The notes beneath the pieces were generated by a model. The model ran no database searches and was not told where the DNA came from. It saw only the letters and a list, made by a program, of their open reading frames with translations. 64,000 nucleotides of DNA from Gemmata palustris. GTDB lineage: Bacteria; Planctomycetota; Planctomycetia; Gemmatales; Gemmataceae. Positions 1 through 64,000 of this stretch are shown here, one piece after another. The DNA is taken from positions 6,339,299 through 6,403,298 of the forward strand of contig NZ_JAGKQQ010000001.1 of NCBI RefSeq assembly GCF_017939745.1. Reading direction: 5' to 3'. The position numbers and the translations under genes were made by a program. Positions within the stretch are counted from its first letter, which is position 1. Each line of letters opens with the position of its first letter.

Positions 1-1
1 G

Positions 2-529
2 TGGCCGACCGCGGTTTTCAACCCGGGCACGGGTACGACGGGCGACTACTCGGGGCTGTTCGCGATCACCCGGACGTTCAAGTTTGCTGACGTCACCGAC
101 GGTACATCGAACGTCGTGGCCATCGCGGAAACCACGAGCTACGGCTTCAAGAACGGTCCGTTCAACGCTCAGGGCGGCGGCCTGATTCGCGCTCGCGGTG
201 GCGAAGCGGTGTTCCGCTCGGCGTTTGTCTGGACCAGCATCTACGGGCAATCGACTCAGGCCCCGTACATGAAGCCGGACGGTTCTGGGCCGATGGTGCC
301 CGAGCAGTCGGGCGGCCAGTGGTTCCGTGCCGGTCCGCACAGCTTCACACCGACTTATCTGACCGCGTGGGGCATTAACTGTGAGTGGCCGGGCGCGAGT
401 TCGATGCACGGGAGTTCGGTCAATGTGGCTCGTGCGGACGGTTCGGTCGGCAATATCAGCACGAGCATGTCGTGGCCGATTTGGGTCGCGGTGAACGGTG
501 TCGGTGACGGCTCTGTCGTTTCCAACTGA
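2..529 (+). CDS. DUF1559 (prepilin-like, H-X9-DG) protein, 3' part only
   Basis: The gene begins before the window; the open frame runs from base 2 to the stop at 529 (175 codons visible). The segment FADVTDGTSNVVAIAE is the typical DUF1559 'DGTSNT' motif. Near the C terminus, H-GSSVNVARA-DG matches the H-X9-DG motif exactly. Family knowledge: DUF1559 proteins are type II pseudopilin-like exported proteins massively amplified in planctomycetes, normally about 300-350 aa with an N-terminal prepilin cleavage site, which is outside this window. Their exact role is not established. A small lipoprotein gene follows on the same strand, a frequent arrangement in these genomes, so the two may be co-transcribed. 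Confidence 0.9.
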   Translation, partial: WPTAVFNPGTGTTGDYSGLFAITRTFKFADVTDGTSNVVAIAETTSYGFKNGPFNAQGGGLIRARGGEAVFRSAFVWTSIYGQSTQAPYMKPDGSGPMVPEQSGGQWFRAGPHSFTPTYLTAWGINCEWPGASSMHGSSVNVARADGSVGNISTSMSWPIWVAVNGVGDGSVVSN

Positions 530-706
530 TGTTCGTGCCAGTCTCTTCGCCCGAAGAGGTGAGTGACTTGGCTTGCAGGGCCGCGGACCGGGATTCACCT
601 CCCGCGGACCTGCGGCCCATTCCATCGACACATGTTGAACTCTCTTTCGGGTCCGCTGCCAATTTTTCGGAGCGGACCCGTTCCATCGAATCGAGGCCAA
701 ACTCCG

Positions 707-901
707 ATGAAGAAGTTCTTTTCTCTCCTTGTTGCCGGTGCGTTCTTGGTGGCTGCCGGGTGCGAGGACAAGAAGTTCCCAAGCGGCGCCGTTGACACGT
801 CCGACCCTAATAAGACGTTCGGAACGATGACTCCTCTGCAGAAAAGCTCGGACAACCCCACGGGTCTCAAAGGTATGCCGAAAGGTGGAAAAGGTCCGTG
901 A
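707..901 (+). CDS. Small lipoprotein downstream of DUF1559 gene
   Basis: This 64-aa protein starts MKKFFSLLVAGAFLVAAGC, a lysine-rich n-region, a hydrophobic core and a lipobox (VAAGC), so it should be exported and lipidated. The remainder is short, polar and Gly/Lys-rich. The ATG at 707 was chosen because an upstream start at 563 would put a long non-signal segment before the lipoprotein signal. A perfect 30-bp inverted repeat follows, so the unit probably ends here. No enzymatic function can be inferred. Its position after a DUF1559 gene suggests a partner role, which is inference. Confidence 0.8.
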   Translation: MKKFFSLLVAGAFLVAAGCEDKKFPSGAVDTSDPNKTFGTMTPLQKSSDNPTGLKGMPKGGKGP

Positions 902-936
902 TTCTGTGGATTGCTGGGTTTACTAGAATTGAAATG

Positions 937-996
937 AAGCACCGACCCGGGTGCTGGTGCCAGAACGTTCTGGCACCAGCACCCGGGTCGGTGCTT
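937..996. terminator. Perfect 30-bp inverted repeat, probable terminator
   Basis: Bases 937-966 and 967-996 are exact reverse complements with no spacer (centre AACGTT). It sits 35 bases after the lipoprotein stop and about 100 bases before the next start. There is no long T-run, so it may end transcription as a large hairpin or belong to a dispersed palindrome family. Confidence 0.65.
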
Positions 997-1094
997 TAGT
1001 CGAGCGCGCCGGGCCACTTCCCGCGGTTGCCGCATTTACCCGTCTGCGGTAGCCTCAATACATCTGCTAAATTCCCGCCCCGGAGCATTTCCTC

Positions 1095-4000
1095 ATGTTT
1101 CGCTATTTGGTCGCGCTGCCACCGCTTGCCGCAGTCGCGCTACTTTTCATAATTTCGCCCAACGGCGCACCCACCGTGGGCGCCCAACCCGCGAAAGAGA
1201 AGTCCGGGGACGCGGACGCGCTCGCTCAGGTGCAAACCGTCGAGAAGGGCTTGAAGGTCGATGTGTGGGCCGCGGCCCCGCTGATGATGAACCCCGTGAG
1301 CTTCTGTTTCGACGAGAAGGGGCGCGTGTTCGTTGCCGAGACGACGCGGTTCGAGCACGGTGTTCCCGACACGCGCGGGCACATGAACTGGCTCGACGAA
1401 GACCTCGCGAACCGCAGTATCAATGACTTGCTCGCGATGTACCAGAAGCACAACTTCAAGGGTTACGAGAAGTACGAGGACCAGGTGCGGGTCGTGTGGG
1501 ACAGCACCGGGAGCGGTAAGGCGGACAAGAGCGAGGTGTTCTCGGGCGGCTACAACCGCCCGCAGGACGGACTCGCCGCGGGCGTGCTGGCTCGCAAGGG
1601 GCAAGTGTACTTCACCTGCATCCCCGACCTGTACGTTCTGAAGGACACGAAAGGCACGAATAAGGCCGACGAGAAGAAGTCACTGTTCACGGGATTCGGG
1701 CCGACGGTGCAGTTCCTCGGTCACGACCTGCACGGCCTCCGTATGGGGCCGGACGGCAAACTGTACTTCAGCGTCGGCGACCGCGGGTTCATGGTGACCA
1801 CCAAGGAAGGAAAGAAGCTCGAGTACCCGAATACCGGCGCGGTGCTGCGATGTGATCCGGACGGGAAGAACCTCGAAGTCGTTCACTCCGGGTTGCGGAA
1901 CCCGCAGGAGATCGCGTTCGACGATTTGGGCAACCTCTTCACCTTTGACAACAACTGCGACAGCGGCGACCGCGCGCGGTGGGTTCACATCGTTGAAGGC
2001 GGCGACAGCGGGTGGCGCGGGGGCTTCCAGTACAGCACGGGCTACCACACACCGGCAGTTCCCCAGGGTAACCGCGGCGCGTGGAACACCGAGAAGTTGT
2101 GGGAACCGCAGCACGAGGGTCAACCGGCGTGGATCGTTCCGCCCCTCGCGAACTTTGGCAACGGCCCCGCGGGGATCACGCACTACCCCGGCATCGGGCT
2201 GAACGACAAGTACAAGGATCACTTCTTCGCGTGCGACTTCACCTCGAGTGCCGGTAACAGTGTGATCTGGTCGCTGGCCGTGAAGCCGAAGGGCGCGAGC
2301 TTCGAGATCACCAAGCCCGAGCCGTTCGTGCGCGGAATGGTGCCGACCGACTGCGAGTTCGGGCCGGACGGCGCGTTCTACTGGTCCGACTGGGTCGGCG
2401 GGTGGGCGCCGCAGAACCGCGGGCGCATCTTCCGCGTTACCGATCCCGTTGCGATGCAGAACCCGCAGGTCGCGGAGGCGCAGAAGCTACTTGCAGAGGG
2501 CTTCGAGAAGAAGACCATCGCGGAGCTGGCAAAGCTGTTGGAGTTCCCGCACCAACTGGTTCGGCAGGAGGCGCAGTTTGAGTTGTCTTCACGGAAGGCG
2601 GAAGATGCGACGAAAGCGTTCGCCGCTGTGCTGAAGGACTCGAAGAACCAACTCGCTCGGCTGCACGCGGTGTGGGGGCTGGGGATGATGGCTCGGAAGA
2701 CCGAGTCTGCTTGGAGGTCGTTGCTCGCTCTTGTGACGGACGAAAATACTGAGGTGAAGCGTGCGGCAATTGAGCAACTGGGCCGGGTAGTAATAGGCCC
2801 TGACGAACCCTCAAAAATGCTTCGGAGACTGCCCGAATCAGGGGTTTTGATAGAGCCTGTAAAGCACTTAGATGGCATTCAATCAGCGATACTGAAAGCT
2901 CTTACCGACCCGGATGATCGCGTGAAGGCTGCCGCCGCAGTCGCGTTTGGCAAGAGTGCTGCTCCGGTATTAGCCTTGCCGGTCTACCCCGCGTCGGAGA
3001 TGGCACGGTTTGCTCCGCTCTTTGATTTGCTCAAGGCCAACAACAACAAAGATCCGTACCTCCGGCACGCGGCCGTAATGGGGTTAGTTCACGCTGCTTT
3101 TAATCCCGCGGATCTGGTGAATGCATTGAAGGTTGCGAAGGAGCTAGTGAAAGATAAGTACGACGTGCCCGCGGTGCGCCTGGGTGTTGTACTCGCGCTG
3201 CGGAAGCACAAGAGCGACAAGATCGCTGAGTTCCTCGCGGACGCTGACGTCGGGATCGTCACCGAAGCGGCGCGGGCGATCTACGACGAGCGCATTGGGA
3301 GCAATGAGGCGCTCGCGAAGTTCGCGGACAAGGTCGGCCAGCCGGACGCGATCGCCTTCCGCGCGCTGGCAGCGAACTACTGCCTGGGCACTCCCGAAGG
3401 CGCGGCCCGGGTCGCGGCTTTTGCCGCACGTCAGAGCGAACCCGATTACACCCGTGCGTTCGCGCTCAAACTCCTCGGTGACTGGACGAAGCCGCCGCGT
3501 CGCGACCCGATCACCGGGCTGACACTCGACATCGCTCCGCGCGACGTGAACATTGCTGCGACTGCGCTCAGGCAGGCGGGTATTGGCATCTTCGCCGGTT
3601 CAGATACCGTTCGTAAGGACGCCGCACAGGTGGCCGCGAAGCTGAACCTCAAGGAGTTCGGCCCCGCGATGGCGGCACTCGTGAAGGATGCGAAGAACCC
3701 GGTCGGCACCCGAGTGGAAGCGCTGTTCGCGGTAGAGGCTCTCAAGGACGCGGGCACGAAGGAACTCGCCGCGTTCGCGCTCTCGAGCGACGAGCCGCGG
3801 CTCCGTGCCGCTGGCCGAACCGTGCAGGCGCATCTCGATCCGGGCGCCGTTCTGAGCGCCCTGCCCGCGTTGCTCAAGGACGAGAAGACATCGCTTGTTG
3901 AGAAGCAGGGCGCTTTCGCGATTCTCGCGATTCAGAAGGCTTCTGAGGAAACGGACAAGCTGCTGGGTGAGTGGCTCGACCAAGTGAACGGCGGCAAGGT

Positions 4001-4616
4001 TCCGGCCGCGCTCGTGCTCGATGTACTCGACGCCGCGGAGCAGCGGGCCAACACATCGAAGCTGAAGCTGTTCGTGCAACTCAAGCCGAAGGTCGAGAAG
4101 TACCGCGCGGCCCAAAACAAGATCGCGACCGAACCGAACGGTAATAAGCTCGCCGCTCACCTCGAATCGCTTGAAGGCGGCGATTTGGAGAAGGGCCGTA
4201 ACATCTTCCTGAACAACTCCGCAGTGTATTGCCAGCGGTGCCACCGCCTCGATGGTCAGGGGGGCGATGTCGGCCCCGCACTGAACGGGGTCGCGGCCGA
4301 CAAGGAGAAGGACCGGCGCTACCTGCTCGAAGCGATCGTGTTGCCGAACGCGAAGATCGCGAAGGGGTACGAAACCGCGGTGCTGACGTTGGCCGATGAC
4401 CGCGTCGTGACCGGGATCATCAAGAGCGAGGACAAGAAGCAGGTGAAGCTCGTCACCGCGGAAGCGAAGGAATTGACGATTCCCGCGGAAGACATTGTCG
4501 CCCGGCGAACCGGGCCGAGTGCGATGCCGGACGACTTACACAAGAAAATGTCGCGTCGCGAACTGCGAGACTTGGTCGAGTTTCTGTCGAGCTTGAAGGA
4601 ACCACTGAAGAAGTAA
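1095..4616 (+). CDS. PVC-type membrane-bound dehydrogenase / HEAT / haem c fusion protein
   Basis: This 1173-aa exported protein has a signal peptide (about residues 1-30). A beta-propeller follows, beginning NPVSFCFDEKGRVFVAETTR, as in the planctomycete putative membrane-bound dehydrogenase domain (TIGR02604). Next comes an alpha-helical HEAT-like stretch (about residues 460-1000). The C-terminal PVC haem-binding domain (TIGR02603) carries a c-type haem motif C1046-Q-R-C-H1050. The family is abundant in planctomycetes and verrucomicrobia. It is thought to act as a periplasmic sugar or alcohol dehydrogenase delivering electrons to its own haem; the substrate is unknown. The gene is alone between two large palindromes, so it is likely monocistronic. 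No internal damage is seen. Confidence 0.93.
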   Translation: MFRYLVALPPLAAVALLFIISPNGAPTVGAQPAKEKSGDADALAQVQTVEKGLKVDVWAAAPLMMNPVSFCFDEKGRVFVAETTRFEHGVPDTRGHMNWLDEDLANRSINDLLAMYQKHNFKGYEKYEDQVRVVWDSTGSGKADKSEVFSGGYNRPQDGLAAGVLARKGQVYFTCIPDLYVLKDTKGTNKADEKKSLFTGFGPTVQFLGHDLHGLRMGPDGKLYFSVGDRGFMVTTKEGKKLEYPNTGAVLRCDPDGKNLEVVHSGLRNPQEIAFDDLGNLFTFDNNCDSGDRARWVHIVEGGDSGWRGGFQYSTGYHTPAVPQGNRGAWNTEKLWEPQHEGQPAWIVPPLANFGNGPAGITHYPGIGLNDKYKDHFFACDFTSSAGNSVIWSLAVKPKGASFEITKPEPFVRGMVPTDCEFGPDGAFYWSDWVGGWAPQNRGRIFRVTDPVAMQNPQVAEAQKLLAEGFEKKTIAELAKLLEFPHQLVRQEAQFELSSRKAEDATKAFAAVLKDSKNQLARLHAVWGLGMMARKTESAWRSLLALVTDENTEVKRAAIEQLGRVVIGPDEPSKMLRRLPESGVLIEPVKHLDGIQSAILKALTDPDDRVKAAAAVAFGKSAAPVLALPVYPASEMARFAPLFDLLKANNNKDPYLRHAAVMGLVHAAFNPADLVNALKVAKELVKDKYDVPAVRLGVVLALRKHKSDKIAEFLADADVGIVTEAARAIYDERIGSNEALAKFADKVGQPDAIAFRALAANYCLGTPEGAARVAAFAARQSEPDYTRAFALKLLGDWTKPPRRDPITGLTLDIAPRDVNIAATALRQAGIGIFAGSDTVRKDAAQVAAKLNLKEFGPAMAALVKDAKNPVGTRVEALFAVEALKDAGTKELAAFALSSDEPRLRAAGRTVQAHLDPGAVLSALPALLKDEKTSLVEKQGAFAILAIQKASEETDKLLGEWLDQVNGGKVPAALVLDVLDAAEQRANTSKLKLFVQLKPKVEKYRAAQNKIATEPNGNKLAAHLESLEGGDLEKGRNIFLNNSAVYCQRCHRLDGQGGDVGPALNGVAADKEKDRRYLLEAIVLPNAKIAKGYETAVLTLADDRVVTGIIKSEDKKQVKLVTAEAKELTIPAEDIVARRTGPSAMPDDLHKKMSRRELRDLVEFLSSLKEPLKK

Positions 4617-4658
4617 ATCGGCGTCATCCGTTTGACGAACGGCCGGTGTGAACTGGTT

Positions 4659-4745
4659 GGCGAACGGCCGGTGTGAGCCGGCCGGTGAACCTCCACATCC
4701 TATTGTGTGGGAGGTTCACCGGCCGGCTCACACCGGCCGTTCGCC
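4659..4745. terminator. 36-bp inverted repeat between convergent genes (bidirectional terminator)
   Basis: Arms 4659-4694 and 4710-4745 are perfect reverse complements around a 15-base loop, placed between two converging genes. The outer part of the left arm (CGAACGGCCGGTGTGA) is also present once as a direct repeat starting about 4637. This suggests the palindrome belongs to a dispersed repeat family. Confidence 0.7.
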
Positions 4746-4754
4746 TTTACACGG

Positions 4755-5186
4755 TTACTTCACCTTCTTGTGAACCGCGATCACGATCCCACTTCCGGCC
4801 GCGCTCTCGAACTTCGTCGGCCGGTCCTTGCCCGGTTCCGCGAACGCGACGGTCAGCGTGTCGCCGTCGAGCTTCGCGATGCCGAGAAGCGTCTTGCCGT
4901 CGTAAGTGCCGCCCTTCGGTTTGATGTCGATGGTGATCGGCGATTTCGTTGCGTCGATCGTGTAAGTACCAGTTGTGGGCGCGGCCTTCGAGTCTTTGGC
5001 CGGTGTGAGCGTGTACTTGCCCTCGGCGTGTTCGCGGGTCGCGCCCTTCAGCGCGTCGTTCGGCTTGCCGTCACGGGTGACGGACTCGATCACCCATTTG
5101 CCGGTTGTCGGGTCTTTCTTGTCGTCGGCAATAACCGAGGCCCCGAACACCGTGGCTACCAATCCCAGTGCGAGCAGCGTGCGCAT
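4755..5186 (-). CDS. TIGR03067-family secreted protein
   Basis: The 143-aa protein has a clear signal peptide (MRTLLALGLVATVFGASVIA). It is followed by a lipocalin-like beta-rich body with the pattern GKWVIESVTRDGKP ... GKYTL ... GTYTIDATKSP ... ID, ending with LTVAFAEPGKDRPTKFES. This matches the planctomycete TIGR03067 domain, whose function is unknown. The start at 5186 is favoured over an upstream one because it begins the signal peptide and has AAGGAG about 6 bases upstream. It converges with the PVC cytochrome gene and shares the palindromic terminator. Confidence 0.85.
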   Translation of the reverse strand: MRTLLALGLVATVFGASVIADDKKDPTTGKWVIESVTRDGKPNDALKGATREHAEGKYTLTPAKDSKAAPTTGTYTIDATKSPITIDIKPKGGTYDGKTLLGIAKLDGDTLTVAFAEPGKDRPTKFESAAGSGIVIAVHKKVK

Positions 5187-5280
5187 GGTAACTCCTTGAA
5201 TGTTGTTCACCCGCACAAAACGCGGGCCGGGAATGGTATAGCGGGAGTCGGCGGACGGGGCAGGAGGTGGAGGGCCGGCG

Positions 5281-5676
5281 CTACCACGCCTCTTCATCGG
5301 GGTTCGGATCGTACTCTTCCCAGGAAGTGAGGTCGAGCACGTTGGCGTACCAGCGCAAGTAGGCAGAGCAGAATGTGGTCACTGCGAGGCACGTGGGGAC
5401 CAACAGAGAAGCACTCGAGATCACCCTCGCGATCAATTTCGTTTCTGTTTCCGCGTCGGATAAGGTCTCGATGACGACACAAACCAGGAACGTCGGGATC
5501 GCACAGAATAGTCCGGTGAAGAGTGCGAGCGGGAGAAATCGTTGATAGAGCGGAGGAGGGACGGAAACGTTGAAGGTCCAGAGAATGCGGTAGTGCAACG
5601 GGGCCGCGAGGTTTTTCGCAACACCGCGCCGCAGGAGATATGCGACCGCCGCGTTTACCTTATCGTGGTGTGTCAT
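5281..5676 (-). CDS. Small membrane protein, DUF6404-like
   Basis: The 131-aa protein has an N-terminal helix (MTHHDKVNAAVAYLLRRGVA), then PPLYQRFLPLALF, and two hydrophobic segments (about residues 48-72 and 82-106), with an acidic C terminus. The layout resembles DUF6404 (short proteins reading 'A..LL..G......P..LW.......PPP'), but this is pattern memory only. The chosen ATG is 12 bases after the stop of the metallophosphoesterase gene, so the two are probably co-transcribed. No strong ribosome binding site is visible. Function unknown. Confidence 0.7.
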   Translation of the reverse strand: MTHHDKVNAAVAYLLRRGVAKNLAAPLHYRILWTFNVSVPPPLYQRFLPLALFTGLFCAIPTFLVCVVIETLSDAETETKLIARVISSASLLVPTCLAVTTFCSAYLRWYANVLDLTSWEEYDPNPDEEAW

Positions 5677-5687
5677 GCCGATGGGCA

Positions 5688-6524
5688 CTACGCGCTGTGG
5701 AGCGTGATGAGTGTGAGTTCCGGGCGGCTCCCGACCCGGAACGGTGCGCTCGTGGTGCCGAGCCCGCGCGAGATGTACACCTTCGTGTTCGGTGCCTGAA
5801 CCAAACCCTTCAGGTATTTCGTCCCGTAGTGACTCGGCACGAACGGCGCGTCGCCGGTCGGGAACACGACCTGCCCGCCGTGGGTGTGGCCGCTCAACAT
5901 CAGGCCGACGCGTGGGTCGCGCATTTTCTCGGCCACGTCGGGGTTGTGGCTCAGGAGCAAGCAAGCGTCTTCGGGAGTAGCATCACCGAGGGCAGCTTTC
6001 ACGTCCACTTTCCCCATCCACAAATCGTCGACGCCCGCGAGTCGGAACCGGCTGCCGTCGCGTTCGAGCCAGACGCCTCGGTTGGTCAGCTCGCCGATTC
6101 CGGCCGTGCGAAACCCCTCGCGCGTCTCTTCCAAACCGTGCCAGTAGTCGTGGTTCCCCAGAACACCGTACACGCCGAGCGGCGCGTTCAGTGCCGCCAT
6201 CGCGTCGAAGCACGGGCGGATGTACTTCCCCTCTTTGAGAGAGTAATCGCCGCCGAGAACGATGAGATCGGGCCGCAGGGTGAGCGTGGTTCGCACGATG
6301 GCGTTGACGTAATCGAGCGAGGTGAACGGGCCGTGGTGGATGTCGGTGAGGAGCGCGACCGTTGTACCGTCGAAGGCTTTGGGCAGGTGCGGGAGAACGA
6401 TCGTGGGCCGTGTCACTTGCACCCAACCCGACTCGAACAGACCGTAAGCAGCGCCCCCAGCCAGGCCCGGGATGACCGAACCAAGAGCTGCTTTCAGGAA
6501 GAACCGACGATTCATCGCGGGCAC
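5688..6524 (-). CDS. Tat-exported metallophosphoesterase (YkuE/YaeI type)
   Basis: The 278-aa protein carries a twin-arginine signal (NRRFFLKAALG), so it is likely exported folded and possibly membrane-tethered. Calcineurin-type metal-binding motifs appear in order: LLTDIHHG (DxH), GGDYS (GD), GNHDYW (GNHD), LSHNPD and SGHTHGGQV (GHTH). Family knowledge: such proteins (YkuE, YaeI) are dinuclear-metal phosphodiesterases, some acting on UDP-2,3-diacylglucosamine or cell-envelope phosphoesters. A second in-frame ATG at 6515 would place the Tat motif directly at the N terminus and could be the true start. Confidence 0.9.
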   Translation of the reverse strand: MPAMNRRFFLKAALGSVIPGLAGGAAYGLFESGWVQVTRPTIVLPHLPKAFDGTTVALLTDIHHGPFTSLDYVNAIVRTTLTLRPDLIVLGGDYSLKEGKYIRPCFDAMAALNAPLGVYGVLGNHDYWHGLEETREGFRTAGIGELTNRGVWLERDGSRFRLAGVDDLWMGKVDVKAALGDATPEDACLLLSHNPDVAEKMRDPRVGLMLSGHTHGGQVVFPTGDAPFVPSHYGTKYLKGLVQAPNTKVYISRGLGTTSAPFRVGSRPELTLITLHSA

Positions 6525-6683
6525 TCGATGAAGGAACCAAACACGTCAGTGACCAGAATAGATAAAGAGGGGGTCGAAATGCTAGTGCGGGTTTTGCGGG
6601 GTGCAAGGAAAGCCACGCAGAATTGTCCGAATCGCCTACTCAACAATCGGAGCGCAAAGAAGAATTAGCGCGACCGCGCCGGG

Positions 6684-7823
6684 CTATCCGGCGAACTGCC
6701 AGTGAACGAAACGGTTCAGCAACACGAACTGCGCGAACGCGAAACCGACCAGGATCGCAACGAATAATGATCTCCGGGAGCGGAGCAGGTCGGCCAGTTC
6801 AATGAACGCGGGCAGGGACGCGAGCACGACGCGGTGGCCGCTGAGGAGCGTACCGGACGCGAACATCTGCGCGACCGGTAGCAACGTGAGCACGCCCCAG
6901 AACACGCCGCGCTTGCGCCACGCGCGAATCCCGAGGACCGTTACGCCCAGAACAAGAAAAGCTTCGCCCCAGTGCGGTAGGTCGGGGTTGTAGATCGACT
7001 CGATCGTGAGAAGTGAGTTTCTCCACGACAACTCCGCCCGGCCCCATTTCGTGTGCGCTTTTAAACTCGCAAACGGGTCGCCCACGATCCACCACAAGAA
7101 GCCCCAAAAGAGCACGATTCCACCGGCGCTACCGATCACGAGCGCGAGTGTGCGGGGGAGTTCCTTTCGGTCGCGTTTTGTGATCCAGTCGCAGGCCGCA
7201 GCGACTCCGAGCGCGACGCCGGTTAGTCGCGCGAGTGATCCGCCGAGCGCGGCGAGACCGGCGCCCACGGCTCGGTGCTTCTGCCACGCCGCAAGCGCGA
7301 GCGCTGTGAACAGGAGCCCGAACGACTCGTTGTAGGCCACAGAAAAGAAGAACGCGGTTGGGAACGCGAGCAGTAGCGTCATCGCACGCCAGGCCGCGCC
7401 GGGATCATCGAGCACTCGAGCGGCAACGCGACCAAAGATTGCTGCGCCCGCGGCCCCGAGAAGATTTGCGATTACTAATCCGGCCCAAAACATGTTGCAG
7501 CCGAGTGCTTCGGCGAGAGCCATAGTTGCGGGCATCGCGGGCTGGAAGGCGACCCCACTTTGCCCGTTCAGGCGGGTGCTATTTGAGAACCCCTTCTCCG
7601 CGATTTCGGCCATCCACACCGCATCCCACCGATACCAGGGCTCAATGACCCGGGCAGAACTGAGATTGCAGAGGTCACGGACGTTAGTGGGTGTTTCAGG
7701 ATGTGAGTACGGATCGGGAGGAATTGCTGCGAGTGCCAGCCCGAATACCACCGTCCCGGCGCGGACCGCGAGGGCGCTCAGAAACAACGATACGAACCGC
7801 GGGGTGAGATTCGGGGTCATCAC
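6684..7823 (-). CDS. PIG-V-like mannosyltransferase, polytopic membrane protein
   Basis: The 379-aa protein has about 9-10 hydrophobic segments. The motif WYRWDAVWMAEIAEKGF near residue 60 and FQPAMPATMALAEAL are typical of bacterial PF04188 (PIG-V-like) GT-C fold mannosyltransferases. These use polyprenyl-phosphate sugars, with an acidic catalytic residue in the first extracytoplasmic loop (the WD motif). FFFSVAYNESFGLLFT is another conserved segment. The substrate cannot be told from sequence. It lies alone between the phosphoesterase and tRNA-Pro on the same strand. Confidence 0.8.
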   Translation of the reverse strand: MMTPNLTPRFVSLFLSALAVRAGTVVFGLALAAIPPDPYSHPETPTNVRDLCNLSSARVIEPWYRWDAVWMAEIAEKGFSNSTRLNGQSGVAFQPAMPATMALAEALGCNMFWAGLVIANLLGAAGAAIFGRVAARVLDDPGAAWRAMTLLLAFPTAFFFSVAYNESFGLLFTALALAAWQKHRAVGAGLAALGGSLARLTGVALGVAAACDWITKRDRKELPRTLALVIGSAGGIVLFWGFLWWIVGDPFASLKAHTKWGRAELSWRNSLLTIESIYNPDLPHWGEAFLVLGVTVLGIRAWRKRGVFWGVLTLLPVAQMFASGTLLSGHRVVLASLPAFIELADLLRSRRSLFVAILVGFAFAQFVLLNRFVHWQFAG

Positions 7824-7907
7824 CGGGACCGTGAAATGCCGCGAGGCCCACGCGAGCGGTGAATCCGTTCGCGTGGGCCTCGTGCGGTTGTTCTCAGCCG
7901 AAACCAG

Positions 7908-7982
7908 TCGGGGCGGCGGGATTTGAACCCACGGCCTCCTGCTCCCAAGGCAGGCGCGCTAGCCAGGCTGCGCTACGCCCCG
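7908..7982 (-). tRNA. tRNA-Pro (anticodon GGG)
   Basis: Read on the minus strand, the sequence folds as a 75-nt cloverleaf. The acceptor is CGGGGCG/CGCCCCG, the D arm GCGCAGCCTGGCTAGCGC, the anticodon loop TTGGGAG (anticodon GGG, reading CCC), and the T arm contains GGGTTCAAATCCC. The discriminator base is A. The 3' CCA is not encoded in the DNA, so it must be added by CCA-adding enzyme. Confidence 0.95.
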
Positions 7983-8049
7983 ATTCGTGTGGGCCGCGAT
8001 CGACCCGCACTCATGTTATTGATTTGGACACGTTCGCGATAGGCCAGGT

Positions 8050-8559
8050 TCACTTCGCCAGCTCGAACGACTTGAAGAAGTCGTCCGCTTCCTTGCCCGT
8101 CACCATTTCTTTCGGCCCGACCACGAACACCTGGAACAGCCGGTTCTCCACGAGAACGATCGTCACGCGGAGGTGCAGGTCGTCCTTCTCGGCGACGATC
8201 TCGCGCGCGGGGTACTCTTTCCCGTTGGACTTGAACTTCGTTTCGCCGGACTTGGACACCTTCGCCTTGAAGTTCTCGACGAGGCCCTTCTCGCCACCTT
8301 CGAGCAACTTGGCCGGTGTTGCCGCCTTGACCACGTCCGCGGGCATGTCCGAGTAGATCACCGCGAAGCCGCCTTTGCTCTTCTCCACGATGGTGATGTA
8401 CAGGTCGAGGGCGCCGGCCTTTTGCGAGACCGCCTTCGGCTTGTCTTCGCCGGGGAACTTCGCGCTGAACTTGCCTTCCTTCGACTCGAACTTCTTGTCG
8501 TCGGCGCTCAGGGCACCGACGAACAGCACCAGCGCGGCTACTGTGAGCATCGTCCGCAT
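8050..8559 (-). CDS. Secreted protein, third member of tandem paralogous trio
   Basis: The 169-aa protein begins with a signal peptide (MRTMLTVAALVLFVGALSA). The body shares a scaffold with the two upstream genes: EGKFSAKFPG near the N terminus, a central YPAREIVAE-like element, RLFQVFVVGPKE and a C-terminal DDFFKSFELAK. The pattern 'KFPG....F.SF' resembles PsbP/DUF1795-type folds, but identity is not assured. GAGGAG lies upstream of the ATG, and only 16 bases separate it from the previous gene. It is the last gene of an apparent three-gene operon (9633 to 8050). Function unknown. Confidence 0.8.
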   Translation of the reverse strand: MRTMLTVAALVLFVGALSADDKKFESKEGKFSAKFPGEDKPKAVSQKAGALDLYITIVEKSKGGFAVIYSDMPADVVKAATPAKLLEGGEKGLVENFKAKVSKSGETKFKSNGKEYPAREIVAEKDDLHLRVTIVLVENRLFQVFVVGPKEMVTGKEADDFFKSFELAK

Positions 8560-8575
8560 GGTCAGTGTCTCCTCG

Positions 8576-9100
8576 TTACTTGGTCAGTTCGAGCGACTCG
8601 AAGAAAGCGGTCGCGTCTTTGCCGGACACGAATTCAGCCGTCCCAATAACGGCTATCTGGTAAAGCCGGTTGTCCCGAAGGACCGCCCGGAACTTGATCC
8701 GCTGCTTCCCCTTGTCTCTATCTACGACGAGTTCTCGACCGGGCAACTTTTCCGGCCCGAACTCGATCGCCTTTTCACTAACGATCTCGCCCTTGCTCCC
8801 CTTGATACCGTCTTGAATTCCGTCGAACAGCGTCTTGCGGTTCTCGGGCTTTGTCGCTGCTGCCGGGTAGTCGGTGTAGCTCACCATGAACACGTTCGCG
8901 TCGCCCGTGGCGTAGGTCGCGACGTTCACGTCCAGGTCGCCCAGCGCACTCTTCGCGATCTGGTGCGAAGTTTTCGGCCGGTTGGGGAACTTGATCGCGT
9001 ACTTTCCTTCGGTCGAAGTGTAGGCGTCTTTCTGGGGCTGCGCCGCCAGAGAAGCGGAGCAGACAAGGAACGCCACTCCGAAGTAAACGGCCCCGCGCAT
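8576..9100 (-). CDS. Secreted protein, second member of tandem paralogous trio
   Basis: The 174-aa protein has a signal peptide MRGAVYFGVAFLVCSASLAA, then the shared scaffold: EGKYAIKFPNRPK, LPGRELVVD, RLYQIAVIGT and ATAFFESLELTK. I place the start at 9100 because GGAGGCGGT precedes it. An ATG at 9115 overlaps the upstream stop (ATGA) and could instead give translational coupling. It is clearly homologous to both neighbours by motif order. No catalytic residues are evident, and an extracytoplasmic binding or structural role is the most that can be said. Confidence 0.8.
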   Translation of the reverse strand: MRGAVYFGVAFLVCSASLAAQPQKDAYTSTEGKYAIKFPNRPKTSHQIAKSALGDLDVNVATYATGDANVFMVSYTDYPAAATKPENRKTLFDGIQDGIKGSKGEIVSEKAIEFGPEKLPGRELVVDRDKGKQRIKFRAVLRDNRLYQIAVIGTAEFVSGKDATAFFESLELTK

Positions 9101-9111
9101 ACCGCCTCCGG

Positions 9112-9633
9112 TCATTTGGTGATTTCAAACGAGGTGATGAACTTGTCCGCGGAGGGCGAAATCACGACCTCCTTCGATCCCTGGACCACCACCTGGTAGA
9201 GCCGCTTTCCGACGATCACCATTCTATTGCGAATGAAGCCCGTGGGGGTTTCGATGAGCACGTCCCGTCCCGGGAACTTCTCTTCTCCCACCGCGATGGT
9301 GATTTCCTTGTCGTCGAGCACCTTCCCTTTTTCGCCTTTGTTTCCGTCGCGCACTTTTTCGAGACGCGGACCGGCGGGTTTCTTCGCGACCTCATCGGAG
9401 GCATCGATGTAGCTCACGAGGAACGTCGTGTCGCCCTTCAGTTCCACCGAGTCGAGCGTGAGTTTCAGCGTGTCCTTGCCGGCCTGGATGTCGGTCGTCT
9501 CGGTCTTCACTGCGCCCGGGAACAACACCTTGTACTTGCCGTCGGCCGAGGCGAACTGCTTGAAGTCCTGCGCGTGAGCAACGAGTGGTGAGGCCGCTAA
9601 AAGCGCAACCAGCGCGAACGTCCGTGCCCGCAT
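9112..9633 (-). CDS. Secreted protein, first member of tandem paralogous trio
   Basis: The 173-aa protein has signal peptide MRARTFALVALLAASPLVAHA followed by DGKYKVLFPGAVKTE, FPGRDVLIETPTG, RLYQVVVQGSKE and ADKFITSFEITK. These are the same four landmarks as in the next two genes. The ATG at 9633 is preceded by a GGAG element; the frame is open further upstream but lacks a signal peptide there. It heads a compact minus-strand operon of three paralogues with spacings of -4/+11 and +16 bases. The trio looks like local tandem duplication followed by divergence. Function unknown. Confidence 0.8.
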   Translation of the reverse strand: MRARTFALVALLAASPLVAHAQDFKQFASADGKYKVLFPGAVKTETTDIQAGKDTLKLTLDSVELKGDTTFLVSYIDASDEVAKKPAGPRLEKVRDGNKGEKGKVLDDKEITIAVGEEKFPGRDVLIETPTGFIRNRMVIVGKRLYQVVVQGSKEVVISPSADKFITSFEITK

Positions 9634-9785
9634 GGGGTGGTCTCCGTGAGGAATCGAACACGGAGAGCGTAGCCGATGCGCGCCGGATCGGGCAAGAGAA
9701 GTGATCGCTTCGAGAGTGCGGAGCGCCCGCACTCTCGGTTACGTGGCTTTCACCAAAGGCGAACAGCGACTGGCCTACCTGCTGC

Positions 9786-10889
9786 TCAGGGCTTCGGGGG
9801 AACGTCCCAGATACGCACTTCACCAACTGTTGTCGGCTTGTCTTCTGTGCACCCGGCTGCCAGTTCGGTTCCATCGAGGGAAAAGGCTACGGCCTTCGGT
9901 GGGCCGGGACACCGGAAAACTCGGATCAGTCGGCCGGTGGGTACGTCCCACAGTCGCACACAGTGTGGATGCTTCCCATCCTTGAGCACCTCTCCTGTCG
10001 CCATTGTCCGGCTGTCCGGAGAGAACGCGAGGCACATCACATAGGTGGCGTAGTTGTCCTGGGGTAAGTCTGAGAATCGGGTTTCCGACCCGGTCACTGT
10101 GTCACATACAGTGACGACGTCCGTCGCCTGTGACCACCCGCCGCCGTAGGCCACCATCCCACTCTTGGGGACGAACGACAGGGCTAAAATATTGTGCCGT
10201 TGAGGGAGATTCCGGCGGAGGCTCCCGTCCACGGAATCCCATAACTTCACGTCGCCCTTGTCGTCCCCGGAAACGAGATACATCCCGTCGGGTGAGTACG
10301 CGACCGCCTTCACCCAGCCACGGTGTCCCTTCAGAACCAGCTTTTCCTTCCCATCCACAGCGTCCCATACTCGGACTTCGCTGGGCACGGTGTCACCCGA
10401 TGAAGGGTGGTGAGCTGCCGCCACGCTTCGCCCATCCGGTGAGAAGCATACCGCGGCAACACACCTCTCAGTTTCTCTGTTGGAGGGTGGCCCATATCCG
10501 CCTTTCTGAAGCGTTAGTAGTCGCGCGCCTCGTTCCGCGTCCCACACCGCCAAGTGCCCGTCAAAGCACCCCGAAGCCAGCCGTTTCCCGTCCGCGGAGT
10601 ACGCCACGGATGCGACGACAGCGGTCGTGGGATGATCGAGGGTCCGGACGAGTTGTCGCGTCGCCCGGTCCCACACTACGATTGCATGGCCGCTACCAGC
10701 GGCCAGGTGGCGACCATCGGGGCTGAACGCAATTGTGCTGACGGTGCCTTCGGGGGCCAGGAGAATGGTCTTCGGCGGGTCAAGCCGGTTTCTGTCGATG
10801 TGCCACAAAACAGCCGTCGCGCCAACTGTACCCACCACTACGAGAGCGATGGCGACCAGGAGAAAGATCCAGCGGGTACGAACTTTCAT
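9786..10889 (-). CDS. WD40-repeat protein with N-terminal membrane anchor
   Basis: The 367-aa protein starts with a basic n-region and a transmembrane helix (IFLLVAIALVVVGTVGATAVLW, about residues 8-29). About six to seven WD40 blades follow, with recurrent 'FSPDGR.LA.G....V.VWD' units (for example VWDRATRQLV, VWDAERGARLL, LWDSVDGSLRR, LWDVPTGRLIR). Most of the protein should form a beta-propeller on the outer face of the cytoplasmic membrane. Such propellers are protein-interaction platforms. Nothing in the neighbourhood reveals a partner. Confidence 0.88.
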   Translation of the reverse strand: MKVRTRWIFLLVAIALVVVGTVGATAVLWHIDRNRLDPPKTILLAPEGTVSTIAFSPDGRHLAAGSGHAIVVWDRATRQLVRTLDHPTTAVVASVAYSADGKRLASGCFDGHLAVWDAERGARLLTLQKGGYGPPSNRETERCVAAVCFSPDGRSVAAAHHPSSGDTVPSEVRVWDAVDGKEKLVLKGHRGWVKAVAYSPDGMYLVSGDDKGDVKLWDSVDGSLRRNLPQRHNILALSFVPKSGMVAYGGGWSQATDVVTVCDTVTGSETRFSDLPQDNYATYVMCLAFSPDSRTMATGEVLKDGKHPHCVRLWDVPTGRLIRVFRCPGPPKAVAFSLDGTELAAGCTEDKPTTVGEVRIWDVPPKP

Positions 10890-11048
10890 CAGACCCTCGG
10901 CGTGGACTTCCCCACGAATCGTAGACGGCGGGAATGTGGTGTAAACGTTACCCGGTCCTGGTCCTTTCAGCGGATGTTAGCTTAACCGGAGGGTAAGCCG
11001 TTACTCGAAATGAAATCACTTCTGCATTTGGGGAGAGGCATTTAAACG

Positions 11049-11076
11049 CAAACAGGGGGCATCAGCCCCCTGTTTG
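11049..11076 (-). terminator. Terminator of parB
   Basis: A 12-bp stem (11049-11060 / 11065-11076) with loop ATCA lies about 25 bases beyond the parB stop. Read on the minus strand, the stem is followed by a short mixed stretch rather than a clean T-run. Confidence 0.7.
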
Positions 11077-11100
11077 TTTCGATCGCGTTCAGTCAGCCGT

Positions 11101-12030
11101 TCACTTCTGAAGAGCTTGAATGATCCGCTCGAAGTCGTCGTTGGAGTCGAAGCCGATCACGATCTGGCCTTTGTCCTTCGCCTTCACCTTGATCTCGATC
11201 TTCACTGCGAGCCGCTGGCGGATGTCGTCTTCCAGGCCCTTCACGTGCGCCGTCTTTTCGGCCGGCTCTTTGCGGGCAACCGCTTCGGCCGCGACTTCCG
11301 CTCCGGCCGCCGCGAGCTTGTGCTGCTTGACGAGCAGTTCCAGGGCGTGGACCGAGTAGTTCTTCACGATCGCGTCCTTCGCGAACGCGAGCTGCTGTTC
11401 CAGGTCGGTCACGCCCTTCAGCACCTTGGCGTGGCCCATCGTGAGCTGACCGTTCCGCACCGCGGCCTGCACGTCGGCGTGCAGGTTCAGGAGCCCGAGC
11501 AGGTTGCTCACGGTCGAGCGGTCCAGCCCGAGGCGCCCGCCGAGCTGGTCCTGCGTCATGCGGAACTTGTCCATGTACTCCTTGAACCCGGCCGCCTTCT
11601 CGATCGGGTTCAGGTCGGTGCGCTGAATGTTCTCGACGAGCGCCGCCTCGAACACCTGCTGATCGTCGAACCCGACGACGTGGACGGGTACCTCTTCCAA
11701 CCCGGCGTCCTTGGCCGCGCGGAGCCGGCGCTCGCCCGCGATGAGTTGGTAGCTGTCCCCCACCGCACGCACCACGAGCGGCTGAAGGATGCCGTGGTTC
11801 TTCACGCTCGCGGTGAGTGAGGCGAGTTCATCATTATCGAACTGCTTGCGCGGCTGATACGGATTGAACACGATCTTCCCGACCGCGAGTCGGGACACGG
11901 GCGCGTCCGCGGATTGCGGGAGCGAGATGTCGCCCAAGAGGGCGTTCAATCCACGAGCCAAACGGGGCGGGGCTTTGACGGTCGCTTCCATGCGAGGGTC
12001 TCCGTGGTCAATCAATTCGGGCCGACTCAT
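11101..12030 (-). CDS. parB: Chromosome partitioning protein ParB
   Basis: The 309-aa ParB/Spo0J protein opens with RLARGLNALLGD. The N-terminal CTPase/ParB domain follows (NPYQPRKQFDNDELASLTASVKNHGILQPLVVR, then the arginine box AGERRLRAAKDAG and ALVENIQRTDLNPIEKA). The central HTH that reads parS contains QLGGRLGLDRSTVSNLLGLL, and a C-terminal dimerisation region ends the protein. I chose the ATG at 12030 (AGAGG upstream); an ATG at 11991 is also possible. A longer frame starts inside a parS site and is unlikely. No parA lies beside it: the upstream neighbour is a divergent PseG-like gene. ParB loads at the two nearby parS sites and spreads to organise origin segregation. Confidence 0.95.
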   Translation of the reverse strand: MSRPELIDHGDPRMEATVKAPPRLARGLNALLGDISLPQSADAPVSRLAVGKIVFNPYQPRKQFDNDELASLTASVKNHGILQPLVVRAVGDSYQLIAGERRLRAAKDAGLEEVPVHVVGFDDQQVFEAALVENIQRTDLNPIEKAAGFKEYMDKFRMTQDQLGGRLGLDRSTVSNLLGLLNLHADVQAAVRNGQLTMGHAKVLKGVTDLEQQLAFAKDAIVKNYSVHALELLVKQHKLAAAGAEVAAEAVARKEPAEKTAHVKGLEDDIRQRLAVKIEIKVKAKDKGQIVIGFDSNDDFERIIQALQK

Positions 12031-12082
12031 AGCAACCTCTGCGGTTGTGAGAAGTGGAATCAAAGGTGCGGCCCGCTGGGGG

Positions 12083-12098
12083 CGTTCCACGTGGAACA
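12083..12098. promoter_or_regulatory. parS: parS site 1 (ParB binding)
   Basis: CGTTCCACGTGGAACA is a 16-bp palindrome differing from a perfect dyad only at the first base. It matches the known parS consensus class TGTTYCACGTGRAACA. Confidence 0.88.
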
Positions 12099-12150
12099 TC
12101 GCAAACGTGAGTGCGAATCGAATTTGCAGCGAAATCAGGCCGGCCGGTAC

Positions 12151-12166
12151 TGTTCCACGTGGAACA
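12151..12166. promoter_or_regulatory. parS: parS site 2 (ParB binding)
   Basis: TGTTCCACGTGGAACA is a perfect 16-bp palindrome of the parS class, 68 bases from site 1 and upstream of parB. Confidence 0.93.
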
Positions 12167-12619
12167 TCCGGTACGTTGCGTGCAGCCGATTAGGGGCGCA
12201 TTTCCGCGCCGATCGGCACAGTTTCGGTGCTCGAAAATCGGCGCACAGTGCGCGGAATTTTGATTCTGACCGAGCGCGAAGAAAGTGGCCTTGTCGGTTG
12301 TGAGAAAACTGAATTACCATCCGCCTCGCTCGGCCAACGGACCGGAACCCGAAGGCCGAACACGATGCACCACCGGACCGGAACCCAGTGGTGCGTCGTC
12401 CGGGTCAGCAATGACCCGCCCGGAGAAGAGGTGTCGAGATTGGCTCCCCCGCTGCGCGTCTCGCTCGCGCACGGACATTCGTCCGAAGCGGAAGCACACT
12501 CCACACCAACCGGAACGCGCGAACGCTACGGCCCAACGCCCGCGGGAGGATCTCCGCGGGCGCACGCGGTGCCCCGTTCGCGCACCTTTTCAATCGCTGG
12601 TTGCTCAGGAGCGTTGCGC

Positions 12620-13723
12620 ATGGATGCGACTCGTGGCCCGATTCTGTTTCGCTGCGACGGTACTGGCGAGCACGGCTGGGAGCCGTTCTACCAGTGCCTC
12701 TCGCTCGCGGCGGCCCTCCAGCGCCGCCGCCGGGGAACGAACTTCCTCAGCTACCTCGATCCGCTCTCGCTGGCGACCGTCGTGAACCGCGGGAACAACG
12801 ACTGGGTGCCCGCCGAGCGGAAGGTCGGCGACGACGGCGACCTCGAAGTCACCATCGCCGCGGTGCGGAAGATGAACGCCGCCGCCGTGGTCGTCGCGGG
12901 CGAGGGCTACTCGGCCGACTACCTCCGCGAGCTGAAGAAGACCGGCGCGCTGGTGATGGTGTTCGACTCGACCGCGGACATGCGGTTCCCGGCCGACCTC
13001 GTGGTGAACCCGATGCTGTACCCGTTGCGGAAGGCGTACCGCGTGGAGCCGGGCTGCCAGCTCCTCCTCGGCACCCGTTTCGCGCTCTGTCGCGGGGTGT
13101 TCCGCCGGCAGCGCACGATCCGCGCGACCGAGCCGCCGATGCCGTTCCGCGCCCTGGTTGCGATGGGTGATGACGACCTCGCGGGCGAAGCGCTGACGCG
13201 CACGCAGCAGCTCATGGAGATGCCGAAGGTCGCGAAGATCACGATCTCGGCCCGCACGCACCACCCGCGCTACGATGAGATGCTGGCCCTGGCCGACGAC
13301 AGCGGCGGCAAGGTCGAAGTCATCACCGAGACAAAGGAACTGATGACGCGCCTCGTCCGCGCTCACTTCGCGCTGACGAGCGGCGACGGATGGTCGCCGG
13401 AGCTGTGCGTGGTGGGCATCCCGCAACTGATCCTGAGCCAGACGAAGCGGCACGCGGGCAACGGGAAGAAGCTCGACGAGGACGGCGTCGCGACCTACCT
13501 CGGGAACGCGGCGGACGTGACCTTCGACCAGCTCCGCGAAGCGATCGATCTGTTCCACGACGACCCGATGGAGCGGAAGAGCATGACCCGCTGTGCGCGG
13601 AACACGTTCGACGGGCGCGGGCCGGACCGCATCGTGAACGGGCTGGAGATCATGCTCCACAACCCGATGCGCAAGCGGGCCGCCTCGTTCGCTCCGACCC
13701 ACGGCCTGAAAATCGCGGCGTGA
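12620..13723 (+). CDS. PseG/SpsG-like protein (nucleotide-sugar hydrolase or glycosyltransferase-B fold)
   Basis: The 367-aa cytoplasmic protein opens with FRCDGTGEHGWEPFYQCLSLAAALQRR. The element 'R.DG....G.G...R...LA..L' marks PseG/SpsG proteins (UDP-2,4-diacetamido-2,4,6-trideoxy-altropyranose hydrolase family, MurG-like fold). A later ALTSGDGWSPELCVVGIPQL resembles the 'SA GGST..E....G.P.l' motif of the family, though S/G details differ. The start at 12620 has AGGAG 9 bases upstream; the frame is open earlier but without support. No other pseudaminic acid or flagellar glycosylation genes are nearby, so the actual substrate is uncertain. Confidence 0.7.
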   Translation: MDATRGPILFRCDGTGEHGWEPFYQCLSLAAALQRRRRGTNFLSYLDPLSLATVVNRGNNDWVPAERKVGDDGDLEVTIAAVRKMNAAAVVVAGEGYSADYLRELKKTGALVMVFDSTADMRFPADLVVNPMLYPLRKAYRVEPGCQLLLGTRFALCRGVFRRQRTIRATEPPMPFRALVAMGDDDLAGEALTRTQQLMEMPKVAKITISARTHHPRYDEMLALADDSGGKVEVITETKELMTRLVRAHFALTSGDGWSPELCVVGIPQLILSQTKRHAGNGKKLDEDGVATYLGNAADVTFDQLREAIDLFHDDPMERKSMTRCARNTFDGRGPDRIVNGLEIMLHNPMRKRAASFAPTHGLKIAA

Positions 13724-13783
13724 TCTCGAACGCGGTCCACCCGTAGACCGCAGCCGCGTGTTCGTTCAATATCTTGTTCCGCT

Positions 13784-13824
13784 CGTCCCGGTCCGATACG
13801 CTCTGTCGAGAGCGGACCGGGACG
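13784..13824 (+). terminator. Hairpin terminator after PseG-like gene
   Basis: A 12-bp stem CGTCCCGGTCCG / CGGACCGGGACG (13784-13795, 13813-13824) encloses an inner GCTCT/AGAGC pairing. It is followed by TTTCGTTTCCC. It lies 60 bases after the stop codon. Confidence 0.7.
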
Positions 13825-13853
13825 TTTCGTTTCCCTTAATCGGGCGCGCACTG

Positions 13854-14393
13854 ATGTGGTGGCTCCTCGTCATCCTCTGTGTCGAAATCCCGCTGATCCT
13901 CGTAGGGCTGGCGATCGGCTATTACGTGTGGTTCATGCGCCAGGAGGCGGCGCGAGAGGAGAAACTGGAACGGAAAGGCCGCATCGTGAAGGCGGGGATC
14001 GTGTTCGCCAACCACAACCTCTACAAGAAAAACGCGAGGGACAACTTCTGGCCGGCTCAGGTCGTGTTCACTCTCGTTGATGATGTCCCGGACCTGGACG
14101 ACGTGCTGCAAGAACTGGCGGAAGCGATCCGCGAGTTTGAAACGGAAGACGAGGAGGACGAAGACGAGCGCATCATCGGTCAGGTGGTGCGAACGGAGTA
14201 CGGGTACGGCTGGCCCCTGCAGATTCCGAAGCGGATCACTGGTCGCCTTGTCGCCTACACCACATCCGTTGACATCCAATGTAAGTGGCTCCCCGCGCGC
14301 CGATTGGAGGAGCCTTACATTTACGTGAATGCTTACGCCGGCAAGGAGCGGAAGGATCGGCTCGCGCGAATGGTTTCGTATCCCGACAACTAA
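13854..14393 (+). CDS. Hypothetical single-pass membrane protein
   Basis: The 179-aa protein begins MWWLLVILCVEIPLILVGLAIGYYVWF, a signal-anchor helix. A basic stretch, a soluble region with an acidic run (FETEDEEDEDERI, about residues 98-112) and a beta-rich tail follow. I favour the ATG at 13854 because the frame further upstream runs through the terminator hairpin of the preceding gene. No ribosome binding site is evident. No recognised domain. The gene ends just before a palindromic repeat element. Confidence 0.65.
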   Translation: MWWLLVILCVEIPLILVGLAIGYYVWFMRQEAAREEKLERKGRIVKAGIVFANHNLYKKNARDNFWPAQVVFTLVDDVPDLDDVLQELAEAIREFETEDEEDEDERIIGQVVRTEYGYGWPLQIPKRITGRLVAYTTSVDIQCKWLPARRLEEPYIYVNAYAGKERKDRLARMVSYPDN

Positions 14394-14412
14394 TTCGCAC
14401 TGAGCAAGGCAG

Positions 14413-14536
14413 ACCTACCCCCCAACCCCCTCCCTAAAGGGAAGGGGAGCAGGCGCGCGAAATCTCTGTGATTGGGAACACACTCGGTGAGTGGTTTTCC
14501 TCCCCTTCCCTTTAGGGAGGGGGTTGGGGGGTAGGT
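14413..14536. repeat. Palindromic repeat element, copy 1 (MITE-like)
   Basis: Perfect 37-bp inverted arms (14413-14449 and 14500-14536) flank a 50-base centre. The arms read ACCTACCCCCCAACCCCC... The first bases of the centre (CAGGCGCGCGAAATCTCT) recur almost exactly in the second copy at 39345-39480 inside rnhA. It could act as terminator for the upstream gene. No transposase is encoded. Confidence 0.85.
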
Positions 14537-14612
14537 TCTCGCCCGCCTCCAACATCCCCTCTGACCGCCCCTTCTGGTATCCTCACTCCACCTTCCTGTG
14601 AGGAGCCGGACC

Positions 14613-16364
14613 ATGACCAAAGACGACGTTGCCGACGCACTCGACGAGATCGGCACCCTTCTCGAACTCAAGGGCGAGAACACGTTCCGCACGAACGCCT
14701 ACCACAACGCGGCGCGGCTCGTTCAGCAGTTGCCCGGTGACCTGGCGCAGATGGTCGCGGACGGGAAACTGGCCGAGGTGCGCGGCATCGGCGAAGCGCT
14801 TGCACTGAAGATCACCACGCTCGTAACGACCGGGAATTTACCGTACCTCGAAGACCTGCGGGCTTCGATTCCGGTGGGCCTCGTGAAGATGCTCCGGCTT
14901 CCCGGACTCGGGCCGAAGAAGGTCAAGGCGCTCCACGACCTGCTGCACATCGACTCGATCGAGAAACTGAAGGCCGCGTGCGAGTCGGGTGAGGTCGCGA
15001 AGCAAAAAGGATTCGGTGCGAAGACTCAGACCCGGATACTCGAAGGGATCGCGTACATCGACCAGGTCGGGCACCGCGTGCGGATCGATCTCGCGTTGCC
15101 GCTGGGCCTGGCGCTCCTCGAACAGATTCGTGCGTTTCCCGGAGTCATCCGCGCCGAGTTGTGCGGGAGCCTTCGCCGGCGGAAAGAGACGGTCGCGGAC
15201 CTCGACATCCTGGTGAGCAGCGCGGATGCGCAACCCATCATGGATGCGTTCGTCAAGATTCCCGAAGTGATCCAGGTCTTGGGGCAGGGGCCGACCAAGT
15301 CGAGCGTGGTCGCCGGGCTACACGTTCACGGAACGAAGGTCACGCTCCAGGCCGATCTCCGCGTGGTGGAGGATACCCAGTACCCGTTCGCGCTCCACTA
15401 CTTCACGGGTAGCAAGGAGCACAACATTCGGATGCGCCAGCGCGCGATCGACCGCGGTCTCTCGCTCAACGAATACGCGCTCGCGAACGAAACGCGCTCG
15501 GTGCCGTGTAAGGACGAAACGGACATCTTCGCCGCGCTCGACCTGCCGTACATTCAGCCCGAACTGCGCGAAGACACCGGAGAGATCGAGGCCGGCGAAC
15601 TGAAGAAGCTCCCCGCACTAGTTGTGGACTCCGACATCCGCGGCGTGTTTCACAACCACACCACCTATAGCGACGGCACCGCGTCCCTCGAAGAGATGGC
15701 GCTCGCGGCGAAGCAACTCGGCTTCGAGTATTTCGGTGTCGGCGACCACTCGCAGTCGCTCACGATCGCGCGCGGGCTTCCGTCGAATGTGGTGCGGAAA
15801 CAGTGGGCCGAGATCGATCGCGTGAACGCGAAACTCGAGGGCGTGCGCATCCTAAAGGGCAGCGAGGTGGACATCCTCGAAGACGGATCGCTCGACTACA
15901 CCGACGAGCTGCTCGCGGGGTTCGAGTACGTCGTCGCGAGTGTTCACTCGCACTTCGGGATGCCGGAAGCCGAGATGACGGCCCGCGTGTGCAAGGCGCT
16001 CTCGCACCCCGCGGTGACGATGCTGGGTCACGCGACCGGGCGCCTGCTGCTCAAGCGCGAGGGGTACAAAATCAACCTCGACGAAGTGCTGAAGGTCGCC
16101 GCGAAGCACGGCAAGATGATCGAGATCAACGCGCAGCCGTCGCGCCTCGACCTCGACTGGAAGTACGTGAAGCAAGCGAAGGCGATGGGCATTCCGATCG
16201 TCATCAACCCGGACGCACACAGTACCGGTGAACTCGCGCTCTACACGTTCGGAGTTCAGGTCGCTCGCCGCGGGTGGCTCACGAAAGATGACGTGTTCAA
16301 TACGCGCGGGCTGGCCGACGTGATGAAGGAACTCGCGCGCCGGAAACAGAGCCCGACCGTTTGA
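14613..16364 (+). CDS. polX: DNA polymerase/3'-5' exonuclease PolX
   Basis: The 583-aa protein has the bacterial PolX domain order. N-terminal helix-hairpin-helix regions come first (GIGEALALKITTL, LPGLGPKKVKALHDLL). The family X palm follows, with GSLRRRKETVADLDILVS (GS about residues 185-186, metal-binding D196 and D198). The C-terminal PHP phosphoesterase starts at HNHTTYSDG (H347, H349) and includes GVGDHSQS, EVDIL, SVHSHF, EINAQPSRLDL and NPDAH. Family knowledge: gap-filling repair polymerase with Mn-dependent 3'-5' exonuclease and AP endonuclease activity. GAGGAG precedes the ATG at 14613. Confidence 0.95.
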   Translation: MTKDDVADALDEIGTLLELKGENTFRTNAYHNAARLVQQLPGDLAQMVADGKLAEVRGIGEALALKITTLVTTGNLPYLEDLRASIPVGLVKMLRLPGLGPKKVKALHDLLHIDSIEKLKAACESGEVAKQKGFGAKTQTRILEGIAYIDQVGHRVRIDLALPLGLALLEQIRAFPGVIRAELCGSLRRRKETVADLDILVSSADAQPIMDAFVKIPEVIQVLGQGPTKSSVVAGLHVHGTKVTLQADLRVVEDTQYPFALHYFTGSKEHNIRMRQRAIDRGLSLNEYALANETRSVPCKDETDIFAALDLPYIQPELREDTGEIEAGELKKLPALVVDSDIRGVFHNHTTYSDGTASLEEMALAAKQLGFEYFGVGDHSQSLTIARGLPSNVVRKQWAEIDRVNAKLEGVRILKGSEVDILEDGSLDYTDELLAGFEYVVASVHSHFGMPEAEMTARVCKALSHPAVTMLGHATGRLLLKREGYKINLDEVLKVAAKHGKMIEINAQPSRLDLDWKYVKQAKAMGIPIVINPDAHSTGELALYTFGVQVARRGWLTKDDVFNTRGLADVMKELARRKQSPTV

Positions 16365-16406
16365 GGCAGCTACCCGGAACCGGATCTTTGAGGCTGATGC
16401 GACACG

Positions 16407-16910
16407 TCACGTGGTCGTAACCACAAGGTCCGGCTCCCAATCAAACAACCCCTGAGAGAAGTCCTCTCCGAAGCGGACACCGAGTCGTGGGCTGATGTAG
16501 CCCTCAAGCGGGTAGACCACTTTCATTCGGCCGTCATTACGAACGAGAGCGACCACGCGGTTTCGATGCGCTTCGATACAGTAAAGCTCTTCAACTTTCT
16601 GCTGTTCGCAGAATCTCAACATCTCGGTGGTTTCTTCGCGCAACACACTTACTGTTCGCAGAGTTGAACGCACCCAGAATACTACCTGTGGCGCGAAGCC
16701 ATCGCTCTCCCATTCCTGGCGCGTCTTGGGATCACCCTGCACTGGGTACCACAACAAGTCACCGGCAACGAACACCTGCTGACCGGCGAACAACTCGCGC
16801 AGCTCGCCGACAATCTTGACCATCCAGTCCCATTGAAGCGTGTTGTCGGCCATCGGTTTGCCGTCGCTATCAGGGTAGGCCGCGTTGGTGGCGGTTACGT
16901 CCGTACTCAT
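16407..16910 (-). CDS. Uma2-family (DUF820) protein with internal deletion, probably inactive
   Basis: This 167-aa protein begins like planctomycete Uma2 proteins (MADNTLQWDWMVKIVGELRELFAG ... DLLWYPVQGDPKTR) and later has FAPQVVFWV, FCEQQKVEELYCIE and a GYISPRLGVRFGED tail. Between DPKTR and QEWESDGFAPQ the segment normally carrying 'APDVMVVFGRPKGDRGSY' is absent, an in-frame loss of about 20-25 residues including the PD catalytic Asp of the PD-(D/E)XK-like fold. The EVLSP motif is also degenerate (FWVRST). I infer a decayed, catalytically dead member. The family is of uncertain biological function. Confidence 0.7.
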   Translation of the reverse strand: MSTDVTATNAAYPDSDGKPMADNTLQWDWMVKIVGELRELFAGQQVFVAGDLLWYPVQGDPKTRQEWESDGFAPQVVFWVRSTLRTVSVLREETTEMLRFCEQQKVEELYCIEAHRNRVVALVRNDGRMKVVYPLEGYISPRLGVRFGEDFSQGLFDWEPDLVVTTT

Positions 16911-17047
16911 CGTGGCGCCTCGGGACCGTTTGGTTGTGGCAGTTTACCCGCGCTCCAGTGTTCGCTTCCAGCCCGGCTGACAATCGATTGGAACGGGAAG
17001 TGCATCGTTTGGGCAGAACGGTTCAGCGCTCACACCGGAGCCGGTAC

Positions 17048-17752
17048 ATGACCGACGCGATCTACTGGTACGCTTCCATTTTCTTTTGGCTGTTCCTCAC
17101 GGGCATTGGGCTTCCTCCCGTGCCCGAGGAGGCCGGTATCCTGTACGCGGCGAGCGTGAACGCACTCCACTCGGAAGTGTGGTGGTCGCTGGCTTGGGCC
17201 GCGTGCGGTCTCGGAATCATCGCGGCCGATTGCGTGCTGTACGGCGTTGGGTGGAGGTGGGGACCGAAACTGTTCGAGTACCGTTGGGTGCAGAAGGTAC
17301 TGAGCGCGGAACGGCGCCAGCGGCTCGAAGGGCACTTCACACAACACGGGATGAAGCTGCTCATCCTCTCGCGCTTCCTTCCGCCGGTACGAACCGGCGT
17401 GTTCCTCATCGCGGGCGCGACGCGCTACTCGTTCCTGAAGTTTCTCGTCGCGGATTTGATTTATGCGGTCGTTGGGGTCGGGCTGTTCTTCTTCTGCGGG
17501 ACGTGGATTCTTGGTCTCATTCACCGGTTCGAGAGTACCGCGCTGGTTGTCGGAGCGCTGCTGGTGATGGGCTACGGCTTGTACATGTATTACCGGCTCC
17601 TGCGGCGCCGGGAACCAAATGGTGCGTCCGAGGCGCCGACCTCCATTCTTCAAGGGCCGGGAGGATCGGCGCCCGCGGGCGAGCCGGTTAAGAACCCGGC
17701 CGCCGCGGTTGCTGCACAAAAGGAAGCACTAACAGTATTCGAAAGCAAGTGA
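17048..17752 (+). CDS. DedA/VTT-domain membrane protein
   Basis: The 234-aa protein has about five hydrophobic segments. The SNARE-associated/VTT hallmarks are GIGLPPVPEEAGILYAASVN near residue 20 (the DedA 'E' motif), HGMKLLILSRFLPPVRTGVFLIAGATRYSFLKFLVAD ('FxRFxPxxR...aG') and terminal helices. Family knowledge: DedA proteins are proton-coupled lipid carriers such as undecaprenyl-phosphate or phospholipid scramblases. A Pro/Ala-rich cytoplasmic tail (residues 195-234) is appended. The stop lies 2 bases from the stop of the convergent aminotransferase gene. The frame is open upstream, but the ATG at 17048 begins the membrane domain. Confidence 0.85.
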   Translation: MTDAIYWYASIFFWLFLTGIGLPPVPEEAGILYAASVNALHSEVWWSLAWAACGLGIIAADCVLYGVGWRWGPKLFEYRWVQKVLSAERRQRLEGHFTQHGMKLLILSRFLPPVRTGVFLIAGATRYSFLKFLVADLIYAVVGVGLFFFCGTWILGLIHRFESTALVVGALLVMGYGLYMYYRLLRRREPNGASEAPTSILQGPGGSAPAGEPVKNPAAAVAAQKEALTVFESK

Positions 17753-17754
17753 CA

Positions 17755-19011
17755 CTACTTCAGTCGGTACTTCGGGTGCGCATCCAGGTACGCCTTCACG
17801 CGGCCGGTACGGTTCACGGCATCGGCGAAGAACGCGACCGCCTGCACGAGCCGGTCGTCCGGTTCTGCGCAACTGAAGCGCAAAAACCCCTGCCCGGCCG
17901 CGCCGAAGCACTCTCCGCCGAGGCACGCCACGCCGCGCTTGTCGTCCGCCCCTTCTAAGAGGTACATCGCCAGCCCGTGTGACGTGATGCCAAGTCGCTC
18001 GCAGATTGGGGCGACTTGCGGAAACACGTAGAACGTGCCTTCCGGCATCAACACAGTTACGTCGGGCACCTTTCGCAACTCGCTCACGAGCAACTCGACC
18101 TTCGCGTGGAACTTCTTCATCACCTCGTCGCGTTCGACCGCATCGTGCTCGAGCGCGGCCTTGCCCGCCATCTGTACGATCGGCGGCACGCACGAGAGCG
18201 ACGTGTTAATCATCTTGCTCACGATCTGCGCGACCGCCGGCGCCGCGATCATGTACCCGCAGCGCCACCCGCTCATGCTGTAGCTTTTCGAGAACGTGTA
18301 CGCGCCCACGCACTGATCGATCATCCCGGGCTCGGCCAGGATGCTACTGTGTTTGCCCCCCCAAACCATGTGGCAATACGGCTCGTCGCTGAACACCGCG
18401 ATGTTCGTTCCGCGGACAATGTTCGCGATCGCTTTCAGGTCTTCGGGAGTCGCGACACCGCCGGTCGGGTTGTGGGGGAAGTTGAGGAACAGCGCGCGGG
18501 CACGCGGTTCGGTCTTCACGAACTTTTCGATCGCTGCGACATCGGGCCGGAACTGGTTCTCTTGCTTGAGGGGAACGTACACCGGCCTCGCGCCGCGCCG
18601 GAGGATGTTCGGCTCGAAGGTCGGGAACGCCGGCTGGAACACCAGCACCGCGTCGCCCGGTTCGAGGAACGCTTCGCAGAAGTACGTCTCGAATACTTTC
18701 GCGCCGGGGCCGACTACCACGTTGTCCGCAGTCGCCGGGATGTTGAACTCGGTCTTCACCGTTCGAGCGATGGTCTCCCGAAATTCGGGCAGACCGGCGG
18801 ACGGGCAGTATCGCGTCAGGCCCGCGTCGATGGCCGCGTGTGCCGCTTTGATCGCGCTGGCCGTGGTGGGGAACGGCGAATCACCGATCTGAAGCGCGAT
18901 CACATCTTTCCCGCCGGCCATCAGTTTTCGCGCGACCGCGAGCACATCGAACGCGGTCTCGGTCGTCAGCCCGCTGGCGAAAGAAGAAAGGGCGGGAACG
19001 CTGGTACTCAT
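17755..19011 (-). CDS. PLP-dependent aminotransferase, class I/II
   Basis: The 418-aa fold-type I aminotransferase (AspC/AlaT group) has substrate and cofactor motifs in order. These are IALQIGDSPF, RYCPSAGLPEFRETIA, NVVVGPGAKVFE (usually PG.K), FLNFPHNPTGG (NPTG), VFSDEPY (the Asp that binds the pyridine N) and TFSKSYSMSGWRCGY with the Schiff-base Lys in SKS. A C-terminal arginine lies in GFLRFSCAE. The amino acid specificity cannot be set from sequence. It stands alone, convergent with the DedA gene, and the stops are separated by 2 bases, so transcription read-through may be shared. Confidence 0.92.
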   Translation of the reverse strand: MSTSVPALSSFASGLTTETAFDVLAVARKLMAGGKDVIALQIGDSPFPTTASAIKAAHAAIDAGLTRYCPSAGLPEFRETIARTVKTEFNIPATADNVVVGPGAKVFETYFCEAFLEPGDAVLVFQPAFPTFEPNILRRGARPVYVPLKQENQFRPDVAAIEKFVKTEPRARALFLNFPHNPTGGVATPEDLKAIANIVRGTNIAVFSDEPYCHMVWGGKHSSILAEPGMIDQCVGAYTFSKSYSMSGWRCGYMIAAPAVAQIVSKMINTSLSCVPPIVQMAGKAALEHDAVERDEVMKKFHAKVELLVSELRKVPDVTVLMPEGTFYVFPQVAPICERLGITSHGLAMYLLEGADDKRGVACLGGECFGAAGQGFLRFSCAEPDDRLVQAVAFFADAVNRTGRVKAYLDAHPKYRLK

Positions 19012-19175
19012 TGTGGTACTACTCGTTGTGGTCGAATCATTGTGGTGAGAGGTGATTCACTCATCAAACGAATGCCGACATTCGTCGTCCACTCAACCCG
19101 GTCACCGCGCGATTTGTGAGCTAGATTTCGAGATAACGCCCCAAGCTGTGTTCGACACTCGAAATCAGGTGAGCC

Positions 19176-19676
19176 ATGAATTACGACACGAACCGAGCCA
19201 CCGAGGATAAGTGGGGGCACGCGGTCGTGTCGGGGGGAGTGACGGAATCGGCAGATGAAGAACTCGAAATTGGCGAACCGATCTCGGGCGAACTCGAACC
19301 CAAAGCTCCCAAAAAGATCCCGGCGTTACAGGGACGGTTCGGCGCGAAGACCGCGCCCGCAGCGGAAACAGAAACTTGCGGATCGTCGTCGGGCGGTCAG
19401 ATGGTGCTCGCAACCGCGAAGTACCTCAAGCCGGACGAGTACAACACGGACTCGATTGCGAAGAAGAAAAAGCGGCAGGCACCGCAATCGGAAAGTTCTG
19501 GGCAGAGTCTTGAAGGACGGGTGTTTAACGGCGGTTTCTGGGGCGGTCTTCTCGCGATGGTTGTCGCGGTCATCTGGTTCTTTGCCGGCCTGATGAACGA
19601 CACTCTCTTCTTTTACCCGCCGATCTTATTCGTGATCGGTCTCGGTGCGATCTTTAAAGGCGGCCGCAGCGAATGA
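19176..19676 (+). CDS. Hypothetical membrane protein
   Basis: The 166-aa protein has a long polar, Lys/Glu/Pro-rich N-terminal half (residues 1-105). Two transmembrane helices follow near the C terminus (GGFWGGLLAMVVAVIWFFAGLM and LFFYPPILFVIGLGAIF). AGGTGA lies upstream of the ATG. No known domain is recognised. The disordered N-terminal part suggests a cytoplasmic tether or linker, which is inference only. Confidence 0.75.
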   Translation: MNYDTNRATEDKWGHAVVSGGVTESADEELEIGEPISGELEPKAPKKIPALQGRFGAKTAPAAETETCGSSSGGQMVLATAKYLKPDEYNTDSIAKKKKRQAPQSESSGQSLEGRVFNGGFWGGLLAMVVAVIWFFAGLMNDTLFFYPPILFVIGLGAIFKGGRSE

Positions 19677-19772
19677 GACCGGTGGCGGCTTAGCGCGAGA
19701 ACTCCGAGCGCGCCGGGCGATCGCGCCCTTCTTGAACAAGCACGACCGAACGCCCGGCCGCGCTCACCGGAC

Positions 19773-20177
19773 CTACTTTTTGCTGGCCTTGTAGCCGCGT
19801 AGTTCCGAGTCGAACACCCGCACCTTCGCCCAGTTCGCTTTGTTCTCGTCAATGAATTTCAGGTGCTCCTTGTCCACCGCGTACTTGTCGTGCGCGGCTT
19901 TATCCACGAACACCAAGTGCAGCGCCACGTCCCAGTCGCGGTCGTTCACGTCGCGCTTGAACTCGTCGCCGATCTCACCCGCCGAGAAGAACACCGTCCC
20001 TGGGTGCTCGGACAGGTACTTCTCGCACGCCGTCACCAGCTTCTTGCGGTTCTCTGCCGTGTTGTCCTTGAGTTTGAAGTACACCATGTGACCGATCATC
20101 GTCGGCTTCTTGTCGTCGGCCGAGGCCGGCATGCCGCAGTAGGCAACGAGAGCGGCGGCGACTAAAAGGCGCAACAT
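19773..20177 (-). CDS. Secreted Dabb (stress-responsive alpha/beta barrel) protein
   Basis: The 134-aa protein has a signal peptide (MLRLLVAAALVAYCGMPASA), then a Dabb-like ferredoxin-fold domain. The pattern is IGHMVYFKLKDNTAENRKKLV, the HPGTVFFSAGE strand, DWDVALHLVFVDKAAHDKYAVDKEHLKFI and the final FDSEL. Family knowledge: small dimeric alpha/beta barrels, mostly of unknown function. Planctomycetes often carry exported versions. GGAGGGG precedes the ATG at 20177; the open frame upstream has no signal peptide. Confidence 0.85.
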   Translation of the reverse strand: MLRLLVAAALVAYCGMPASADDKKPTMIGHMVYFKLKDNTAENRKKLVTACEKYLSEHPGTVFFSAGEIGDEFKRDVNDRDWDVALHLVFVDKAAHDKYAVDKEHLKFIDENKANWAKVRVFDSELRGYKASKK

Positions 20178-20276
20178 GAGAACCCCTCCGGTGGTGAAAC
20201 GGGCGAAGGGGAATTGTAGGAACGCTCGGCACACGCTGCTCGTTCGCGCCCCCGAGAGGTACTTGCCGCAGACCGA

Positions 20277-21017
20277 TCAGGCGGACACCTCGAACGTGAC
20301 CCCGGGCCAGCGGGCTTCGAGCCGAGCACGGTCCATTCCGGTTACCGCTCGAATGTCAACGTAGTGGTTTGTGTCGTCCCCAACGCGCGGCGTCTCCGCG
20401 CGACCGCTCGTCGGGGCTCGTGCCACGTGCTCTGGCCGCGTCGTCAACAACACCTTCTGGACCGGGAACGACGCGCGGATCGCGTCTTCGTAGGCGAACC
20501 AGTCGGTGGCCGAGCACGAGACGGATTCGATGAACCCGCGGTGAAACTCCCACTGCATCCCGCGCCCGTCCGCATATGCGCTGGTGGGACAGATATGGTG
20601 GTACCGCGGCGCCCGTGCTGGGTCCGACACGATCGGCGGCCACTGGGCCGGAGTGTCCGGGAACCCGCACAGCACCGCCAGGGGCCGCGCCCACAGATCG
20701 GCGTGCGACGCCCACAGCACACACGCACGCGCGTGCAGGGCCTCGTCCGCTTCGACGGCCGGCCAACTCGGTCCCTCAATCCGGCACTTTCGGCACCGCG
20801 TACCGGGGACAGAGTGCGGCCCCTTATCGACCTTATCCCACGGGTGCCCGTCCGGGCAAAACACCCGGTATTGCCGTGCCAACTGTACCTGCACCCGGAT
20901 GTACTCCGCGCGCTCCGGTTCCCCGTTATCCTGGAGCCAGTCCGCGTACATGAGTCGGGGCGTGTCCTCGTCGGGCTCGGCCAGGATCGCTCGCAGCAGG
21001 GCGTCGCCGTCGCTCAT
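20277..21017 (-). CDS. TIGR02996-domain protein
   Basis: The 246-aa protein opens with the TIGR02996 repeat-companion domain, MSDGDALLRAILAEPDEDTPRLMYADWLQDNGEPERAEYIR, common in Gemmata and myxobacteria. A short zinc-ribbon-like stretch follows (HSVPGTRCRKCRIEGPSW) and then a region of unknown fold. Family knowledge: TIGR02996 proteins usually contain leucine-rich-like C-terminal repeats and have no known function. GGAGG lies just before the ATG at 21017. Single gene. Confidence 0.85.
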   Translation of the reverse strand: MSDGDALLRAILAEPDEDTPRLMYADWLQDNGEPERAEYIRVQVQLARQYRVFCPDGHPWDKVDKGPHSVPGTRCRKCRIEGPSWPAVEADEALHARACVLWASHADLWARPLAVLCGFPDTPAQWPPIVSDPARAPRYHHICPTSAYADGRGMQWEFHRGFIESVSCSATDWFAYEDAIRASFPVQKVLLTTRPEHVARAPTSGRAETPRVGDDTNHYVDIRAVTGMDRARLEARWPGVTFEVSA

Positions 21018-21247
21018 GTGTGGTCCTCCGCGCCGAGCAACTCTTGTCGGCGAGAAAGGGAGATGGGCGAAGACCAGGGCCTCGGCGTCTATCGCCTCGT
21101 CACGGGTGTTCCGACACAGCCACATTTTACAGTCGAACTGACGAATCCGGGTATCGTGCGGGATGAGTTTTCACGTTTGCCGTTGTTGACAGGCTCGCGA
21201 AAATGCGCTCGGACTTCTGAGCTGAGACCGAAGATCACTTCGCTACG

Positions 21248-21307
21248 AAATTCGGTGAGGCGGCGCCCGCGGTCAGATTGAAGTGTGGGCGTCGCCTCAC
21301 CGAATTT
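21248..21307. terminator. 21-bp inverted repeat, probable terminator
   Basis: Arms 21248-21268 and 21287-21307 pair with one G.T position around an 18-base loop. It lies 12 bases past the stop of the minus-strand gene starting at 22065, so it most likely ends that transcript. Confidence 0.65.
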
Positions 21308-21318
21308 TGTAACCTCAA

Positions 21319-22065
21319 TTACTGCTTTGCGCTAATGGCCTTCGCCAGCGGGTTGATGACTTGCGGCACGACATAGGTGCTCACCAACTCGTCGAGCACC
21401 CGACGCTGGTTGTGATAGCTCTCCGCAAACGACTTAAACTGCTGCTTTCCCCAAAACTGCCGAACCGTGAAGTACACGGTCACGGGCGATTCCGGGAAGC
21501 TGTTCGTTCGCACCTGGTAGGCGTTGGTGCGCGTCTCGATGCTCAGCCGCGCCTGGAGTTGGCACGCATCATCAAGGGCCAGCATCATGGTCGGCTGGTA
21601 GTGCAGCACGCGCGCCGCGGGTACCTGGACCAACCCTTCGAGCGGCGTACCGCTGGTCAGTGCCTCGGCCACCACCTCGTCGTGGTTCCCCTGGTAGAGG
21701 AAGTCGAAGTAGTACAGCACGTCCATCGACTCGGTCTGCATACCGTTGAGGTCGAGGTGGTACGGGGCGATTTCAAGGACGCGCTCGTTGTGAACGTCCG
21801 CGTCGTCGAGAGTCGGCGGGTTGACGTACCCGGCACTGAGTCGGCGGTGGTCCAACGAGGTCCAGCGGTAGCTGCCCGATTCGCGGTCCTCTTCGAGCAT
21901 GTATTCGGAATCGCTGCGCTTCTCGAACTCGGTCATCTTCGGGGCCACCTTTTGGACGGCCTCAAAGAAGTGCAACACGGTTTCGCGACCGGTCGGCATT
22001 TCGAGTTTGCCGTGGACGTAGGTCGAGACACCGAAGTCGTCGCACAACGAAGCGTAAGAGTTCAT
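21319..22065 (-). CDS. Hypothetical protein
   Basis: The 248-aa soluble protein has no signal peptide or membrane segment. The sequence is rich in aromatic and acidic residues (for example MDVLYYFDFLYQGNHDEVVAEAL, SPVTVYFTVRQFWGKQQF). No motif is recognised. Codon use matches the neighbours and a good terminator follows, so it is a real gene. Confidence 0.75.
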   Translation of the reverse strand: MNSYASLCDDFGVSTYVHGKLEMPTGRETVLHFFEAVQKVAPKMTEFEKRSDSEYMLEEDRESGSYRWTSLDHRRLSAGYVNPPTLDDADVHNERVLEIAPYHLDLNGMQTESMDVLYYFDFLYQGNHDEVVAEALTSGTPLEGLVQVPAARVLHYQPTMMLALDDACQLQARLSIETRTNAYQVRTNSFPESPVTVYFTVRQFWGKQQFKSFAESYHNQRRVLDELVSTYVVPQVINPLAKAISAKQ

Positions 22066-22575
22066 CTACGGTTCCTCTCGTCTGGGCCGGCGCGCGGAGA
22101 GGGCTCCTGCGTTAATCAGGGCGCGACCGACAAGGTGACTGCTCTATTGTTCGACGCGGGATGTCCGGTTGCAAGCCCGGTAAGCGAGCCGGATTGTGTC
22201 AAACGCGCCGACCGTACAAACGGGGCAGTTCAAAGTGACGCAGAGACCGGAGGCGGGGTTCGGGCGCGGGCGACGAATCGGGCCGTTGGGGAACACTAGT
22301 GCGCGTTCGGACGGAAGTGACAGAGTGAGCGCATCTTGTGGCACGGAAAACGGGCGCCTTCAGCAGTGCTTCCCGAGCGAGCGCCTCGACTTCACGAACG
22401 CGGTCGATGAACCGAATCACAAAGTACGGAAGGGGACAGTAGAGACGAACTCGGCCGCTCTCAGGTCGCGGTTCGTACCACGAGTCGAGGGCGGCCGGGT
22501 GCTTCTCGCGTTCTTCGTCTTGCTACCAACAGCCGAACGGCTCGGCCGCGAAGTCGAACGCGGGGGTTATTTCGA
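22066..22575. other. Intergenic region without recognised feature
   Basis: About 510 bases upstream of the hypothetical gene at 22065. Open frames on both strands here have no plausible start, signal or motif. It must hold the promoter of the 22065 gene; nothing else is seen. Confidence 0.5.
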
Positions 22576-22854
22576 TCAGGCAACGAGGCGGAGCTTGGCG
22601 GTGACCGGCGCCGGTACCTTCAGCGTGCCCTTGAGCATCCACCGGCCCGCATCCGGTGCCCCGCTCCACTGCTGGAGCTGCATCGTGGTGACGTGCTCGC
22701 GCTCTTCGTCGTCGAGCACTTCGGCGAACGCTTCGGCGTACTGTTGACGGACCTGCGTGGACGAGCGGCCGACGAAGATGAGTGCATCGGCGCGGTCATC
22801 GAAAACCGCAACCGCGCGCCAGCCCTGAGCCTTGGATTCGGTGGTAACGAGCAT
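22576..22854 (-). CDS. Small hypothetical protein
   Basis: The 92-aa protein runs MLVTTESKAQGWRAVAVFDDRADALIFVGRSS..., ending LKGTLKVPAPVTAKLRLV. GGGAGGG lies 7-13 bases upstream of the ATG at 22854, making that start much better than one 72 bases upstream. It is predicted soluble, alpha/beta, and no family is recognised. Confidence 0.7.
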   Translation of the reverse strand: MLVTTESKAQGWRAVAVFDDRADALIFVGRSSTQVRQQYAEAFAEVLDDEEREHVTTMQLQQWSGAPDAGRWMLKGTLKVPAPVTAKLRLVA

Positions 22855-23033
22855 TGGTGTAACCCTCCCTGGCTTTGAGTGATGGGCGTCGCTGATCCAT
22901 CGAGCGACGTGCAGATAACTTGACAATTGGAGGGGTCGCGGTCAAGAAAAAAGTGCTCAATCTGTAAACTTTGCCTCAAGTCCGTGGCTCGTACTGCAGA
23001 TGCGTCGGACGAAATGTTAGTGACCGAGTGCGC

Positions 23034-23255
23034 TCAACTCCGGACGCGGAATGTGATTCGCCCGCGCGTCAGATCGTAGGGGGAAATCTCCACTTTCACG
23101 CGGTCGCCCGGAATGATGCGAATGAAGTTCTTGCGCATCTTGCCGGAAACGTGTGCGATGACCTCGCCACCGATGTCCAGTTCGACGCGGAACTGCGTAT
23201 TCGCCAGAGCCTCTTTGACACGGCCCTCGACTTCAACCGCTTCTTCTTTCGCCAT
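23034..23255 (-). CDS. infA: Translation initiation factor IF-1
   Basis: This 73-aa S1-fold protein has the full IF-1 pattern: [61 protein letters not shown]. Family knowledge: it binds the 30S A site with IF-2 and IF-3 during initiation. It is the normal length and complete. Here it is outside a ribosomal protein operon, next to an RRM protein gene. Confidence 0.97.
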
Positions 23256-23331
23256 ACACCCACCCGGATAAAGAACTGCGACCGTCTGTTACCCGAGACC
23301 TACGGATCGACCGAGATCAGTAGAAATAACA

Positions 23332-23378
23332 AACGCGCACCCAATGGAGGTCCGTTGACCTCACAAACCGGGCGCGTT
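23332..23378 (-). terminator. Nested hairpin, probable terminator of RRM gene
   Basis: An outer 7-bp stem AACGCGC/GCGCGTT (23332-23338, 23372-23378) encloses a GAGGTC-CGTT-GACCTC hairpin (23347-23362). It lies about 45 bases after the RRM gene stop. Confidence 0.45.
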
Positions 23379-23422
23379 GATTAAATATCCGCGACTCAAT
23401 TGAGCGGAAGTAGGAACCGGGC

Positions 23423-23836
23423 TCAGTAGCGGTCGCCACCGTACCCACCACCGCCTCCGCCACCGTAACCCCCACCGTATCCTCCTCCTCCACCACCGCC
23501 GTACCCGCCCCCGCCTCCGCCTCCGCGTCGACCTCCACCGCCCCCGCCACCGTAACCCCCGCGCCCGCCGCCCCCGCCACCACCGCCCTCACGCGGTTTC
23601 GCAACGTTAACGGTAAGCGGTCGGCCGTTGATCGCCTGCTCGTTGAGCGCGGCGATGGCGGCCTGGGCCTCGTTCTCGTTGGCCATCTCCACGAACCCGA
23701 ACCCGCGCGAGCGGCCGGTTTCGCGATCCATTACTACTTGTGCGCGGGTCACCGCGCCGAACTGTTGGAACATTGCGGACAGTTCGTCGTCCGTTGTGGA
23801 CCAAGGCAAATTGCCGACGTAGATGTTCGTAGCCAT
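23423..23836 (-). CDS. Glycine-rich RRM RNA-binding protein
   Basis: The 137-aa protein has a single RRM (residues 1-82) with RNP2 (IYVGNL) and RNP1 (RGFGFVEM). A C-terminal tail of about 55 residues is made almost only of Gly with regularly placed Tyr and Arg. This is the cold-inducible GRP/Rbp architecture known from cyanobacteria and planctomycetes, thought to bind and chaperone mRNA. The RGG/YGG tail is likely disordered. The ATG at 23836 was chosen because it begins the RRM. Confidence 0.93.
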   Translation of the reverse strand: MATNIYVGNLPWSTTDDELSAMFQQFGAVTRAQVVMDRETGRSRGFGFVEMANENEAQAAIAALNEQAINGRPLTVNVAKPREGGGGGGGGRGGYGGGGGGGRRGGGGGGGYGGGGGGGYGGGYGGGGGGGYGGDRY

Positions 23837-24021
23837 GCGGAACCGAAGCCACCGTGCGCCCGTGCCGGGTACACCTCTGGCCCCGCCCACACACGGAGCG
23901 GGTACAAGCCGCGAGGGAGACCAACACGCAATCACCCGGCTCATGCCGGAATAATCGTCACAATATAATCATCGCAATCGCCCCCGCAAGAATTTTCTGT
24001 ACAATCGGCGCGGAAAAACGG

Positions 24022-24072
24022 AACGGGGCTGTTGGGCGCCAGATCCACGATCTGGCGCCCAACAGCCCCGTT
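24022..24072 (-). terminator. 24-bp perfect hairpin, groES terminator
   Basis: Arms 24022-24045 and 24049-24072 are perfect complements with the 3-base loop CAC. It lies 24 bases after the groES stop. Read on the minus strand, a CGTTTTTCC stretch follows the stem. Confidence 0.8.
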
Positions 24073-24095
24073 GTGTCCTGCGTTTCGCGCTGTGG

Positions 24096-24392
24096 TTAGT
24101 CCACAATGGCGAGCAGGTCGTCCTCGGTCACGATGAGGTACTCTTTGCTGTCGATGGTGACTTCGCTGCCCGCGTAGCTCGTGAAGAGCACGCGGTCGCC
24201 CACCTTCACCTGGAACTTGGCGCGACCGCCGTCTTCGAGCGGCTTGCCCTCACCCACTGCGAGCACCTTACCCTGCTTCGGCTTCTCCTTGGCGCTGTCG
24301 GGGAGAATGATGCCGCCCACCGTCTTGTCGTCGGCTTCGAGGCGCTCGACCACGATCTTGTCGTTCAGCGGGACGATCTTCAGCGCTGCCAT
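24096..24392 (-). CDS. groES: Co-chaperonin GroES
   Basis: The 98-aa protein has the Cpn10 pattern: IVPLNDKIVVERLEADDKTVGGIILPDSAKEKPKQGKVLAVGEG, VKVGDRVLFTSYAGSEV and DSKEYLIVTEDDLLAIV. The mobile loop (about residues 17-35) that contacts GroEL is intact. Family knowledge: forms the heptameric lid of the GroEL folding chamber. No groEL follows; a terminator does. It lies 34 bases downstream of an orphan response regulator gene. No CIRCE inverted repeat was seen upstream. Confidence 0.96.
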   Translation of the reverse strand: MAALKIVPLNDKIVVERLEADDKTVGGIILPDSAKEKPKQGKVLAVGEGKPLEDGGRAKFQVKVGDRVLFTSYAGSEVTIDSKEYLIVTEDDLLAIVD

Positions 24393-24426
24393 GAGTCAAC
24401 TCTCCTGGGGAATCAATCGGTTGCGG

Positions 24427-24918
24427 TTACTCGTCGGTCGGCGGGCGCGGCGCCTCGACCTTGTCTTGTGGTTCCGGGCGCGGGCCGTAAACCCGTGCGA
24501 GCGCCCGTTCCAGGGTGTGTAATACGACGTTCCCGTTCACCGGCTTCGGAATCACGCTGTACACCTGCGCCGCGAACGCTTGGCGGATCAAGTCGTTGTT
24601 CGCGTCCGCGGTCATGAGCACGGCCGGCAGAGCGCGATCGAGCGTCTGCCGGATCACCGCGAACGCTTCCAGGCCCGTGAGCCGGGGCATGTGCATGTCG
24701 AACAGCACCAAGTGAACAATATCCACCTGGACCAGTTCAACAGCCTCACCCCCGTCCGCGGCCAACATGGTGCGGAACCCGCGGGCCGCGAGCATCTCAC
24801 CGAGCGTCTCGCGCGTACCGCGATCGTCGTCGGCAATGAGGATCGAGAACCGCCACGGGTCACTCGCGGGAACGGTTATTGTCGGTTCGCCCTCGGACGG
24901 GCGCGGTGCGGGAATCAT
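24427..24918 (-). CDS. Orphan single-domain response regulator
   Basis: The 163-aa protein has a receiver domain (residues 24-145): acidic pocket D30-D31, phospho-acceptor D74 (VLFDMHMP), T103 (LMTADA) and K125 (VIPKPV). N- and C-terminal tails are short and Pro-rich, and there is no output domain. GGGAGG sits upstream of the ATG at 24918. It is likely co-transcribed with groES (34-base gap), an unusual partner. No histidine kinase is nearby, so its phosphate donor is unknown. The role may be CheY-like protein interaction, which is inference. Confidence 0.88.
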   Translation of the reverse strand: MIPAPRPSEGEPTITVPASDPWRFSILIADDDRGTRETLGEMLAARGFRTMLAADGGEAVELVQVDIVHLVLFDMHMPRLTGLEAFAVIRQTLDRALPAVLMTADANNDLIRQAFAAQVYSVIPKPVNGNVVLHTLERALARVYGPRPEPQDKVEAPRPPTDE

Positions 24919-25264
24919 TATTTTAACCTCCCGGACGCGCGACCATCGGGAAGAACCGACCGGGCAACATCGCGTGGAAGGAGTCTGGGAAACAGATTGC
25001 AGCAAACGAAGTGCCGAAGCGCACGGGGAGGAATGCGGGACGGCGCTAACCCCTGAAAGATACGTTAGATGCGCACACCGCGTCAAGTCGGTCTGTGCGA
25101 TTCTCCGAACCGCCCAACTGTCATGTTCATCCTTCCCGCTGACACGATGACAGGAACGCAGGATTTGACCGGGTTCGTTCGTTCGCTTAGCATGCAGCGA
25201 CAATCTCGCACCGCCTCAAACGAAACCGGTACAGCCCGTTGCTGATTCAAACCCCAAGAGCCCG
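24919..25264. other. Divergent intergenic region
   Basis: About 350 bases between the response regulator and a divergent hypothetical gene. It should hold both promoters. No CIRCE, clear operator or RNA structure was recognised. Confidence 0.5.
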
Positions 25265-25849
25265 ATGCCGACCCCTCCGAATATCGCTCCGTTCGCCGGG
25301 GTACTCGCCGATCTCGCGACCGACCTGCGCCGCGGGTCGTGTTGCCTCGTGGTTTGCGACAAGGGGTGGACGCTCCCGCTCTACATCGGCTTGAAGGAAC
25401 GCCTCCACGCGGCGGACGTCAGGTGCGGGTATCTCGACGGGCGCGTGAAGGACGCAACTGCCAACAACGAAGGCGGGGTGATGCTCGCGGCCGTCGCTCA
25501 AATGCGGTGGGCCGTGCGCGCGGCGGAAGCGGAAGGGGTCGTGTTCGCGGTACCGCACCTGGACGTAATGACAGCAGTAGAAGGCGGGTGGACGTCCGTT
25601 TCGCGGGAGGTCATCCCGCTTCTCTACGAGAACGCCGCGACGGTCTGGCTCGGGTTCCAAGATCCGTCGCTGCAACTGCCGCACTTGGTCGAAAAGGTCT
25701 TCACGCGCCGGTACGTCATCGAAGAACCGTTCCGCACACTCGAAACCGTCCGGCCGTCACCGACACCGCGGGCGCTTCCATCAGAGGAAGCACTGTCAGC
25801 CGAATCTCCGGTAGACACGACTACTTCTTCCCCAATCGATCCGGGTTAA
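25265..25849 (+). CDS. Hypothetical protein, possibly degenerate AAA-type fold
   Basis: The 194-aa protein alternates hydrophobic strands and helices in a P-loop-like way (SCCLVVCDKGWTLPLYIGLKERL; EGVVFAVPHLDVM; TVWLGFQDPSLQLPHLVEKVFTRRYVIEEPF). The last segment resembles the 'lid' region of AAA proteins, but there is no Walker A GxxxxGK[ST]. The C-terminal 35 residues are Pro/Ser-rich. Its 3' end overlaps the 3' end of the convergent DUF1571 gene by 29 bases. Function unknown. Confidence 0.7.
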   Translation: MPTPPNIAPFAGVLADLATDLRRGSCCLVVCDKGWTLPLYIGLKERLHAADVRCGYLDGRVKDATANNEGGVMLAAVAQMRWAVRAAEAEGVVFAVPHLDVMTAVEGGWTSVSREVIPLLYENAATVWLGFQDPSLQLPHLVEKVFTRRYVIEEPFRTLETVRPSPTPRALPSEEALSAESPVDTTTSSPIDPG

Positions 25850-26930
25850 AGTCCGCATCCGTGAGGTTGGCCGGGAGCTTCACCTTCTCGAGCAAGTAGT
25901 ATTCCGCTTCCTTGCCCGTCGAGTCGGCCGCGACAATCAGAACCGGCAACCCGTAAGACGGCGACTTCTCCTTCAGGTCGAAGAAGTAGGTTCGGCTCCC
26001 GCCCTTCGGGAACAGCGGATCGCCACCCGCGCGGAGGTTCTGCGTCACGGCCGTGAGCGGGTACGGGTACTCGTCGCGCTTGACCGGTCCGTGAAGCGTG
26101 AGCGTATCGGCCGGGAGTTTGCCGGCTTCCATCTTCGTAACGGTGTCCGCGAGTTTGGTGAGCGCCTTCTCGAACCCGGCATCGCGGATGCTGTTGCGGG
26201 CTTTCTCTTTCACGCGCGCGTCATCGGGCGAAACGGGCGGCACAATGAACCCGGCTTTGAACAGCTTGTGGTCGCCCTGTCCGAGCATCAGGTACAACTT
26301 GTCCTCGTGCTTCTTGGGGAAGTATACCACCTCGCGCCCCTTACCACTTTCACTGATCGTCCGCGTAAACACGCTCATCGGTTCCCGGCGGAACTGGAAC
26401 AGCACGACCTCGCTGGTGGACGCACCTTGCGGGTTGATCTCCCGGCGCGTGACAGTGGCCTCGAACGTGTCCACGGCCCTCCACGCAGTGTTTGCGGTGG
26501 CGATCACCGTCTTCAGTTCAGCGAGGGGCTTTGCGGTCGGTGCGGGGGTAGCGGGAGCTTCTGTATTGGGCTGCTTCGGCGCAAACGGCGAAGGCATCGT
26601 TCCAGACTTCGGGTCCGGTCGTTTGCGCAAGGGTGGCAGGGTGCTCATGCTGGCGTCCGTATCAATATCCGGCGGGGAAAACGTTCCTCCGGCCGGTGCG
26701 AGATCGTCCGTTCGTGGGGGCACGAGTGGGCGCTCGTCCGACAGAGTCGGGCGCACGGGGGTGCTCGATGCCATTCCGAGCGATGACTGGTTACCGAGAG
26801 GTTTGGGCGTGCTCGCGCCGTATGGTGCCGGTGGGTCGGACTTCGCGAACGGCCCTTGAGCACGCGAGTGGTACCGCGAGCAACCCGCGAGAAGAGTAAC
26901 GAGCGAACAGAACGCAAGTGTGCGGATCAT
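25821..26930 (-). CDS. DUF1571 lipoprotein
   Basis: The 369-aa protein starts MIRTLAFCSLVTLLAGC, a lipoprotein signal. A disordered Pro/Ser/Thr linker (about residues 20-135) and then a DUF1571 domain follow: TAWRAVDTFEATVTRREINPQG, VVLFQFRREPMSVFTRTISESGKGREVVYFP, SIRDAGF. A beta-rich tail ends SYGLPVLIVAADSTGKEAEYYLLEKVKLPANLTDADF. DUF1571 is a LolA-like fold domain nearly confined to planctomycetes, of unknown function. The ATG at 26930 begins the signal peptide. It converges with and overlaps the preceding gene. Confidence 0.87.
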   Translation of the reverse strand: MIRTLAFCSLVTLLAGCSRYHSRAQGPFAKSDPPAPYGASTPKPLGNQSSLGMASSTPVRPTLSDERPLVPPRTDDLAPAGGTFSPPDIDTDASMSTLPPLRKRPDPKSGTMPSPFAPKQPNTEAPATPAPTAKPLAELKTVIATANTAWRAVDTFEATVTRREINPQGASTSEVVLFQFRREPMSVFTRTISESGKGREVVYFPKKHEDKLYLMLGQGDHKLFKAGFIVPPVSPDDARVKEKARNSIRDAGFEKALTKLADTVTKMEAGKLPADTLTLHGPVKRDEYPYPLTAVTQNLRAGGDPLFPKGGSRTYFFDLKEKSPSYGLPVLIVAADSTGKEAEYYLLEKVKLPANLTDADFNPDRLGKK

Positions 26931-27182
26931 AGTGTGCGTCCGTGCGGAGCCGAGGCAATCTCCACCCGGCACCATAGCCACAACAAGTGTCCGCAGGCAA
27001 GATGAGAATGTGAGTGGTGAGGGGAAGGGGCGAAGACCAGAGAAGATGGGAGGGCGAAGAAACGGCACGGGGTGCAGAAGATCGAGAACAGAAGGCAAAG
27101 AACAGAGGTCGGGAAAGACCGGGTCTATGCACGCAGTTGCTGCGACCTGTTCCTTCTGTTCATTGCCGCCCGTTCGGGTCTC

Positions 27183-27563
27183 TCACTTCTTGTACACGGC
27201 CTTCGGGTCAAAAATGCGTTCCGCGATGACCTTCAGTTCGCCCTCGTCGAGCTGGCGGAAAAAGCAACTCTTGTAGCCCTCGTGACACGCCGCCCCGCCG
27301 ATTTGCTTGACCTTCAGCAGCACGGTATCGGCGTCGCAATCAATGAAGACGCCACGCACTTCTTGGACGTTCCCGCTCTCTTCGCCCTTGCGCCACAACT
27401 TGTTGCGGCTGCGGCTGAAGTAAACCGCGCGGCCGGTGCGCACGGTTTCATCGAACGCCTCGCGGTTCATCCACGCGAGCATGAGCACTTCGCCCGTGTC
27501 CGCGTCCTGAGCAACTGCGGCAACCAGTCCGCCGGCCTTATCGAAGTCGAGTGTGGTGTTCAT
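27183..27563 (-). CDS. hisI: Phosphoribosyl-AMP cyclohydrolase
   Basis: The 126-aa HisI catalyses ring opening of phosphoribosyl-AMP, step 3 of histidine biosynthesis. Motifs are [39 protein letters not shown], the metal-binding [28 protein letters not shown] (DCDxD and zinc cysteines) and a short C terminus. There is no HisE fusion. The gene is outside any his operon, downstream of a small membrane protein pair and apt. Confidence 0.95.
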
Positions 27564-27686
27564 CAGTTCGTTGATTCTGGGAATGCGGTGTCGTTCCTAC
27601 GATTCTACGCGCGCCGGCGGCCGAATCACCGGCGCGCCCGCATTAGTAGCGGAACGACACGAACCACCCTTGCGACGTGCTGCGGC

Positions 27687-28337
27687 TCAATCGTCCCAAT
27701 CGCGGGTGCCTCGATTGCGGTTCTTGTCGATGGCGCGGCTCACGACGGGGTTATTAAGTACCACCATGCCCCAAATGCCGAACCCAACGGGAACGAACGC
27801 ACAGAAGCACATGGAGCACAGTAACAGGAACGACGTGAGACCCACAACGGACGCGGTCATGGCCCAGCCGTAACTGGACAGCGCCCGCATCTTTCGCCCG
27901 CCGACGACCATCACGATCGTGTACGGCAGCACGCACAGCGCGGAGAACACGCCGAACAGCACCGCTCCCGTCTCGTCGCCGTTACGGTTGTTCGCCTGCA
28001 GTGCGGCGGCAAAAAACCAGTACAACGCGCCGCCGGCCAGGAGCAACCCGCCGACCCACCCACTCACCTCCAACCACGTACCCGGGCCGTGGGCCAAGCG
28101 GGTCGCCTCCTGGCGCTCCCACTCGTCGCGCTCCGGGTCGGGGCCGCGGCGCCGGCGCCGCGGGCGGTCGTAGTCGTCCGCATACCTGTCGTCGCGCCGG
28201 TCGCGCTCGAACGGCGCCGGCGCGACCTCGGCCGGCACGAACTCGGTGGCGCAGTGCGGGCACCGCACCGTCCAGTCGCGGTAGGCGTCGTCCACTTCCA
28301 GCGCGCGGGCACACGACGGGCAACTAACCGTGGGCAT
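27687..28337 (-). CDS. Zinc-ribbon membrane protein
   Basis: The 216-aa protein opens with a zinc ribbon (CPSCARALEVDDAYRDWTVRCPHC, CxxC...CxxC, residues 6-28). An Arg/Asp-rich linker and four hydrophobic segments (about residues 88-205) follow. The end, FGIWGMVVLNNPVVSRAI, matches the end of the upstream neighbour (FGIWALVIIGQPDVKAGF), so the two are likely paralogues. The spacing between them is 19 bases. Function unknown. Confidence 0.8.
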   Translation of the reverse strand: MPTVSCPSCARALEVDDAYRDWTVRCPHCATEFVPAEVAPAPFERDRRDDRYADDYDRPRRRRRGPDPERDEWERQEATRLAHGPGTWLEVSGWVGGLLLAGGALYWFFAAALQANNRNGDETGAVLFGVFSALCVLPYTIVMVVGGRKMRALSSYGWAMTASVVGLTSFLLLCSMCFCAFVPVGFGIWGMVVLNNPVVSRAIDKNRNRGTRDWDD

Positions 28338-28356
28338 TCGGGTGTCCTGTCGGTGT

Positions 28357-28938
28357 TCAGTACCGGTCCGGGGAATACGCGGCCCGGCGGCGCGCGGCGA
28401 ACCCGGCCTTAACGTCCGGTTGCCCAATAATCACGAGCGCCCAGATACCGAAAACGAGGCCGAGGAAGCAGCAGCCACTCGTACATGGCAAGAGCGCGAG
28501 AACGGACCCCGCGATCGGCCAGAACTTCCCGCTCAAGCTCATCAGCTTCACCCCGCCGATGAGCGTAATTACCGAAAACACCCCAATCATCGCATAGAAC
28601 GGAATCCACCCGATTTTCGCCCAGTCGCGGAACTGATTCAGAAGCTGGATCTGATCTTTCTTCTGGGCGTCCGGGATGCCCGGGTTCTGTTCGACCTTCT
28701 TGACCTCTTCGTCGAACTGCGCATCGAGAGTGGCGAACTGAACGATCCCCAGAGCCACCGAGAGAAATCCGAAAACGGCCACAACGATCAACCCGATCGC
28801 GGGAGCCATCACCTTGCTTTTGGCGCGGCGAATCGCGCGCTCGTCACGGTCCCCGCGGTCGTCTTCGCCGAAGTCGCTCTCGCGGTCATCACGATCGGGA
28901 TCGTCGCGGTAGTAATCGTCGCGGGGGTCACGGGACAT
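28357..28938 (-). CDS. Hypothetical membrane protein, paralogue of next gene
   Basis: The 193-aa protein has a very Asp/Arg-rich N terminus (residues 1-40) and four hydrophobic helices. The C-terminal motif is FGIWALVIIGQPDVKAGF, shared with the downstream gene. It has no zinc ribbon. It starts 23 bases after the apt stop, so apt, this gene and the zinc-ribbon gene likely form an operon. Confidence 0.78.
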   Translation of the reverse strand: MSRDPRDDYYRDDPDRDDRESDFGEDDRGDRDERAIRRAKSKVMAPAIGLIVVAVFGFLSVALGIVQFATLDAQFDEEVKKVEQNPGIPDAQKKDQIQLLNQFRDWAKIGWIPFYAMIGVFSVITLIGGVKLMSLSGKFWPIAGSVLALLPCTSGCCFLGLVFGIWALVIIGQPDVKAGFAARRRAAYSPDRY

Positions 28939-28961
28939 GAACGCCTCGGAGGTGAAGGGAC

Positions 28962-29510
28962 TCAGTAAGTAAGGAGGCTAAAGATGTCGTAGCCGACGAG
29001 CGGCGCGCGACCGTTCAGGAACGCGAGTTCGATGAGGAACGCGCACCCCACAACACTGCCGCCGGCGAGTTCGATGAGTTTGCACGCCGCCGCCATCGTT
29101 CCGCCGGTCGCCAACACGTCGTCCACGACCAGCACCCGCGCGCCGGGTCGGATCGCGTCCGCGTGGACGTGGAGTTCGGCCGAACCGTATTCGAGGTCGT
29201 ATTTGAAACTGTGGGTCTCGCCCGGCAATTTCCCCGGCTTGCGGAGCGGCACGAGCGGCTTCTTGAGTGCGAGCGCCATCGGTGCGGCGAACAGGAACCC
29301 GCGGGCCTCGGCCGCCGCGATCACGTCGATCCCGCCCGCCGGGTAGTGGCCCGCGAGTTCGGCCACCGCGAACCCGAACGCCGCCGGGTCGCCGAGGAGC
29401 GGCATAATGTCTTTGAACAGGACGCCGGGTTTGGGGAAGTCCGGCACGTCGCGGATGAACGCTCTGAGATCCACAGCGGACTCCTGGCGGAACTCGGAAC
29501 TCTGGGGCAT
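28962..29510 (-). CDS. apt: Adenine phosphoribosyltransferase
   Basis: The 182-aa protein salvages adenine to AMP using PRPP. Motifs are IRDVPDFPKPGVLFKDIMPLLGDP (adenine-binding N-terminal region), DVIAAAEARGFLFAAPMAL, LVPLRKPGKLPGETHSFKYDLEYG and the PRPP loop VLVVDDVLATGGTM. Normal length. It heads a minus-strand cluster with two small membrane protein genes. Confidence 0.96.
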   Translation of the reverse strand: MPQSSEFRQESAVDLRAFIRDVPDFPKPGVLFKDIMPLLGDPAAFGFAVAELAGHYPAGGIDVIAAAEARGFLFAAPMALALKKPLVPLRKPGKLPGETHSFKYDLEYGSAELHVHADAIRPGARVLVVDDVLATGGTMAAACKLIELAGGSVVGCAFLIELAFLNGRAPLVGYDIFSLLTY

Positions 29511-29566
29511 GTCTTAGCGTACTGCGCCGAAACGGGAAGAACCGGACTCTGTTAGTGGAGCGTGAC

Positions 29567-30046
29567 ATGAATCTGACCATTCGCCCCGCGACCCCCGCCG
29601 ACGAAACGGTGCTCGCGGCGTTCAACACCGCGATCGCGTGGGAGACCGAGCACAAGCACCTCGACCCGACGGTACTGGCGGCCGGCATCCGCGCGGTCTT
29701 CGCCGATCCCGCGCGCGGGTTCTACACGGTAGCGGAGAGCGGCGGAGAGGTCGTCGGCCAAATGATGGTCACGTTCGAGTGGAGCGACTGGCGGAACGGC
29801 TGGTTCTGGTGGGTGCAGAGCGTGTACGTGCGCGAGGACGCGCGCCGCGGAGGGGTGTTTCGCGCGCTCTATCGCGCGATCGAACAGCGGGCCGCCGCCG
29901 AACCCACCGTGATCGGGCTGCGGCTCTATTTCGATCTGGAAAACACCCGCGCGCAGGCCACGTACCGCGCGCTCGGGATGAGTGATACGACCTACGGAAT
30001 GATGGAAGTGTACCCGCTACCGGGGCGCGACGCGCACATCGGATGA
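29567..30046 (+). CDS. GNAT-family N-acetyltransferase
   Basis: The 159-aa protein starts MNLTIRPATPADETVLAAFN. The acetyl-CoA region has WFWWVQSVYVREDARRGGVFRALYRAIEQRA, a R-x-x-G-x-[FA] variant with GG. The C-terminal RLYFDLENTRAQATYRALGM is typical of GNAT motif B. Substrate unknown. The stop overlaps the start of the next gene in an ATGA, so the two are translationally coupled. Confidence 0.88.
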   Translation: MNLTIRPATPADETVLAAFNTAIAWETEHKHLDPTVLAAGIRAVFADPARGFYTVAESGGEVVGQMMVTFEWSDWRNGWFWWVQSVYVREDARRGGVFRALYRAIEQRAAAEPTVIGLRLYFDLENTRAQATYRALGMSDTTYGMMEVYPLPGRDAHIG

Positions 30047-30387
30047 ACCCTCCCGCACTGTTCCCGATCAGTTGGTTCGCGGCCGGAGTTGTGACCCCGG
30101 AGAGCGCGAGCGACTTCATGCGCTACGCACAGGCCGCGCCGAACCACCCCGCGCGCCACTGGCTCTGGGCCGCGTTCCGCGACTGGTCCGAGGAGCGCGA
30201 GCGGCTCACGCCGGACGAGTGCCGGGCGGCTTACGCATTGGGGGAAGCGGATCCGGACCAAAACCTCGGCACCGCGATGATGTGTCACGCGGTGTTGCAG
30301 CGCACGTGCCCGGCCGACGTGCGAGCCGCTGCGACGCGGAGCGACCGCACGGCCGTTCGGAAGACCGCGGGGGCGTTTCGGCAGTGA
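30043..30387 (+). CDS. Hypothetical protein coupled to GNAT gene
   Basis: The 114-aa soluble, alpha-helical protein (PISWFAAGVVTPESASDFMRYAQAAPNHPARHWLWAAFRDW) has no recognised domain. Its ATG overlaps the acetyltransferase stop by 4 bases, implying coupled translation and perhaps a shared role. Confidence 0.75.
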   Translation: MNPPALFPISWFAAGVVTPESASDFMRYAQAAPNHPARHWLWAAFRDWSEERERLTPDECRAAYALGEADPDQNLGTAMMCHAVLQRTCPADVRAAATRSDRTAVRKTAGAFRQ

Positions 30388-30707
30388 CGAGTCGGGGGCG
30401 AACGGAACCGAAAATTTTTTGTTGAAAGATTTCACTCTTACGAATCGTAACACGTCTCGAGCTGGGCGCCTTGTGTTTGTTTAGGCGGCGCCCGACTTCA
30501 ACTCGATAGCTATGTCTCCCGACCAATAACAGCCATTGTTGGTCTAATAAAGTCACGTTTGCCTATTGGCCGGCGCGGGCACCCGTGCCGGTCGCGATAT
30601 CCGGTAGCCCGCTGAACTGACCCCCGCATCACGGAATCACGGCAGCGCGCCCGGCACGAAGCGGCGAAGGGGTCCGCGTATTCACATCGTGACTTGAGGA
30701 GACCCGT
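30388..30707. other. Intergenic region with AT-rich patch
   Basis: About 320 bases. It begins with an AT-rich stretch (30405-30455) unlike the surrounding GC. Hairpin potential is seen at 30518-30541 (GACCAA ... TTGGTC). GAGGAG lies before the disrupted gene. No gene is seen. Confidence 0.5.
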
Positions 30708-31017
30708 ATGACGAGGTTCTGGACCTACGGTGTACTCGCCACCGTGCCGATCGTGCTCTGCTGGACCGCGCTTGTGCCCGGAGGGGCGCCGGCCGACGAC
30801 AAGGCCACCAAACTGCCCCCAACGAACCTCCTCGGGCTGACCTACCAGCCGCTCCCGGAGTGGGTGCCGTTCGAGTCGAAGGACACCGTTCAGAAGTGGA
30901 TCGATGAGAACGATACCAAGGCAATGACCCTGCACTCCTGGCAGTTGTGGGGCGGGCTCACGGAGCTGGTGACGCAGAAGGCCGGCGGGGAAGAGTACCG
31001 GGTGCCACTGTTCGAGA

Positions 31018-31025
31018 CGTGGTTC
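31018..31025. repeat. Target-site duplication, left copy
   Basis: CGTGGTTC immediately outside the left end of the IS element; an identical copy is at 31816-31823. Confidence 0.92.
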
Positions 31026-31815
31026 GGTAGTGGCTTTACTGATGGCACAGGTTATAGAGCCGGATAAAGTACCAAAGTGCCCCGAGATGATTCCTCTCGC
31101 ACTTGGAGAACGAGAGGGTCTTTCGCACGAACCGGGCGCATCGCTGGCGGAGGGTGAGCCAGAAGCGCTCGACATGGGCGGTGAGGCCCGTGTCCTTGCC
31201 CACGGCCCGGTGCCGGGCGCGTGGGATCGCTTGGCGGTACGAGGCGAGGAAGTCGGTGTACACGGTGACCCCGGTCCGGTACCCACGGGGCAATGCGCCC
31301 CAGAGGCGCTGGGCGGTTGCGGCGGACCGATCCCCGACGACCATCGCCAGAACCCGACGGGTGCCCTCGTCCAGGGCCACCCAAACCCACCGCACCTGAT
31401 CCTTGGACCCTACGAAGCTCCACAACTCATCGGCCTCGATCACGACCGGACCGGACTTTTTGGGGGCGGTCCCGGGTCGCGCGGGGTGTCGTCCCGGTAC
31501 AGGGCGTTGACGAACCCTTGGATCCAAGACCGGGACCGGCCGGTGATCCGGGCGATGGCTCGGATCCCGACCCGCTCGCCCAGCAACCGGAGCACCAGGG
31601 CTTGGTCGGACGCGCCGACCGGACCCTTCTTGGGAGCGGCCACGAACCGCCGGCGGCACGCCTGGCAGCGGAACACCGGAGTGCCAGAAGCGTTGGCCCC
31701 GTTCCGGACCACGTGAGTTCCCGAGCACCGGGGGCACGGCGGGATCGGGGCCAGGGCGGTAGCCGATTTGCTCATCCGGTCAGAGTAGGACCATGACACC
31801 GTTCAAGCCACTACC
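31026..31815 (-). mobile_element. IS1-family insertion sequence
   Basis: This 790-bp element has imperfect terminal inverted repeats starting GGTAGTGGCTT at both ends (31026 rightwards; 31815 leftwards). The left end continues TACTGAT, much like IS1 itself. An 8-bp direct duplication flanks it, as expected for the family. It encodes InsA/InsB-type transposase on the minus strand. The clean ends and target duplication show recent insertion. Confidence 0.95.
31036..31775 (-). CDS. insAB: IS1-family transposase InsAB' (programmed -1 frameshift)
   Basis: InsA (31775 to 31440, 111 aa) has a zinc-ribbon (CPRCSGTHVVRNG ... FRCQACRRRF) and an HTH (ALVLRLLGERVGIRAIARITGRSRSWIQGF). InsB is in the -1 frame and ends at 31036. 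A slippery heptamer C-CCA-AAA (31464 to 31458 on the minus strand) fits X-XXY-YYZ, so a -1 shift gives a 246-aa fusion. The DDE residues are in EADELWSFVG (D), VYTDFLASY (D) and HVERFWLTLRQR (E). Family knowledge: in IS1 only the frameshifted InsAB' is the active transposase. Both parts are intact, so the element may be mobile. Confidence 0.92.
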
Positions 31816-31823
31816 CGTGGTTC
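31816..31823. repeat. Target-site duplication, right copy
   Basis: CGTGGTTC, identical to 31018-31025, just outside the right end of the IS element. Confidence 0.92.
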
Positions 31824-32951
31824 GACCCGGACCAGGTGTTCGGTCCCCCGCCGGTCGTGGAAAAGAAGCCGGCGGGCCGACCGTTCGCGCGCCCGCGGCA
31901 ACTGTTGCGAACCCAGCCCGGTCACCTCCGACTCCTGGGGGCCGAGGCCCCCGCTCCTCCGGCGGACCCTGTAGACCCCATCAGCTTCCGTGCCGTCACG
32001 GTCAAGTACAACCGGGAGATGCGGGACCACGCACAAGCGAACAAGTTTTACGACGGCGCGACCCTGCAAAAGATCAACGACAGTTGGGGCCAGACACCGG
32101 TCGCCGACCGGAACCTGAAGCCCTACCCGGACCGCTCAGTCATGCTCAAGCCGGTCTTCCAGTTCATCAGCGGGACCGAAGCGACGCTCCTCCCGTACTG
32201 GGCCGGTCCGGACAAGCGCATCGACCAGACCAAGCCACCGGGACCGAACAACTGGAGCGAGAAAATGCTCATCCTCCCGCCGGGGCAACCGAAGGTCGCC
32301 GTCCGGGGCATGCCGACCATCCCTCTCGACCGGTTTTATCACATGAAGTTGACGGCCGCCGAGGTCGACTACCTGAACAAGAATTTCGGCCCGTTCAGCC
32401 CGCCGATCAGCGCGGGCGACTACGCGATCCTGACCGGGATGCACGTTTCGACCCGCGAGATCGACAACTGGACGTGGCAAACGTTCTGGTGGTCGCTCAC
32501 CAAGCCCGTGATCCCGGACGCCGCGAAAAAGCGCATCCAACCGCCGTTCGACAACTACGAAACTCAGGTCGGGTACTCGTTCATGACCGGCCCGCCGCGG
32601 GCACCGCCAAGACCGAAGGGAACCCGAACTCGCTGCCCGTGGTGTGCTACAACCCGTATCTGGAAGCGGGTTTCGGGAACAACGTCTTCGACCCGCCGTT
32701 CAAGAACCAACTCGGTATTGAATCGAACTGCATGAGCTGCCACCGGGCCGCGGCGTGGCCGGGGTCCACGGCACTCTACGTCTCCAACGGGCTGATAAAG
32801 CCGGGCGACCCGATCTTCTTTACCAAGAACACGAAGGCCGACTTCGTGTGGGGTCAAACGAACGTGAATCCCCCGCCCGCGCCACCGAAGAAATGATCCG
32901 CTGACGGGTGGCTCGAACGCCATCTGTCCCGGAATGGCGCCCAACAAAAAA

Positions 32952-32977
32952 CGCGGGCGACCAAGTGGTCGCCCGCG
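32952..32977 (-). terminator. Rho-independent terminator of metalloprotease gene
   Basis: A 12-bp GC-rich stem (CGCGGGCGACCA / TGGTCGCCCGCG) is followed, on the minus strand, by TTTTTTGTT. It lies 29 bases beyond the metalloprotease stop. Confidence 0.9.
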
Positions 32978-33005
32978 CTACTCGGATGCCGAAATTAACC
33001 CGCGA

Positions 33006-35069
33006 TCACGCAACGGGGATCGTCGAGAGCAATTCGTCCACCCCGGTCGCAGAGCCCGCTAACTGTGCCAGGAACGTGCAGCCGGCGCACGAGCACTTGT
33101 GCTTCATCGGGTCGGCCGATGCGGTATAGATCGCGTCGCTGGCTTTGGGCGCTTCCACAGGGACAGGTGCCGACTGTTGGTTCGTGTCGGTCGTGTTCGT
33201 TGTCGAAGCAGTGTGCAACCCGGCGTAGAGCCCGTCGTAAGTAATTGGCGTGCCGAACGGTGCGGTGAACGGCGCGTTCGCCCCGCCCGCCTGCATTTGC
33301 TCGAAGCTGAACACGCGAGCGTAGGAACTGCTCCGGTTCGCACTGGCCGCGACGAGTTCGGCGCGGCCGTCGCCGTTCGTATCGCGCAGTGCCAACCGCG
33401 CGCCGCTCGGATCGGTCGGCGCGAATGCGTAGAAGCTTCCCACTAACGGTAAATCGTTCGCCTGGATGCCGGGGTTGTTGGTCAGGGTCGCACCGGACCA
33501 CACCTTGATGTGTGCCGGTCCGCGGTCCGGGGCGATCGCCAGTTCCGCGAACCCGTCCCCGTCCATGTCGCCAACCGCCGCGTTCAAACCCGACCACAAG
33601 CCAGCGAACGCGATGAAGTCGGGCAGCAACCGGGTCGCCGTAGCGTTCCGCAAGTCGGCCCCGCTGTAAACCGCGACGCGCCCCTCGGCCTGTCCGCCGG
33701 TCGTTACAATCACGTCCGCGAACCCGTCGCGGTTGATGTCCCCCGCTGCAACGCGAGCACCTCCACGGAACGCCGGGTTGTCGAACGCGAAGAAACTCGA
33801 CTGCACCCGGAGCCCACCGCCCTCAATGCGGAACGTCTGGATGTGCGGACCGGCGCCCGCATCGGCCGAAACGACCAGTTCGGACTTCCCGTCGTGATCG
33901 ATGTCCGCCGCGGCCAGGAACAACCCGCCCGTGAACCCCTGGAAGATGACCGTCTGACCCACCATGATGCTGCCGTCGCGCCCGTCCATCAGTTGAACGA
34001 CGGCCTGCGGACCGGCACCCGTGGTGAAGGCGTAGTCGGTCACGCCGTCGCCGTTGAAGTCGCCGCTCGCGACCCGGAGAGCACCGCGGTACCCGGCGAA
34101 CGGTGTCAGGCGCCGACCGGTATCGGTCAGAACACCGTTGGAGACGACGAACAGCGACACCGTGCCGTCCGTGTTCCCGGTGAACGCAACCGCGTTCTGG
34201 CTCGCGACCGGCACCGCGGTGAACGTCGGCGTCGCGGGCGCTGCCACCGGCGCGCCCCAACCCAGATCCCGCAGGGCCGCAGCGTCCAGGGCCGACCAGC
34301 TCACCCGTGTTCCATAGGTCAGCGTCGGATCGAGACTTAGCGCTTGCCCGCCGAGAGTGGCCCCGTCCGCCCAGTGCCCGCCGCCCGGGGCCAGCGGCAC
34401 CGGCCCGCCGTAAAGCGCGTTCGCATTCGCTCCGTAGAAGTAACCGTTGCGCGACAAATTGGTCCATTGGGTCGCGGTACCGATCCCGAGGACGTGACCG
34501 AGTTCGTGAGTCGCGACCGAGTAGAAGTCCAGTTCGTTCCGATCGAGCCCGTCCGTGGTTTGGCCGTAGTGCCAGGTCTGGGTGCTATCGAACGTGATGC
34601 TCCCGCCCCACGGGGCGAACCCGGAGTGCCCGCGCGTTTGGATCGTGTTGATCCAGGCCTGGCTCCCGGAGATGCCGTACCCGCCGAACCCGCCGAACCC
34701 CGCTTCCCCGCCCGTCAGAGCGCGAGCGCCCACATAGATGCGGAGCGTGTTCGCGCCGACCGCGAGGTTCGCCACACTGGTTTGGCCGCCGGTCGCGGGA
34801 TCGAAGAAGGAGGCGGTCCAGGTGTTGCCTCCGGACGGAATAATGGCCGAGAGGTTGGCCGACAGGCTGTTGCCCAGTTCGTTCGCGGCCCGTTCCATCA
34901 CCGCGCGGGCTTCCGCGTTGTTGAAGAACCCGCCGACGTCGCGCGAGTAGTCCAACTGGATCAGGACCGCGGGCACTTCGCGCGCTTCGAGCCGTTCGAG
35001 CCGAAAAGCGGGACGCAGAGCTCTCAGCGACGAGGAGCGCTTCGGGGTTCGCGTCAGCCACTTGAACAT
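33006..35069 (-). CDS. Secreted zinc metalloprotease with FG-GAP/VCBS repeats
   Basis: The 687-aa protein starts with a basic segment and LRPAFRLERLEAREVPAV, the planctomycete 'LExRxVPA' N-terminal signature of exported giant proteins. The metzincin-like domain has zinc site H188-E-L-G-H192-V-L-G. The normal third ligand position in HExxHxxGxxH is replaced (T), and H232 in GGGHWADG could serve instead, as in leishmanolysin-like enzymes. From about residue 290, FG-GAP/VCBS propeller repeats occur (SGDFNGDGVTDYAF, AADIDHDGKSELVV, AGDINRDGFADVIV, VGDMDGDGFAELAI, LRDTNGDGRAELVA) with calcium-binding DxDxDG loops. The C-terminal tail has a KCSCAGC cysteine cluster. Probably a surface or secreted protease. 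Confidence 0.87.
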   Translation of the reverse strand: MFKWLTRTPKRSSSLRALRPAFRLERLEAREVPAVLIQLDYSRDVGGFFNNAEARAVMERAANELGNSLSANLSAIIPSGGNTWTASFFDPATGGQTSVANLAVGANTLRIYVGARALTGGEAGFGGFGGYGISGSQAWINTIQTRGHSGFAPWGGSITFDSTQTWHYGQTTDGLDRNELDFYSVATHELGHVLGIGTATQWTNLSRNGYFYGANANALYGGPVPLAPGGGHWADGATLGGQALSLDPTLTYGTRVSWSALDAAALRDLGWGAPVAAPATPTFTAVPVASQNAVAFTGNTDGTVSLFVVSNGVLTDTGRRLTPFAGYRGALRVASGDFNGDGVTDYAFTTGAGPQAVVQLMDGRDGSIMVGQTVIFQGFTGGLFLAAADIDHDGKSELVVSADAGAGPHIQTFRIEGGGLRVQSSFFAFDNPAFRGGARVAAGDINRDGFADVIVTTGGQAEGRVAVYSGADLRNATATRLLPDFIAFAGLWSGLNAAVGDMDGDGFAELAIAPDRGPAHIKVWSGATLTNNPGIQANDLPLVGSFYAFAPTDPSGARLALRDTNGDGRAELVAASANRSSSYARVFSFEQMQAGGANAPFTAPFGTPITYDGLYAGLHTASTTNTTDTNQQSAPVPVEAPKASDAIYTASADPMKHKCSCAGCTFLAQLAGSATGVDELLSTIPVA

Positions 35070-35697
35070 AATGAGGCGCCTCAAGGTCCGTGCCGCGGCC
35101 CGGAGCGCAGGGGCATAGCGCCCCGCGCCGGCTCGAACGGCAGCAGCGAAAGTCTGTCTGGAGTTAGGCAGTGGGCGTCAACGACCGCGCCCGGCGGCAC
35201 GGTAGCCGTTGGGACGAACACGCGGACCCGCCGGTGCGAGCCGGCCGGACCGAATCAAAATCCGAGAGGGGGCCGAGGGTTGGCGGCGCGGTTCTTAAGG
35301 AGAACCGGGCGCATCGACCGACTAGTGCTTCACTGGCACCCACGCGCCGGGTGATCGGGGAGGGCCGATCGGAACGCGGCGTGCGTTTCAGATACGAGTC
35401 TTTAGGACACCCAACCGGACCGCGTCAACCAACGGATTTGCCCGGATTTCGCGTATTTTTTTCGTTACGCTGGGCGCATCAAAACCTTTGCCCCAAATGG
35501 GCTCAGTTTTCAGGTGGAGCCACGGACGGTGTAAAGCTACGGGAACATGTCGATGCGCGAACACTCAGCGGCCCGCGTTGATGGCACAGTACAATTGGGC
35601 CGTTCACTTCTCTGACCCGTGAATTCGCGCGAAAACAAGCAGCTACCGATTGATGCGATATGTAATTGCAAGAAGGCGAATATTCATTTGCTTCCCG
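35070..35697. other. Intergenic region between metalloprotease promoter side and moeA 3' end
   Basis: About 630 bases. It should hold the promoter of the metalloprotease gene. The part from 35450 to 35697 is relatively AT-rich. No gene, tRNA or structured RNA was recognised. Confidence 0.5.
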
Positions 35698-36999
35698 TTA
35701 TCCAAACAGCCACACGTCTACCGTTTCGCCGGGCGCGTAATTATCGCGCTCGGGCGGTACGAGCACGAAGCCGTCCGCGACCACCGCGCTACTGAGGTTC
35801 GATGCGCCGCCCGACGCGACCGGTGCGACCCCGCCGGCCTCGCACTTCACGCGCACGTAATCGACGCGCCCCACCGCGGACGCGATCGGCTGCGTGAGTG
35901 GGAGCGCGACCTTCTTATAAGGGAGTTCCCAGGTCAGGCCGCCGAGTCGCCGAACCACGCGCCCGGCGAACAGGTCGTAGGCACACAAACACGAGACGGG
36001 GTTACCGGGCAGGAGGAAGAGAGGAGGTGAAGGGGTGAAGGGGTGAAGGGGTGAAGGGGCCGTTTGCTCTTTACTCGTTCCCGAAGCGGGCACGAACCCG
36101 ACTCCCAGGGGAGCTGCCGGTCGCAGTGCCACACCGTGCACGACGAGTTCGCCCAACTCGGCCACAGCGCGTGGGGTGTGGTCCTCCACCCCGACCGAAG
36201 TGCCACCGGAGCAGAGCACCACGTCCGCAATGGTCGCGGCCGCGCGGAGCGCGTCGCGCACGGCCTGATAGTCGTCCCTGATGTATTGCACGGGGAGCAC
36301 GTCCGCGCCGTCGCGAATTGCGAGTGCGGTCAGCATTGGTGAGTTGCTGTCGACAATCCTGACGCCTTCGGGCACGAAACCGGGCGGGAGCAGTTCGTTC
36401 CCGGTTACCAGAATCGCGACACGCGGTCGACGCACGACTTGTACGGTCGCTGCGCCAATCGAAGCGAGCACGCCCACATCCTGTGGCCGGAGCCGGCGCC
36501 CCGCGGGTAACACTTCACTCCCGCGCGCCACGTCTTCGCCGATGCGAACGACGTGCTTGCCCGCCGCCAGCACTGCACTCGGTAACACGCGACCGTCCGG
36601 TTCGATCCGCGCGAACTCCGCCATCAGCACCGCGTCGGCTCCCGTGGGGATCGGCGCGCCGGTTGTGATTCGCACGGCCTCCCCCGGTCCCACTTCGCCC
36701 ACGAACGGGCGCGCGGGAAGTGACTCACCTATCACTGCGAGCGGAACCGGCGTCCCGGCTGTGTCAGCAGCGCGCGCTGCGAAACCGTCCATCGCGGAGC
36801 GGGCAAAGCCCGGCACATCGACCCCGGACACGACCGGTTCCACGAGGACGCGCCCGGCGGCACCGAGTAGCGGAACGGTTTCGCCTCCAAGCACGGCTGT
36901 TCGCACTTCCAGGAGTGCGAGAACCGCGTCCACACTGGCACGTTCGCGGAACCCGCGCATCCGCACGTCAAAGAACGGGGGCTTGCCCGATTCGGTCAT
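35698..36999 (-). CDS. moeA: Molybdopterin molybdotransferase MoeA
   Basis: The 433-aa enzyme inserts molybdate into adenylated molybdopterin. Motifs are PGFARSAMDGFAAR (N-terminal domain), GEAVRITTGAPIPTGADAVLMAE, VGVLASIGAATVQVVRRPRVAILVTGNEL, DSNSPMLTAL, DVVLCSGGTSVG and FLLPGNPVSCLCAYDLF, with the C-terminal domain IV. Between domain III and LPGNPVS there is an extra low-complexity segment (SGTSKEQTAPSPLHPFTPSPPLF) encoded partly by an 8-bp tandem repeat. The start at 36999 begins the conserved region. No other molybdopterin genes are adjacent. Confidence 0.95.
   Translation of the reverse strand: MTESGKPPFFDVRMRGFRERASVDAVLALLEVRTAVLGGETVPLLGAAGRVLVEPVVSGVDVPGFARSAMDGFAARAADTAGTPVPLAVIGESLPARPFVGEVGPGEAVRITTGAPIPTGADAVLMAEFARIEPDGRVLPSAVLAAGKHVVRIGEDVARGSEVLPAGRRLRPQDVGVLASIGAATVQVVRRPRVAILVTGNELLPPGFVPEGVRIVDSNSPMLTALAIRDGADVLPVQYIRDDYQAVRDALRAAATIADVVLCSGGTSVGVEDHTPRAVAELGELVVHGVALRPAAPLGVGFVPASGTSKEQTAPSPLHPFTPSPPLFLLPGNPVSCLCAYDLFAGRVVRRLGGLTWELPYKKVALPLTQPIASAVGRVDYVRVKCEAGGVAPVASGGASNLSSAVVADGFVLVPPERDNYAPGETVDVWLFG
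36028..36059. repeat. 8-bp tandem repeat (4 copies) within moeA
   Basis: TGAAGGGG is repeated four times in perfect tandem inside the coding region. The unit is not a multiple of three, so gain or loss of a single copy would shift the moeA frame. Confidence 0.95.
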
Positions 37000-37018
37000 T
37001 CCACAGTGCTCCGGTGGC

Positions 37019-37116
37019 CGCACAATCCGCACAACCGCAAGTCTTTGCCAGACTTCGCAAATCATCGCCGCCCGCGCGACCCGCACAACCGTCCGCTCAT
37101 CGCACAATTCGCACAA
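37019..37116. repeat. CGCACAA motif cluster upstream of moeA
   Basis: Five copies of CGCACAA occur at 37019, 37028, 37082, 37101 and 37110. Two of them form a 17-bp unit CGCACAATYCGCACAAC present twice. A further copy is at 37495. It lies between moeA and the divergent lipoprotein gene and may be a regulator binding array. Confidence 0.55.
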
Positions 37117-37271
37117 CTTTCGCTCAAGCTGTGAGTTGTGTACCCGCAAGTCGGCCCTACATTTGGATGTCAAGTACGTCAGCCGCAGCAACTGCGCGGC
37201 TCGCGGGGCGAACGCCCGCGTCCCCCCAACAATGCGCACGGACAGCCGAGACTAACGACGGAGCGGCCCTT

Positions 37272-37442
37272 ATGAATACCAAGCGTTTCCTACTGACCTT
37301 GATCGCCTTCGCGCTCATGCTTCCGCTGTCCGGGTGCGGGTGCCGTCGGAACAGTTGCAACGACGACCGCCGGTACGCTCCGCCGGCCGGCTGCTGCGAC
37401 AAGAACGCCCCGCCGGACTTCCTGCCCAACCCGCGGCCGTAA
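37272..37442 (+). CDS. Small cysteine-rich lipoprotein
   Basis: The 56-aa protein begins MNTKRFLLTLIAFALMLPLSGC, a lipoprotein signal with lipobox LSGC. The mature part is 35 residues with five more cysteines (CGCRRNSC ... GCC) and ends DFLPNPRP. GGAG lies upstream. No known function; typical of planctomycete small lipoproteins. Confidence 0.75.
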   Translation: MNTKRFLLTLIAFALMLPLSGCGCRRNSCNDDRRYAPPAGCCDKNAPPDFLPNPRP

Positions 37443-37704
37443 CCGCGGATCTTGAGTGAAACTGTGCCCGTGCGGATCAGAACATACGTGGTCCGCACAA
37501 CCGGCGCACGTACACCGCGCATTCGGCACGACCGCACCCCTTTCACCAACCGGGTGATTTTTCCTCGTCGCGCCAGCACTCCGACATTCTCCCAATCTCC
37601 GACTAAATCTGCGCCCCTCGTGTTTGCACCGACTCCGCCCCCGCGCATGATTCCTTCGGACGGCAGGGGAACGCCGCGGCTCGCCGCGAAAAGGAGTCAC
37701 CACA

Positions 37705-38106
37705 ATGAGAAAGCGCCTTGTGTACCTCGGTCTCTTGGCCGCGGTCTCTCAACTCTTCGCGACCGGGTGCCTGTACCACCCCGTTGCGCGTTGGCGAGCG
37801 AACCACCCGTGCCTGACCTGCGGGCCGGCCGCTCACCCACTGTTGCACCCGATTCAGACCCGGCGGGCACTCATTGGCGAACCGGTCGGTGCGGTCGGTC
37901 CGATCGTCGGCCCCGTGGTGGGGGGACCGGTGTCCCCGCCGTGTCACGGGTGCGGATCGGCGCCGAGCTTCTCCGGTATCCCGGTTGATGGCATCCCAGT
38001 CACGCCGACCGGCTACCCGACGATCGGCTACCCGACACCGCTCACCCCCGGCCCGATGGTGGTTCCGTCGAACCAACTCCACCAGCCGATGCCGGCGAAG
38101 CCGTAG
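37705..38106 (+). CDS. Proline/glycine-rich lipoprotein
   Basis: The 133-aa protein has lipoprotein signal MRKRLVYLGLLAAVSQLFATGC. The mature region contains repeated GPIVGP/GGPV/PVSPP elements and four cysteines (CLTCGP, CHGC), ending PMPAKP. AAAAGGAGTCACCACA precedes the ATG, a good ribosome binding site. Probably surface-exposed and unstructured. No recognised domain. Confidence 0.78.
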   Translation: MRKRLVYLGLLAAVSQLFATGCLYHPVARWRANHPCLTCGPAAHPLLHPIQTRRALIGEPVGAVGPIVGPVVGGPVSPPCHGCGSAPSFSGIPVDGIPVTPTGYPTIGYPTPLTPGPMVVPSNQLHQPMPAKP

Positions 38107-38145
38107 TCGGCGAACCGTATTTCATTCGAGCCGCGTCGGGTTCAT

Positions 38146-38829
38146 TTACCCGCGCGGCTCTTTTGCTTTCTCCTCCGCCGAACTGCCGCGCAGGTAAAGC
38201 GGCTCCAGTGCGAACAACTCTTCCTTTGTAAGCGGCGCCAGCTTTCGCCCGACCGCGAACACACTCTCCACGCGCGGCTCGCGGTCGGTTTCTGGCGCGC
38301 GGGCGTTAGTAGTGGGGATTTGCGCATCGTACACACCCACACCCGGCCCGGTCACCACATCATCGGCCGCCACACCCACGACAAACGCAACGGCAGTAAG
38401 AATTTGAAGATGGTTCGTGGGGAGCCAGCCGTCGTGCTGTCGCACGAATCGTTGCGCGTAGACCAGCCCTTGAAGCGCGTCCGCGATCACCCAAACGTGT
38501 GTAGCTTCCGCCGGCGACTGGTGCGCGATCGCAGCGAACGTGTCCACCGCACGGAGTTCGCAGCCGGTCGCGTAGGCGAGTGCTTTTGCGGTCATCAGCC
38601 CGACGCGCAGGCCCGTGTAGCTGCCCGGTCCGCGACTCACCATGACGCCGGTCAAGTCACCCGGCCCGAGTGATTCGGCCTTCAGGAGCGCATCAACGGT
38701 GGAAATCATGTCGCGCGCGTGCCGGCGCGACGAATCGAGTTCGGCCGAGCCGACGAGCGAGTCCCCGCGCGCCAGGCCCACGCGGGCGGTGCGCCCGGAC
38801 GTTTCAAGGACGAGCCAACTTTCGTTCAT
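38146..38829 (-). CDS. tsaB: tRNA threonylcarbamoyladenosine biosynthesis protein TsaB
   Basis: This 227-aa ASKHA-fold protein is a scaffold partner of TsaD in making t6A on ANN-decoding tRNAs. Motifs are WLVLETSGRTARVGLA (phosphate-1 strand), RRHARDMISTVDALL, GVMVSRGPGSYTGLRVGLMTAKALAY and AIADALQG-like VIADALQGLVYAQRF. Single gene, convergent with the lipoprotein gene and divergent from the RNase HI gene. Confidence 0.93.
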   Translation of the reverse strand: MNESWLVLETSGRTARVGLARGDSLVGSAELDSSRRHARDMISTVDALLKAESLGPGDLTGVMVSRGPGSYTGLRVGLMTAKALAYATGCELRAVDTFAAIAHQSPAEATHVWVIADALQGLVYAQRFVRQHDGWLPTNHLQILTAVAFVVGVAADDVVTGPGVGVYDAQIPTTNARAPETDREPRVESVFAVGRKLAPLTKEELFALEPLYLRGSSAEEKAKEPRG

Positions 38830-38928
38830 TCGAGTTCGCCGCTACGGTGCTTTCCGGTGCGCGATACCATTCGCACAATGGGGGGAATTCTAGGCGGGCG
38901 AGCCGAGAGAGTAACCATTGAGGGTCCG

Positions 38929-39654
38929 ATGTCCGATACGGCCACCATGCACATCGACGGCGCGTCGCGCGGCAACCCGGGGCCAGCGGCCTACGCCGTG
39001 GTCCTCGCGCGCCCGGGAATGCCCGTCGTCGAAGAGGCGGACACCATCGGCACCGCGTCGAACAACGTGGCGGAATACACCGCGTTGGTCGAAGGGTTAT
39101 CGCTCGCGGTCGAACTCGGCGTGAAGAAGCTGAACGTCTTCAGCGACAGCGAGTTGATGGTGAAGCAGATGAGCGGCGCGTACAAGGTCAAGAACGAAGA
39201 CCTGCGCCCGCTGTACGAAGAGGCGTGCAAGCTCCGGCGGCAATTCGAGCAGATCACGATTACGCACGTGCGCCGCGAGCAAAACACCCGCGCGGACGCG
39301 ATCGGCAACGACGCCCTCGATGGCAGACCGCGGAAGCGGGGGGGGCCTACCCCTCCGGCCCCCCTCCTGTCCGGGAAGGGGGAGCAGGCGCGCGATCTCT
39401 TTGCGACTGAAGCAACATTATTTGACCGCGAAGGGTCTGCCTCCCCCTTCCCGGACAGGAGGGGGGCCGGGGGGGTAGGTTCTTCCAGTACCTCCGACGC
39501 CCCCATTCGCGCGGATGCGATTCAGTGTCTCGCGGACGCCGCCCAACACTGGGCCGCGAACGGGCTGAAGGGGCTACCGCCGGAGGCGGTGTGGGAACAG
39601 TTGTGGTCTCTGTTGGACGAAGCGGGTGTGCTGAAAAAGAAAAAGGCGAAGTGA
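38929..39654 (+). CDS. rnhA: Ribonuclease HI with in-frame palindromic repeat insertion
   Basis: In this 241-aa protein residues 1-135 form a complete RNase H domain with D10 (HIDGASRGNPGPA), E49 (NNVAEYTAL), D73 (FSDSELMVKQ) and D123 (TRADAIGNDAL). It degrades the RNA strand of RNA-DNA hybrids. Residues about 136-188 (GGPTPPAPLLSGKG ... FPDRRGAGGVGSSS) are encoded by a palindromic repeat element (39345-39480) lying in frame. A short helical tail (residues 192-241) follows. The stop is separated by one base from the next start (TGACATG), so translation is probably coupled to the PEP-synthase-like gene. Catalytic residues are upstream of the insertion, so activity is likely retained. Confidence 0.93.
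   Translation: MSDTATMHIDGASRGNPGPAAYAVVLARPGMPVVEEADTIGTASNNVAEYTALVEGLSLAVELGVKKLNVFSDSELMVKQMSGAYKVKNEDLRPLYEEACKLRRQFEQITITHVRREQNTRADAIGNDALDGRPRKRGGPTPPAPLLSGKGEQARDLFATEATLFDREGSASPFPDRRGAGGVGSSSTSDAPIRADAIQCLADAAQHWAANGLKGLPPEAVWEQLWSLLDEAGVLKKKKAK
39345..39480. repeat. Palindromic repeat element, copy 2, inside rnhA
   Basis: The 40-bp arms 39345-39384 and 39441-39480 differ at 2 positions. The 56-base centre begins CAGGCGCGCGATCTCT, almost identical to the centre start of the element at 14413-14536. Outer arm bases (ACCTACCCC...) are also shared in type. The element is read through in frame without stop codons. Confidence 0.88.
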
Positions 39655-39655
39655 C

Positions 39656-42124
39656 ATGCCGGACATTCTGTTCTTCGACGAGATCAGCGACGCGGAAGCG
39701 AACCTCGTCGGCGGAAAGGGACTGAGTCTCGGCAAAACGGCACGGGCGGGTTTGCCGGTCCCGGCCGGGTTCGTCGTCACGACGCAGGCGTACCGGCGGC
39801 TCGTGGACCGCGGCATCCGCGCCGACTCCGGGTTCGTGCGCGCGGTGGCAGGCGCTTACGAAACTCTGGGGAGTGGATTGGTCGCGGTGCGTTCGAGCGC
39901 CATCGCCGAGGACGCGGCCGACACCAGTTTCGCCGGTCAGCAGGAAACGATTCTCGGTGTGAAAGGTGATGAGTCGCTACTGAATGCGATCGAGCGCTGC
40001 TGGCGCTCACTGTTCACCGAGCGTGCGGTCGCTTACCGCGCTAAGCAGAACGTCGAAGCTGCCGGCCTCGCGATGGCGGTCGTGGTGCAGAAACTCGTGC
40101 AGGCGGAATCGGCCGGCGTGCTCTTCACACGCGACCCGCTCGACCCGGATGGTCAGCGGATGCTCGCGGAGGCATCTTGGGGGTTGGGCGAGGTCGTCGT
40201 ATCGGGTCGCGTGCAGCCCGACCGGTTCACGCTCGACCACGCAACGGGCGCGGTTCTTACCCGCGCGCTCGGCTCAAAGGCGGTTCGCGTCACGGCCGGT
40301 GTCGAAGAGCACGTTCCGCCAAACCTTCAGCGGCAGTTCTGCCTGAGTGACGCAGCACTGGCACAACTCGTGGACTTGGGACGCAAGGTCGAAGCGTTCT
40401 ACGGCGATCCCCGCGACATCGAGTGGGCCTTTGTCGATGACACGTTTCACCTGCTACAAGCGCGGCCAATTACGGTGGCGGGTGCGGCCGAACGCGAACA
40501 GGTGCGCCAGGCCGTTATCGCGGAGTTGAAGACCAAGGCTGATCCGCGTGGAACCGCGTGGGTGCGATACAACCTCAGCGAGGTGCTCCCCGAACCAACC
40601 CCCATGACCTGGGCCGTCGTGCAGCGCTTACTTGCGGCCGATGGCGGCTTCGGCGCGATGAACCGCGACCTCGGTGCTAAGCCCGATCCCGCCCTCGGCT
40701 CCCTGTCCGGGTTCGATCTCGTCGCCGGTCGGCCGATGGCGAACTTGTCGCGCCTTCCGCGCATGCAGTTCGCCCGCCCGCCGCTCGAGTACCCGCTGGG
40801 CACGTACAAGAAGGAACCGCACAAGGCGCTCGACCCGAAGCCGGTGCTGAACCCGCTCGCGGGTCAGGGCTGCGTGCTCGGGCTCCTCGCGCTGCCGGGC
40901 ACGATCCTGGGACTCACGCGGTTGATGAACACCACGAAAAAGCAATCGGCCGACTTCGCGCAAAAGTTCGAGACTGAAACCGCGCCCGCGTTCGCAACCG
41001 CCGCGAAGCAGGCACTTGCACAAAATTGGTCCGCGCTAGAGCCTCCCGCACTCGTGCGCGAATTCGAGACGTGGACGAACAAAACACTCGTCGAATTCGC
41101 CCGCGACAGCCTGAAACCCACAGTGTTCGCGGACCTCGCGTGGAGCGAATTGTTCGAGCAACTCAAGCCGAAGCTCGGTGCCGATCGCGCCCGCGCCACG
41201 GTCGGCGAACTCAGCCTCGGCGCTGCGCCGCCGGGAGAGGCCAATTTGCCGGGCGGGATTCGCGACCTGGCGAACGAGCGAATCACGCGCGCGGCGTTCC
41301 TGGAACAGTTCGGCCACCGCAGCACGAACGAAATGGAACTCGCGCAACCGCGCTGGAGCGAAGCACCGCAGGAACTCGACAAACTGGTGCGCGGAACTGC
41401 GGGGCGCGAGCACACGGCCGTTGCCGCCGATGTGGACAAGATCGCGGCCGAAGCGAAATTCGGTGAACCGTACCGCGACCAACTCGCCGCGAAGGTCCAG
41501 CGCCTGCGCACATACCTCGGACTGCGCGAAGCCGGCAAACACTACCTACTGCTAGGCTTCGCCGTTATTCGTCGTGCGCTCGTGGAACTGGATCGCCGAT
41601 TCGAGCTGAACGGCGGCATCTTCTTCCTCACACCGGTCGATTTGCCCGATCTGCTCGCCAAGAAGGATCTCTCCGCGAAGATCACCGCCGCGCGCAAGAA
41701 GCGGCAAACGGAACTCTCGCTCGAAGTGCCGCAGGTACTGTTCAGCGACGACCTCGACGCGATCGGCCGACCGCTCCCCGAACCCGTCGGCGGTGACAAA
41801 CTCGAAGGCGTGGCACTCTCCGCGGGCGTAGCGGAAGGCCCGGCGCTCGTGCTCACCGAACCAACTGCAGCGCCACCCGAAGGCGGATACATCCTCGTGT
41901 GCCCGTCCACGGACCCGGCCTGGGTTCCGCTATTCGTTCACGCGAAGGGGCTCGTGATGGAAACGGGCGGCGTGCTCTCACACGGCGCGATCGTGGCTCG
42001 CGAGTTCGGCCTGCCTGCGGTGGCTGGCTTGCCCAACGCGACGCAGCAACTCAAAACGGGCCAGATGCTCCGCGTCGACGGCGGACGGGGAACAGTGACA
42101 ATCGTAGGCGGAGCGGGAACGTAA
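39656..42124 (+). CDS. PEP-synthase-like / rifampin phosphotransferase-like protein
   Basis: The 822-aa protein begins with an ATP-grasp PPDK N-terminal domain (NLVGGKGLSLGKTARAGLPVPAGFVVTTQAY; VRSSAIAEDAADTSFAGQQETILGV; MVVVQKLVQAESAGVLFTRDPLDPD-type segment; DIEWAFVDDTFHLLQARPIT). A long helical middle domain (about residues 290-690) and a C-terminal swivel domain follow, with phospho-histidine H776 (GGVLSHGAIVAREFGLPAVAG). The PEP/pyruvate TIM-barrel of real PEP synthase is absent. This is the domain order of rifampin phosphotransferases and related enzymes of unknown substrate. It is coupled to rnhA. Confidence 0.88.
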   Translation: MPDILFFDEISDAEANLVGGKGLSLGKTARAGLPVPAGFVVTTQAYRRLVDRGIRADSGFVRAVAGAYETLGSGLVAVRSSAIAEDAADTSFAGQQETILGVKGDESLLNAIERCWRSLFTERAVAYRAKQNVEAAGLAMAVVVQKLVQAESAGVLFTRDPLDPDGQRMLAEASWGLGEVVVSGRVQPDRFTLDHATGAVLTRALGSKAVRVTAGVEEHVPPNLQRQFCLSDAALAQLVDLGRKVEAFYGDPRDIEWAFVDDTFHLLQARPITVAGAAEREQVRQAVIAELKTKADPRGTAWVRYNLSEVLPEPTPMTWAVVQRLLAADGGFGAMNRDLGAKPDPALGSLSGFDLVAGRPMANLSRLPRMQFARPPLEYPLGTYKKEPHKALDPKPVLNPLAGQGCVLGLLALPGTILGLTRLMNTTKKQSADFAQKFETETAPAFATAAKQALAQNWSALEPPALVREFETWTNKTLVEFARDSLKPTVFADLAWSELFEQLKPKLGADRARATVGELSLGAAPPGEANLPGGIRDLANERITRAAFLEQFGHRSTNEMELAQPRWSEAPQELDKLVRGTAGREHTAVAADVDKIAAEAKFGEPYRDQLAAKVQRLRTYLGLREAGKHYLLLGFAVIRRALVELDRRFELNGGIFFLTPVDLPDLLAKKDLSAKITAARKKRQTELSLEVPQVLFSDDLDAIGRPLPEPVGGDKLEGVALSAGVAEGPALVLTEPTAAPPEGGYILVCPSTDPAWVPLFVHAKGLVMETGGVLSHGAIVAREFGLPAVAGLPNATQQLKTGQMLRVDGGRGTVTIVGGAGT

Positions 42125-42162
42125 GTGGGTAGCGTCGCAAGGCACATTTACGAGCCGGTTGT

Positions 42163-42720
42163 TTAGTCCCCTATCTCGAACCGGTACCACGGGCCGTACA
42201 GGTGCGTGTAACACGCCCGGTCAAGCTCCTCAGCTTCCATCGGTAGGGGGGCCGTCGGAAGGCCGTCAGGCGCGTAGATCACGCCGACCACATCGAAGAG
42301 CTTGCCGTCGGTGCCAAAGGCGACCATTCGCCCGTGGCGCCAAACTTTCTCGACGCGAAACAACCCAATGCGCTTCGCGTTCGTGTAATGCGGTGGGTCG
42401 GGATCATCACTTTCGGCGTACCGCTGAAGATCGGGGGCACTCAAATAGGTTCGCACTGTCATCGGCACATCGGTCACCGTAAGCCCGAGAGCAACGGTCC
42501 ACACAACCAAAACGGAGGCCCATGCTCCCCATGCATTCCTGCTCCGCACAGCGAGACACGCGAAGAAAAAGGCACACCACAGAAAGGCAACCGGAGTGCA
42601 AACTGCGATCAAACCGAGCACTTCCATCACGTCAATTGCGCCACCGGATACCACCCATAAAGGCAGCAGCGCGCAGAGCCACGCCGGGGCCGCAAGCAGC
42701 CAGACACACAGGCGCTCCAT
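42163..42720 (-). CDS. Hypothetical membrane protein
   Basis: The 185-aa protein has three hydrophobic helices in the first 90 residues (LCVWLLAAPAWLCALLPLWVV; VLGLIAVCTPVAFLWCAFFFACLAV; WGAWASVLVVWTVALGLTV). A soluble C-terminal region includes RYAESDDPDPPHYTNAKRIGLF. No domain recognised. Confidence 0.72.
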   Translation of the reverse strand: MERLCVWLLAAPAWLCALLPLWVVSGGAIDVMEVLGLIAVCTPVAFLWCAFFFACLAVRSRNAWGAWASVLVVWTVALGLTVTDVPMTVRTYLSAPDLQRYAESDDPDPPHYTNAKRIGLFRVEKVWRHGRMVAFGTDGKLFDVVGVIYAPDGLPTAPLPMEAEELDRACYTHLYGPWYRFEIGD

Positions 42721-42905
42721 GCCTCACCTTTTGGTCACGTGTTTTTCTTGCGGCCAATCCCAGAGCACACGCAGCGAATAGCACCCATAACGGCACTGAA
42801 AATAACCCGGGAACGGGTCGGAGGCGAAAAAGACTCGGGCAAACAACCGAAATCGTCTCTTATCATGGTTGCGGAGTCAAGAATAACGCCACACCGGACA
42901 AGTCC

Positions 42906-43613
42906 ATGCGCGCGGCACGGTTTCGAGTCGGGCTGGCCGTAATGTGCGCCCTGGCGCTACATGTGCCGGCTCAGGCGTTTTCTCCCCCACGCGCCACGTC
43001 CTATAAGCAGCTCAGTCCGAACGAGAAATATGTGTTTGTCATGCTCGGCACGGACGACCCCGACGACGTGTTTAGCAAAGTGAATGGTGCGAATAGCTGG
43101 GAACTTCGGCGCGACTACCCACAGAGCGGGCTCTACACGAACGACGGCTCGAAGACGCCACTGTGGACCGTTGATTGGTACGCTAACTCGGTCGAGATTG
43201 CTTCCGACGGCGTGCATCTGATCCGCTTCATGTGGCCGGGTAAGCGCCTCACGCACGAGGCATTTCGCTTTTACGCCAACGGCCAACTGGTGCGGACCTA
43301 CGAAATTGGTGAATTGATCGACGACCCGCGTCGTTGTGGTGAAGTCGCCGACGCGCCCGGAAACAACTTCCTCCTGTGGCGGGCGAGTGGCCAGTTCCAC
43401 GATACGAAACCGCAATATACCCTGGCAACCAACGACGGAAACCAGCTCGTTTTTGACGTGCGAACCGGGGAGATCATTTCCGCGTCGCGACCGAGGCGCC
43501 TGCGACGGGCGCTGTGGTGGGGCTTCGGATTGGTCGCGGCGGTCGTCGTGGTCATTGTTGTCGTGTGGGACGAGCGACGATTGCGTCCGCGTAAGCTCGC
43601 GCCCCGGTCGTGA
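42906..43613 (+). CDS. Hypothetical exported protein with C-terminal membrane helix
   Basis: The 235-aa protein has a signal peptide (MRAARFRVGLAVMCALALHVPAQA). A beta-rich extracytoplasmic domain (KYVFVMLGTDDPDDVF, FYANGQLVRTYEIGELI) follows. A C-terminal transmembrane segment (ALWWGFGLVAAVVVVIVVVW) has a basic tail, giving type I topology. No family recognised. The next gene follows after 44 bases. Confidence 0.78.
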   Translation: MRAARFRVGLAVMCALALHVPAQAFSPPRATSYKQLSPNEKYVFVMLGTDDPDDVFSKVNGANSWELRRDYPQSGLYTNDGSKTPLWTVDWYANSVEIASDGVHLIRFMWPGKRLTHEAFRFYANGQLVRTYEIGELIDDPRRCGEVADAPGNNFLLWRASGQFHDTKPQYTLATNDGNQLVFDVRTGEIISASRPRRLRRALWWGFGLVAAVVVVIVVVWDERRLRPRKLAPRS

Positions 43614-43657
43614 ACTCGGCTCGCACACGTTCGTTCCTCATTCTTCGAGCGTCGATC

Positions 43658-45223
43658 ATGAAAGCCATTTCGGTTCTGTTACTCGTACTTCTCGTTGGCG
43701 TCGTTCCTGCGGACGATACCCCACCACCCGCGCCGAAACTGCCCTTGGGCAAAGAGACGACCTACGTCACCGGCCCGCTCGACAAGCACGGGTACATCGA
43801 TTACGAGGCCGCACTGAATGCCGAGATGAGCAAGGGAATTTCGCCCGAGAAGAACGCGAACGCGCTGCTCGCCCTTGTGGTCGGCCCGGCGCCCGAGGGC
43901 GGCGACGGTATTCCGCTCGACTACTACAAGTGGCTCGATATCCCGGTCCCGCCGAAGCAGGGCGATTACTTCGTTGGGGTGTACGCCTACGTTCACGACA
44001 AGCTCGGTATTTCGGGCGAGCGGTTGGAAGCGGTTTTCGAGGCGCAAAGCCGGGTTTCGCAGCGCCCGTGGGTACCCAAGGATTGTCCGCCGCTGGCCGA
44101 ATGGCTGACGGCCAACCAGAAGCCCCTGGCGCTCGCCACCGAAGCCCTGAAGCGGCCCGAGTATTTCAACCCGCTCGTGTCGCGCCGGAAGGAGGGCGAT
44201 TCGAGCAACCTGATCGGCGCGCTGTTGCCCTCCGTTCAGAGGTACCGTGAACTGGCCTTTGCGTTCTCCGCTCGCGCGATGCTCCGGTTGCAAGACAAGA
44301 AGTTCGACGAGGCGTGGGAAGACATACTCACGTGCCACCGACTGGGCCGACTCGTCACGCGCGGCGCCACGCTGATCGAAGCTCTCGTCGGCATCGCTAT
44401 CACTCAAATTGCCAGCACCGCGACGGTGACCTATCTGGAACGCGCCGATCTCACGTCCAAGCAAGCCCTGAAGTGCCAGAAGGACTTGCGCGAGCTCCCG
44501 CACTCGGCTCCACTGGCCGACAAGATCGGTGTCTGCGAGCGCATGATGGGGCTCGATGCGCTGCAGTTGATTCGCCGCGGGATGGGCGGGATGAGCGGGC
44601 TGGCGGGACTCGTGGGGAACGAGGCGCCCGTCATCGCGGACGAAAAGAAGGCGCTTGAAATGATGGACTGGACCACGGTCATGCAAACGATGAACAAGTG
44701 GTACGACCGCCTCGGCGCTGCGATGAAGATGAAGGACCGCGCGGCGCGGGCCAAAGAGTTCGAGAAAATCGAAGAGGAGTATAAGGCGACCAAGAAGGTG
44801 ATGGAGGACGCGGAGAAGATGAAGAAACTCCTGAACGAGAAGGACGCGGGAAAGGTGGTCGGGAAGGCTCTGGGCGATGTGCTGATGGGCCTACTTTCAC
44901 CGGCCGTCCAGAAGGTGCAATCGGCACACGACCGCTCCGAGCAGGTGACGGCCAACCTCCAGATCGCGTTCGCGCTGGCGGCTTACAACAAGGACCACGG
45001 GCGCTACCCGGCCAAACTCGCGGACCTCGCGCCCAAGTACATCGCCAGCATCCCCGACGACGTTTTCGTGGGCAAACCGCTCACCTACAAACCGAGCGAG
45101 AAGGGGTACCTGTTCTACAGCGTCGGGGTGAACGGCAAGGACGACGGCGGTAACTCATACGATGACGACCCGCGCGGCGACGACCTGCGCGTAAAAATGC
45201 CGCAGCCCGCGCTGAAGAAGTAA
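43658..45223 (+). CDS. Large secreted protein with pseudopilin-like C-terminal segment
   Basis: The 521-aa protein has signal peptide MKAISVLLLVLLVGVVPADD. A mostly helical body follows, with a coiled-coil-like stretch (RAARAKEFEKIEEEYKATKKVMEDAEKMKKLLNEK, about residues 370-410). The C-terminal ~70 residues (LAAYNKDHGRYPAKLADLAPKYIASIPDDVFVGKPLTYKPSEKGYLFYSVGVNGKDDGG) resemble the mature part of type II secretion pseudopilin G, with the Asp-rich calcium-site-like end. Such hybrids are common in planctomycetes and their role is unknown. A 27-bp palindrome follows. Confidence 0.8.
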   Translation: MKAISVLLLVLLVGVVPADDTPPPAPKLPLGKETTYVTGPLDKHGYIDYEAALNAEMSKGISPEKNANALLALVVGPAPEGGDGIPLDYYKWLDIPVPPKQGDYFVGVYAYVHDKLGISGERLEAVFEAQSRVSQRPWVPKDCPPLAEWLTANQKPLALATEALKRPEYFNPLVSRRKEGDSSNLIGALLPSVQRYRELAFAFSARAMLRLQDKKFDEAWEDILTCHRLGRLVTRGATLIEALVGIAITQIASTATVTYLERADLTSKQALKCQKDLRELPHSAPLADKIGVCERMMGLDALQLIRRGMGGMSGLAGLVGNEAPVIADEKKALEMMDWTTVMQTMNKWYDRLGAAMKMKDRAARAKEFEKIEEEYKATKKVMEDAEKMKKLLNEKDAGKVVGKALGDVLMGLLSPAVQKVQSAHDRSEQVTANLQIAFALAAYNKDHGRYPAKLADLAPKYIASIPDDVFVGKPLTYKPSEKGYLFYSVGVNGKDDGGNSYDDDPRGDDLRVKMPQPALKK

Positions 45224-45233
45224 GGCGCCCCAA

Positions 45234-45292
45234 ACGCGAAACGGTCCGCGCTTCCGAGTGATAGACACTCGGAAGCGCGGACCGTTTCGCGT
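45234..45292. terminator. 27-bp perfect hairpin between convergent genes
   Basis: Arms 45234-45260 and 45266-45292 are exact complements with loop ATAGA. It is located between the secreted protein gene and the convergent sigma54 activator and should terminate both. Confidence 0.85.
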
Positions 45293-45305
45293 CATTCACA
45301 CGCAC

Positions 45306-47306
45306 TTACATTTCGGTCGTGCCGACCGGCTCGGGCGTCGTGATCGGCGCCGGGGTGATTGTGGTGTTGCCGGACAGGAGGGAGTGGCGGTTGATGCCCT
45401 TCTCTTCCAGTTTCTTCAACTTGGTGTGGAGCGTGTCGCGGCTGATGTTCAGCAGCTTGGCCGCGTGACTCACGTTCCCGTTCGTCTGCTTCATCGCCTT
45501 GCAAATGGCCCACGTCTCGATTTCGACCATGTCCAGGCTCGGCGGCAGGTCGGGCGCGGCGACTGCGGCGCCGGGCGCTGCCGCGGGGACGGCCAGTTCG
45601 GTCGTGCCGGTGAGCGGGATCGCGTCGGCCTCGATCGTGTCGCTCTCGCTCATCACCGCGGCGCTCTCGATGGCCGCGCGCAGTTGCCGCACGTTCCCGG
45701 GCCACTGGTAGGCCTGGAGCTTCCGCATCGCGGCCGTCGTGAGCTTGAACTTCCGCCGGCACTCGCTGGACACTTTCGCCAGGAAGAACGCGGCCAGTTC
45801 GGGGATGTCCTCCGGGTGCTCGCGCAACGACGGCACGCGGATCGGGATCACCTTCAGCCGGAACATCAGGTCCTGGCGGAACCGCCCGGCCTTCACTTCT
45901 TTTTCGAGGTCGCGGTGCGTCGCGGCCACGACCCGCACGTCGGCCTTGATGTCGCCCGTCGCCCCGACCGGGCGGAACGCCTTCCCCTCGATCACGCGGA
46001 GCAATTTCGCCTGACACTCGAGCGAGAGCTCGCCCACTTCGTCGAGGAACAGCGTCCCTTCGTCCGCTTGCTGGAACAGACCGGGGTGGTCGCGGTCGGC
46101 GCCGCTGAACGCGCCCTTCTTGTAGCCGAACAGTTCCGCTTCGAGCAGCGTCGGCGCGATGGCCGCACAGTTCACCACCACGAGCGGCCCTTCGGACCGG
46201 CGGCTGTTGCGGTGCAGTGCGAGCGCAACGAGTTCCTTCCCGGACCCGCTCTCGCCCTGCACGAGCACCGTGAACGATTGCGGCGACGCGCGCAAGATCT
46301 GTTGGCGCAGGTGGATAACGGCGTTGCTGCCGCCGATGATGTCGTCGGCCGCGGGCGTGTGGGTCCGCAAGCGCGAGTTTTCGGCTTCGAGTGTGCGGCG
46401 GGTGCGCAGGATCTCCAACCCGTGGGCCAGGAACCCGGCAACGGCCTCGATGAACCGCACGTCGCGCTCGACGAACGCGCGCCCGGAGCGGTACACGTGG
46501 AGCGTGGCGAACGGCTCGCCGGACGCCTTCAGCGGGATGCAGATCGCGTCCGCGAACGAGGACAGCGAATCGGTCGGCGGGTGCGCGGCGCTGAGGTCCG
46601 GGAACAGCCAGATCGTTTTGCCGTTCTTCTGGGCCTGTGCGGTGAGTCGGCGGCTGAGCGGGATGTCGATCGCGGCCGATTCGGGCATCACGATCTTGGG
46701 ACCGGGGTCTTCCGGGTCGAGGCTCAGGTACCCCGCGAGTTTGGCGGCCGTTTGGTTCAGGATCGCGCGCAGGGCGAAGCCGATGAGATCGAGCGGGGTC
46801 TTGGTTTCGACCGCGCCGGTCATGAACTTGCACAGCGCGGTGAGTTCGTCCACCCGCAACTGTTTGGCGGTTTGGTCCGGCGGTAGGTCGTTCGGCAGGA
46901 GCCGGTCGAGCGGGATCTCGTGGACCTTCGTGGCGTTGTGCGGCCCCTCGTTCAGCGCCTTGTTGGGCATCGTGGGCGGGGCTTCTTTCACCGGCTTCGG
47001 CGGGCTCTTCGGTTCGAGGACGAACTTGAGCACCACTTCGCCGATCTTGACCCGCTGCCCGTCGCTCAGTTCGACCGCGCCGTTGACCCGGTGCCCGTCC
47101 ACGCGGGTGCCGTTGAGCCCGAAATCGCGCACGTGCCAGCGCCCGTCCTCGAAGTAAATCTTCGCGTGCGTCCGGCTCGCCATCTCGTCCCGTAACACAA
47201 CGGTATTATCCCGGCTGCGGCCGAGCGTGACCGGCTGCCCCGCGGGGGACAGGTCGAGAGTCGGTGGCACGCATTCGCCGCCTTCGAGAGTGAGTCGCGC
47301 GCGCAT
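45306..47306 (-). CDS. Sigma54-dependent transcriptional activator with FHA and GAF domains
   Basis: The 666-aa protein has a FHA domain (residues 26-95; [24 protein letters not shown]) that binds phosphothreonine. A GAF domain (about 150-300) and an AAA+ domain follow: Walker A GESGSGKE 351-358, loop 1 GAFSGA 398-403, Walker B GTLFLDEV 417-424, sensor [10 protein letters not shown] Fis-type HTH (residues 596-632, [31 protein letters not shown]) completes it. It is not a receiver-type regulator, so the signal likely comes by Ser/Thr phosphorylation or a GAF ligand. The usual GAFTGA loop that contacts sigma54 reads GAFSGA, a conservative change. The gene is divergent from leuD. Confidence 0.95.
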
Positions 47307-47629
47307 CTGTGGCTACGCTCCAGCGGGGGCCGCCGTCGGACGACACCAGAATGGTGATATGACGGCTGCGACGGCCCCCCAGAACAACCGTTCGCTACGG
47401 AAAACTTTAGCACGCATTTTGCTTTGCGGAAGCCCGGTCGCGGGGTTCCCACAACCGGCCCGCGGAACTAAGGTAATTAACGAAGGCAAAATGCACACGA
47501 GAAACCGGAGAACGCGCACAAAACGAACAGGAATCGCGAACGCCCGAACGAGCGCGCCCCGGGAGTTCTTCGCACGGTAACAAGAACGCGATTCACATTT
47601 GTTGTCGCGCACACCCATCGAGGCTCGAA
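47307..47629. other. Divergent promoter region, sigma54 activator / leuD
   Basis: About 320 bases with no gene. It includes a 9-bp inverted pair GCATTTTGC (47414-47422) and GCAAAATGC (47486-47494), possibly an operator. A clear -24/-12 promoter was not identified. Confidence 0.45.
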
Positions 47630-48199
47630 ATGCAGACCCGTATCGAAGGCGTCGCATACGTTCTGGGCGACAACATCGACACCGACCAAATTATCCCCGC
47701 GCAGTACCTCACGTACAACCCGTCGATCCCGGCGGAGTACAAAATGTTCGGGAAGTACGCCCTCAGCGGCGTTCCCGAAGCCGCCACGGGGTTGCCCAAG
47801 GGCCACGTCCCGTTCCACACGCCCGGCGGGGACGAGTTCGTCTCGCCGTACAAGATCATCATCGGCGGGAAGAACTTCGGCTGCGGCTCCAGCCGGGAGC
47901 ACGCCCCGATCGCACTGGCGGCCGCCGGCGTGCTCGCCGTGGTCGCGGAATTCTACGCACGCATCTTCTACCGGAACAGCATTAACGGCGGGTATTTGGT
48001 CCCGCTCGAAACGAAAGAGCGGCTCGTCGACCGCATCTGCACGGGCGACAGCCTCGTTATCGATATCACCGCGGGCACGCTCACGAACACGACCAGCGGC
48101 GAAACGTTTGCGCTGCTCCCGCTGGGTGAAGTCGCGCCGATTCTCGAAGCCGGCGGGCTGTTCCCGTATGCGAAGAAAGTGGGAATGCTGGCGAGTTGA
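47630..48199 (+). CDS. leuD: 3-isopropylmalate dehydratase small subunit
   Basis: The 189-aa swivel subunit works with the LeuC 4Fe-4S subunit to isomerise 2- to 3-isopropylmalate in leucine synthesis. Motifs are GDNIDTDQIIPAQYL, NFGCGSSREHAPIALAAAGVLAVVAEFYARIFYRNSINGGYLVPLE. The length and motif set suggest the aconitase-like/LeuD type common in planctomycetes. No leuC lies in the window. Confidence 0.93.
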   Translation: MQTRIEGVAYVLGDNIDTDQIIPAQYLTYNPSIPAEYKMFGKYALSGVPEAATGLPKGHVPFHTPGGDEFVSPYKIIIGGKNFGCGSSREHAPIALAAAGVLAVVAEFYARIFYRNSINGGYLVPLETKERLVDRICTGDSLVIDITAGTLTNTTSGETFALLPLGEVAPILEAGGLFPYAKKVGMLAS

Positions 48200-48225
48200 T
48201 GTGTGAGGTGAACCGCGGTCGCAAG

Positions 48226-48255
48226 GCCGGTGGGTAGTGGCTGGCACCCACCGGC
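48226..48255. terminator. Hairpin after leuD
   Basis: A 10-bp stem (GCCGGTGGGT / ACCCACCGGC, 48226-48235 and 48246-48255) lies between the leuD stop and the convergent lipoprotein stop. Confidence 0.6.
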
Positions 48256-48264
48256 TCGATTCAT

Positions 48265-49194
48265 TTATTTCAGAGGCTTTGCTTCGTGTCGCGCCAGGTC
48301 AATGGGTTGACCGTATTTGGTCGGGCGCGAGAAATAGTTCTGAGCGTCTGCTGGAGAAAGTGGCTGATTGATCTTCGCGTTGGACAGTTCCAGCTCCATC
48401 TCGAACTTCTGCTCCTCCCACCGCAACAGCACCTTGGTCGGGTACTGCACGACGCCATCACCAACCGGCACCGTCTTCGCTTCCTTGATTTCGGCGGAGC
48501 AAATGAGTTTGTTCTTCATGTTGTAGACAGCGTGTTTCTTCACTTGCGGCCTGTTGCCCGTGGCCGCGTCGCCGTCGAACACAATTTCCTTAGTTACGGG
48601 TACTTTATTAGGTGTCACAGCGTTCCAAGAAAGCGTGTACGTGCGCGCTTTGGAGCTCGAATCGACCTTAACCTTGTAATCGGTCGCGGGCGTGCCGGCG
48701 GGCGGGAAGTGGGCCATGCCTAACGCCTGCATTACCCATTCGGGCTCGAACGGAATATCACCCGGGATCTTCGCCCTACCTTCGTTGAAATCGATGTGCG
48801 AAGCGGACACAAACATTTCGTTCCCGGGAAATTTTCCGTACACCCAAAAGTGCTGATCATTGGACCCGAGATCGACCTTAGCTCCACCTACCAACGTGCC
48901 GGCGACCATGCGGAAATTGCGCGGTTGGCTGGCGGTCAAGCCCCCACCGGATAACGGCGGCAGCGGAATGTAGTGGTCGCGCGCGGTCACCCGCACGTCG
49001 GCGTCGGTAATGGATTGGAGCCGGTCGGCGCCGTCGTTGAGGTACTTCACGAGCTGTTCGGGCGCGACTTGCGGCAACTCGCCGGTCTTGTTGGGTCCGG
49101 GTCGGTTCTGGCCGATGCCCTGGTTTTTCATCCATTCGCACCCAACGGCTGGGCTGAGCGCGAGGGCGACGAGGAACAGGCGGACGTCGTTCAT
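48265..49194 (-). CDS. Hypothetical lipoprotein
   Basis: The 309-aa protein has a lipoprotein signal (MNDVRLFLVALALSPAVGC). A region with LQSITDADVRVTARD and a beta-rich body (HFWVYGKFPGNEMFVSASHIDF; VLLRWEEQKFEMELELSNAKINQPLSPADAQNYFSRP) follow, reminiscent of LolA-like outer-membrane carrier folds. The family is not named. It starts 26 bases after the stop of the upstream small gene, so the two are likely in one operon. Confidence 0.8.
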   Translation of the reverse strand: MNDVRLFLVALALSPAVGCEWMKNQGIGQNRPGPNKTGELPQVAPEQLVKYLNDGADRLQSITDADVRVTARDHYIPLPPLSGGGLTASQPRNFRMVAGTLVGGAKVDLGSNDQHFWVYGKFPGNEMFVSASHIDFNEGRAKIPGDIPFEPEWVMQALGMAHFPPAGTPATDYKVKVDSSSKARTYTLSWNAVTPNKVPVTKEIVFDGDAATGNRPQVKKHAVYNMKNKLICSAEIKEAKTVPVGDGVVQYPTKVLLRWEEQKFEMELELSNAKINQPLSPADAQNYFSRPTKYGQPIDLARHEAKPLK

Positions 49195-49220
49195 GGGGGC
49201 ACACCAGTGAGCAGTGACCA

Positions 49221-49721
49221 CTATTCCCAGCCCAGGACACGGAATACTTCGGTCTGTACGGCCACGATCTGTTCGTCGTTCAGGCGCGGATCGACCACAT
49301 GATGAATCGCACCGCCGCGCGCGTCCCGCACGATCAGCACGTCGCGCCCGTCCGCGTCGCGGGCCGCGTCCTCGAACTTGAACCGCTTCCGGCGCATCAG
49401 CAGGAGCGTCGCGACGTAGCGGAAATTCAGCCCGTCCGGATCGGCGGAATCCTTGAGCCGATCGAAGCAGTCCAGTAGCAGGTCGTCGTTGACAACCGCT
49501 TTACGCGGCTTGTGCCCCGCGACCGGCACCTTCCCGGCCCAGTACGCCACCGCACTTTGTGGGGGTTCGGTCCACGCCTCCGCCGCGACGTCCGTGCGAA
49601 CCAGCTTGCCCGCGCTTTCCGTCAGCACCGCGAAGAACCGGTCGCCCGGTTTCAACTCGCGCCCCGTTGCGGCACACACCCGCGCCGGACCCTGAATGTC
49701 GTAATCCGTCATTGCAGTCAC
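49221..49721 (-). CDS. Hypothetical protein
   Basis: The 166-aa soluble protein (an ATG at 49712 is also possible) begins with CAATGRELKPGDRFFAVLTESAGKLVRTDVAAEAW. Internal helices include DDLLLDCFDRLKDSADPDGLNFRYVATLLLMRRKRFKFE. A single Cys and a 'TGxELxPGD' element recur in planctomycete proteins of this sort, but there is no named family. It is upstream in the same operon as the lipoprotein at 48265. Confidence 0.75.
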   Translation of the reverse strand: MTAMTDYDIQGPARVCAATGRELKPGDRFFAVLTESAGKLVRTDVAAEAWTEPPQSAVAYWAGKVPVAGHKPRKAVVNDDLLLDCFDRLKDSADPDGLNFRYVATLLLMRRKRFKFEDAARDADGRDVLIVRDARGGAIHHVVDPRLNDEQIVAVQTEVFRVLGWE

Positions 49722-49766
49722 TCATTCAGTCAACGCATCGTACTCCGCGCCCGCGTCGCGTGACAA

Positions 49767-51326
49767 TCACGGTCGCGGGGGAGTCGGCCCACTTACTGGT
49801 CCGGGCACGCGGATTGTTCCGGCGGCACCGTTTGGAGAAGCTGGAGCGAGCAGACGATCCAGCTTGTCTTTGATGGACGAGCCCGTTTCGGCGCCCACGC
49901 CCACGAAGGTCCACGACACCGTACCGGACCCGTCGACCACCACGAACCGCGGTACCGATTCGACGCCGTATGCGGTGTCGGCCTGCGTGCCGTCGTAAAC
50001 GGGAACGCTGAGCTTTCGGCGGTCGCGGTCCTTCTGTCCCGCGGCCAAATCGCCCCACACCGCGAGCGGCACCACGGCGACCCGACCCCCGTGCTTCTCG
50101 TGAACCGCGTCGGCGATGGCGAGCGCGAGGTCGGTCGTTTCGCTGCCCGGTTTGAAGAACGCCAACAGTACCGGTTTTCCGCGGTTCTCCGAAAGGCGAA
50201 ACGGCCCCGCGGTGAAATCGGGCGCGGGGTGGTTCAATTCGGGCCACGCGGGGCGCTTCCGGGCGCTCGTGATCGGCGCCGCGGTGACGGACTCCCCTCG
50301 GCGCGCGGCATCGAGTTGCCGGAGCACCGCGAGAACCGCTTCGCGGTACGGGCTGGTGGTGTCGGATTCGGCGAGATACAGCTCGAGCTTGTCCGCGCGC
50401 TTCTCGAAGAACCTCGGCCCGTGCTTCACCGCGTCGGCGAGGAACGGCGCGAGGTCGGCACTCGCCGCGAACGCGGTCTCCACGTCGCGCCGGTAGCGCT
50501 CGAACGTGCGCCCGATCACCGGCACCTTGTCCTTCAGCTCGTATTTCACTTCGACCCACGCCGCGAGGTCGGTCGATGACCCGTCGCGGTGCTTGATGAC
50601 GCGGTGGACCTTTCGGGCGGTGCCGTCGAGCGCGGACACCCACACCGCGTCCGCGCGGAGCCACGCGGACCGCCCGCCGACGGGCTTCGCCCAGTTCGCG
50701 TGCTGCTGGTTCATTACGAGTAGTACACATTGCTCCCCGGTGACGAAATCGGTGCCCTGCGCCTGCCACACTTCTGCGGATCGGTTCGGATCGGTGGACG
50801 CGACCGTCCACGATTTGTCCGGTGCGGACCGCGGGGCGCGGGGGGGGAACAGGCCGAACTCGAAGGGCGCGAACGTGTCGAGCGGGATCGGGGGGAGCGT
50901 GCGCGCGGGCGTTTTGGCGTCGATCGTGAGGGGGGGCGGGCCGGTGGGGTGCAAGTGGTGCGCGCTCCCGTCGGCGTGAACGCGGAGCAGGTCGAGCCGC
51001 ACCCCGGGTGGGGCGGGTTTGTCCGTTCCGCCGCCCGTCACCGCGCCGACCGCGCCGGCGACCGCGTCCCCCTTGCGGCGGAGGAGCGTGAGGACGGCGA
51101 CGTCCGCCCACGCTTCTTTCTTCTCGAGCACGAGGACGCGAATTTCGAGCTTTTGCGCGCGGCGGAACCGCACGCCGGGGCGCTCGACCGCTTCTTCCAC
51201 CGTGCCAGTAAATGTCAACTCGTCGCCCTTGGCCAAGCCGGGCGGCTCGGCGGCGGGACAGAGGAGTGCGAGCGCGAGAATTCCACCGGTCACGGGCACC
51301 TCGGCTTCGAGTGAGGCGCGAACCAT
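49767..51326 (-). CDS. Exported protein with cysteine-less thioredoxin-like domain
   Basis: The 519-aa protein has an N-terminal hydrophobic segment (GGILALALLCPAAEP). A beta-rich domain (residues 30-130) and a middle helical region follow. A C-terminal TlpA/redoxin-like domain starts at PAPDFTAGPFRLSENRGKPVLLAFFKPGSETTDLALAIADAVHEK. The position normally occupied by the WCxxC active site reads FKPGSETTD, so the redox cysteines are absent. GVESVPRFVVVDGSGTVSWTFVG is the cis-Pro region. It is likely a non-redox binding protein. The start is uncertain. Confidence 0.78.
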   Translation of the reverse strand: MVRASLEAEVPVTGGILALALLCPAAEPPGLAKGDELTFTGTVEEAVERPGVRFRRAQKLEIRVLVLEKKEAWADVAVLTLLRRKGDAVAGAVGAVTGGGTDKPAPPGVRLDLLRVHADGSAHHLHPTGPPPLTIDAKTPARTLPPIPLDTFAPFEFGLFPPRAPRSAPDKSWTVASTDPNRSAEVWQAQGTDFVTGEQCVLLVMNQQHANWAKPVGGRSAWLRADAVWVSALDGTARKVHRVIKHRDGSSTDLAAWVEVKYELKDKVPVIGRTFERYRRDVETAFAASADLAPFLADAVKHGPRFFEKRADKLELYLAESDTTSPYREAVLAVLRQLDAARRGESVTAAPITSARKRPAWPELNHPAPDFTAGPFRLSENRGKPVLLAFFKPGSETTDLALAIADAVHEKHGGRVAVVPLAVWGDLAAGQKDRDRRKLSVPVYDGTQADTAYGVESVPRFVVVDGSGTVSWTFVGVGAETGSSIKDKLDRLLAPASPNGAAGTIRVPGPVSGPTPPRP

Positions 51327-51528
51327 TCAGCCGGCGGTCTTATACCGACGCGCGGGTACGATGCAACGCCAACCCCCTTGCCCCGCCTATTCCGCGCAGA
51401 TACCGTGTTCGTCGTCGGTCCAGAGGGGACGCGCCGCGTTGGGGCTACGGGGGCAAACGGGGTAACTCCTCATAAGACATAAGCGGCTTTCGCTCCATTT
51501 CACACTTCCCACTGCGGACGAGGATCTC

Positions 51529-52371
51529 GTGACTTTGCTGCTCGTGTTCGCGCTGCTGACGGTGGGGCTGACCGCGCTGTTCTTGGGCGGCACGGTGGTG
51601 GCGCAGAGCTACATGTACCAGGAAGCGGCCCCGCGCTTGCCGGTCCGCGCGCTGGCCGGCGGGCTGCTCCTCGGTGGGTTCCTCACGCTGTGGACGTACA
51701 TCGATAAGAACCGCCCCGGTCAGTACGAGACGTTCTTCAATTTCTCCGCGTATTCGACGGCCGAGTTCACCGAGTTTGAAGCCGTGCGCTGGACGGTCGC
51801 CGGGGGCAAGTTCAAGACCGAGGCGGACGGGAAGAAATCAGAGACAATCGTGAAGTTCAAGCGCACGGCGGGCGGAAAGGGTGCGACGTTCGTGGAGGAG
51901 GGGACCAACGAGAACTTCAAAACGAACACCGGGCAGTACATGACCGGCGCGATCCGCGTGAAGGCCGCGAACGACCCGGAACCGGTGCGCTACAGCGCCA
52001 AGGTCCAGGAGAGCCCCGGCACCAAGATGGAGACCTACACCGCGGATCGTCAATTCGTCGAGGAGAAGGGCGACCGGTACGTGAACGCGACCCAAATGGG
52101 CACGCTGTTCGTTCCCAGCACCAAGACACTTTTCGTCGCGCTGTTGCTAAACATTTCTCTCCTCCTGATGTGGCTCGTGGTCACGTGGCCGGTCTTGCGG
52201 TACACATTTGCCCACGCGCTCGGGTTCACCGTGGTCGGCACGCTCGTCACCATGTTTGCTCTCATGCCGATCTTGTTCAAATACAACCGCCCGGAACCGA
52301 AGCCGGCCCCCGAACCGGTCGCGTGGGTCACCGAACCGGAGAACGGGATTCCGGCGGGCCGAATCGCGTGA
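51529..52371 (+). CDS. Hypothetical membrane protein, GTG start
   Basis: The 280-aa protein has helices at residues 1-25 and 40-58. A soluble middle domain (YETFFNFSAYSTAEFTEFEAVRW to KGDRYVNATQMG) and two helices (about 198-218 and 228-248) follow. It ends with a Pro-rich tail. The GTG at 51529 is the first suitable start, with GAGGA upstream. No recognised family. The gene precedes the methyltransferase by 17 bases, so they are co-transcribed. Confidence 0.78.
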   Translation: MTLLLVFALLTVGLTALFLGGTVVAQSYMYQEAAPRLPVRALAGGLLLGGFLTLWTYIDKNRPGQYETFFNFSAYSTAEFTEFEAVRWTVAGGKFKTEADGKKSETIVKFKRTAGGKGATFVEEGTNENFKTNTGQYMTGAIRVKAANDPEPVRYSAKVQESPGTKMETYTADRQFVEEKGDRYVNATQMGTLFVPSTKTLFVALLLNISLLLMWLVVTWPVLRYTFAHALGFTVVGTLVTMFALMPILFKYNRPEPKPAPEPVAWVTEPENGIPAGRIA

Positions 52372-52388
52372 TTGGCTAAAATCACTGC

Positions 52389-53198
52389 ATGACAGACCTT
52401 CTTACTCGCTGCCGCATCGTTCTCGTGCGCCCGCACTACGCGGGGAACCTCGGCGCCACCGCGCGCGTGATGCGGAACTTCGGGCTTTCCGAACTGGTGC
52501 TCGTCGCCCCTTACGCTTCCACCGACGACCTCGACGCGCGCCGAATGGCGACGCACGGTCTCAAGGTGCTTGATGCGGCACGGGTCGTGCCCGATATCGG
52601 TGCGGCGCTCGCGGACTGTGTCTTCAGCCTCGCCACGTCGTCGCTCACCGCGGGCGTGTTTCGTTCCGGCACGATTGGCACCGCGGCCGAGAAAATGCCC
52701 GAGTTGCTTACATCGGCCGAAGCGGGACCGGTCGCGATCGTCTTCGGTCCGGAACCGCACGGGCTGAGCAACGAGGAAATCGGACGCTGCCACGGGATGG
52801 TGAACATCCCGTCCGACCCGACGTCCGGGTCGCTGAATCTGGCGCAGGCGGTCGCGATCTGCTGTTACGAACTGCGCAAAGCGTGGTCGAAGTCGGTCAA
52901 CGAAGCGCGCGGAAAGCCCGAGGTTCCCGAGCGCGCGGTCGCGCCGTTCGCGGACCAGGACCGGATGTTCGAGCACCTGCGCGAAGCGCTCACAGGGGTG
53001 GGTTATTTGTTTGGTGAGAAGGGCGATTCACTGATGCACGCGCTGCGTCAACTGATCGGCCGGTCGCTCCCCACGCCGCAAGAAGTGAAGATCCTCCACG
53101 GCCTCGCGCGCCAGCTCCTCTGGACCGCCGGCCAAATCAAGAAGAACGAACCAGACGACACGCCGCCCGTTGATCGCCTCGACAGGCCGGATCACTGA
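52389..53198 (+). CDS. RNA 2'-O-methyltransferase, TrmH/TrmJ (SPOUT) family
   Basis: The 269-aa protein uses SAM for ribose methylation. The N-terminal RCRIVLVRPHYAGNLGATARVMRNFGLSELVLVAP, PVAIVFGPEPHGLSNEEIGRCHGMVNIPSDPTSGSLNLAQAVAICCYELRK and a C-terminal helical tail match TrmJ-type enzymes (Cm32/Um32 in tRNA). The SPOUT knot motifs (FGPE.GL.., NLAQAV) are intact. Specificity is inferred only by family. Confidence 0.92.
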   Translation: MTDLLTRCRIVLVRPHYAGNLGATARVMRNFGLSELVLVAPYASTDDLDARRMATHGLKVLDAARVVPDIGAALADCVFSLATSSLTAGVFRSGTIGTAAEKMPELLTSAEAGPVAIVFGPEPHGLSNEEIGRCHGMVNIPSDPTSGSLNLAQAVAICCYELRKAWSKSVNEARGKPEVPERAVAPFADQDRMFEHLREALTGVGYLFGEKGDSLMHALRQLIGRSLPTPQEVKILHGLARQLLWTAGQIKKNEPDDTPPVDRLDRPDH

Positions 53199-53396
53199 TA
53201 TTAAATGCGGGCGGACCTCGGCACCTCTGCAAGAAATTGTCGGGGCCGCGCGTATGTGTTTAGTAACTCGAAATTCACCAGCCGCTCGACCAATACTCGC
53301 TATCGTTTGTGGCGGGGCAAAGCCCCTGTGAAGAAACGCCCGCGGCGGTGGTGAGCATTTGTCGTTGATGCCAACCCGTCCCAATGAGACTCGCCC

Positions 53397-54077
53397 ATGC
53401 CGTCGTATGTGATTTTGTGGGAGAACAACACGATCGGTCACCGGGCCGTGAACGGTAAGACGTGGGCCGGCCACGTGGCCATCAACATCGGGGAGCGCTT
53501 CCAGATCCAAAACAAGCGCGGCGGGGAGAAGTGTTACGTCAGTTGGTGGCCGCAGTCCGCGCAGAAGTTCTCGGGCTTCGGCATCGCTCTCAAGACGCTC
53601 GTCCCGACGGCCCTCTCGGGCGAGGGGCTGTCCGAGCAGTTCTTCCTCCAGGACATCGTTAGCGAGAAGTATTTGCCGGATCACATCATCCGATTGGAGA
53701 CCAGCCCGGAGCAAGAGAACAAGATGCGGGCGTCGTGGAAGGAGATCTCGAACACGTTCTCCGAGAAGGGAACGAAGTATCACGCGCTGCGGCAGAACTG
53801 CTCGACGATCGCCTCCCGCGTCCTGCACGCCGCCGGGTACCACGCCCTCAAGTGGTCGGTGGACACCAAGTGGGCCTGGTCCCCGGCGGACATCCGAAAA
53901 CTCGTTCGCGGCCAGGGGCGCTTCATGAAGTGGACGGAGTTCCTGAGCGTGCTCGATAAGAGTGGCATCAAGGAATCCGACCTGCCGACCAACCAGGCCC
54001 GTTCCGGCCGGCTCTGTACGACCGGCGCGCCCTGTCGCTTTCAACAGGGCGAGGAGTTTTACTGGCGGAATCGCTGA
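53397..54077 (+). CDS. Permuted papain-like (NlpC/P60/LRAT-type) protein
   Basis: The 226-aa protein carries a GHVAINI motif (H26) and YVSWWP (residues 47-52) near the N terminus, then YHALRQNCSTIASRVL with C135. An N-terminal His strand followed later by an 'NCS' Cys helix is the order of circularly permuted NlpC/P60 hydrolases. There is no signal peptide. Family knowledge: relatives cleave amide or ester bonds in peptidoglycan or lipids, and some are toxins. Function is inferred only from the motif pair. Confidence 0.6.
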   Translation: MPSYVILWENNTIGHRAVNGKTWAGHVAINIGERFQIQNKRGGEKCYVSWWPQSAQKFSGFGIALKTLVPTALSGEGLSEQFFLQDIVSEKYLPDHIIRLETSPEQENKMRASWKEISNTFSEKGTKYHALRQNCSTIASRVLHAAGYHALKWSVDTKWAWSPADIRKLVRGQGRFMKWTEFLSVLDKSGIKESDLPTNQARSGRLCTTGAPCRFQQGEEFYWRNR

Positions 54078-54097
54078 TACTACTCGGGGCCGTACCG

Positions 54098-55345
54098 CTA
54101 CTTTTTCGGCCCGCTCAAGCCTTCCCACGCGAACCAGCCCTGCGCGGCCTTCAGGCGCACGCGGGCCTGGTGCCAGGCCGTCACTTCGGCGGCCACTTCT
54201 GCTCGCGCCTTCAGCCATTCCAACGTGACCTGCGGGACGAGGAACTCCGCGCCCGGCTGGTTCGCTTCGCGCTTCTTGATCGCGTCCGCGCGGGACACGG
54301 TCCACGTATCGAGCCGGTCGCGGGCCAACTGCACCCGGTGCGTTTGGGCGCTCAAACTCACGACCGCAGCGCGAGCTTCGTCCGCGACCATGCGCTCGCG
54401 GGTCTCGATCAGGCTCGCCAGTTGACTCTTCCGCACCGCGAGTTCCGCAAGTGCCTCGGCGCTGGGGCCGCGCGTGTGAAAGGCGAACCGCGCGAGTCCG
54501 CGCGCGGGCGGCGGTGAAGCGCCGAGCAACGGGTTCGTCTCGCGCAACCGCTGACGTGCGACGGGAAGGGTGTCGGGCGTGAGCCCCGTCTGAAGGGCAC
54601 GCAGCCCGCGAAGTTCCGGGCGGTCGGCCAGGGCTGCGTTCACGGCTTGTTCGACACCAACGGGGTCCGCGCTGATGCCGAGATCGGCACTCGGCCACAG
54701 GCGCTCGTGCGCGGGCGACAACCCGAGTCGGCGCTTCAGATCGATGTTGAGCAGCTCGCTCCCGGCTTCGGTTTGCTCCAGTTGCGTGAGCATCTGCGAT
54801 CGTTGCCGCTCAAGGTCCGCGGGATCGAGCGGGAACCGCACATTCGCAGCGCGAGCGCCCTTCGCCTTCGTGAGCATGTCGTCCACGATAGGAAACGACT
54901 CGCGGAGCAACTCGGACTGCGTCTCCGCACCTGCGAGTTGGAAGAAGCGTTCCAAGCCGTCCGCAGCCGCCCGGTTCCGCAACTCCAGCGCCGCGAAATA
55001 CCGCATCGATTGTTGGAGTTTGTCGGCCGCGGTCGCGCAACTCGCCGGTACGCGGCCCTCGTCATCGAGTGCGTTCGCGAGTGACGCATTCTGCGCCGCG
55101 AGAGCCTGACACACTGGTTCCGTCACCCGGCGATACGCCCCCTCGGTCGTCGCGCCCACCGGCTTGATGGGCGTTTTCGCGAGCCGCGTTAAATCGGGTT
55201 CGAGGTTCGTCGGCTGAGTGAGTGGGAGTTCGACGGCGACCGGGGCCGCGGTCGGAACCGGCTGTCGGACCGGCGCGGGCGCGCGAGCGTGGCACCCGGC
55301 CGCGAAGCCGAGCACGACCGCGCACATTCCCCACACGCTTCGCAT
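54098..55345 (-). CDS. TolC-like lipoprotein (efflux outer-membrane component)
   Basis: The 415-aa lipoprotein (MRSVWGMCAVVLGFAAGC) is mostly alpha-helical with coiled-coil potential. Regions such as ADKLQQSMRYFAALELRNRAAADGLERFFQLAGAE and the C-terminal ARAEVAAEVTAWHQARVRLKAAQGWF resemble the paired helices of TolC-family proteins. The beta-barrel segments are not obvious. It is divergent from tetR-hlyD-ABC genes, with a double operator between them, so it is probably part of the same regulated exporter. The assignment as outer-membrane factor is inference from context and helical pattern. Confidence 0.6.
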   Translation of the reverse strand: MRSVWGMCAVVLGFAAGCHARAPAPVRQPVPTAAPVAVELPLTQPTNLEPDLTRLAKTPIKPVGATTEGAYRRVTEPVCQALAAQNASLANALDDEGRVPASCATAADKLQQSMRYFAALELRNRAAADGLERFFQLAGAETQSELLRESFPIVDDMLTKAKGARAANVRFPLDPADLERQRSQMLTQLEQTEAGSELLNIDLKRRLGLSPAHERLWPSADLGISADPVGVEQAVNAALADRPELRGLRALQTGLTPDTLPVARQRLRETNPLLGASPPPARGLARFAFHTRGPSAEALAELAVRKSQLASLIETRERMVADEARAAVVSLSAQTHRVQLARDRLDTWTVSRADAIKKREANQPGAEFLVPQVTLEWLKARAEVAAEVTAWHQARVRLKAAQGWFAWEGLSGPKK

Positions 55346-55525
55346 ACCACCCCCGAAACGAACTCCACCTTCCAACTCAATCGGGCGAAGCGATCGTACC
55401 GTTTGAGCCGATTTCCCCGAAGGCGCCACTTACCTCATTGGTGAAACTCGCCGGCGGGAACGTGGGTAAGCTGGTGGACATTTACGCGAGAGGAGAAAAT
55501 TCGCCTCGAGGTGCTCTTGACGCAC

Positions 55526-55541
55526 TAGACCGATCGGTCTA
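55526..55541. promoter_or_regulatory. TetR operator 1
   Basis: TAGACCGATCGGTCTA is a perfect 16-bp palindrome 99 bases upstream of the tetR start, in the divergent region. Confidence 0.88.
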
Positions 55542-55558
55542 CGATCAAACCCATACGC

Positions 55559-55574
55559 TAGACCGAGCGGTCTA
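55559..55574. promoter_or_regulatory. TetR operator 2
   Basis: TAGACCGAGCGGTCTA is a second copy with one change at the centre, 33 bases (about three helical turns) from operator 1 centre to centre. Confidence 0.88.
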
Positions 55575-55639
55575 CAAAGACCTGTTCTTGACCGAAGTTC
55601 AGGCACTTATATTGTTTAGGGTGCGATTCGCATTTTCTG

Positions 55640-56365
55640 ATGGATGAACCGGCGCCAGCAGCGAATCCTTGTGAGGAGATACACAAGCGAGAGATTCCCG
55701 GCTTAAGTGATCCGGCGGTCGGCCTGTCGGAGATCGCGATTACCCGGCGCGAGCAGGTCCTCGACGCCGCGGAATCCATCATCGCGGGCCACGGCATTCA
55801 GGAACTCTCGCTCAAGAAGATCGAAGACCTCGCGGGCATGAGTCGCGGGCAATTGACGTATTACTTCCCGACGAAGGAATCGATCCTTCTGTCCGTATAC
55901 GACCGGATGCTGCGCCGGATGATCCGCGAGGCGAAGCTCGCCGACGGCCCAAAGCCGATGACCGGGCGCGCGTGGGAGTGCGTGCAATACGGGCTGAAAA
56001 AGCACCTCGAACCGACGTGGCCCCCGCCCGCGGGACGGGACCTTTTGAGCCTGTTGTTCACGTTCCTGGCACAGATGGGGCACCGCGAGGATTACCGAAA
56101 ACGGCTCTCGCAGTGGTACTCGGAATGGCGGTCGTTCATCGCGGCGGACGTTGCGGGGAGCATCCCGGAACCGCACTCGACCTCGCCCCGCGTGATCGCT
56201 TCCCTGATTCAAGCACTGTTCCACGGGTTGGACGTGCAGCTCATGATGGACCCGGACGCATTCGACCGCGACGAGATGTTCGCCACGGTCGTGAAGCTCC
56301 TAGTCCCGTTGTTCGGACAATCTGCCGGTGTACCCGACCCCGGCGCCGCCGGGAAGGAGAGCTGA
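55640..56365 (+). CDS. TetR-family transcriptional regulator
   Basis: The 241-aa protein has an N-terminal 35-residue extension. A TetR HTH follows (TRREQVLDAAESIIAGHGIQELSLKKIEDLAGMSRGQLTYYFPTKESIL, residues 35-83), then a helical ligand-binding domain. It is the first gene of tetR-hlyD-ABC-permease-permease. The two upstream palindromes suggest autorepression and control of the divergent lipoprotein gene. The effector is unknown. Confidence 0.93.
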   Translation: MDEPAPAANPCEEIHKREIPGLSDPAVGLSEIAITRREQVLDAAESIIAGHGIQELSLKKIEDLAGMSRGQLTYYFPTKESILLSVYDRMLRRMIREAKLADGPKPMTGRAWECVQYGLKKHLEPTWPPPAGRDLLSLLFTFLAQMGHREDYRKRLSQWYSEWRSFIAADVAGSIPEPHSTSPRVIASLIQALFHGLDVQLMMDPDAFDRDEMFATVVKLLVPLFGQSAGVPDPGAAGKES

Positions 56366-56367
56366 CG

Positions 56368-57690
56368 ATGGCGATTCCGAGCGAATCCCGGTTGGGCGCG
56401 TCCACAAACGGCGACCTCATCAACCGCGTGCAACAACTCCGGCTCGATGGCCAACTCGGTGCGGGCAAGGGCTCGGGCGGCGGCGGGGGTTCGTGGCTCC
56501 CGTGGGTGCTGTGCGGGCTCCTCGCCATCACCTGGGCCGGCGTCGGCGTGAGGTCGTACAAGAACACCGGTCAGAAAACGGACGATGCGCCGGGCGGCGC
56601 ACCGACCGGCACCCCCGCAGCGAGCACCGGCAACGCCCAGGCGCCGCAACCCAACGGCGTGCCGGCCGTTGCCGCGGGCGAGTTGGTGACACAACTCAAA
56701 GGGAACGTGATCCCCTCGCTCCAGGTCACCGTCAGCCCGCGCGACGTGGCGGCCGAGATCACCGAGATCTTCTTCGCCGAGGGCAAACGGGTGAAGAAGG
56801 GCGACAAGATCGCCACACTGCTCGACCACCAGTACGCGAACCGCCACAACACCGAAATCGCATCGGTGGCCGCGGCCGAAGCCCAAGTCACCCGCGCCCA
56901 GGCCGGCCAGACGTCGTCCGCCGCAAAGGTCGCGAAGGCGAAGTCCGCACTCGCCGCCGCCGAAGCCCGGGGCACGCGCTCGATCGCCATTCAGGAGCGC
57001 GCGACGAAGGACTTCGATCAGGCCCGCCAGCAGCGGTCGACCGGCTCGATCGCTCTTCTGGACTACCAGCGGTTCGATGCGGACAAGCAAGCGGCCGACG
57101 CGGACCGGATCGCGGCGAACGCGGACATTGAGGCCGCGAAGCGCGAGATCGAAGCGGCCGAGGCGGACGTGAAGACCGCCGCCGCGAACACGAAGGCCGC
57201 GGGCGCTGATCTGAACGCCGCGAAAGCGCGGTGCGCAGAGGCCCAGCGCCTCGTGGAGAACTGCACCGTCGCCGCGCCCATTGATGGCACCATCCTCACG
57301 AAGTCCGCCGACAAGGGCGCGCTCGTCAGCCCGATGTCGTTCAACGTCGCGGCCGGCATCTGCCTGATCGCGGACCTCTCGAAGCTCGAAGTGGAAATTG
57401 ATGTGCCCGAGCGCCAGATCATGCGCCTCAAATCGGGGCAGGCGTGCAAGCTCCAGGCCGACGCCGACCCGAGCCGCGAGTACCGCGGCGTGGTGGACCG
57501 CGTCATGCCGATCGCCGACGACACCAAGAACGTGGTCAAGGTCCGCATCCGCGTGTACTTGCCGAAGGCCGAGCAACAGGGCGAGTTCCTGAAGCCGAAA
57601 ATGAGCATCACCGCGACCGTGTACAACACCCCGTTCGCGTTCGACCGCGACAAAGATTTGCCGTGGGGCGACGAAGCAACAAAGAAGTGA
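56368..57690 (+). CDS. HlyD-family periplasmic adaptor protein
   Basis: The 440-aa protein has a single N-terminal membrane anchor after a Gly-rich stretch (WLPWVLCGLLAITWAGVGV, residues 43-62). A lipoyl half-motif (IPSLQVTVSPRDVAAEITEIFFAEGKRVKKGDKIATLLDHQYANR), a long Ala-rich alpha-hairpin (about residues 165-300) and the second lipoyl half (CTVAAPIDGTILTKSADKGALVSP) follow, then a beta-barrel. Typical of adaptors linking an ABC pump to an outer-membrane channel. It starts 2 bases after the tetR stop. Confidence 0.92.
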   Translation: MAIPSESRLGASTNGDLINRVQQLRLDGQLGAGKGSGGGGGSWLPWVLCGLLAITWAGVGVRSYKNTGQKTDDAPGGAPTGTPAASTGNAQAPQPNGVPAVAAGELVTQLKGNVIPSLQVTVSPRDVAAEITEIFFAEGKRVKKGDKIATLLDHQYANRHNTEIASVAAAEAQVTRAQAGQTSSAAKVAKAKSALAAAEARGTRSIAIQERATKDFDQARQQRSTGSIALLDYQRFDADKQAADADRIAANADIEAAKREIEAAEADVKTAAANTKAAGADLNAAKARCAEAQRLVENCTVAAPIDGTILTKSADKGALVSPMSFNVAAGICLIADLSKLEVEIDVPERQIMRLKSGQACKLQADADPSREYRGVVDRVMPIADDTKNVVKVRIRVYLPKAEQQGEFLKPKMSITATVYNTPFAFDRDKDLPWGDEATKK

Positions 57691-57713
57691 TTCCGCAAGC
57701 GGTAACAGAAAGC

Positions 57714-57797
57714 GAACCCCGCCCGCAAGGGCGGCGGGTGTTCTACTCGCCGCGCTGAACCCACTGCCCGAACCCACCGCTCTTGCAGGCGGGGTTC
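57714..57797. repeat. Palindromic repeat between hlyD and ABC gene
   Basis: Imperfect 26-bp arms (57714-57739 and 57772-57797; GAACCCCGCC.GCAAG.GCGG.GGGT). It lies inside the operon. It may act as a partial terminator or mRNA-stabilising structure, or belong to a dispersed repeat. Confidence 0.75.
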
Positions 57798-57826
57798 ACC
57801 GAGACTCAACCGAGGAACCAACGCCG

Positions 57827-58519
57827 ATGTCCCGTGCCATCGTTCAGGTTCGCGACCTGCACAAGTCGTTCACCCGCGGTACCGAAGCGATTCACGTGCT
57901 CCGCGACTTGACGCTCGACGTGGGCGAGGCCGAGTTCCTCGCCCTCATGGGGCCATCCGGGAGTGGCAAGACCACGCTGCTGAATCTCATCGCCGGGCTC
58001 GACCAGCCGACCGACGGGAGCATCACCGTCGGCGAGAACGTGATCTCGGAGATGTCCGAGAGCGAACTCGCGCGCTGGCGCACCCGGCACGTGGGGTTCG
58101 TGTTCCAGTTCTACTACCTGCTCCCGGTGCTCACGGCTTACGAGAACGTCGAACTACCGTTGTTGCTCCTGCCACTCACCAAGGAGCAGCGCCGGAAGCA
58201 GGTGGAAAACGCGCTCGGGCTGGTCGGGTTGACGAACCGCATGGACCACCGACCGGGGCAACTCTCCGGCGGCCAGCAGCAGCGCGTCGGCATCGCGCGG
58301 GCGATGGTCACCGACCCGACGCTCATCGTCGCCGACGAACCGACCGGTGATCTCGACACCAAGAGCGCGGACGAGATCCTCCATTTGATGGAGATCCTCC
58401 GCGCGCAGTTGGGCAAAACCATCATCATGGTGACCCACGACCCGAAGGCCGCGGCCCGCGCCCAGCGCACGCTCCACCTGGAGAAGGGTCAACTGGTACT
58501 GGATACGGCCGCCGTGTAG
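57827..58519 (+). CDS. ABC transporter ATP-binding protein (MacB/LolD/DevA type)
   Basis: The 230-aa protein has Walker A GPSGSGKTTLL, the Q-loop region FVFQFYYLLPVLTAYENV, signature LSGGQQQR, Walker B LIVADEPTGDLD and switch HDPKAAA. The length and motifs match LolD/MacB ATPases that power FtsX-type permeases for lipoprotein, toxin or antibiotic export by a mechanotransmission mechanism. Confidence 0.95.
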   Translation: MSRAIVQVRDLHKSFTRGTEAIHVLRDLTLDVGEAEFLALMGPSGSGKTTLLNLIAGLDQPTDGSITVGENVISEMSESELARWRTRHVGFVFQFYYLLPVLTAYENVELPLLLLPLTKEQRRKQVENALGLVGLTNRMDHRPGQLSGGQQQRVGIARAMVTDPTLIVADEPTGDLDTKSADEILHLMEILRAQLGKTIIMVTHDPKAAARAQRTLHLEKGQLVLDTAAV

Positions 58520-58587
58520 TCCCGGGCCGAGCGGGTGACGAGTTATTGGCCCGGTGCGTTCACTTGGAATTCGGACTCGAGGTTGCC

Positions 58588-60087
58588 ATGTACGGTATGC
58601 CCCAGGATATGATGGGTCCGGCCGGGTTCGACCCGTCGATCGTCATGCTCTCCGGTTACCTGTTGACGCTGCTCGCCGGGCTCATCACGCTGGCGCTGCT
58701 CATCGGGGCCGTTACCCTGCCGATATTCTTCGTCGTGTTGTTCGCGATCGAGCAGGGCGCGTGGGCGGTCGCGGGCGCGACCGGGGCGTTCGTTCCCAAA
58801 CTGGTGCTCATCATGTTCCGCGGGCTGCGGCGGAGCCCGCTGCGCACCTCGCTCACGTACCTCGCGCTGTTCGTCCTCACCACCGTGCTCGTGTTCCTGT
58901 ACACGATTCTCACGTTCATCAACACCGTGACGACCGAGAAGGAAGCCAACTTCAAGGCGATCCTCACGCACAAGACGGTGATCCCCAGCCAGATGCCGCC
59001 GAAGCACTACACGGAGTTCAAGCGGCTCGCGCTCGAGGAGCTGCCCAAGGAGTACGCGAAAGAGTACCCGGGGGAGCCGGCACTGGTGGTGCGCGACCAG
59101 GACGTCATCAGTTGGTCCTTCGTCGGCGGGACCACCGATCCCAAGAACATGCGCCCGGACAACGTGCTGTTCATGTTCTGCCTGGAGCCGGAAAAGATCC
59201 TGACCATGATGGACGGCCTGGACGACCTGACGGGGGACGAGAAGGCGCAGTTGGAGGCCGGGGTCAAGGCGATGCTGGCCAACGAACAGGCGATCATCGT
59301 GAGCAAGTCGCGGCTGAAGAAGCTGAACAAAGAGGTCGGCCAGGAGATCAAGTTGACCGGGCTGAACTTCCCGAAGATGGAGTTCAAGTTCGACATCATC
59401 GGCGTCATCCCGGACGGGAAGTACGAGGGCGTCGGGTTCATGAACAAGGCCTACCTGGAGAAGCTCCTCAAGGACAAGCCGGCGGACTACGTCATGCAGG
59501 ACAAGGCGGTGAACCTGATCTGGGTGAAACTGCCCAACCGGAAGGCGTTCGACGTGCTCAACCGGATGGTGGACCCGCCGGCCAACCCGCCGCCCGGCCA
59601 GGAGCGGCGGACGTCCCCGTTCAACAGCCCGGCGCTGAAGATGGAAACCGCGTCGAGCGGGATCGGGTCGTGGCTGGACGCCTACAAGGACATTTTCTTC
59701 GGCATGAAGTACATACTCACGCCCGCGATGGTGGCGATCATGTGCCTGGTGATCGCCAACGCGATCAGCATCGGGGTGCGCGAGCGCCGCACCGAGATGG
59801 CCGTTCTGAAGGTGCTGGGGTTCCAGCCCCGGCACGTGCTCGCCCTCGTTCTGGGTGAAGCGGTACTCGTGGGCCTGATGGCCGGCGGGATGGCCGCGTT
59901 CCTGTCCTGGTTCGGGATCGGGAACCTGAAGCTCCAGATCGCGTTCTTCGGGGCGTTCATCGTGCCGTGGGAGGCGCTGGTACTCGGGCCGCTGTTGGGC
60001 GTAGTCGTTTCCGTGCTGGGCAGCATCGGGCCGGCCCTGGGCGCCAAGAACGTGAAGGTGGCCGAAGTGTTCGCGCGAGTGGCTTGA
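58588..60087 (+). CDS. FtsX/MacB-type ABC permease 1
   Basis: The 499-aa protein has an N-terminal membrane segment (SGYLLTLLAGLITLALLIGAVTLPIFFVVLF) and a second one (LTYLALFVLTTVLVFLYTILTFINTV). A large periplasmic domain (about residues 120-370) follows. The C-terminal FtsX core helices start MKYILTPAMVAIMCLVIANAISIGVRERRTEMAVLKVLGFQPRHVLALVLGEAVLVG, where RERRTEMAVLKVLGF is the coupling-helix signature. The ATG at 58588 has GAGG upstream. Confidence 0.92.
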   Translation: MYGMPQDMMGPAGFDPSIVMLSGYLLTLLAGLITLALLIGAVTLPIFFVVLFAIEQGAWAVAGATGAFVPKLVLIMFRGLRRSPLRTSLTYLALFVLTTVLVFLYTILTFINTVTTEKEANFKAILTHKTVIPSQMPPKHYTEFKRLALEELPKEYAKEYPGEPALVVRDQDVISWSFVGGTTDPKNMRPDNVLFMFCLEPEKILTMMDGLDDLTGDEKAQLEAGVKAMLANEQAIIVSKSRLKKLNKEVGQEIKLTGLNFPKMEFKFDIIGVIPDGKYEGVGFMNKAYLEKLLKDKPADYVMQDKAVNLIWVKLPNRKAFDVLNRMVDPPANPPPGQERRTSPFNSPALKMETASSGIGSWLDAYKDIFFGMKYILTPAMVAIMCLVIANAISIGVRERRTEMAVLKVLGFQPRHVLALVLGEAVLVGLMAGGMAAFLSWFGIGNLKLQIAFFGAFIVPWEALVLGPLLGVVVSVLGSIGPALGAKNVKVAEVFARVA

Positions 60088-60126
60088 GTCGCCGCACCGA
60101 AAAATTGATCGCCAGGAACCGAACCG

Positions 60127-62562
60127 ATGCCCGGTACCGCAACGAAAGTCGAACTGCTCGCGCCCCCGAAGGACGGGCCGAACCCGGTTTACGCGCTCGC
60201 ACAGACGGTCGCGGGGCTGCTCGTCCCGCTCGTGCTGCTGCGCCCGTTCCGGTTCCTGCTGGTGCCCCGGCGCTCCGGCGGGAGCGAGTTGTTGCGCGCC
60301 GTGCTCCTGTTCGGGTTCGCCGGGTTCTGGCTCCTGGTGCTCACCGGGCAAGCGGCCACGTTCGCGTTTAAAGGGTTCCCGCCGTTCAAGGAGCCGCCGA
60401 AGTTCGACCCGCTCACGTTCGGGGCGGTGATCGGGGCACTGTTCCGGGCCGTACTCGGGGGGGCACAGGTCCTGTTGGCCCCCACGATTTTGTTCGATTG
60501 GCTGTTCTTCCGGTCGTTCTCGAATCTGAGAACCGCCCCGCCCGCGTTCGAGCGGGCCGTTAAGCTGCGGTTCCAGTTCGAGCGGGGCATTTACTCGCTC
60601 ATCGGCACGCTGTTCGTCGTGGGCTTTTCCCTGCTCCCGCTCGCCGCGCTGTTGGCCGCACTGCCGCTGGTCGCACCGAGCGAGGCGGTCCTCAGCGACA
60701 CCGTGCGCCCGGCCCGGTCGTGGTGGCGCCGGACCGCGCGGCGCGCGTTCGCCGCGGGCGCCGGGGTCGCGGTCCTCATCGCACTGTTCGCGTTCGCGGT
60801 CGAGGTCGTCACCCAGCTCCCGCTCCCGGCGGGGGGGCAACTGGGTGTGCTGGCGAAGAAAGTGCTCGGGACATCGACCATCGATCTGTTGCCGGAGCGC
60901 GCGATGGCCGGCGTGCAGCCCGACGATTCGTGGCTCAGCGCGCAAGAACTGCTCGATAAAAAGGCCGCGCTGGAGCGCGCACGCGACCGGGCGGCCCGGA
61001 GCCAGACCACGGCGCTCTGGACCCCGGAGGACGAGGCCGAGGTCGCGGCGGCCCAGCGCGACATCGACGAGCGGGCGCTGACGTCGGTTCACATGCAGGT
61101 GCGGCTCGACCCGAAACTGGCCCCCTGGCTCGCGCGCCCGATATGGGCCGTCCTCCCGCCCGCGCTGATCCAGCACTGGCCGTTCGTGTTCCTCTTCGTC
61201 TACGCCACCGACCTGTTCCTGTTGTTGCTCATCGGGCGCGTGCCACTGGCTTACAACTTCCGCTACTTGTGGGTGCGCAAGCGGGACACCGCGCTGACCG
61301 CGCTGGCGTTCACCGTGGTCGTCGCGCTCGTCGTCGTGCTGCTCGCGTTCGTCAACGGCATGTACAAGTTGAACGAGAGCACCGGCGTGCCGGGGAACGT
61401 GATGGTGCTGGCCGAGGGCTCGACGGACGAACTGTTCAGCAACCTGGAACGGGCCGCCGCGGACAACGTGGAACGGGTCGAGGTGACGGCCGCGAACGGG
61501 GCGAAGTACGCCATCGCGCGGGCGGTCCGCGGTCCCGACGGCGCGCTCGACCGGTTGCCGGTCGGCGCCCCACTCGAGGTGAAGGGCGCGGCCTACCTCG
61601 CGAGCCTCGAATCGTACATGGTGATGAACCAGGCGGTGCCGTCGAAACCGGGCGAGACGGCCCGGCGCCGGTTCCTCCAGGTGCGCGCGCTGCGCGACCC
61701 GCAGATCGCGGCGGCGGTTCACAACATGGAACTGGAGCCGGGCGGGAAGTGGTTCGCGGGCAACGGCGTCCACCAGGAATCCGGGGGGAAGTACCTGCCG
61801 TGCGTGCTCGGCGGCGGGGCGGCGGGTACCCTCGGCGCCGACATCGGCAAGCCGCGGTTGGGGCCGGGCGACACGTTCGAGTTGGCCGACCAGCAGTGGG
61901 TTGTCACCGGGGTGATGAAGTCCGAGGGGACGACGTTCGGGTCCGAGGTGTGGGTGAGCGACAACAACCTCGCGGTCCACGCGGCGGGCAAGAAGAACCG
62001 GTACACCACGCTCGTGCTACGCACGGCCGACGACAACGCGACCGCGGCCCGCGCCGTCTCCGACTACCTCAACCGCGGGTACACGCAGGCGAGCCTGAAG
62101 GCGTTCGCCGAAACGGACTATTACAACGAGTTAACGAAGACCAACGAGACGTTCTTGACGTGGATCGTGTTCCTGGCCGGGGTGATGGCGGTCGGCGGCA
62201 TCTTCGGCGTGATGAACACGATGTTCGCTTCGATCGCGGCCCGCATCAAGGAAGTCGGGGTGTTGCGCATCCTCGGGTTCAAGCGCTGGCAGATCCTCAT
62301 TTCGTTCATGATCGAGTCGCTGGCGATCGCGTTCGTCGGCGGCGCGGTGGGGTGCGCGCTCGGTTACTTCGCCAACGGCTTCGAGGCCGCGAGTACGCTC
62401 TCGGGCGGTCAGGGGGGCGGTAAGAGTGTCACCCTTAAGATGGTCGTGGACTACCAGATCCTCGCGGCCGGGATGCTGTTCACGCTCGTGATGGGTCGGC
62501 TCGGGGGGCTCGTCCCGGCGCTCTCCGCGATGCGGATGGAAATCCTCGATTCGCTCCGGTGA
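60127..62562 (+). CDS. FtsX/MacB-type ABC permease 2, long N-terminal membrane region
   Basis: The 811-aa protein has an extra N-terminal membrane region of about 400 residues. That region includes several helices (VAGLLVPLVLLRPF; VLLFGFAGFWLLVLTG; AVLGGAQVLLAPTILFDWLFF; LIGTLFVVGFSLLPLAALLAALPLV). A central soluble domain and the FtsX C terminus follow (FLAGVMAVGGIFGVMNTMFASIAARIKEVGVLRILGFKRWQILISF). It presumably pairs with permease 1 as a heterodimer. The N-terminal part has no recognised family. Confidence 0.88.
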   Translation: MPGTATKVELLAPPKDGPNPVYALAQTVAGLLVPLVLLRPFRFLLVPRRSGGSELLRAVLLFGFAGFWLLVLTGQAATFAFKGFPPFKEPPKFDPLTFGAVIGALFRAVLGGAQVLLAPTILFDWLFFRSFSNLRTAPPAFERAVKLRFQFERGIYSLIGTLFVVGFSLLPLAALLAALPLVAPSEAVLSDTVRPARSWWRRTARRAFAAGAGVAVLIALFAFAVEVVTQLPLPAGGQLGVLAKKVLGTSTIDLLPERAMAGVQPDDSWLSAQELLDKKAALERARDRAARSQTTALWTPEDEAEVAAAQRDIDERALTSVHMQVRLDPKLAPWLARPIWAVLPPALIQHWPFVFLFVYATDLFLLLLIGRVPLAYNFRYLWVRKRDTALTALAFTVVVALVVVLLAFVNGMYKLNESTGVPGNVMVLAEGSTDELFSNLERAAADNVERVEVTAANGAKYAIARAVRGPDGALDRLPVGAPLEVKGAAYLASLESYMVMNQAVPSKPGETARRRFLQVRALRDPQIAAAVHNMELEPGGKWFAGNGVHQESGGKYLPCVLGGGAAGTLGADIGKPRLGPGDTFELADQQWVVTGVMKSEGTTFGSEVWVSDNNLAVHAAGKKNRYTTLVLRTADDNATAARAVSDYLNRGYTQASLKAFAETDYYNELTKTNETFLTWIVFLAGVMAVGGIFGVMNTMFASIAARIKEVGVLRILGFKRWQILISFMIESLAIAFVGGAVGCALGYFANGFEAASTLSGGQGGGKSVTLKMVVDYQILAAGMLFTLVMGRLGGLVPALSAMRMEILDSLR

Positions 62563-62576
62563 TCCCACGTCAGACC

Positions 62577-62595
62577 GGGACGCAGAGTGCGTCCC
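62577..62595 (+). terminator. Hairpin after permease 2
   Basis: An 8-bp stem GGGACGCA-GAG-TGCGTCCC (62577-62595) lies 14 bases after the stop codon. No T-run. Confidence 0.55.
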
Positions 62596-62822
62596 GATTC
62601 GCACGACCCCGACCGAGGCAACATTCCGGTTGGGGTCCGTGCAGCCGCACCAGGTGCAAAGCCTTTCGCCGAAAGCACTAAAGAGCAATATCGCGCCACG
62701 AGATGATCGGCGCGTGACAACTCCCTGAAGGCAGAGTAGACTTCTCATACATCCTGCCAAATAGCCCACCCGCCACCTGCCGCCTTCTCTCCCACCAAAT
62801 CGCCACGTTTCGAGGTCGGGCC

Positions 62823-63719
62823 ATGCCCCACACTGCCTACCTTTTCCCCGTACCGCTCGTGTGCCTCCTCGCGTGCTGTGCGCCCGATTGCTGCGCTGCG
62901 GAGGACCAGGAGCAGTTTGAAGAAAAGACCATTGCGCGCTGTGCCGAGCGGGTGCTGAAAACCGCCAAGAACGACCGCACGCTCTGGATCAAGGAACTGG
63001 AAGCCGCGTTCCCGGGCAAAGTGATGCACGCGGGCACCGAAGAAGAGTACGCGACGTGGTTCGCGCTGCTCGCTGGCAAGAACAACGAATGGCGCCGGGA
63101 CGCCGACGCTACGGGCCTCGCGGAACTGTTCGACAAAGTGGTCCAGCGGCTGGAACTCGGCCCGGTACCGTCCATCACGCGCGACGAGTTCACGAGGTAC
63201 GCGAAGAAGCTCATGAAGGACCACCCCGCGCCGGGAGGGAACGCGGGCGACCCGGCAGAGGACGCGGACAAGGTGTTCCGCGTGCTCGACCGCGACGGCA
63301 ACGGGGAACTGGCGAGCGAAGAACTGACCGTGGGTTTGAAGGACGAGAAACAGCACGCCGACGCGGACGGGAACGGGCGCATCACAAAGGACGAGTACCG
63401 CGGCTACTTCCAGCGCAAGGTGACGTTCAAAGTAGACCAACTCTCGGCCGCGGCCAAAACGAACGAGAACCCGCAAGCCCGCGGACCGGACGGCAAGCCG
63501 AAACCGGGGGCGGGGGTGCCGGAATGGTTCGCCACGCTCGACACCGACAAGGACGGCCAGATCGCGCTCTTCGAGTGGCGCAAGGACGGGCGCCCCATCG
63601 CACTGTTCAGCGAAATGGATCTCAACGGCGACGGCCTACTGACCCGCGACGAGTACCTGCGTTACGTGCGGATGACCGAGAACAAGCTGAAACAAGACCG
63701 TCGCGAAGGGAAAGAGTAA
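62823..63719 (+). CDS. Secreted EF-hand protein
   Basis: The 298-aa protein starts MPHTAYLFPVPLVCLLACCAPDCCAAED, a signal peptide with several cysteines, possibly a lipoprotein. It contains EF-hand loops in the second half: VLDRDGNGELASEEL, DADGNGRITKDEY, TLDTDKDGQIALFEW and EMDLNGDGLLTRDEY, each a DxDxDG loop with a position-12 Glu or near equivalent. Calcium binding is likely. EF-hand proteins of this kind are frequent in planctomycetes; role unknown. Confidence 0.87.
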   Translation: MPHTAYLFPVPLVCLLACCAPDCCAAEDQEQFEEKTIARCAERVLKTAKNDRTLWIKELEAAFPGKVMHAGTEEEYATWFALLAGKNNEWRRDADATGLAELFDKVVQRLELGPVPSITRDEFTRYAKKLMKDHPAPGGNAGDPAEDADKVFRVLDRDGNGELASEELTVGLKDEKQHADADGNGRITKDEYRGYFQRKVTFKVDQLSAAAKTNENPQARGPDGKPKPGAGVPEWFATLDTDKDGQIALFEWRKDGRPIALFSEMDLNGDGLLTRDEYLRYVRMTENKLKQDRREGKE

Positions 63720-63734
63720 GACAAACAAAGTGTC

Positions 63735-63891
63735 CACCCGCGGGGGCCACTTTCCCGCCGTGAGGCGCAAACACTCCCGGTCCCTCCGCAAGGAGGAGGC
63801 GAACCGGGGTGTTGAGACGAAGACCAACTTCGTGGGGCTTCAGCCTTCCGCGGCGTATCGCCGCAGCTCGTGGCGCTGACCCCCGCGGGTG
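63735..63891 (+). ncRNA. Candidate structured RNA (multi-stem, possibly HEARO/omega-RNA-like)
   Basis: A 12-bp outer stem (CACCCGCGGGGG at 63735-63746 with CCCCCGCGGGTG at 63880-63891) encloses several hairpins. They are CCTCC-GCAA-GGAGG (a GNRA tetraloop on the plus strand), CACTCCCGGT with ACCGGGGTG around it, ACGAAG-ACCAA-CTTCGT, and GCGGCG-TAT-CGCCGC. No gene overlaps it. A T-rich terminator follows at 63947. The arrangement recalls HEARO RNAs (IscB omega-RNA), but no IscB gene is visible before the window ends, so this identity is only a hypothesis. Confidence 0.42.
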
Positions 63892-63946
63892 AACGCCATC
63901 AATGTAAAGCGCCGATCGTCGCGTGCAATGTCGGAAACACAACGCC

Positions 63947-63976
63947 AAAAGCCGGCCCTCCAAAGGGTCGGCTTTT
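63947..63976 (+). terminator. Strong rho-independent terminator
   Basis: A stem AAAAGCCGGCCCT / AGGGTCGGCTTTT (63947-63959, 63964-63976; one G.T pair) is followed by GTTTTTTAC on the plus strand. It may end the EF-hand transcript or the candidate RNA. Confidence 0.88.
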
Positions 63977-64000
63977 GTTTTTTACTACCCGGTCTCGGTC

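Follow-up and report, generated by a model that had tools for sequence, protein, structure and literature searches.

A dispersed palindromic repeat read in frame within the RNase H-like gene and other genes of Gemmata palustris

The palindromic element of the rnhA-type gene

The rnhA-type gene of Gemmata palustris contains a long palindrome between its catalytic fold and its C-terminal tail. This raises the question of whether the segment belongs to the protein family or is a mobile repeat that landed within a reading frame and, if the latter, how such repeats spread and stay readable. The window analyzed here is the whole 64-kb stretch of DNA around this gene, and its relevant features are as follows.

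38929..39654, + strand: rnhA-type gene with the internal element (ORF of 241 aa; RVT_3, E 2.2e-21; RNase_H, E 5.8e-10)
38929..39345, + strand: RNase H fold (AlphaFold2 pLDDT >90 over most of residues 1–130)
39346..39479, + strand: family-A palindromic element, core of 134 nt (CCTACC..GGTAGG), approximately residues 140–184
39346..39384, + strand: left arm of the element, reads PTPPAPLLSGKGE
39385..39440, + strand: asymmetric centre of the element, 56 nt, starts CAGGCGCGCGA
39441..39479, + strand: right arm of the element, reads SPFPDRRGAGGVG
39480..39651, + strand: conserved C-terminal tail (two predicted helices, residues 191–211 and 218–231)
14413..14536, + strand: second family-A copy, core of 122 nt, same length class, outside genes

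The initial annotation described a 136-bp element with 40-bp arms and two mismatches. The palindrome is the same one, with revised dimensions: the core measures 134 nt, and its 39-nt arms, 56 nt apart, are 97% complementary with one mismatch. The proposed in-frame capture within RNase HI, adding about 45 residues, is borne out by the 241-aa ORF, which is RNase H-like and free of stop codons across the element. The two Pfam matches cover residues 5–128, and the closest solved structures to the fold are RNase H entries 4e19 and 3hst. Asp10, Glu49, Asp73, and Asp123 (D10, E49, D73, and D123) are invariant in the RnhA alignment and, judging by the Escherichia coli enzyme, are presumably the catalytic acids. 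The element, of about 45 codons, separates this fold from two weakly predicted C-terminal helices. AlphaFold2, supplied with an alignment containing ten genus sequences, gave no confident structure for residues 142–188 (pLDDT <50) and only modest confidence for the helices (block pLDDT of 58–72). Judged from its sequence, the insert very probably forms a proline/glycine-rich spacer of about 45 residues in the RnhA linker, predicted to be read through, and its peptide looks like an unconserved disordered spacer. The planctomycete host suggested earlier agrees with the nearest named records of this RnhA, which are Gemmataceae, Planctomycetota, and Limnoglobus in a contig scan that gave only three close RnhA relatives.

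A second element with the same centre start had been pointed out at 14413–14536, and it is indeed of the same kind. Its arms (14413–14449 and 14500–14536) are 37 nt long, 100% complementary, and 50 nt apart; it shares the arms and the centre start with the rnhA copy, with 81% identity over 36 nt, and its arm frame is no longer open.

Further repeats were observed in the window. Positions 937–996 form a perfect 30-nt palindrome without a spacer, and at 4659–4745 two 36-nt arms match perfectly around a loop of 15 nt. This inverted repeat overlaps another of similar kind and is possibly a further repeat family or a terminator. Two perfect hairpins, terminator-like in shape, lie at 45234–45292 (27 nt, with a 5-nt loop) and 24022–24072 (24 nt, with a 3-nt loop), and a CCGCCACC-rich tandem array, spaced mostly by 12 nt, occupies 23421–23587.

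Family A across genomes and within coding frames

A covariance model of family A was built from 20 copies, 19 from the 9.2-Mb G. palustris genome (G000) and one from the rnhA of a close relative, G008. In G000, where 150 of the 5015 candidates from a first look were scored, it yielded at least 123 both-strand matches at E ≤ 0.001, corresponding to at least 73 positions when strands were merged. BLAST with each window copy also finds the family throughout G000, and the 12-nt arm end AACCTACCCCCC occurs 64 times there, compared with 0 for a reversed control. Because of this count and the genome-wide model matches, the likeness of the two window copies is not a chance similarity; the repeat is found as DNA in dozens of unrelated genes. 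The rnhA insertion is thus one of dozens, a larger observation than the initial annotation had made, and the insert is almost certainly one copy of a dispersed palindromic repeat, captured in frame.

In the family consensus, AACCTACCCCCCCGnCCCCCCTCCCTGAAGGGAAGGGGGAG is followed by a centre, in most copies 50 or 56 nt long and with the start given above, and then by the mirrored arm. Its total length is usually 132 or 138 bp including the ends, the core measures 118–134 nt in 48 of 50 copies, and no protein of its own is encoded. Double-sided changes were found in 9 of 32 arm pairs, compared with a shuffled mean of 1.6; none of 500 shuffles scored as high, a figure that is not a probability since the copies are related. 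Sliding the pair partners weakens this covariation signal. An Rfam search returned 33 matches up to E 1, all under the gathering score and mostly to microRNA hairpin models.

At E ≤ 1e-10, family A is present in at least 18 of 59 genomes including G000, namely in at least 14 of 19 genus members and at least 4 of 18 other members of the family; 54 candidates were scored per genome with stricter filters, so that a zero is weak evidence of absence. G008 has at least 54 both-strand model matches.

All 73 positions of G000 and 35 copies from the listed G008 matches were classified by their surroundings. A copy was called genic if a stop-free ORF spanned it and the codon log-odds reached at least 9 bits on each side; the codon scores were trained on 40 ORFs of the one 64-kb window, and the genic call therefore rests on codon bias. 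By this test, 70 of the 108 copies lie in frame inside coding ORFs (46 of 73 in G000 and 24 of 35 in G008). The remaining 38 comprise 10 copies between coding frames without read-through, which may be broken or tandem genes or the ends of genes, and 28 copies outside genes. As the threshold loosens, the former number takes values of 10, 11, 15, or 18. One of the extra cases is a ThiF-family gene of G008 (locus L192, approximately 2718–3321), whose palindromic insert leaves the last ~55 residues out of frame; its G000 orthologue is read through. This real break shows that landings are not always harmless. Since free phase predicts about one-third of landings to be readable, the ratio of 70 readable copies to 10–18 others would imply strong purging or a strong bias, and out-of-frame copies have in all likelihood been purged.

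The hosts are ordinary enzymes: 37 of 39 scanned ORFs matched Pfam families at E ≤ 1e-5. This sample derives from 43 genic copies in 41 ORFs, minus the two rnhA genes, with 27 later-added genic copies standing outside it. The G000 hosts include aldehyde dehydrogenase, PNKP ligase (two inserts), penicillin amidase, GT87, RsmB, Kdo transferase, AMP-binding enzymes, and UPF0261, and those of G008 include SelB, AIR synthase-like, MoeA, MgsA, and U32 peptidase proteins.

The consensus contains a TGA stop in one frame of the left arm and a TAG stop in one frame of the right arm. At the usual core length of 2 mod 3 (e.g., 128 or 134 nt, or 132 or 138 once the terminal AA and TT are included), one frame per strand crosses both arms; the arm stops, together with a total length that is a multiple of three, close most frames. 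The complementarity of the arms means that PTPPxPLPEGKGE...SPFPSGRGxGGVG is read whichever way round the element lies. A strict set of 50 of 71 copies, 32 genic and 18 non-genic, was used to follow this design. In 29 of the 32 genic copies, the core is 2 mod 3 and the arm frame is open on both strands; in 21 of the 32, the arm frames are the only open ones. The genic copies are read in the + orientation in 21 cases and in the − orientation in 11. Among the non-genic copies, 11 of 18 keep the length class and 9 of 18 keep both frames open. Codon permutation predicts an open unused strand in 24.4 of 29 copies, and 29 of 29 were observed (P 0.004, with relatedness ignored).

These features allow a tentative reading, which we regard as rather doubtful, that family A is adapted to intragenic life as a two-way readable, self-repairing linker that would spread through the proteome and turn over with other palindrome families at a fixed set of loops in the proteins of these planctomycetes. 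On this reading, a length that is a multiple of three, the arm stops, and the same arm peptide in both directions would render about one-third of landings harmless in either orientation. The 29 open unused strands and the length class of 11 of 18 non-genic copies are hints in its support.

Filled, empty, and reused sites in related genomes

An rnhA gene was found in 42 of the 59 genomes. Among 18 genus members with an rnhA match, the segment is missing in at least 12, and the repeat turns up as DNA in dozens of unrelated genes; neither refuting condition of the initial annotation holds. The linkers compared had been trimmed and lacked some of the right arm; no linker was obtained from two of 28 loci, and loci L053 and L056 stood outside the list. 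Long inverted repeats well above shuffles were found in the linkers of G000, G008, G006, G005, and G011. Slight excesses over 40 shuffles were seen in G015 (11 versus a shuffle maximum of 8), G016 (11 versus 10), and G010 (10 versus 8), and these short repeats were left uncounted as palindromic inserts. The other linkers measured do not rise above shuffles. In G001, G002, G003, G012, G013, G014, G017, and G018, the linkers are short sequences that are neither related nor palindromic. At locus L045 of G009, the linker has a short CCGGGGGTGTTAGCCCCCGG hairpin that does not exceed shuffles.

That the insert is a conserved linker or domain of the RnhA family, with incidental palindromy, would agree with the presence of some linker of at least 18 codons in every genus member measured. 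However, the eight short linkers just listed bear no relation to it, the same DNA repeat occurs in dozens of other genes, and AlphaFold gives the insert no confident fold. We give this explanation almost no credence, and a conserved RnhA domain is ruled out by the recurrence of the DNA repeat in unrelated genes.

A phylogeny based on RnhA, the neighbour downstream of it, and TsaB unites G000, G008, and G010 in one clade (0.999) and places G006, G005, and G011 each with insert-free species (0.868, 1.000, and 0.987, respectively). By parsimony, at least four separate gains of an insert are inferred in the rnhA linker; repeated loss is a possible alternative. The inserts also differ in kind. A further palindrome type, with the reading PSPLAGEG, is present in G005 (locus L036) and G004, and CCCTCTCCC..GGGAGAGGG palindromes lie in frame at L220 (G009), L242 (G004), and L036. 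PSPLAGEG itself is read in the PNKP ligase of G009 and the rnhA of G005, with a close variant in the aldehyde dehydrogenase of G004. The rnhA linker is a repeated landing site of several palindrome families.

Other genes show similar patterns. Site 2 of the PNKP ligase holds an insert in G000 and is empty in G008, G002, G006, G005, and G007; it holds a different palindrome in G009 and a smaller insert in G003, and G010, G001, and G011 are not informative. The aldehyde dehydrogenase site has family-A-like inserts in G000, G006, and G011, other palindromes in G008, G001, and G004, and none in G005, G009, and G012. Six orthologue pairs of G000 and G008 have inserts at the same site, mostly of different modules. 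In the metagenome-assembled genome (MAG) G011, the rnhA insert contains a stop codon, which counts against universal tolerance, although a sequencing error may account for it. The rnhA of G010 (locus L037, G010:C1:684048-687518) looks interrupted, but its scaffold has an N gap and, behind it, a fragment similar to the downstream gene, so that an assembly fault induced by the repeat is the probable cause.

The orthologous rnhA elements of G000 and G008 permit a comparison within the repeat. In each arm, a block of five neighbouring bases differs between the two, the blocks occupying positions that match, and the centres are alignable. Such matched changes are as template switching between the arms predicts, and we put the chance that the arms are homogenised in this manner at about even; conversion from another copy is an alternative source. 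In the yeast coding DNA described in the available part of one report (PMC8604942), inverted-repeat arms are homogenised by template switching, and the accessible text of another describes coding palindromes in Nematomorpha mitochondria (PMC6649704). As far as these texts go, both cases are like family A in having complementary arms in genes, with arm homogenisation and spacer inversion, but unlike it they are not dispersed gene-inserting repeats.

Centre differences between the same two elements number 4, 3, and 3 by codon position, and of 44 codons, 10 differ nonsynonymously and 6 synonymously. No codon-position signal of selection on the peptide was found in this one orthologous pair, and because codons change without position bias, the peptide is regarded as a tolerated spacer. 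Were it instead selected as a useful disordered linker, with the element spreading by supplying linkers to its hosts, the repeated use of the same loops by unrelated families and the strongly conserved frame and arm peptide would be expected. Yet the only pair tested lacks the codon-position bias, inserts are missing in sister species or swapped for other modules, and the reuse is explained by the tolerance of few loops; we therefore consider selection on the peptide very improbable.

Spread of the repeats and comparison with known systems

The copies would have spread by a trans-acting process that leaves no recognizable target duplication, with a mover that is likely based on hairpin or single-strand DNA. 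In-frame landings in loops would survive and most other landings would be purged, the arms would be kept complementary by template switching or conversion, and the inserted peptide would be tolerated rather than selected. A mover that recognizes hairpins is a plausible candidate, if one that falls somewhat short of an even chance.

Two transposase-based explanations were considered, both of which we judge unlikely and to a similar degree. According to the first, family A is a MITE, and the autonomous form of the DDE transposon behind it has been lost or resides in other genomes. Its terminal inverted repeats with a conserved AACCTACC end and its tens of copies would suit this origin. However, no target duplication of 4–9 nt was common to three or more copies when 61 of 71 copies were compared at offsets of 0–11 (the ends of the other 10 were not recognized). 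Moreover, none of the 64 exact 12-mer ends in G000 formed a wide inward-facing arm pair or bounded a longer element with the same ends, in a search confined to exact 12-mers and inspected by eye.

The second explanation is that a RAYT (IS200/IS605-like) transposase moves family A as a repeat of REP/REPIN type, the in-gene copies being survivors. The palindromic arms, the lack of a detected target duplication, and the GTAG near the ends are compatible with it. The usual GTAG-hairpin unit, by contrast, is unlike 39-nt arms around a centre of 50–56 nt. Y1_Tnp is absent from G008 in a search of five genomes, with matches in the other four, although G008 has the many model matches given above. No family-A arms lie within 1.5 kb of the three Y1 genes of G000, and arms near Y1 genes (2 of 17 loci, versus 2 of 19 control pieces) show no clustering. 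Intragenic REPs have been published, including those of the PVC species O. terrae (PMC3733652). In the available portion of that paper, REPs are reported inside genes of many bacteria including PVC members, the in-gene GTAG/CGTC units measure 20–40 bp, and the GTAG ones are often near RAYT genes; the recB genes of two Xanthomonas species were also found to carry different REPs in approximately the same place. Family A differs from these units in its 134-nt core and in showing no RAYT association. The enterobacterial repeats RU-1, RU-2, and RU-3 are likewise described, in the text available to us, as short mobile repeats that keep an open frame inside annotated genes (PMC2759123); their hosts are different, and the likeness is one of description.

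The best-known palindromic repeats within protein-coding sequence are those of obligate intracellular alphaproteobacteria, and the initial annotation had drawn a parallel with those of Rickettsia. That parallel holds for the mode, as family A is a dispersed palindrome of about 100–150 bp with in-frame copies in unrelated genes (70 of 108). From what is accessible of the published accounts, Rickettsia palindromic elements (RPEs) are palindromes of 100–150 bp, some in frame in genes and others intergenic (PMC3767692, PMC2229807, PMC10969869); different RPE groups have been reported near the same place of orthologues (PMC3767692, in part), and WPE-like in-frame inserts occur in addA, addB, and priA (PMC4224334, in part). 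As far as those accounts extend, RPEs and Wolbachia palindromic elements are like family A in their size and their in-frame sites in unrelated genes. Family A, in contrast, resides in a GC-rich planctomycete host, and one model covers 70 read-through copies in two genomes, both orientations lying in the same arm frame. By analogy, then, family A appears to work as RPEs do; the likeness is by description, and no membership of the RPE sequence family is claimed.

In-frame palindromes and site reuse are thus not new in kind and have already been published. No description of such inserts in Gemmata or its relatives was found in the literature searched, whose coverage largely leaves out subscription journals, so that this absence is unproven. 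What is new, as far as that literature goes, is that such families occur in planctomycetes, that a single one reaches this scale, that its design is readable in both directions, and that rnhA is affected. Judging from the reading frames, such repeats appear to be a continuing source of floppy linkers in proteins. They are found at large scale in a planctomycete group whose genomes measure ~5–10 Mb, as several palindrome families and in several related genomes. With filled and empty sites in the same genes, an old question becomes testable, namely whether hosts merely put up with the inserts as debris or gain new protein linkers from them, which loops take them up, and by what means elements lacking a recognizable transposase spread. 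For annotation, caution is advisable, as palindromic inserts can split domain matches in enzymes.

Further in-frame palindrome families, PNPLTPFPKKEGGTEP..APPSFLGKG and SPSPFRGGVGEGLQ, were observed at loci L170, L198, L206, L207, L209, and L214 of G000, where they are often in tandem or nested with family A in the ORFs.
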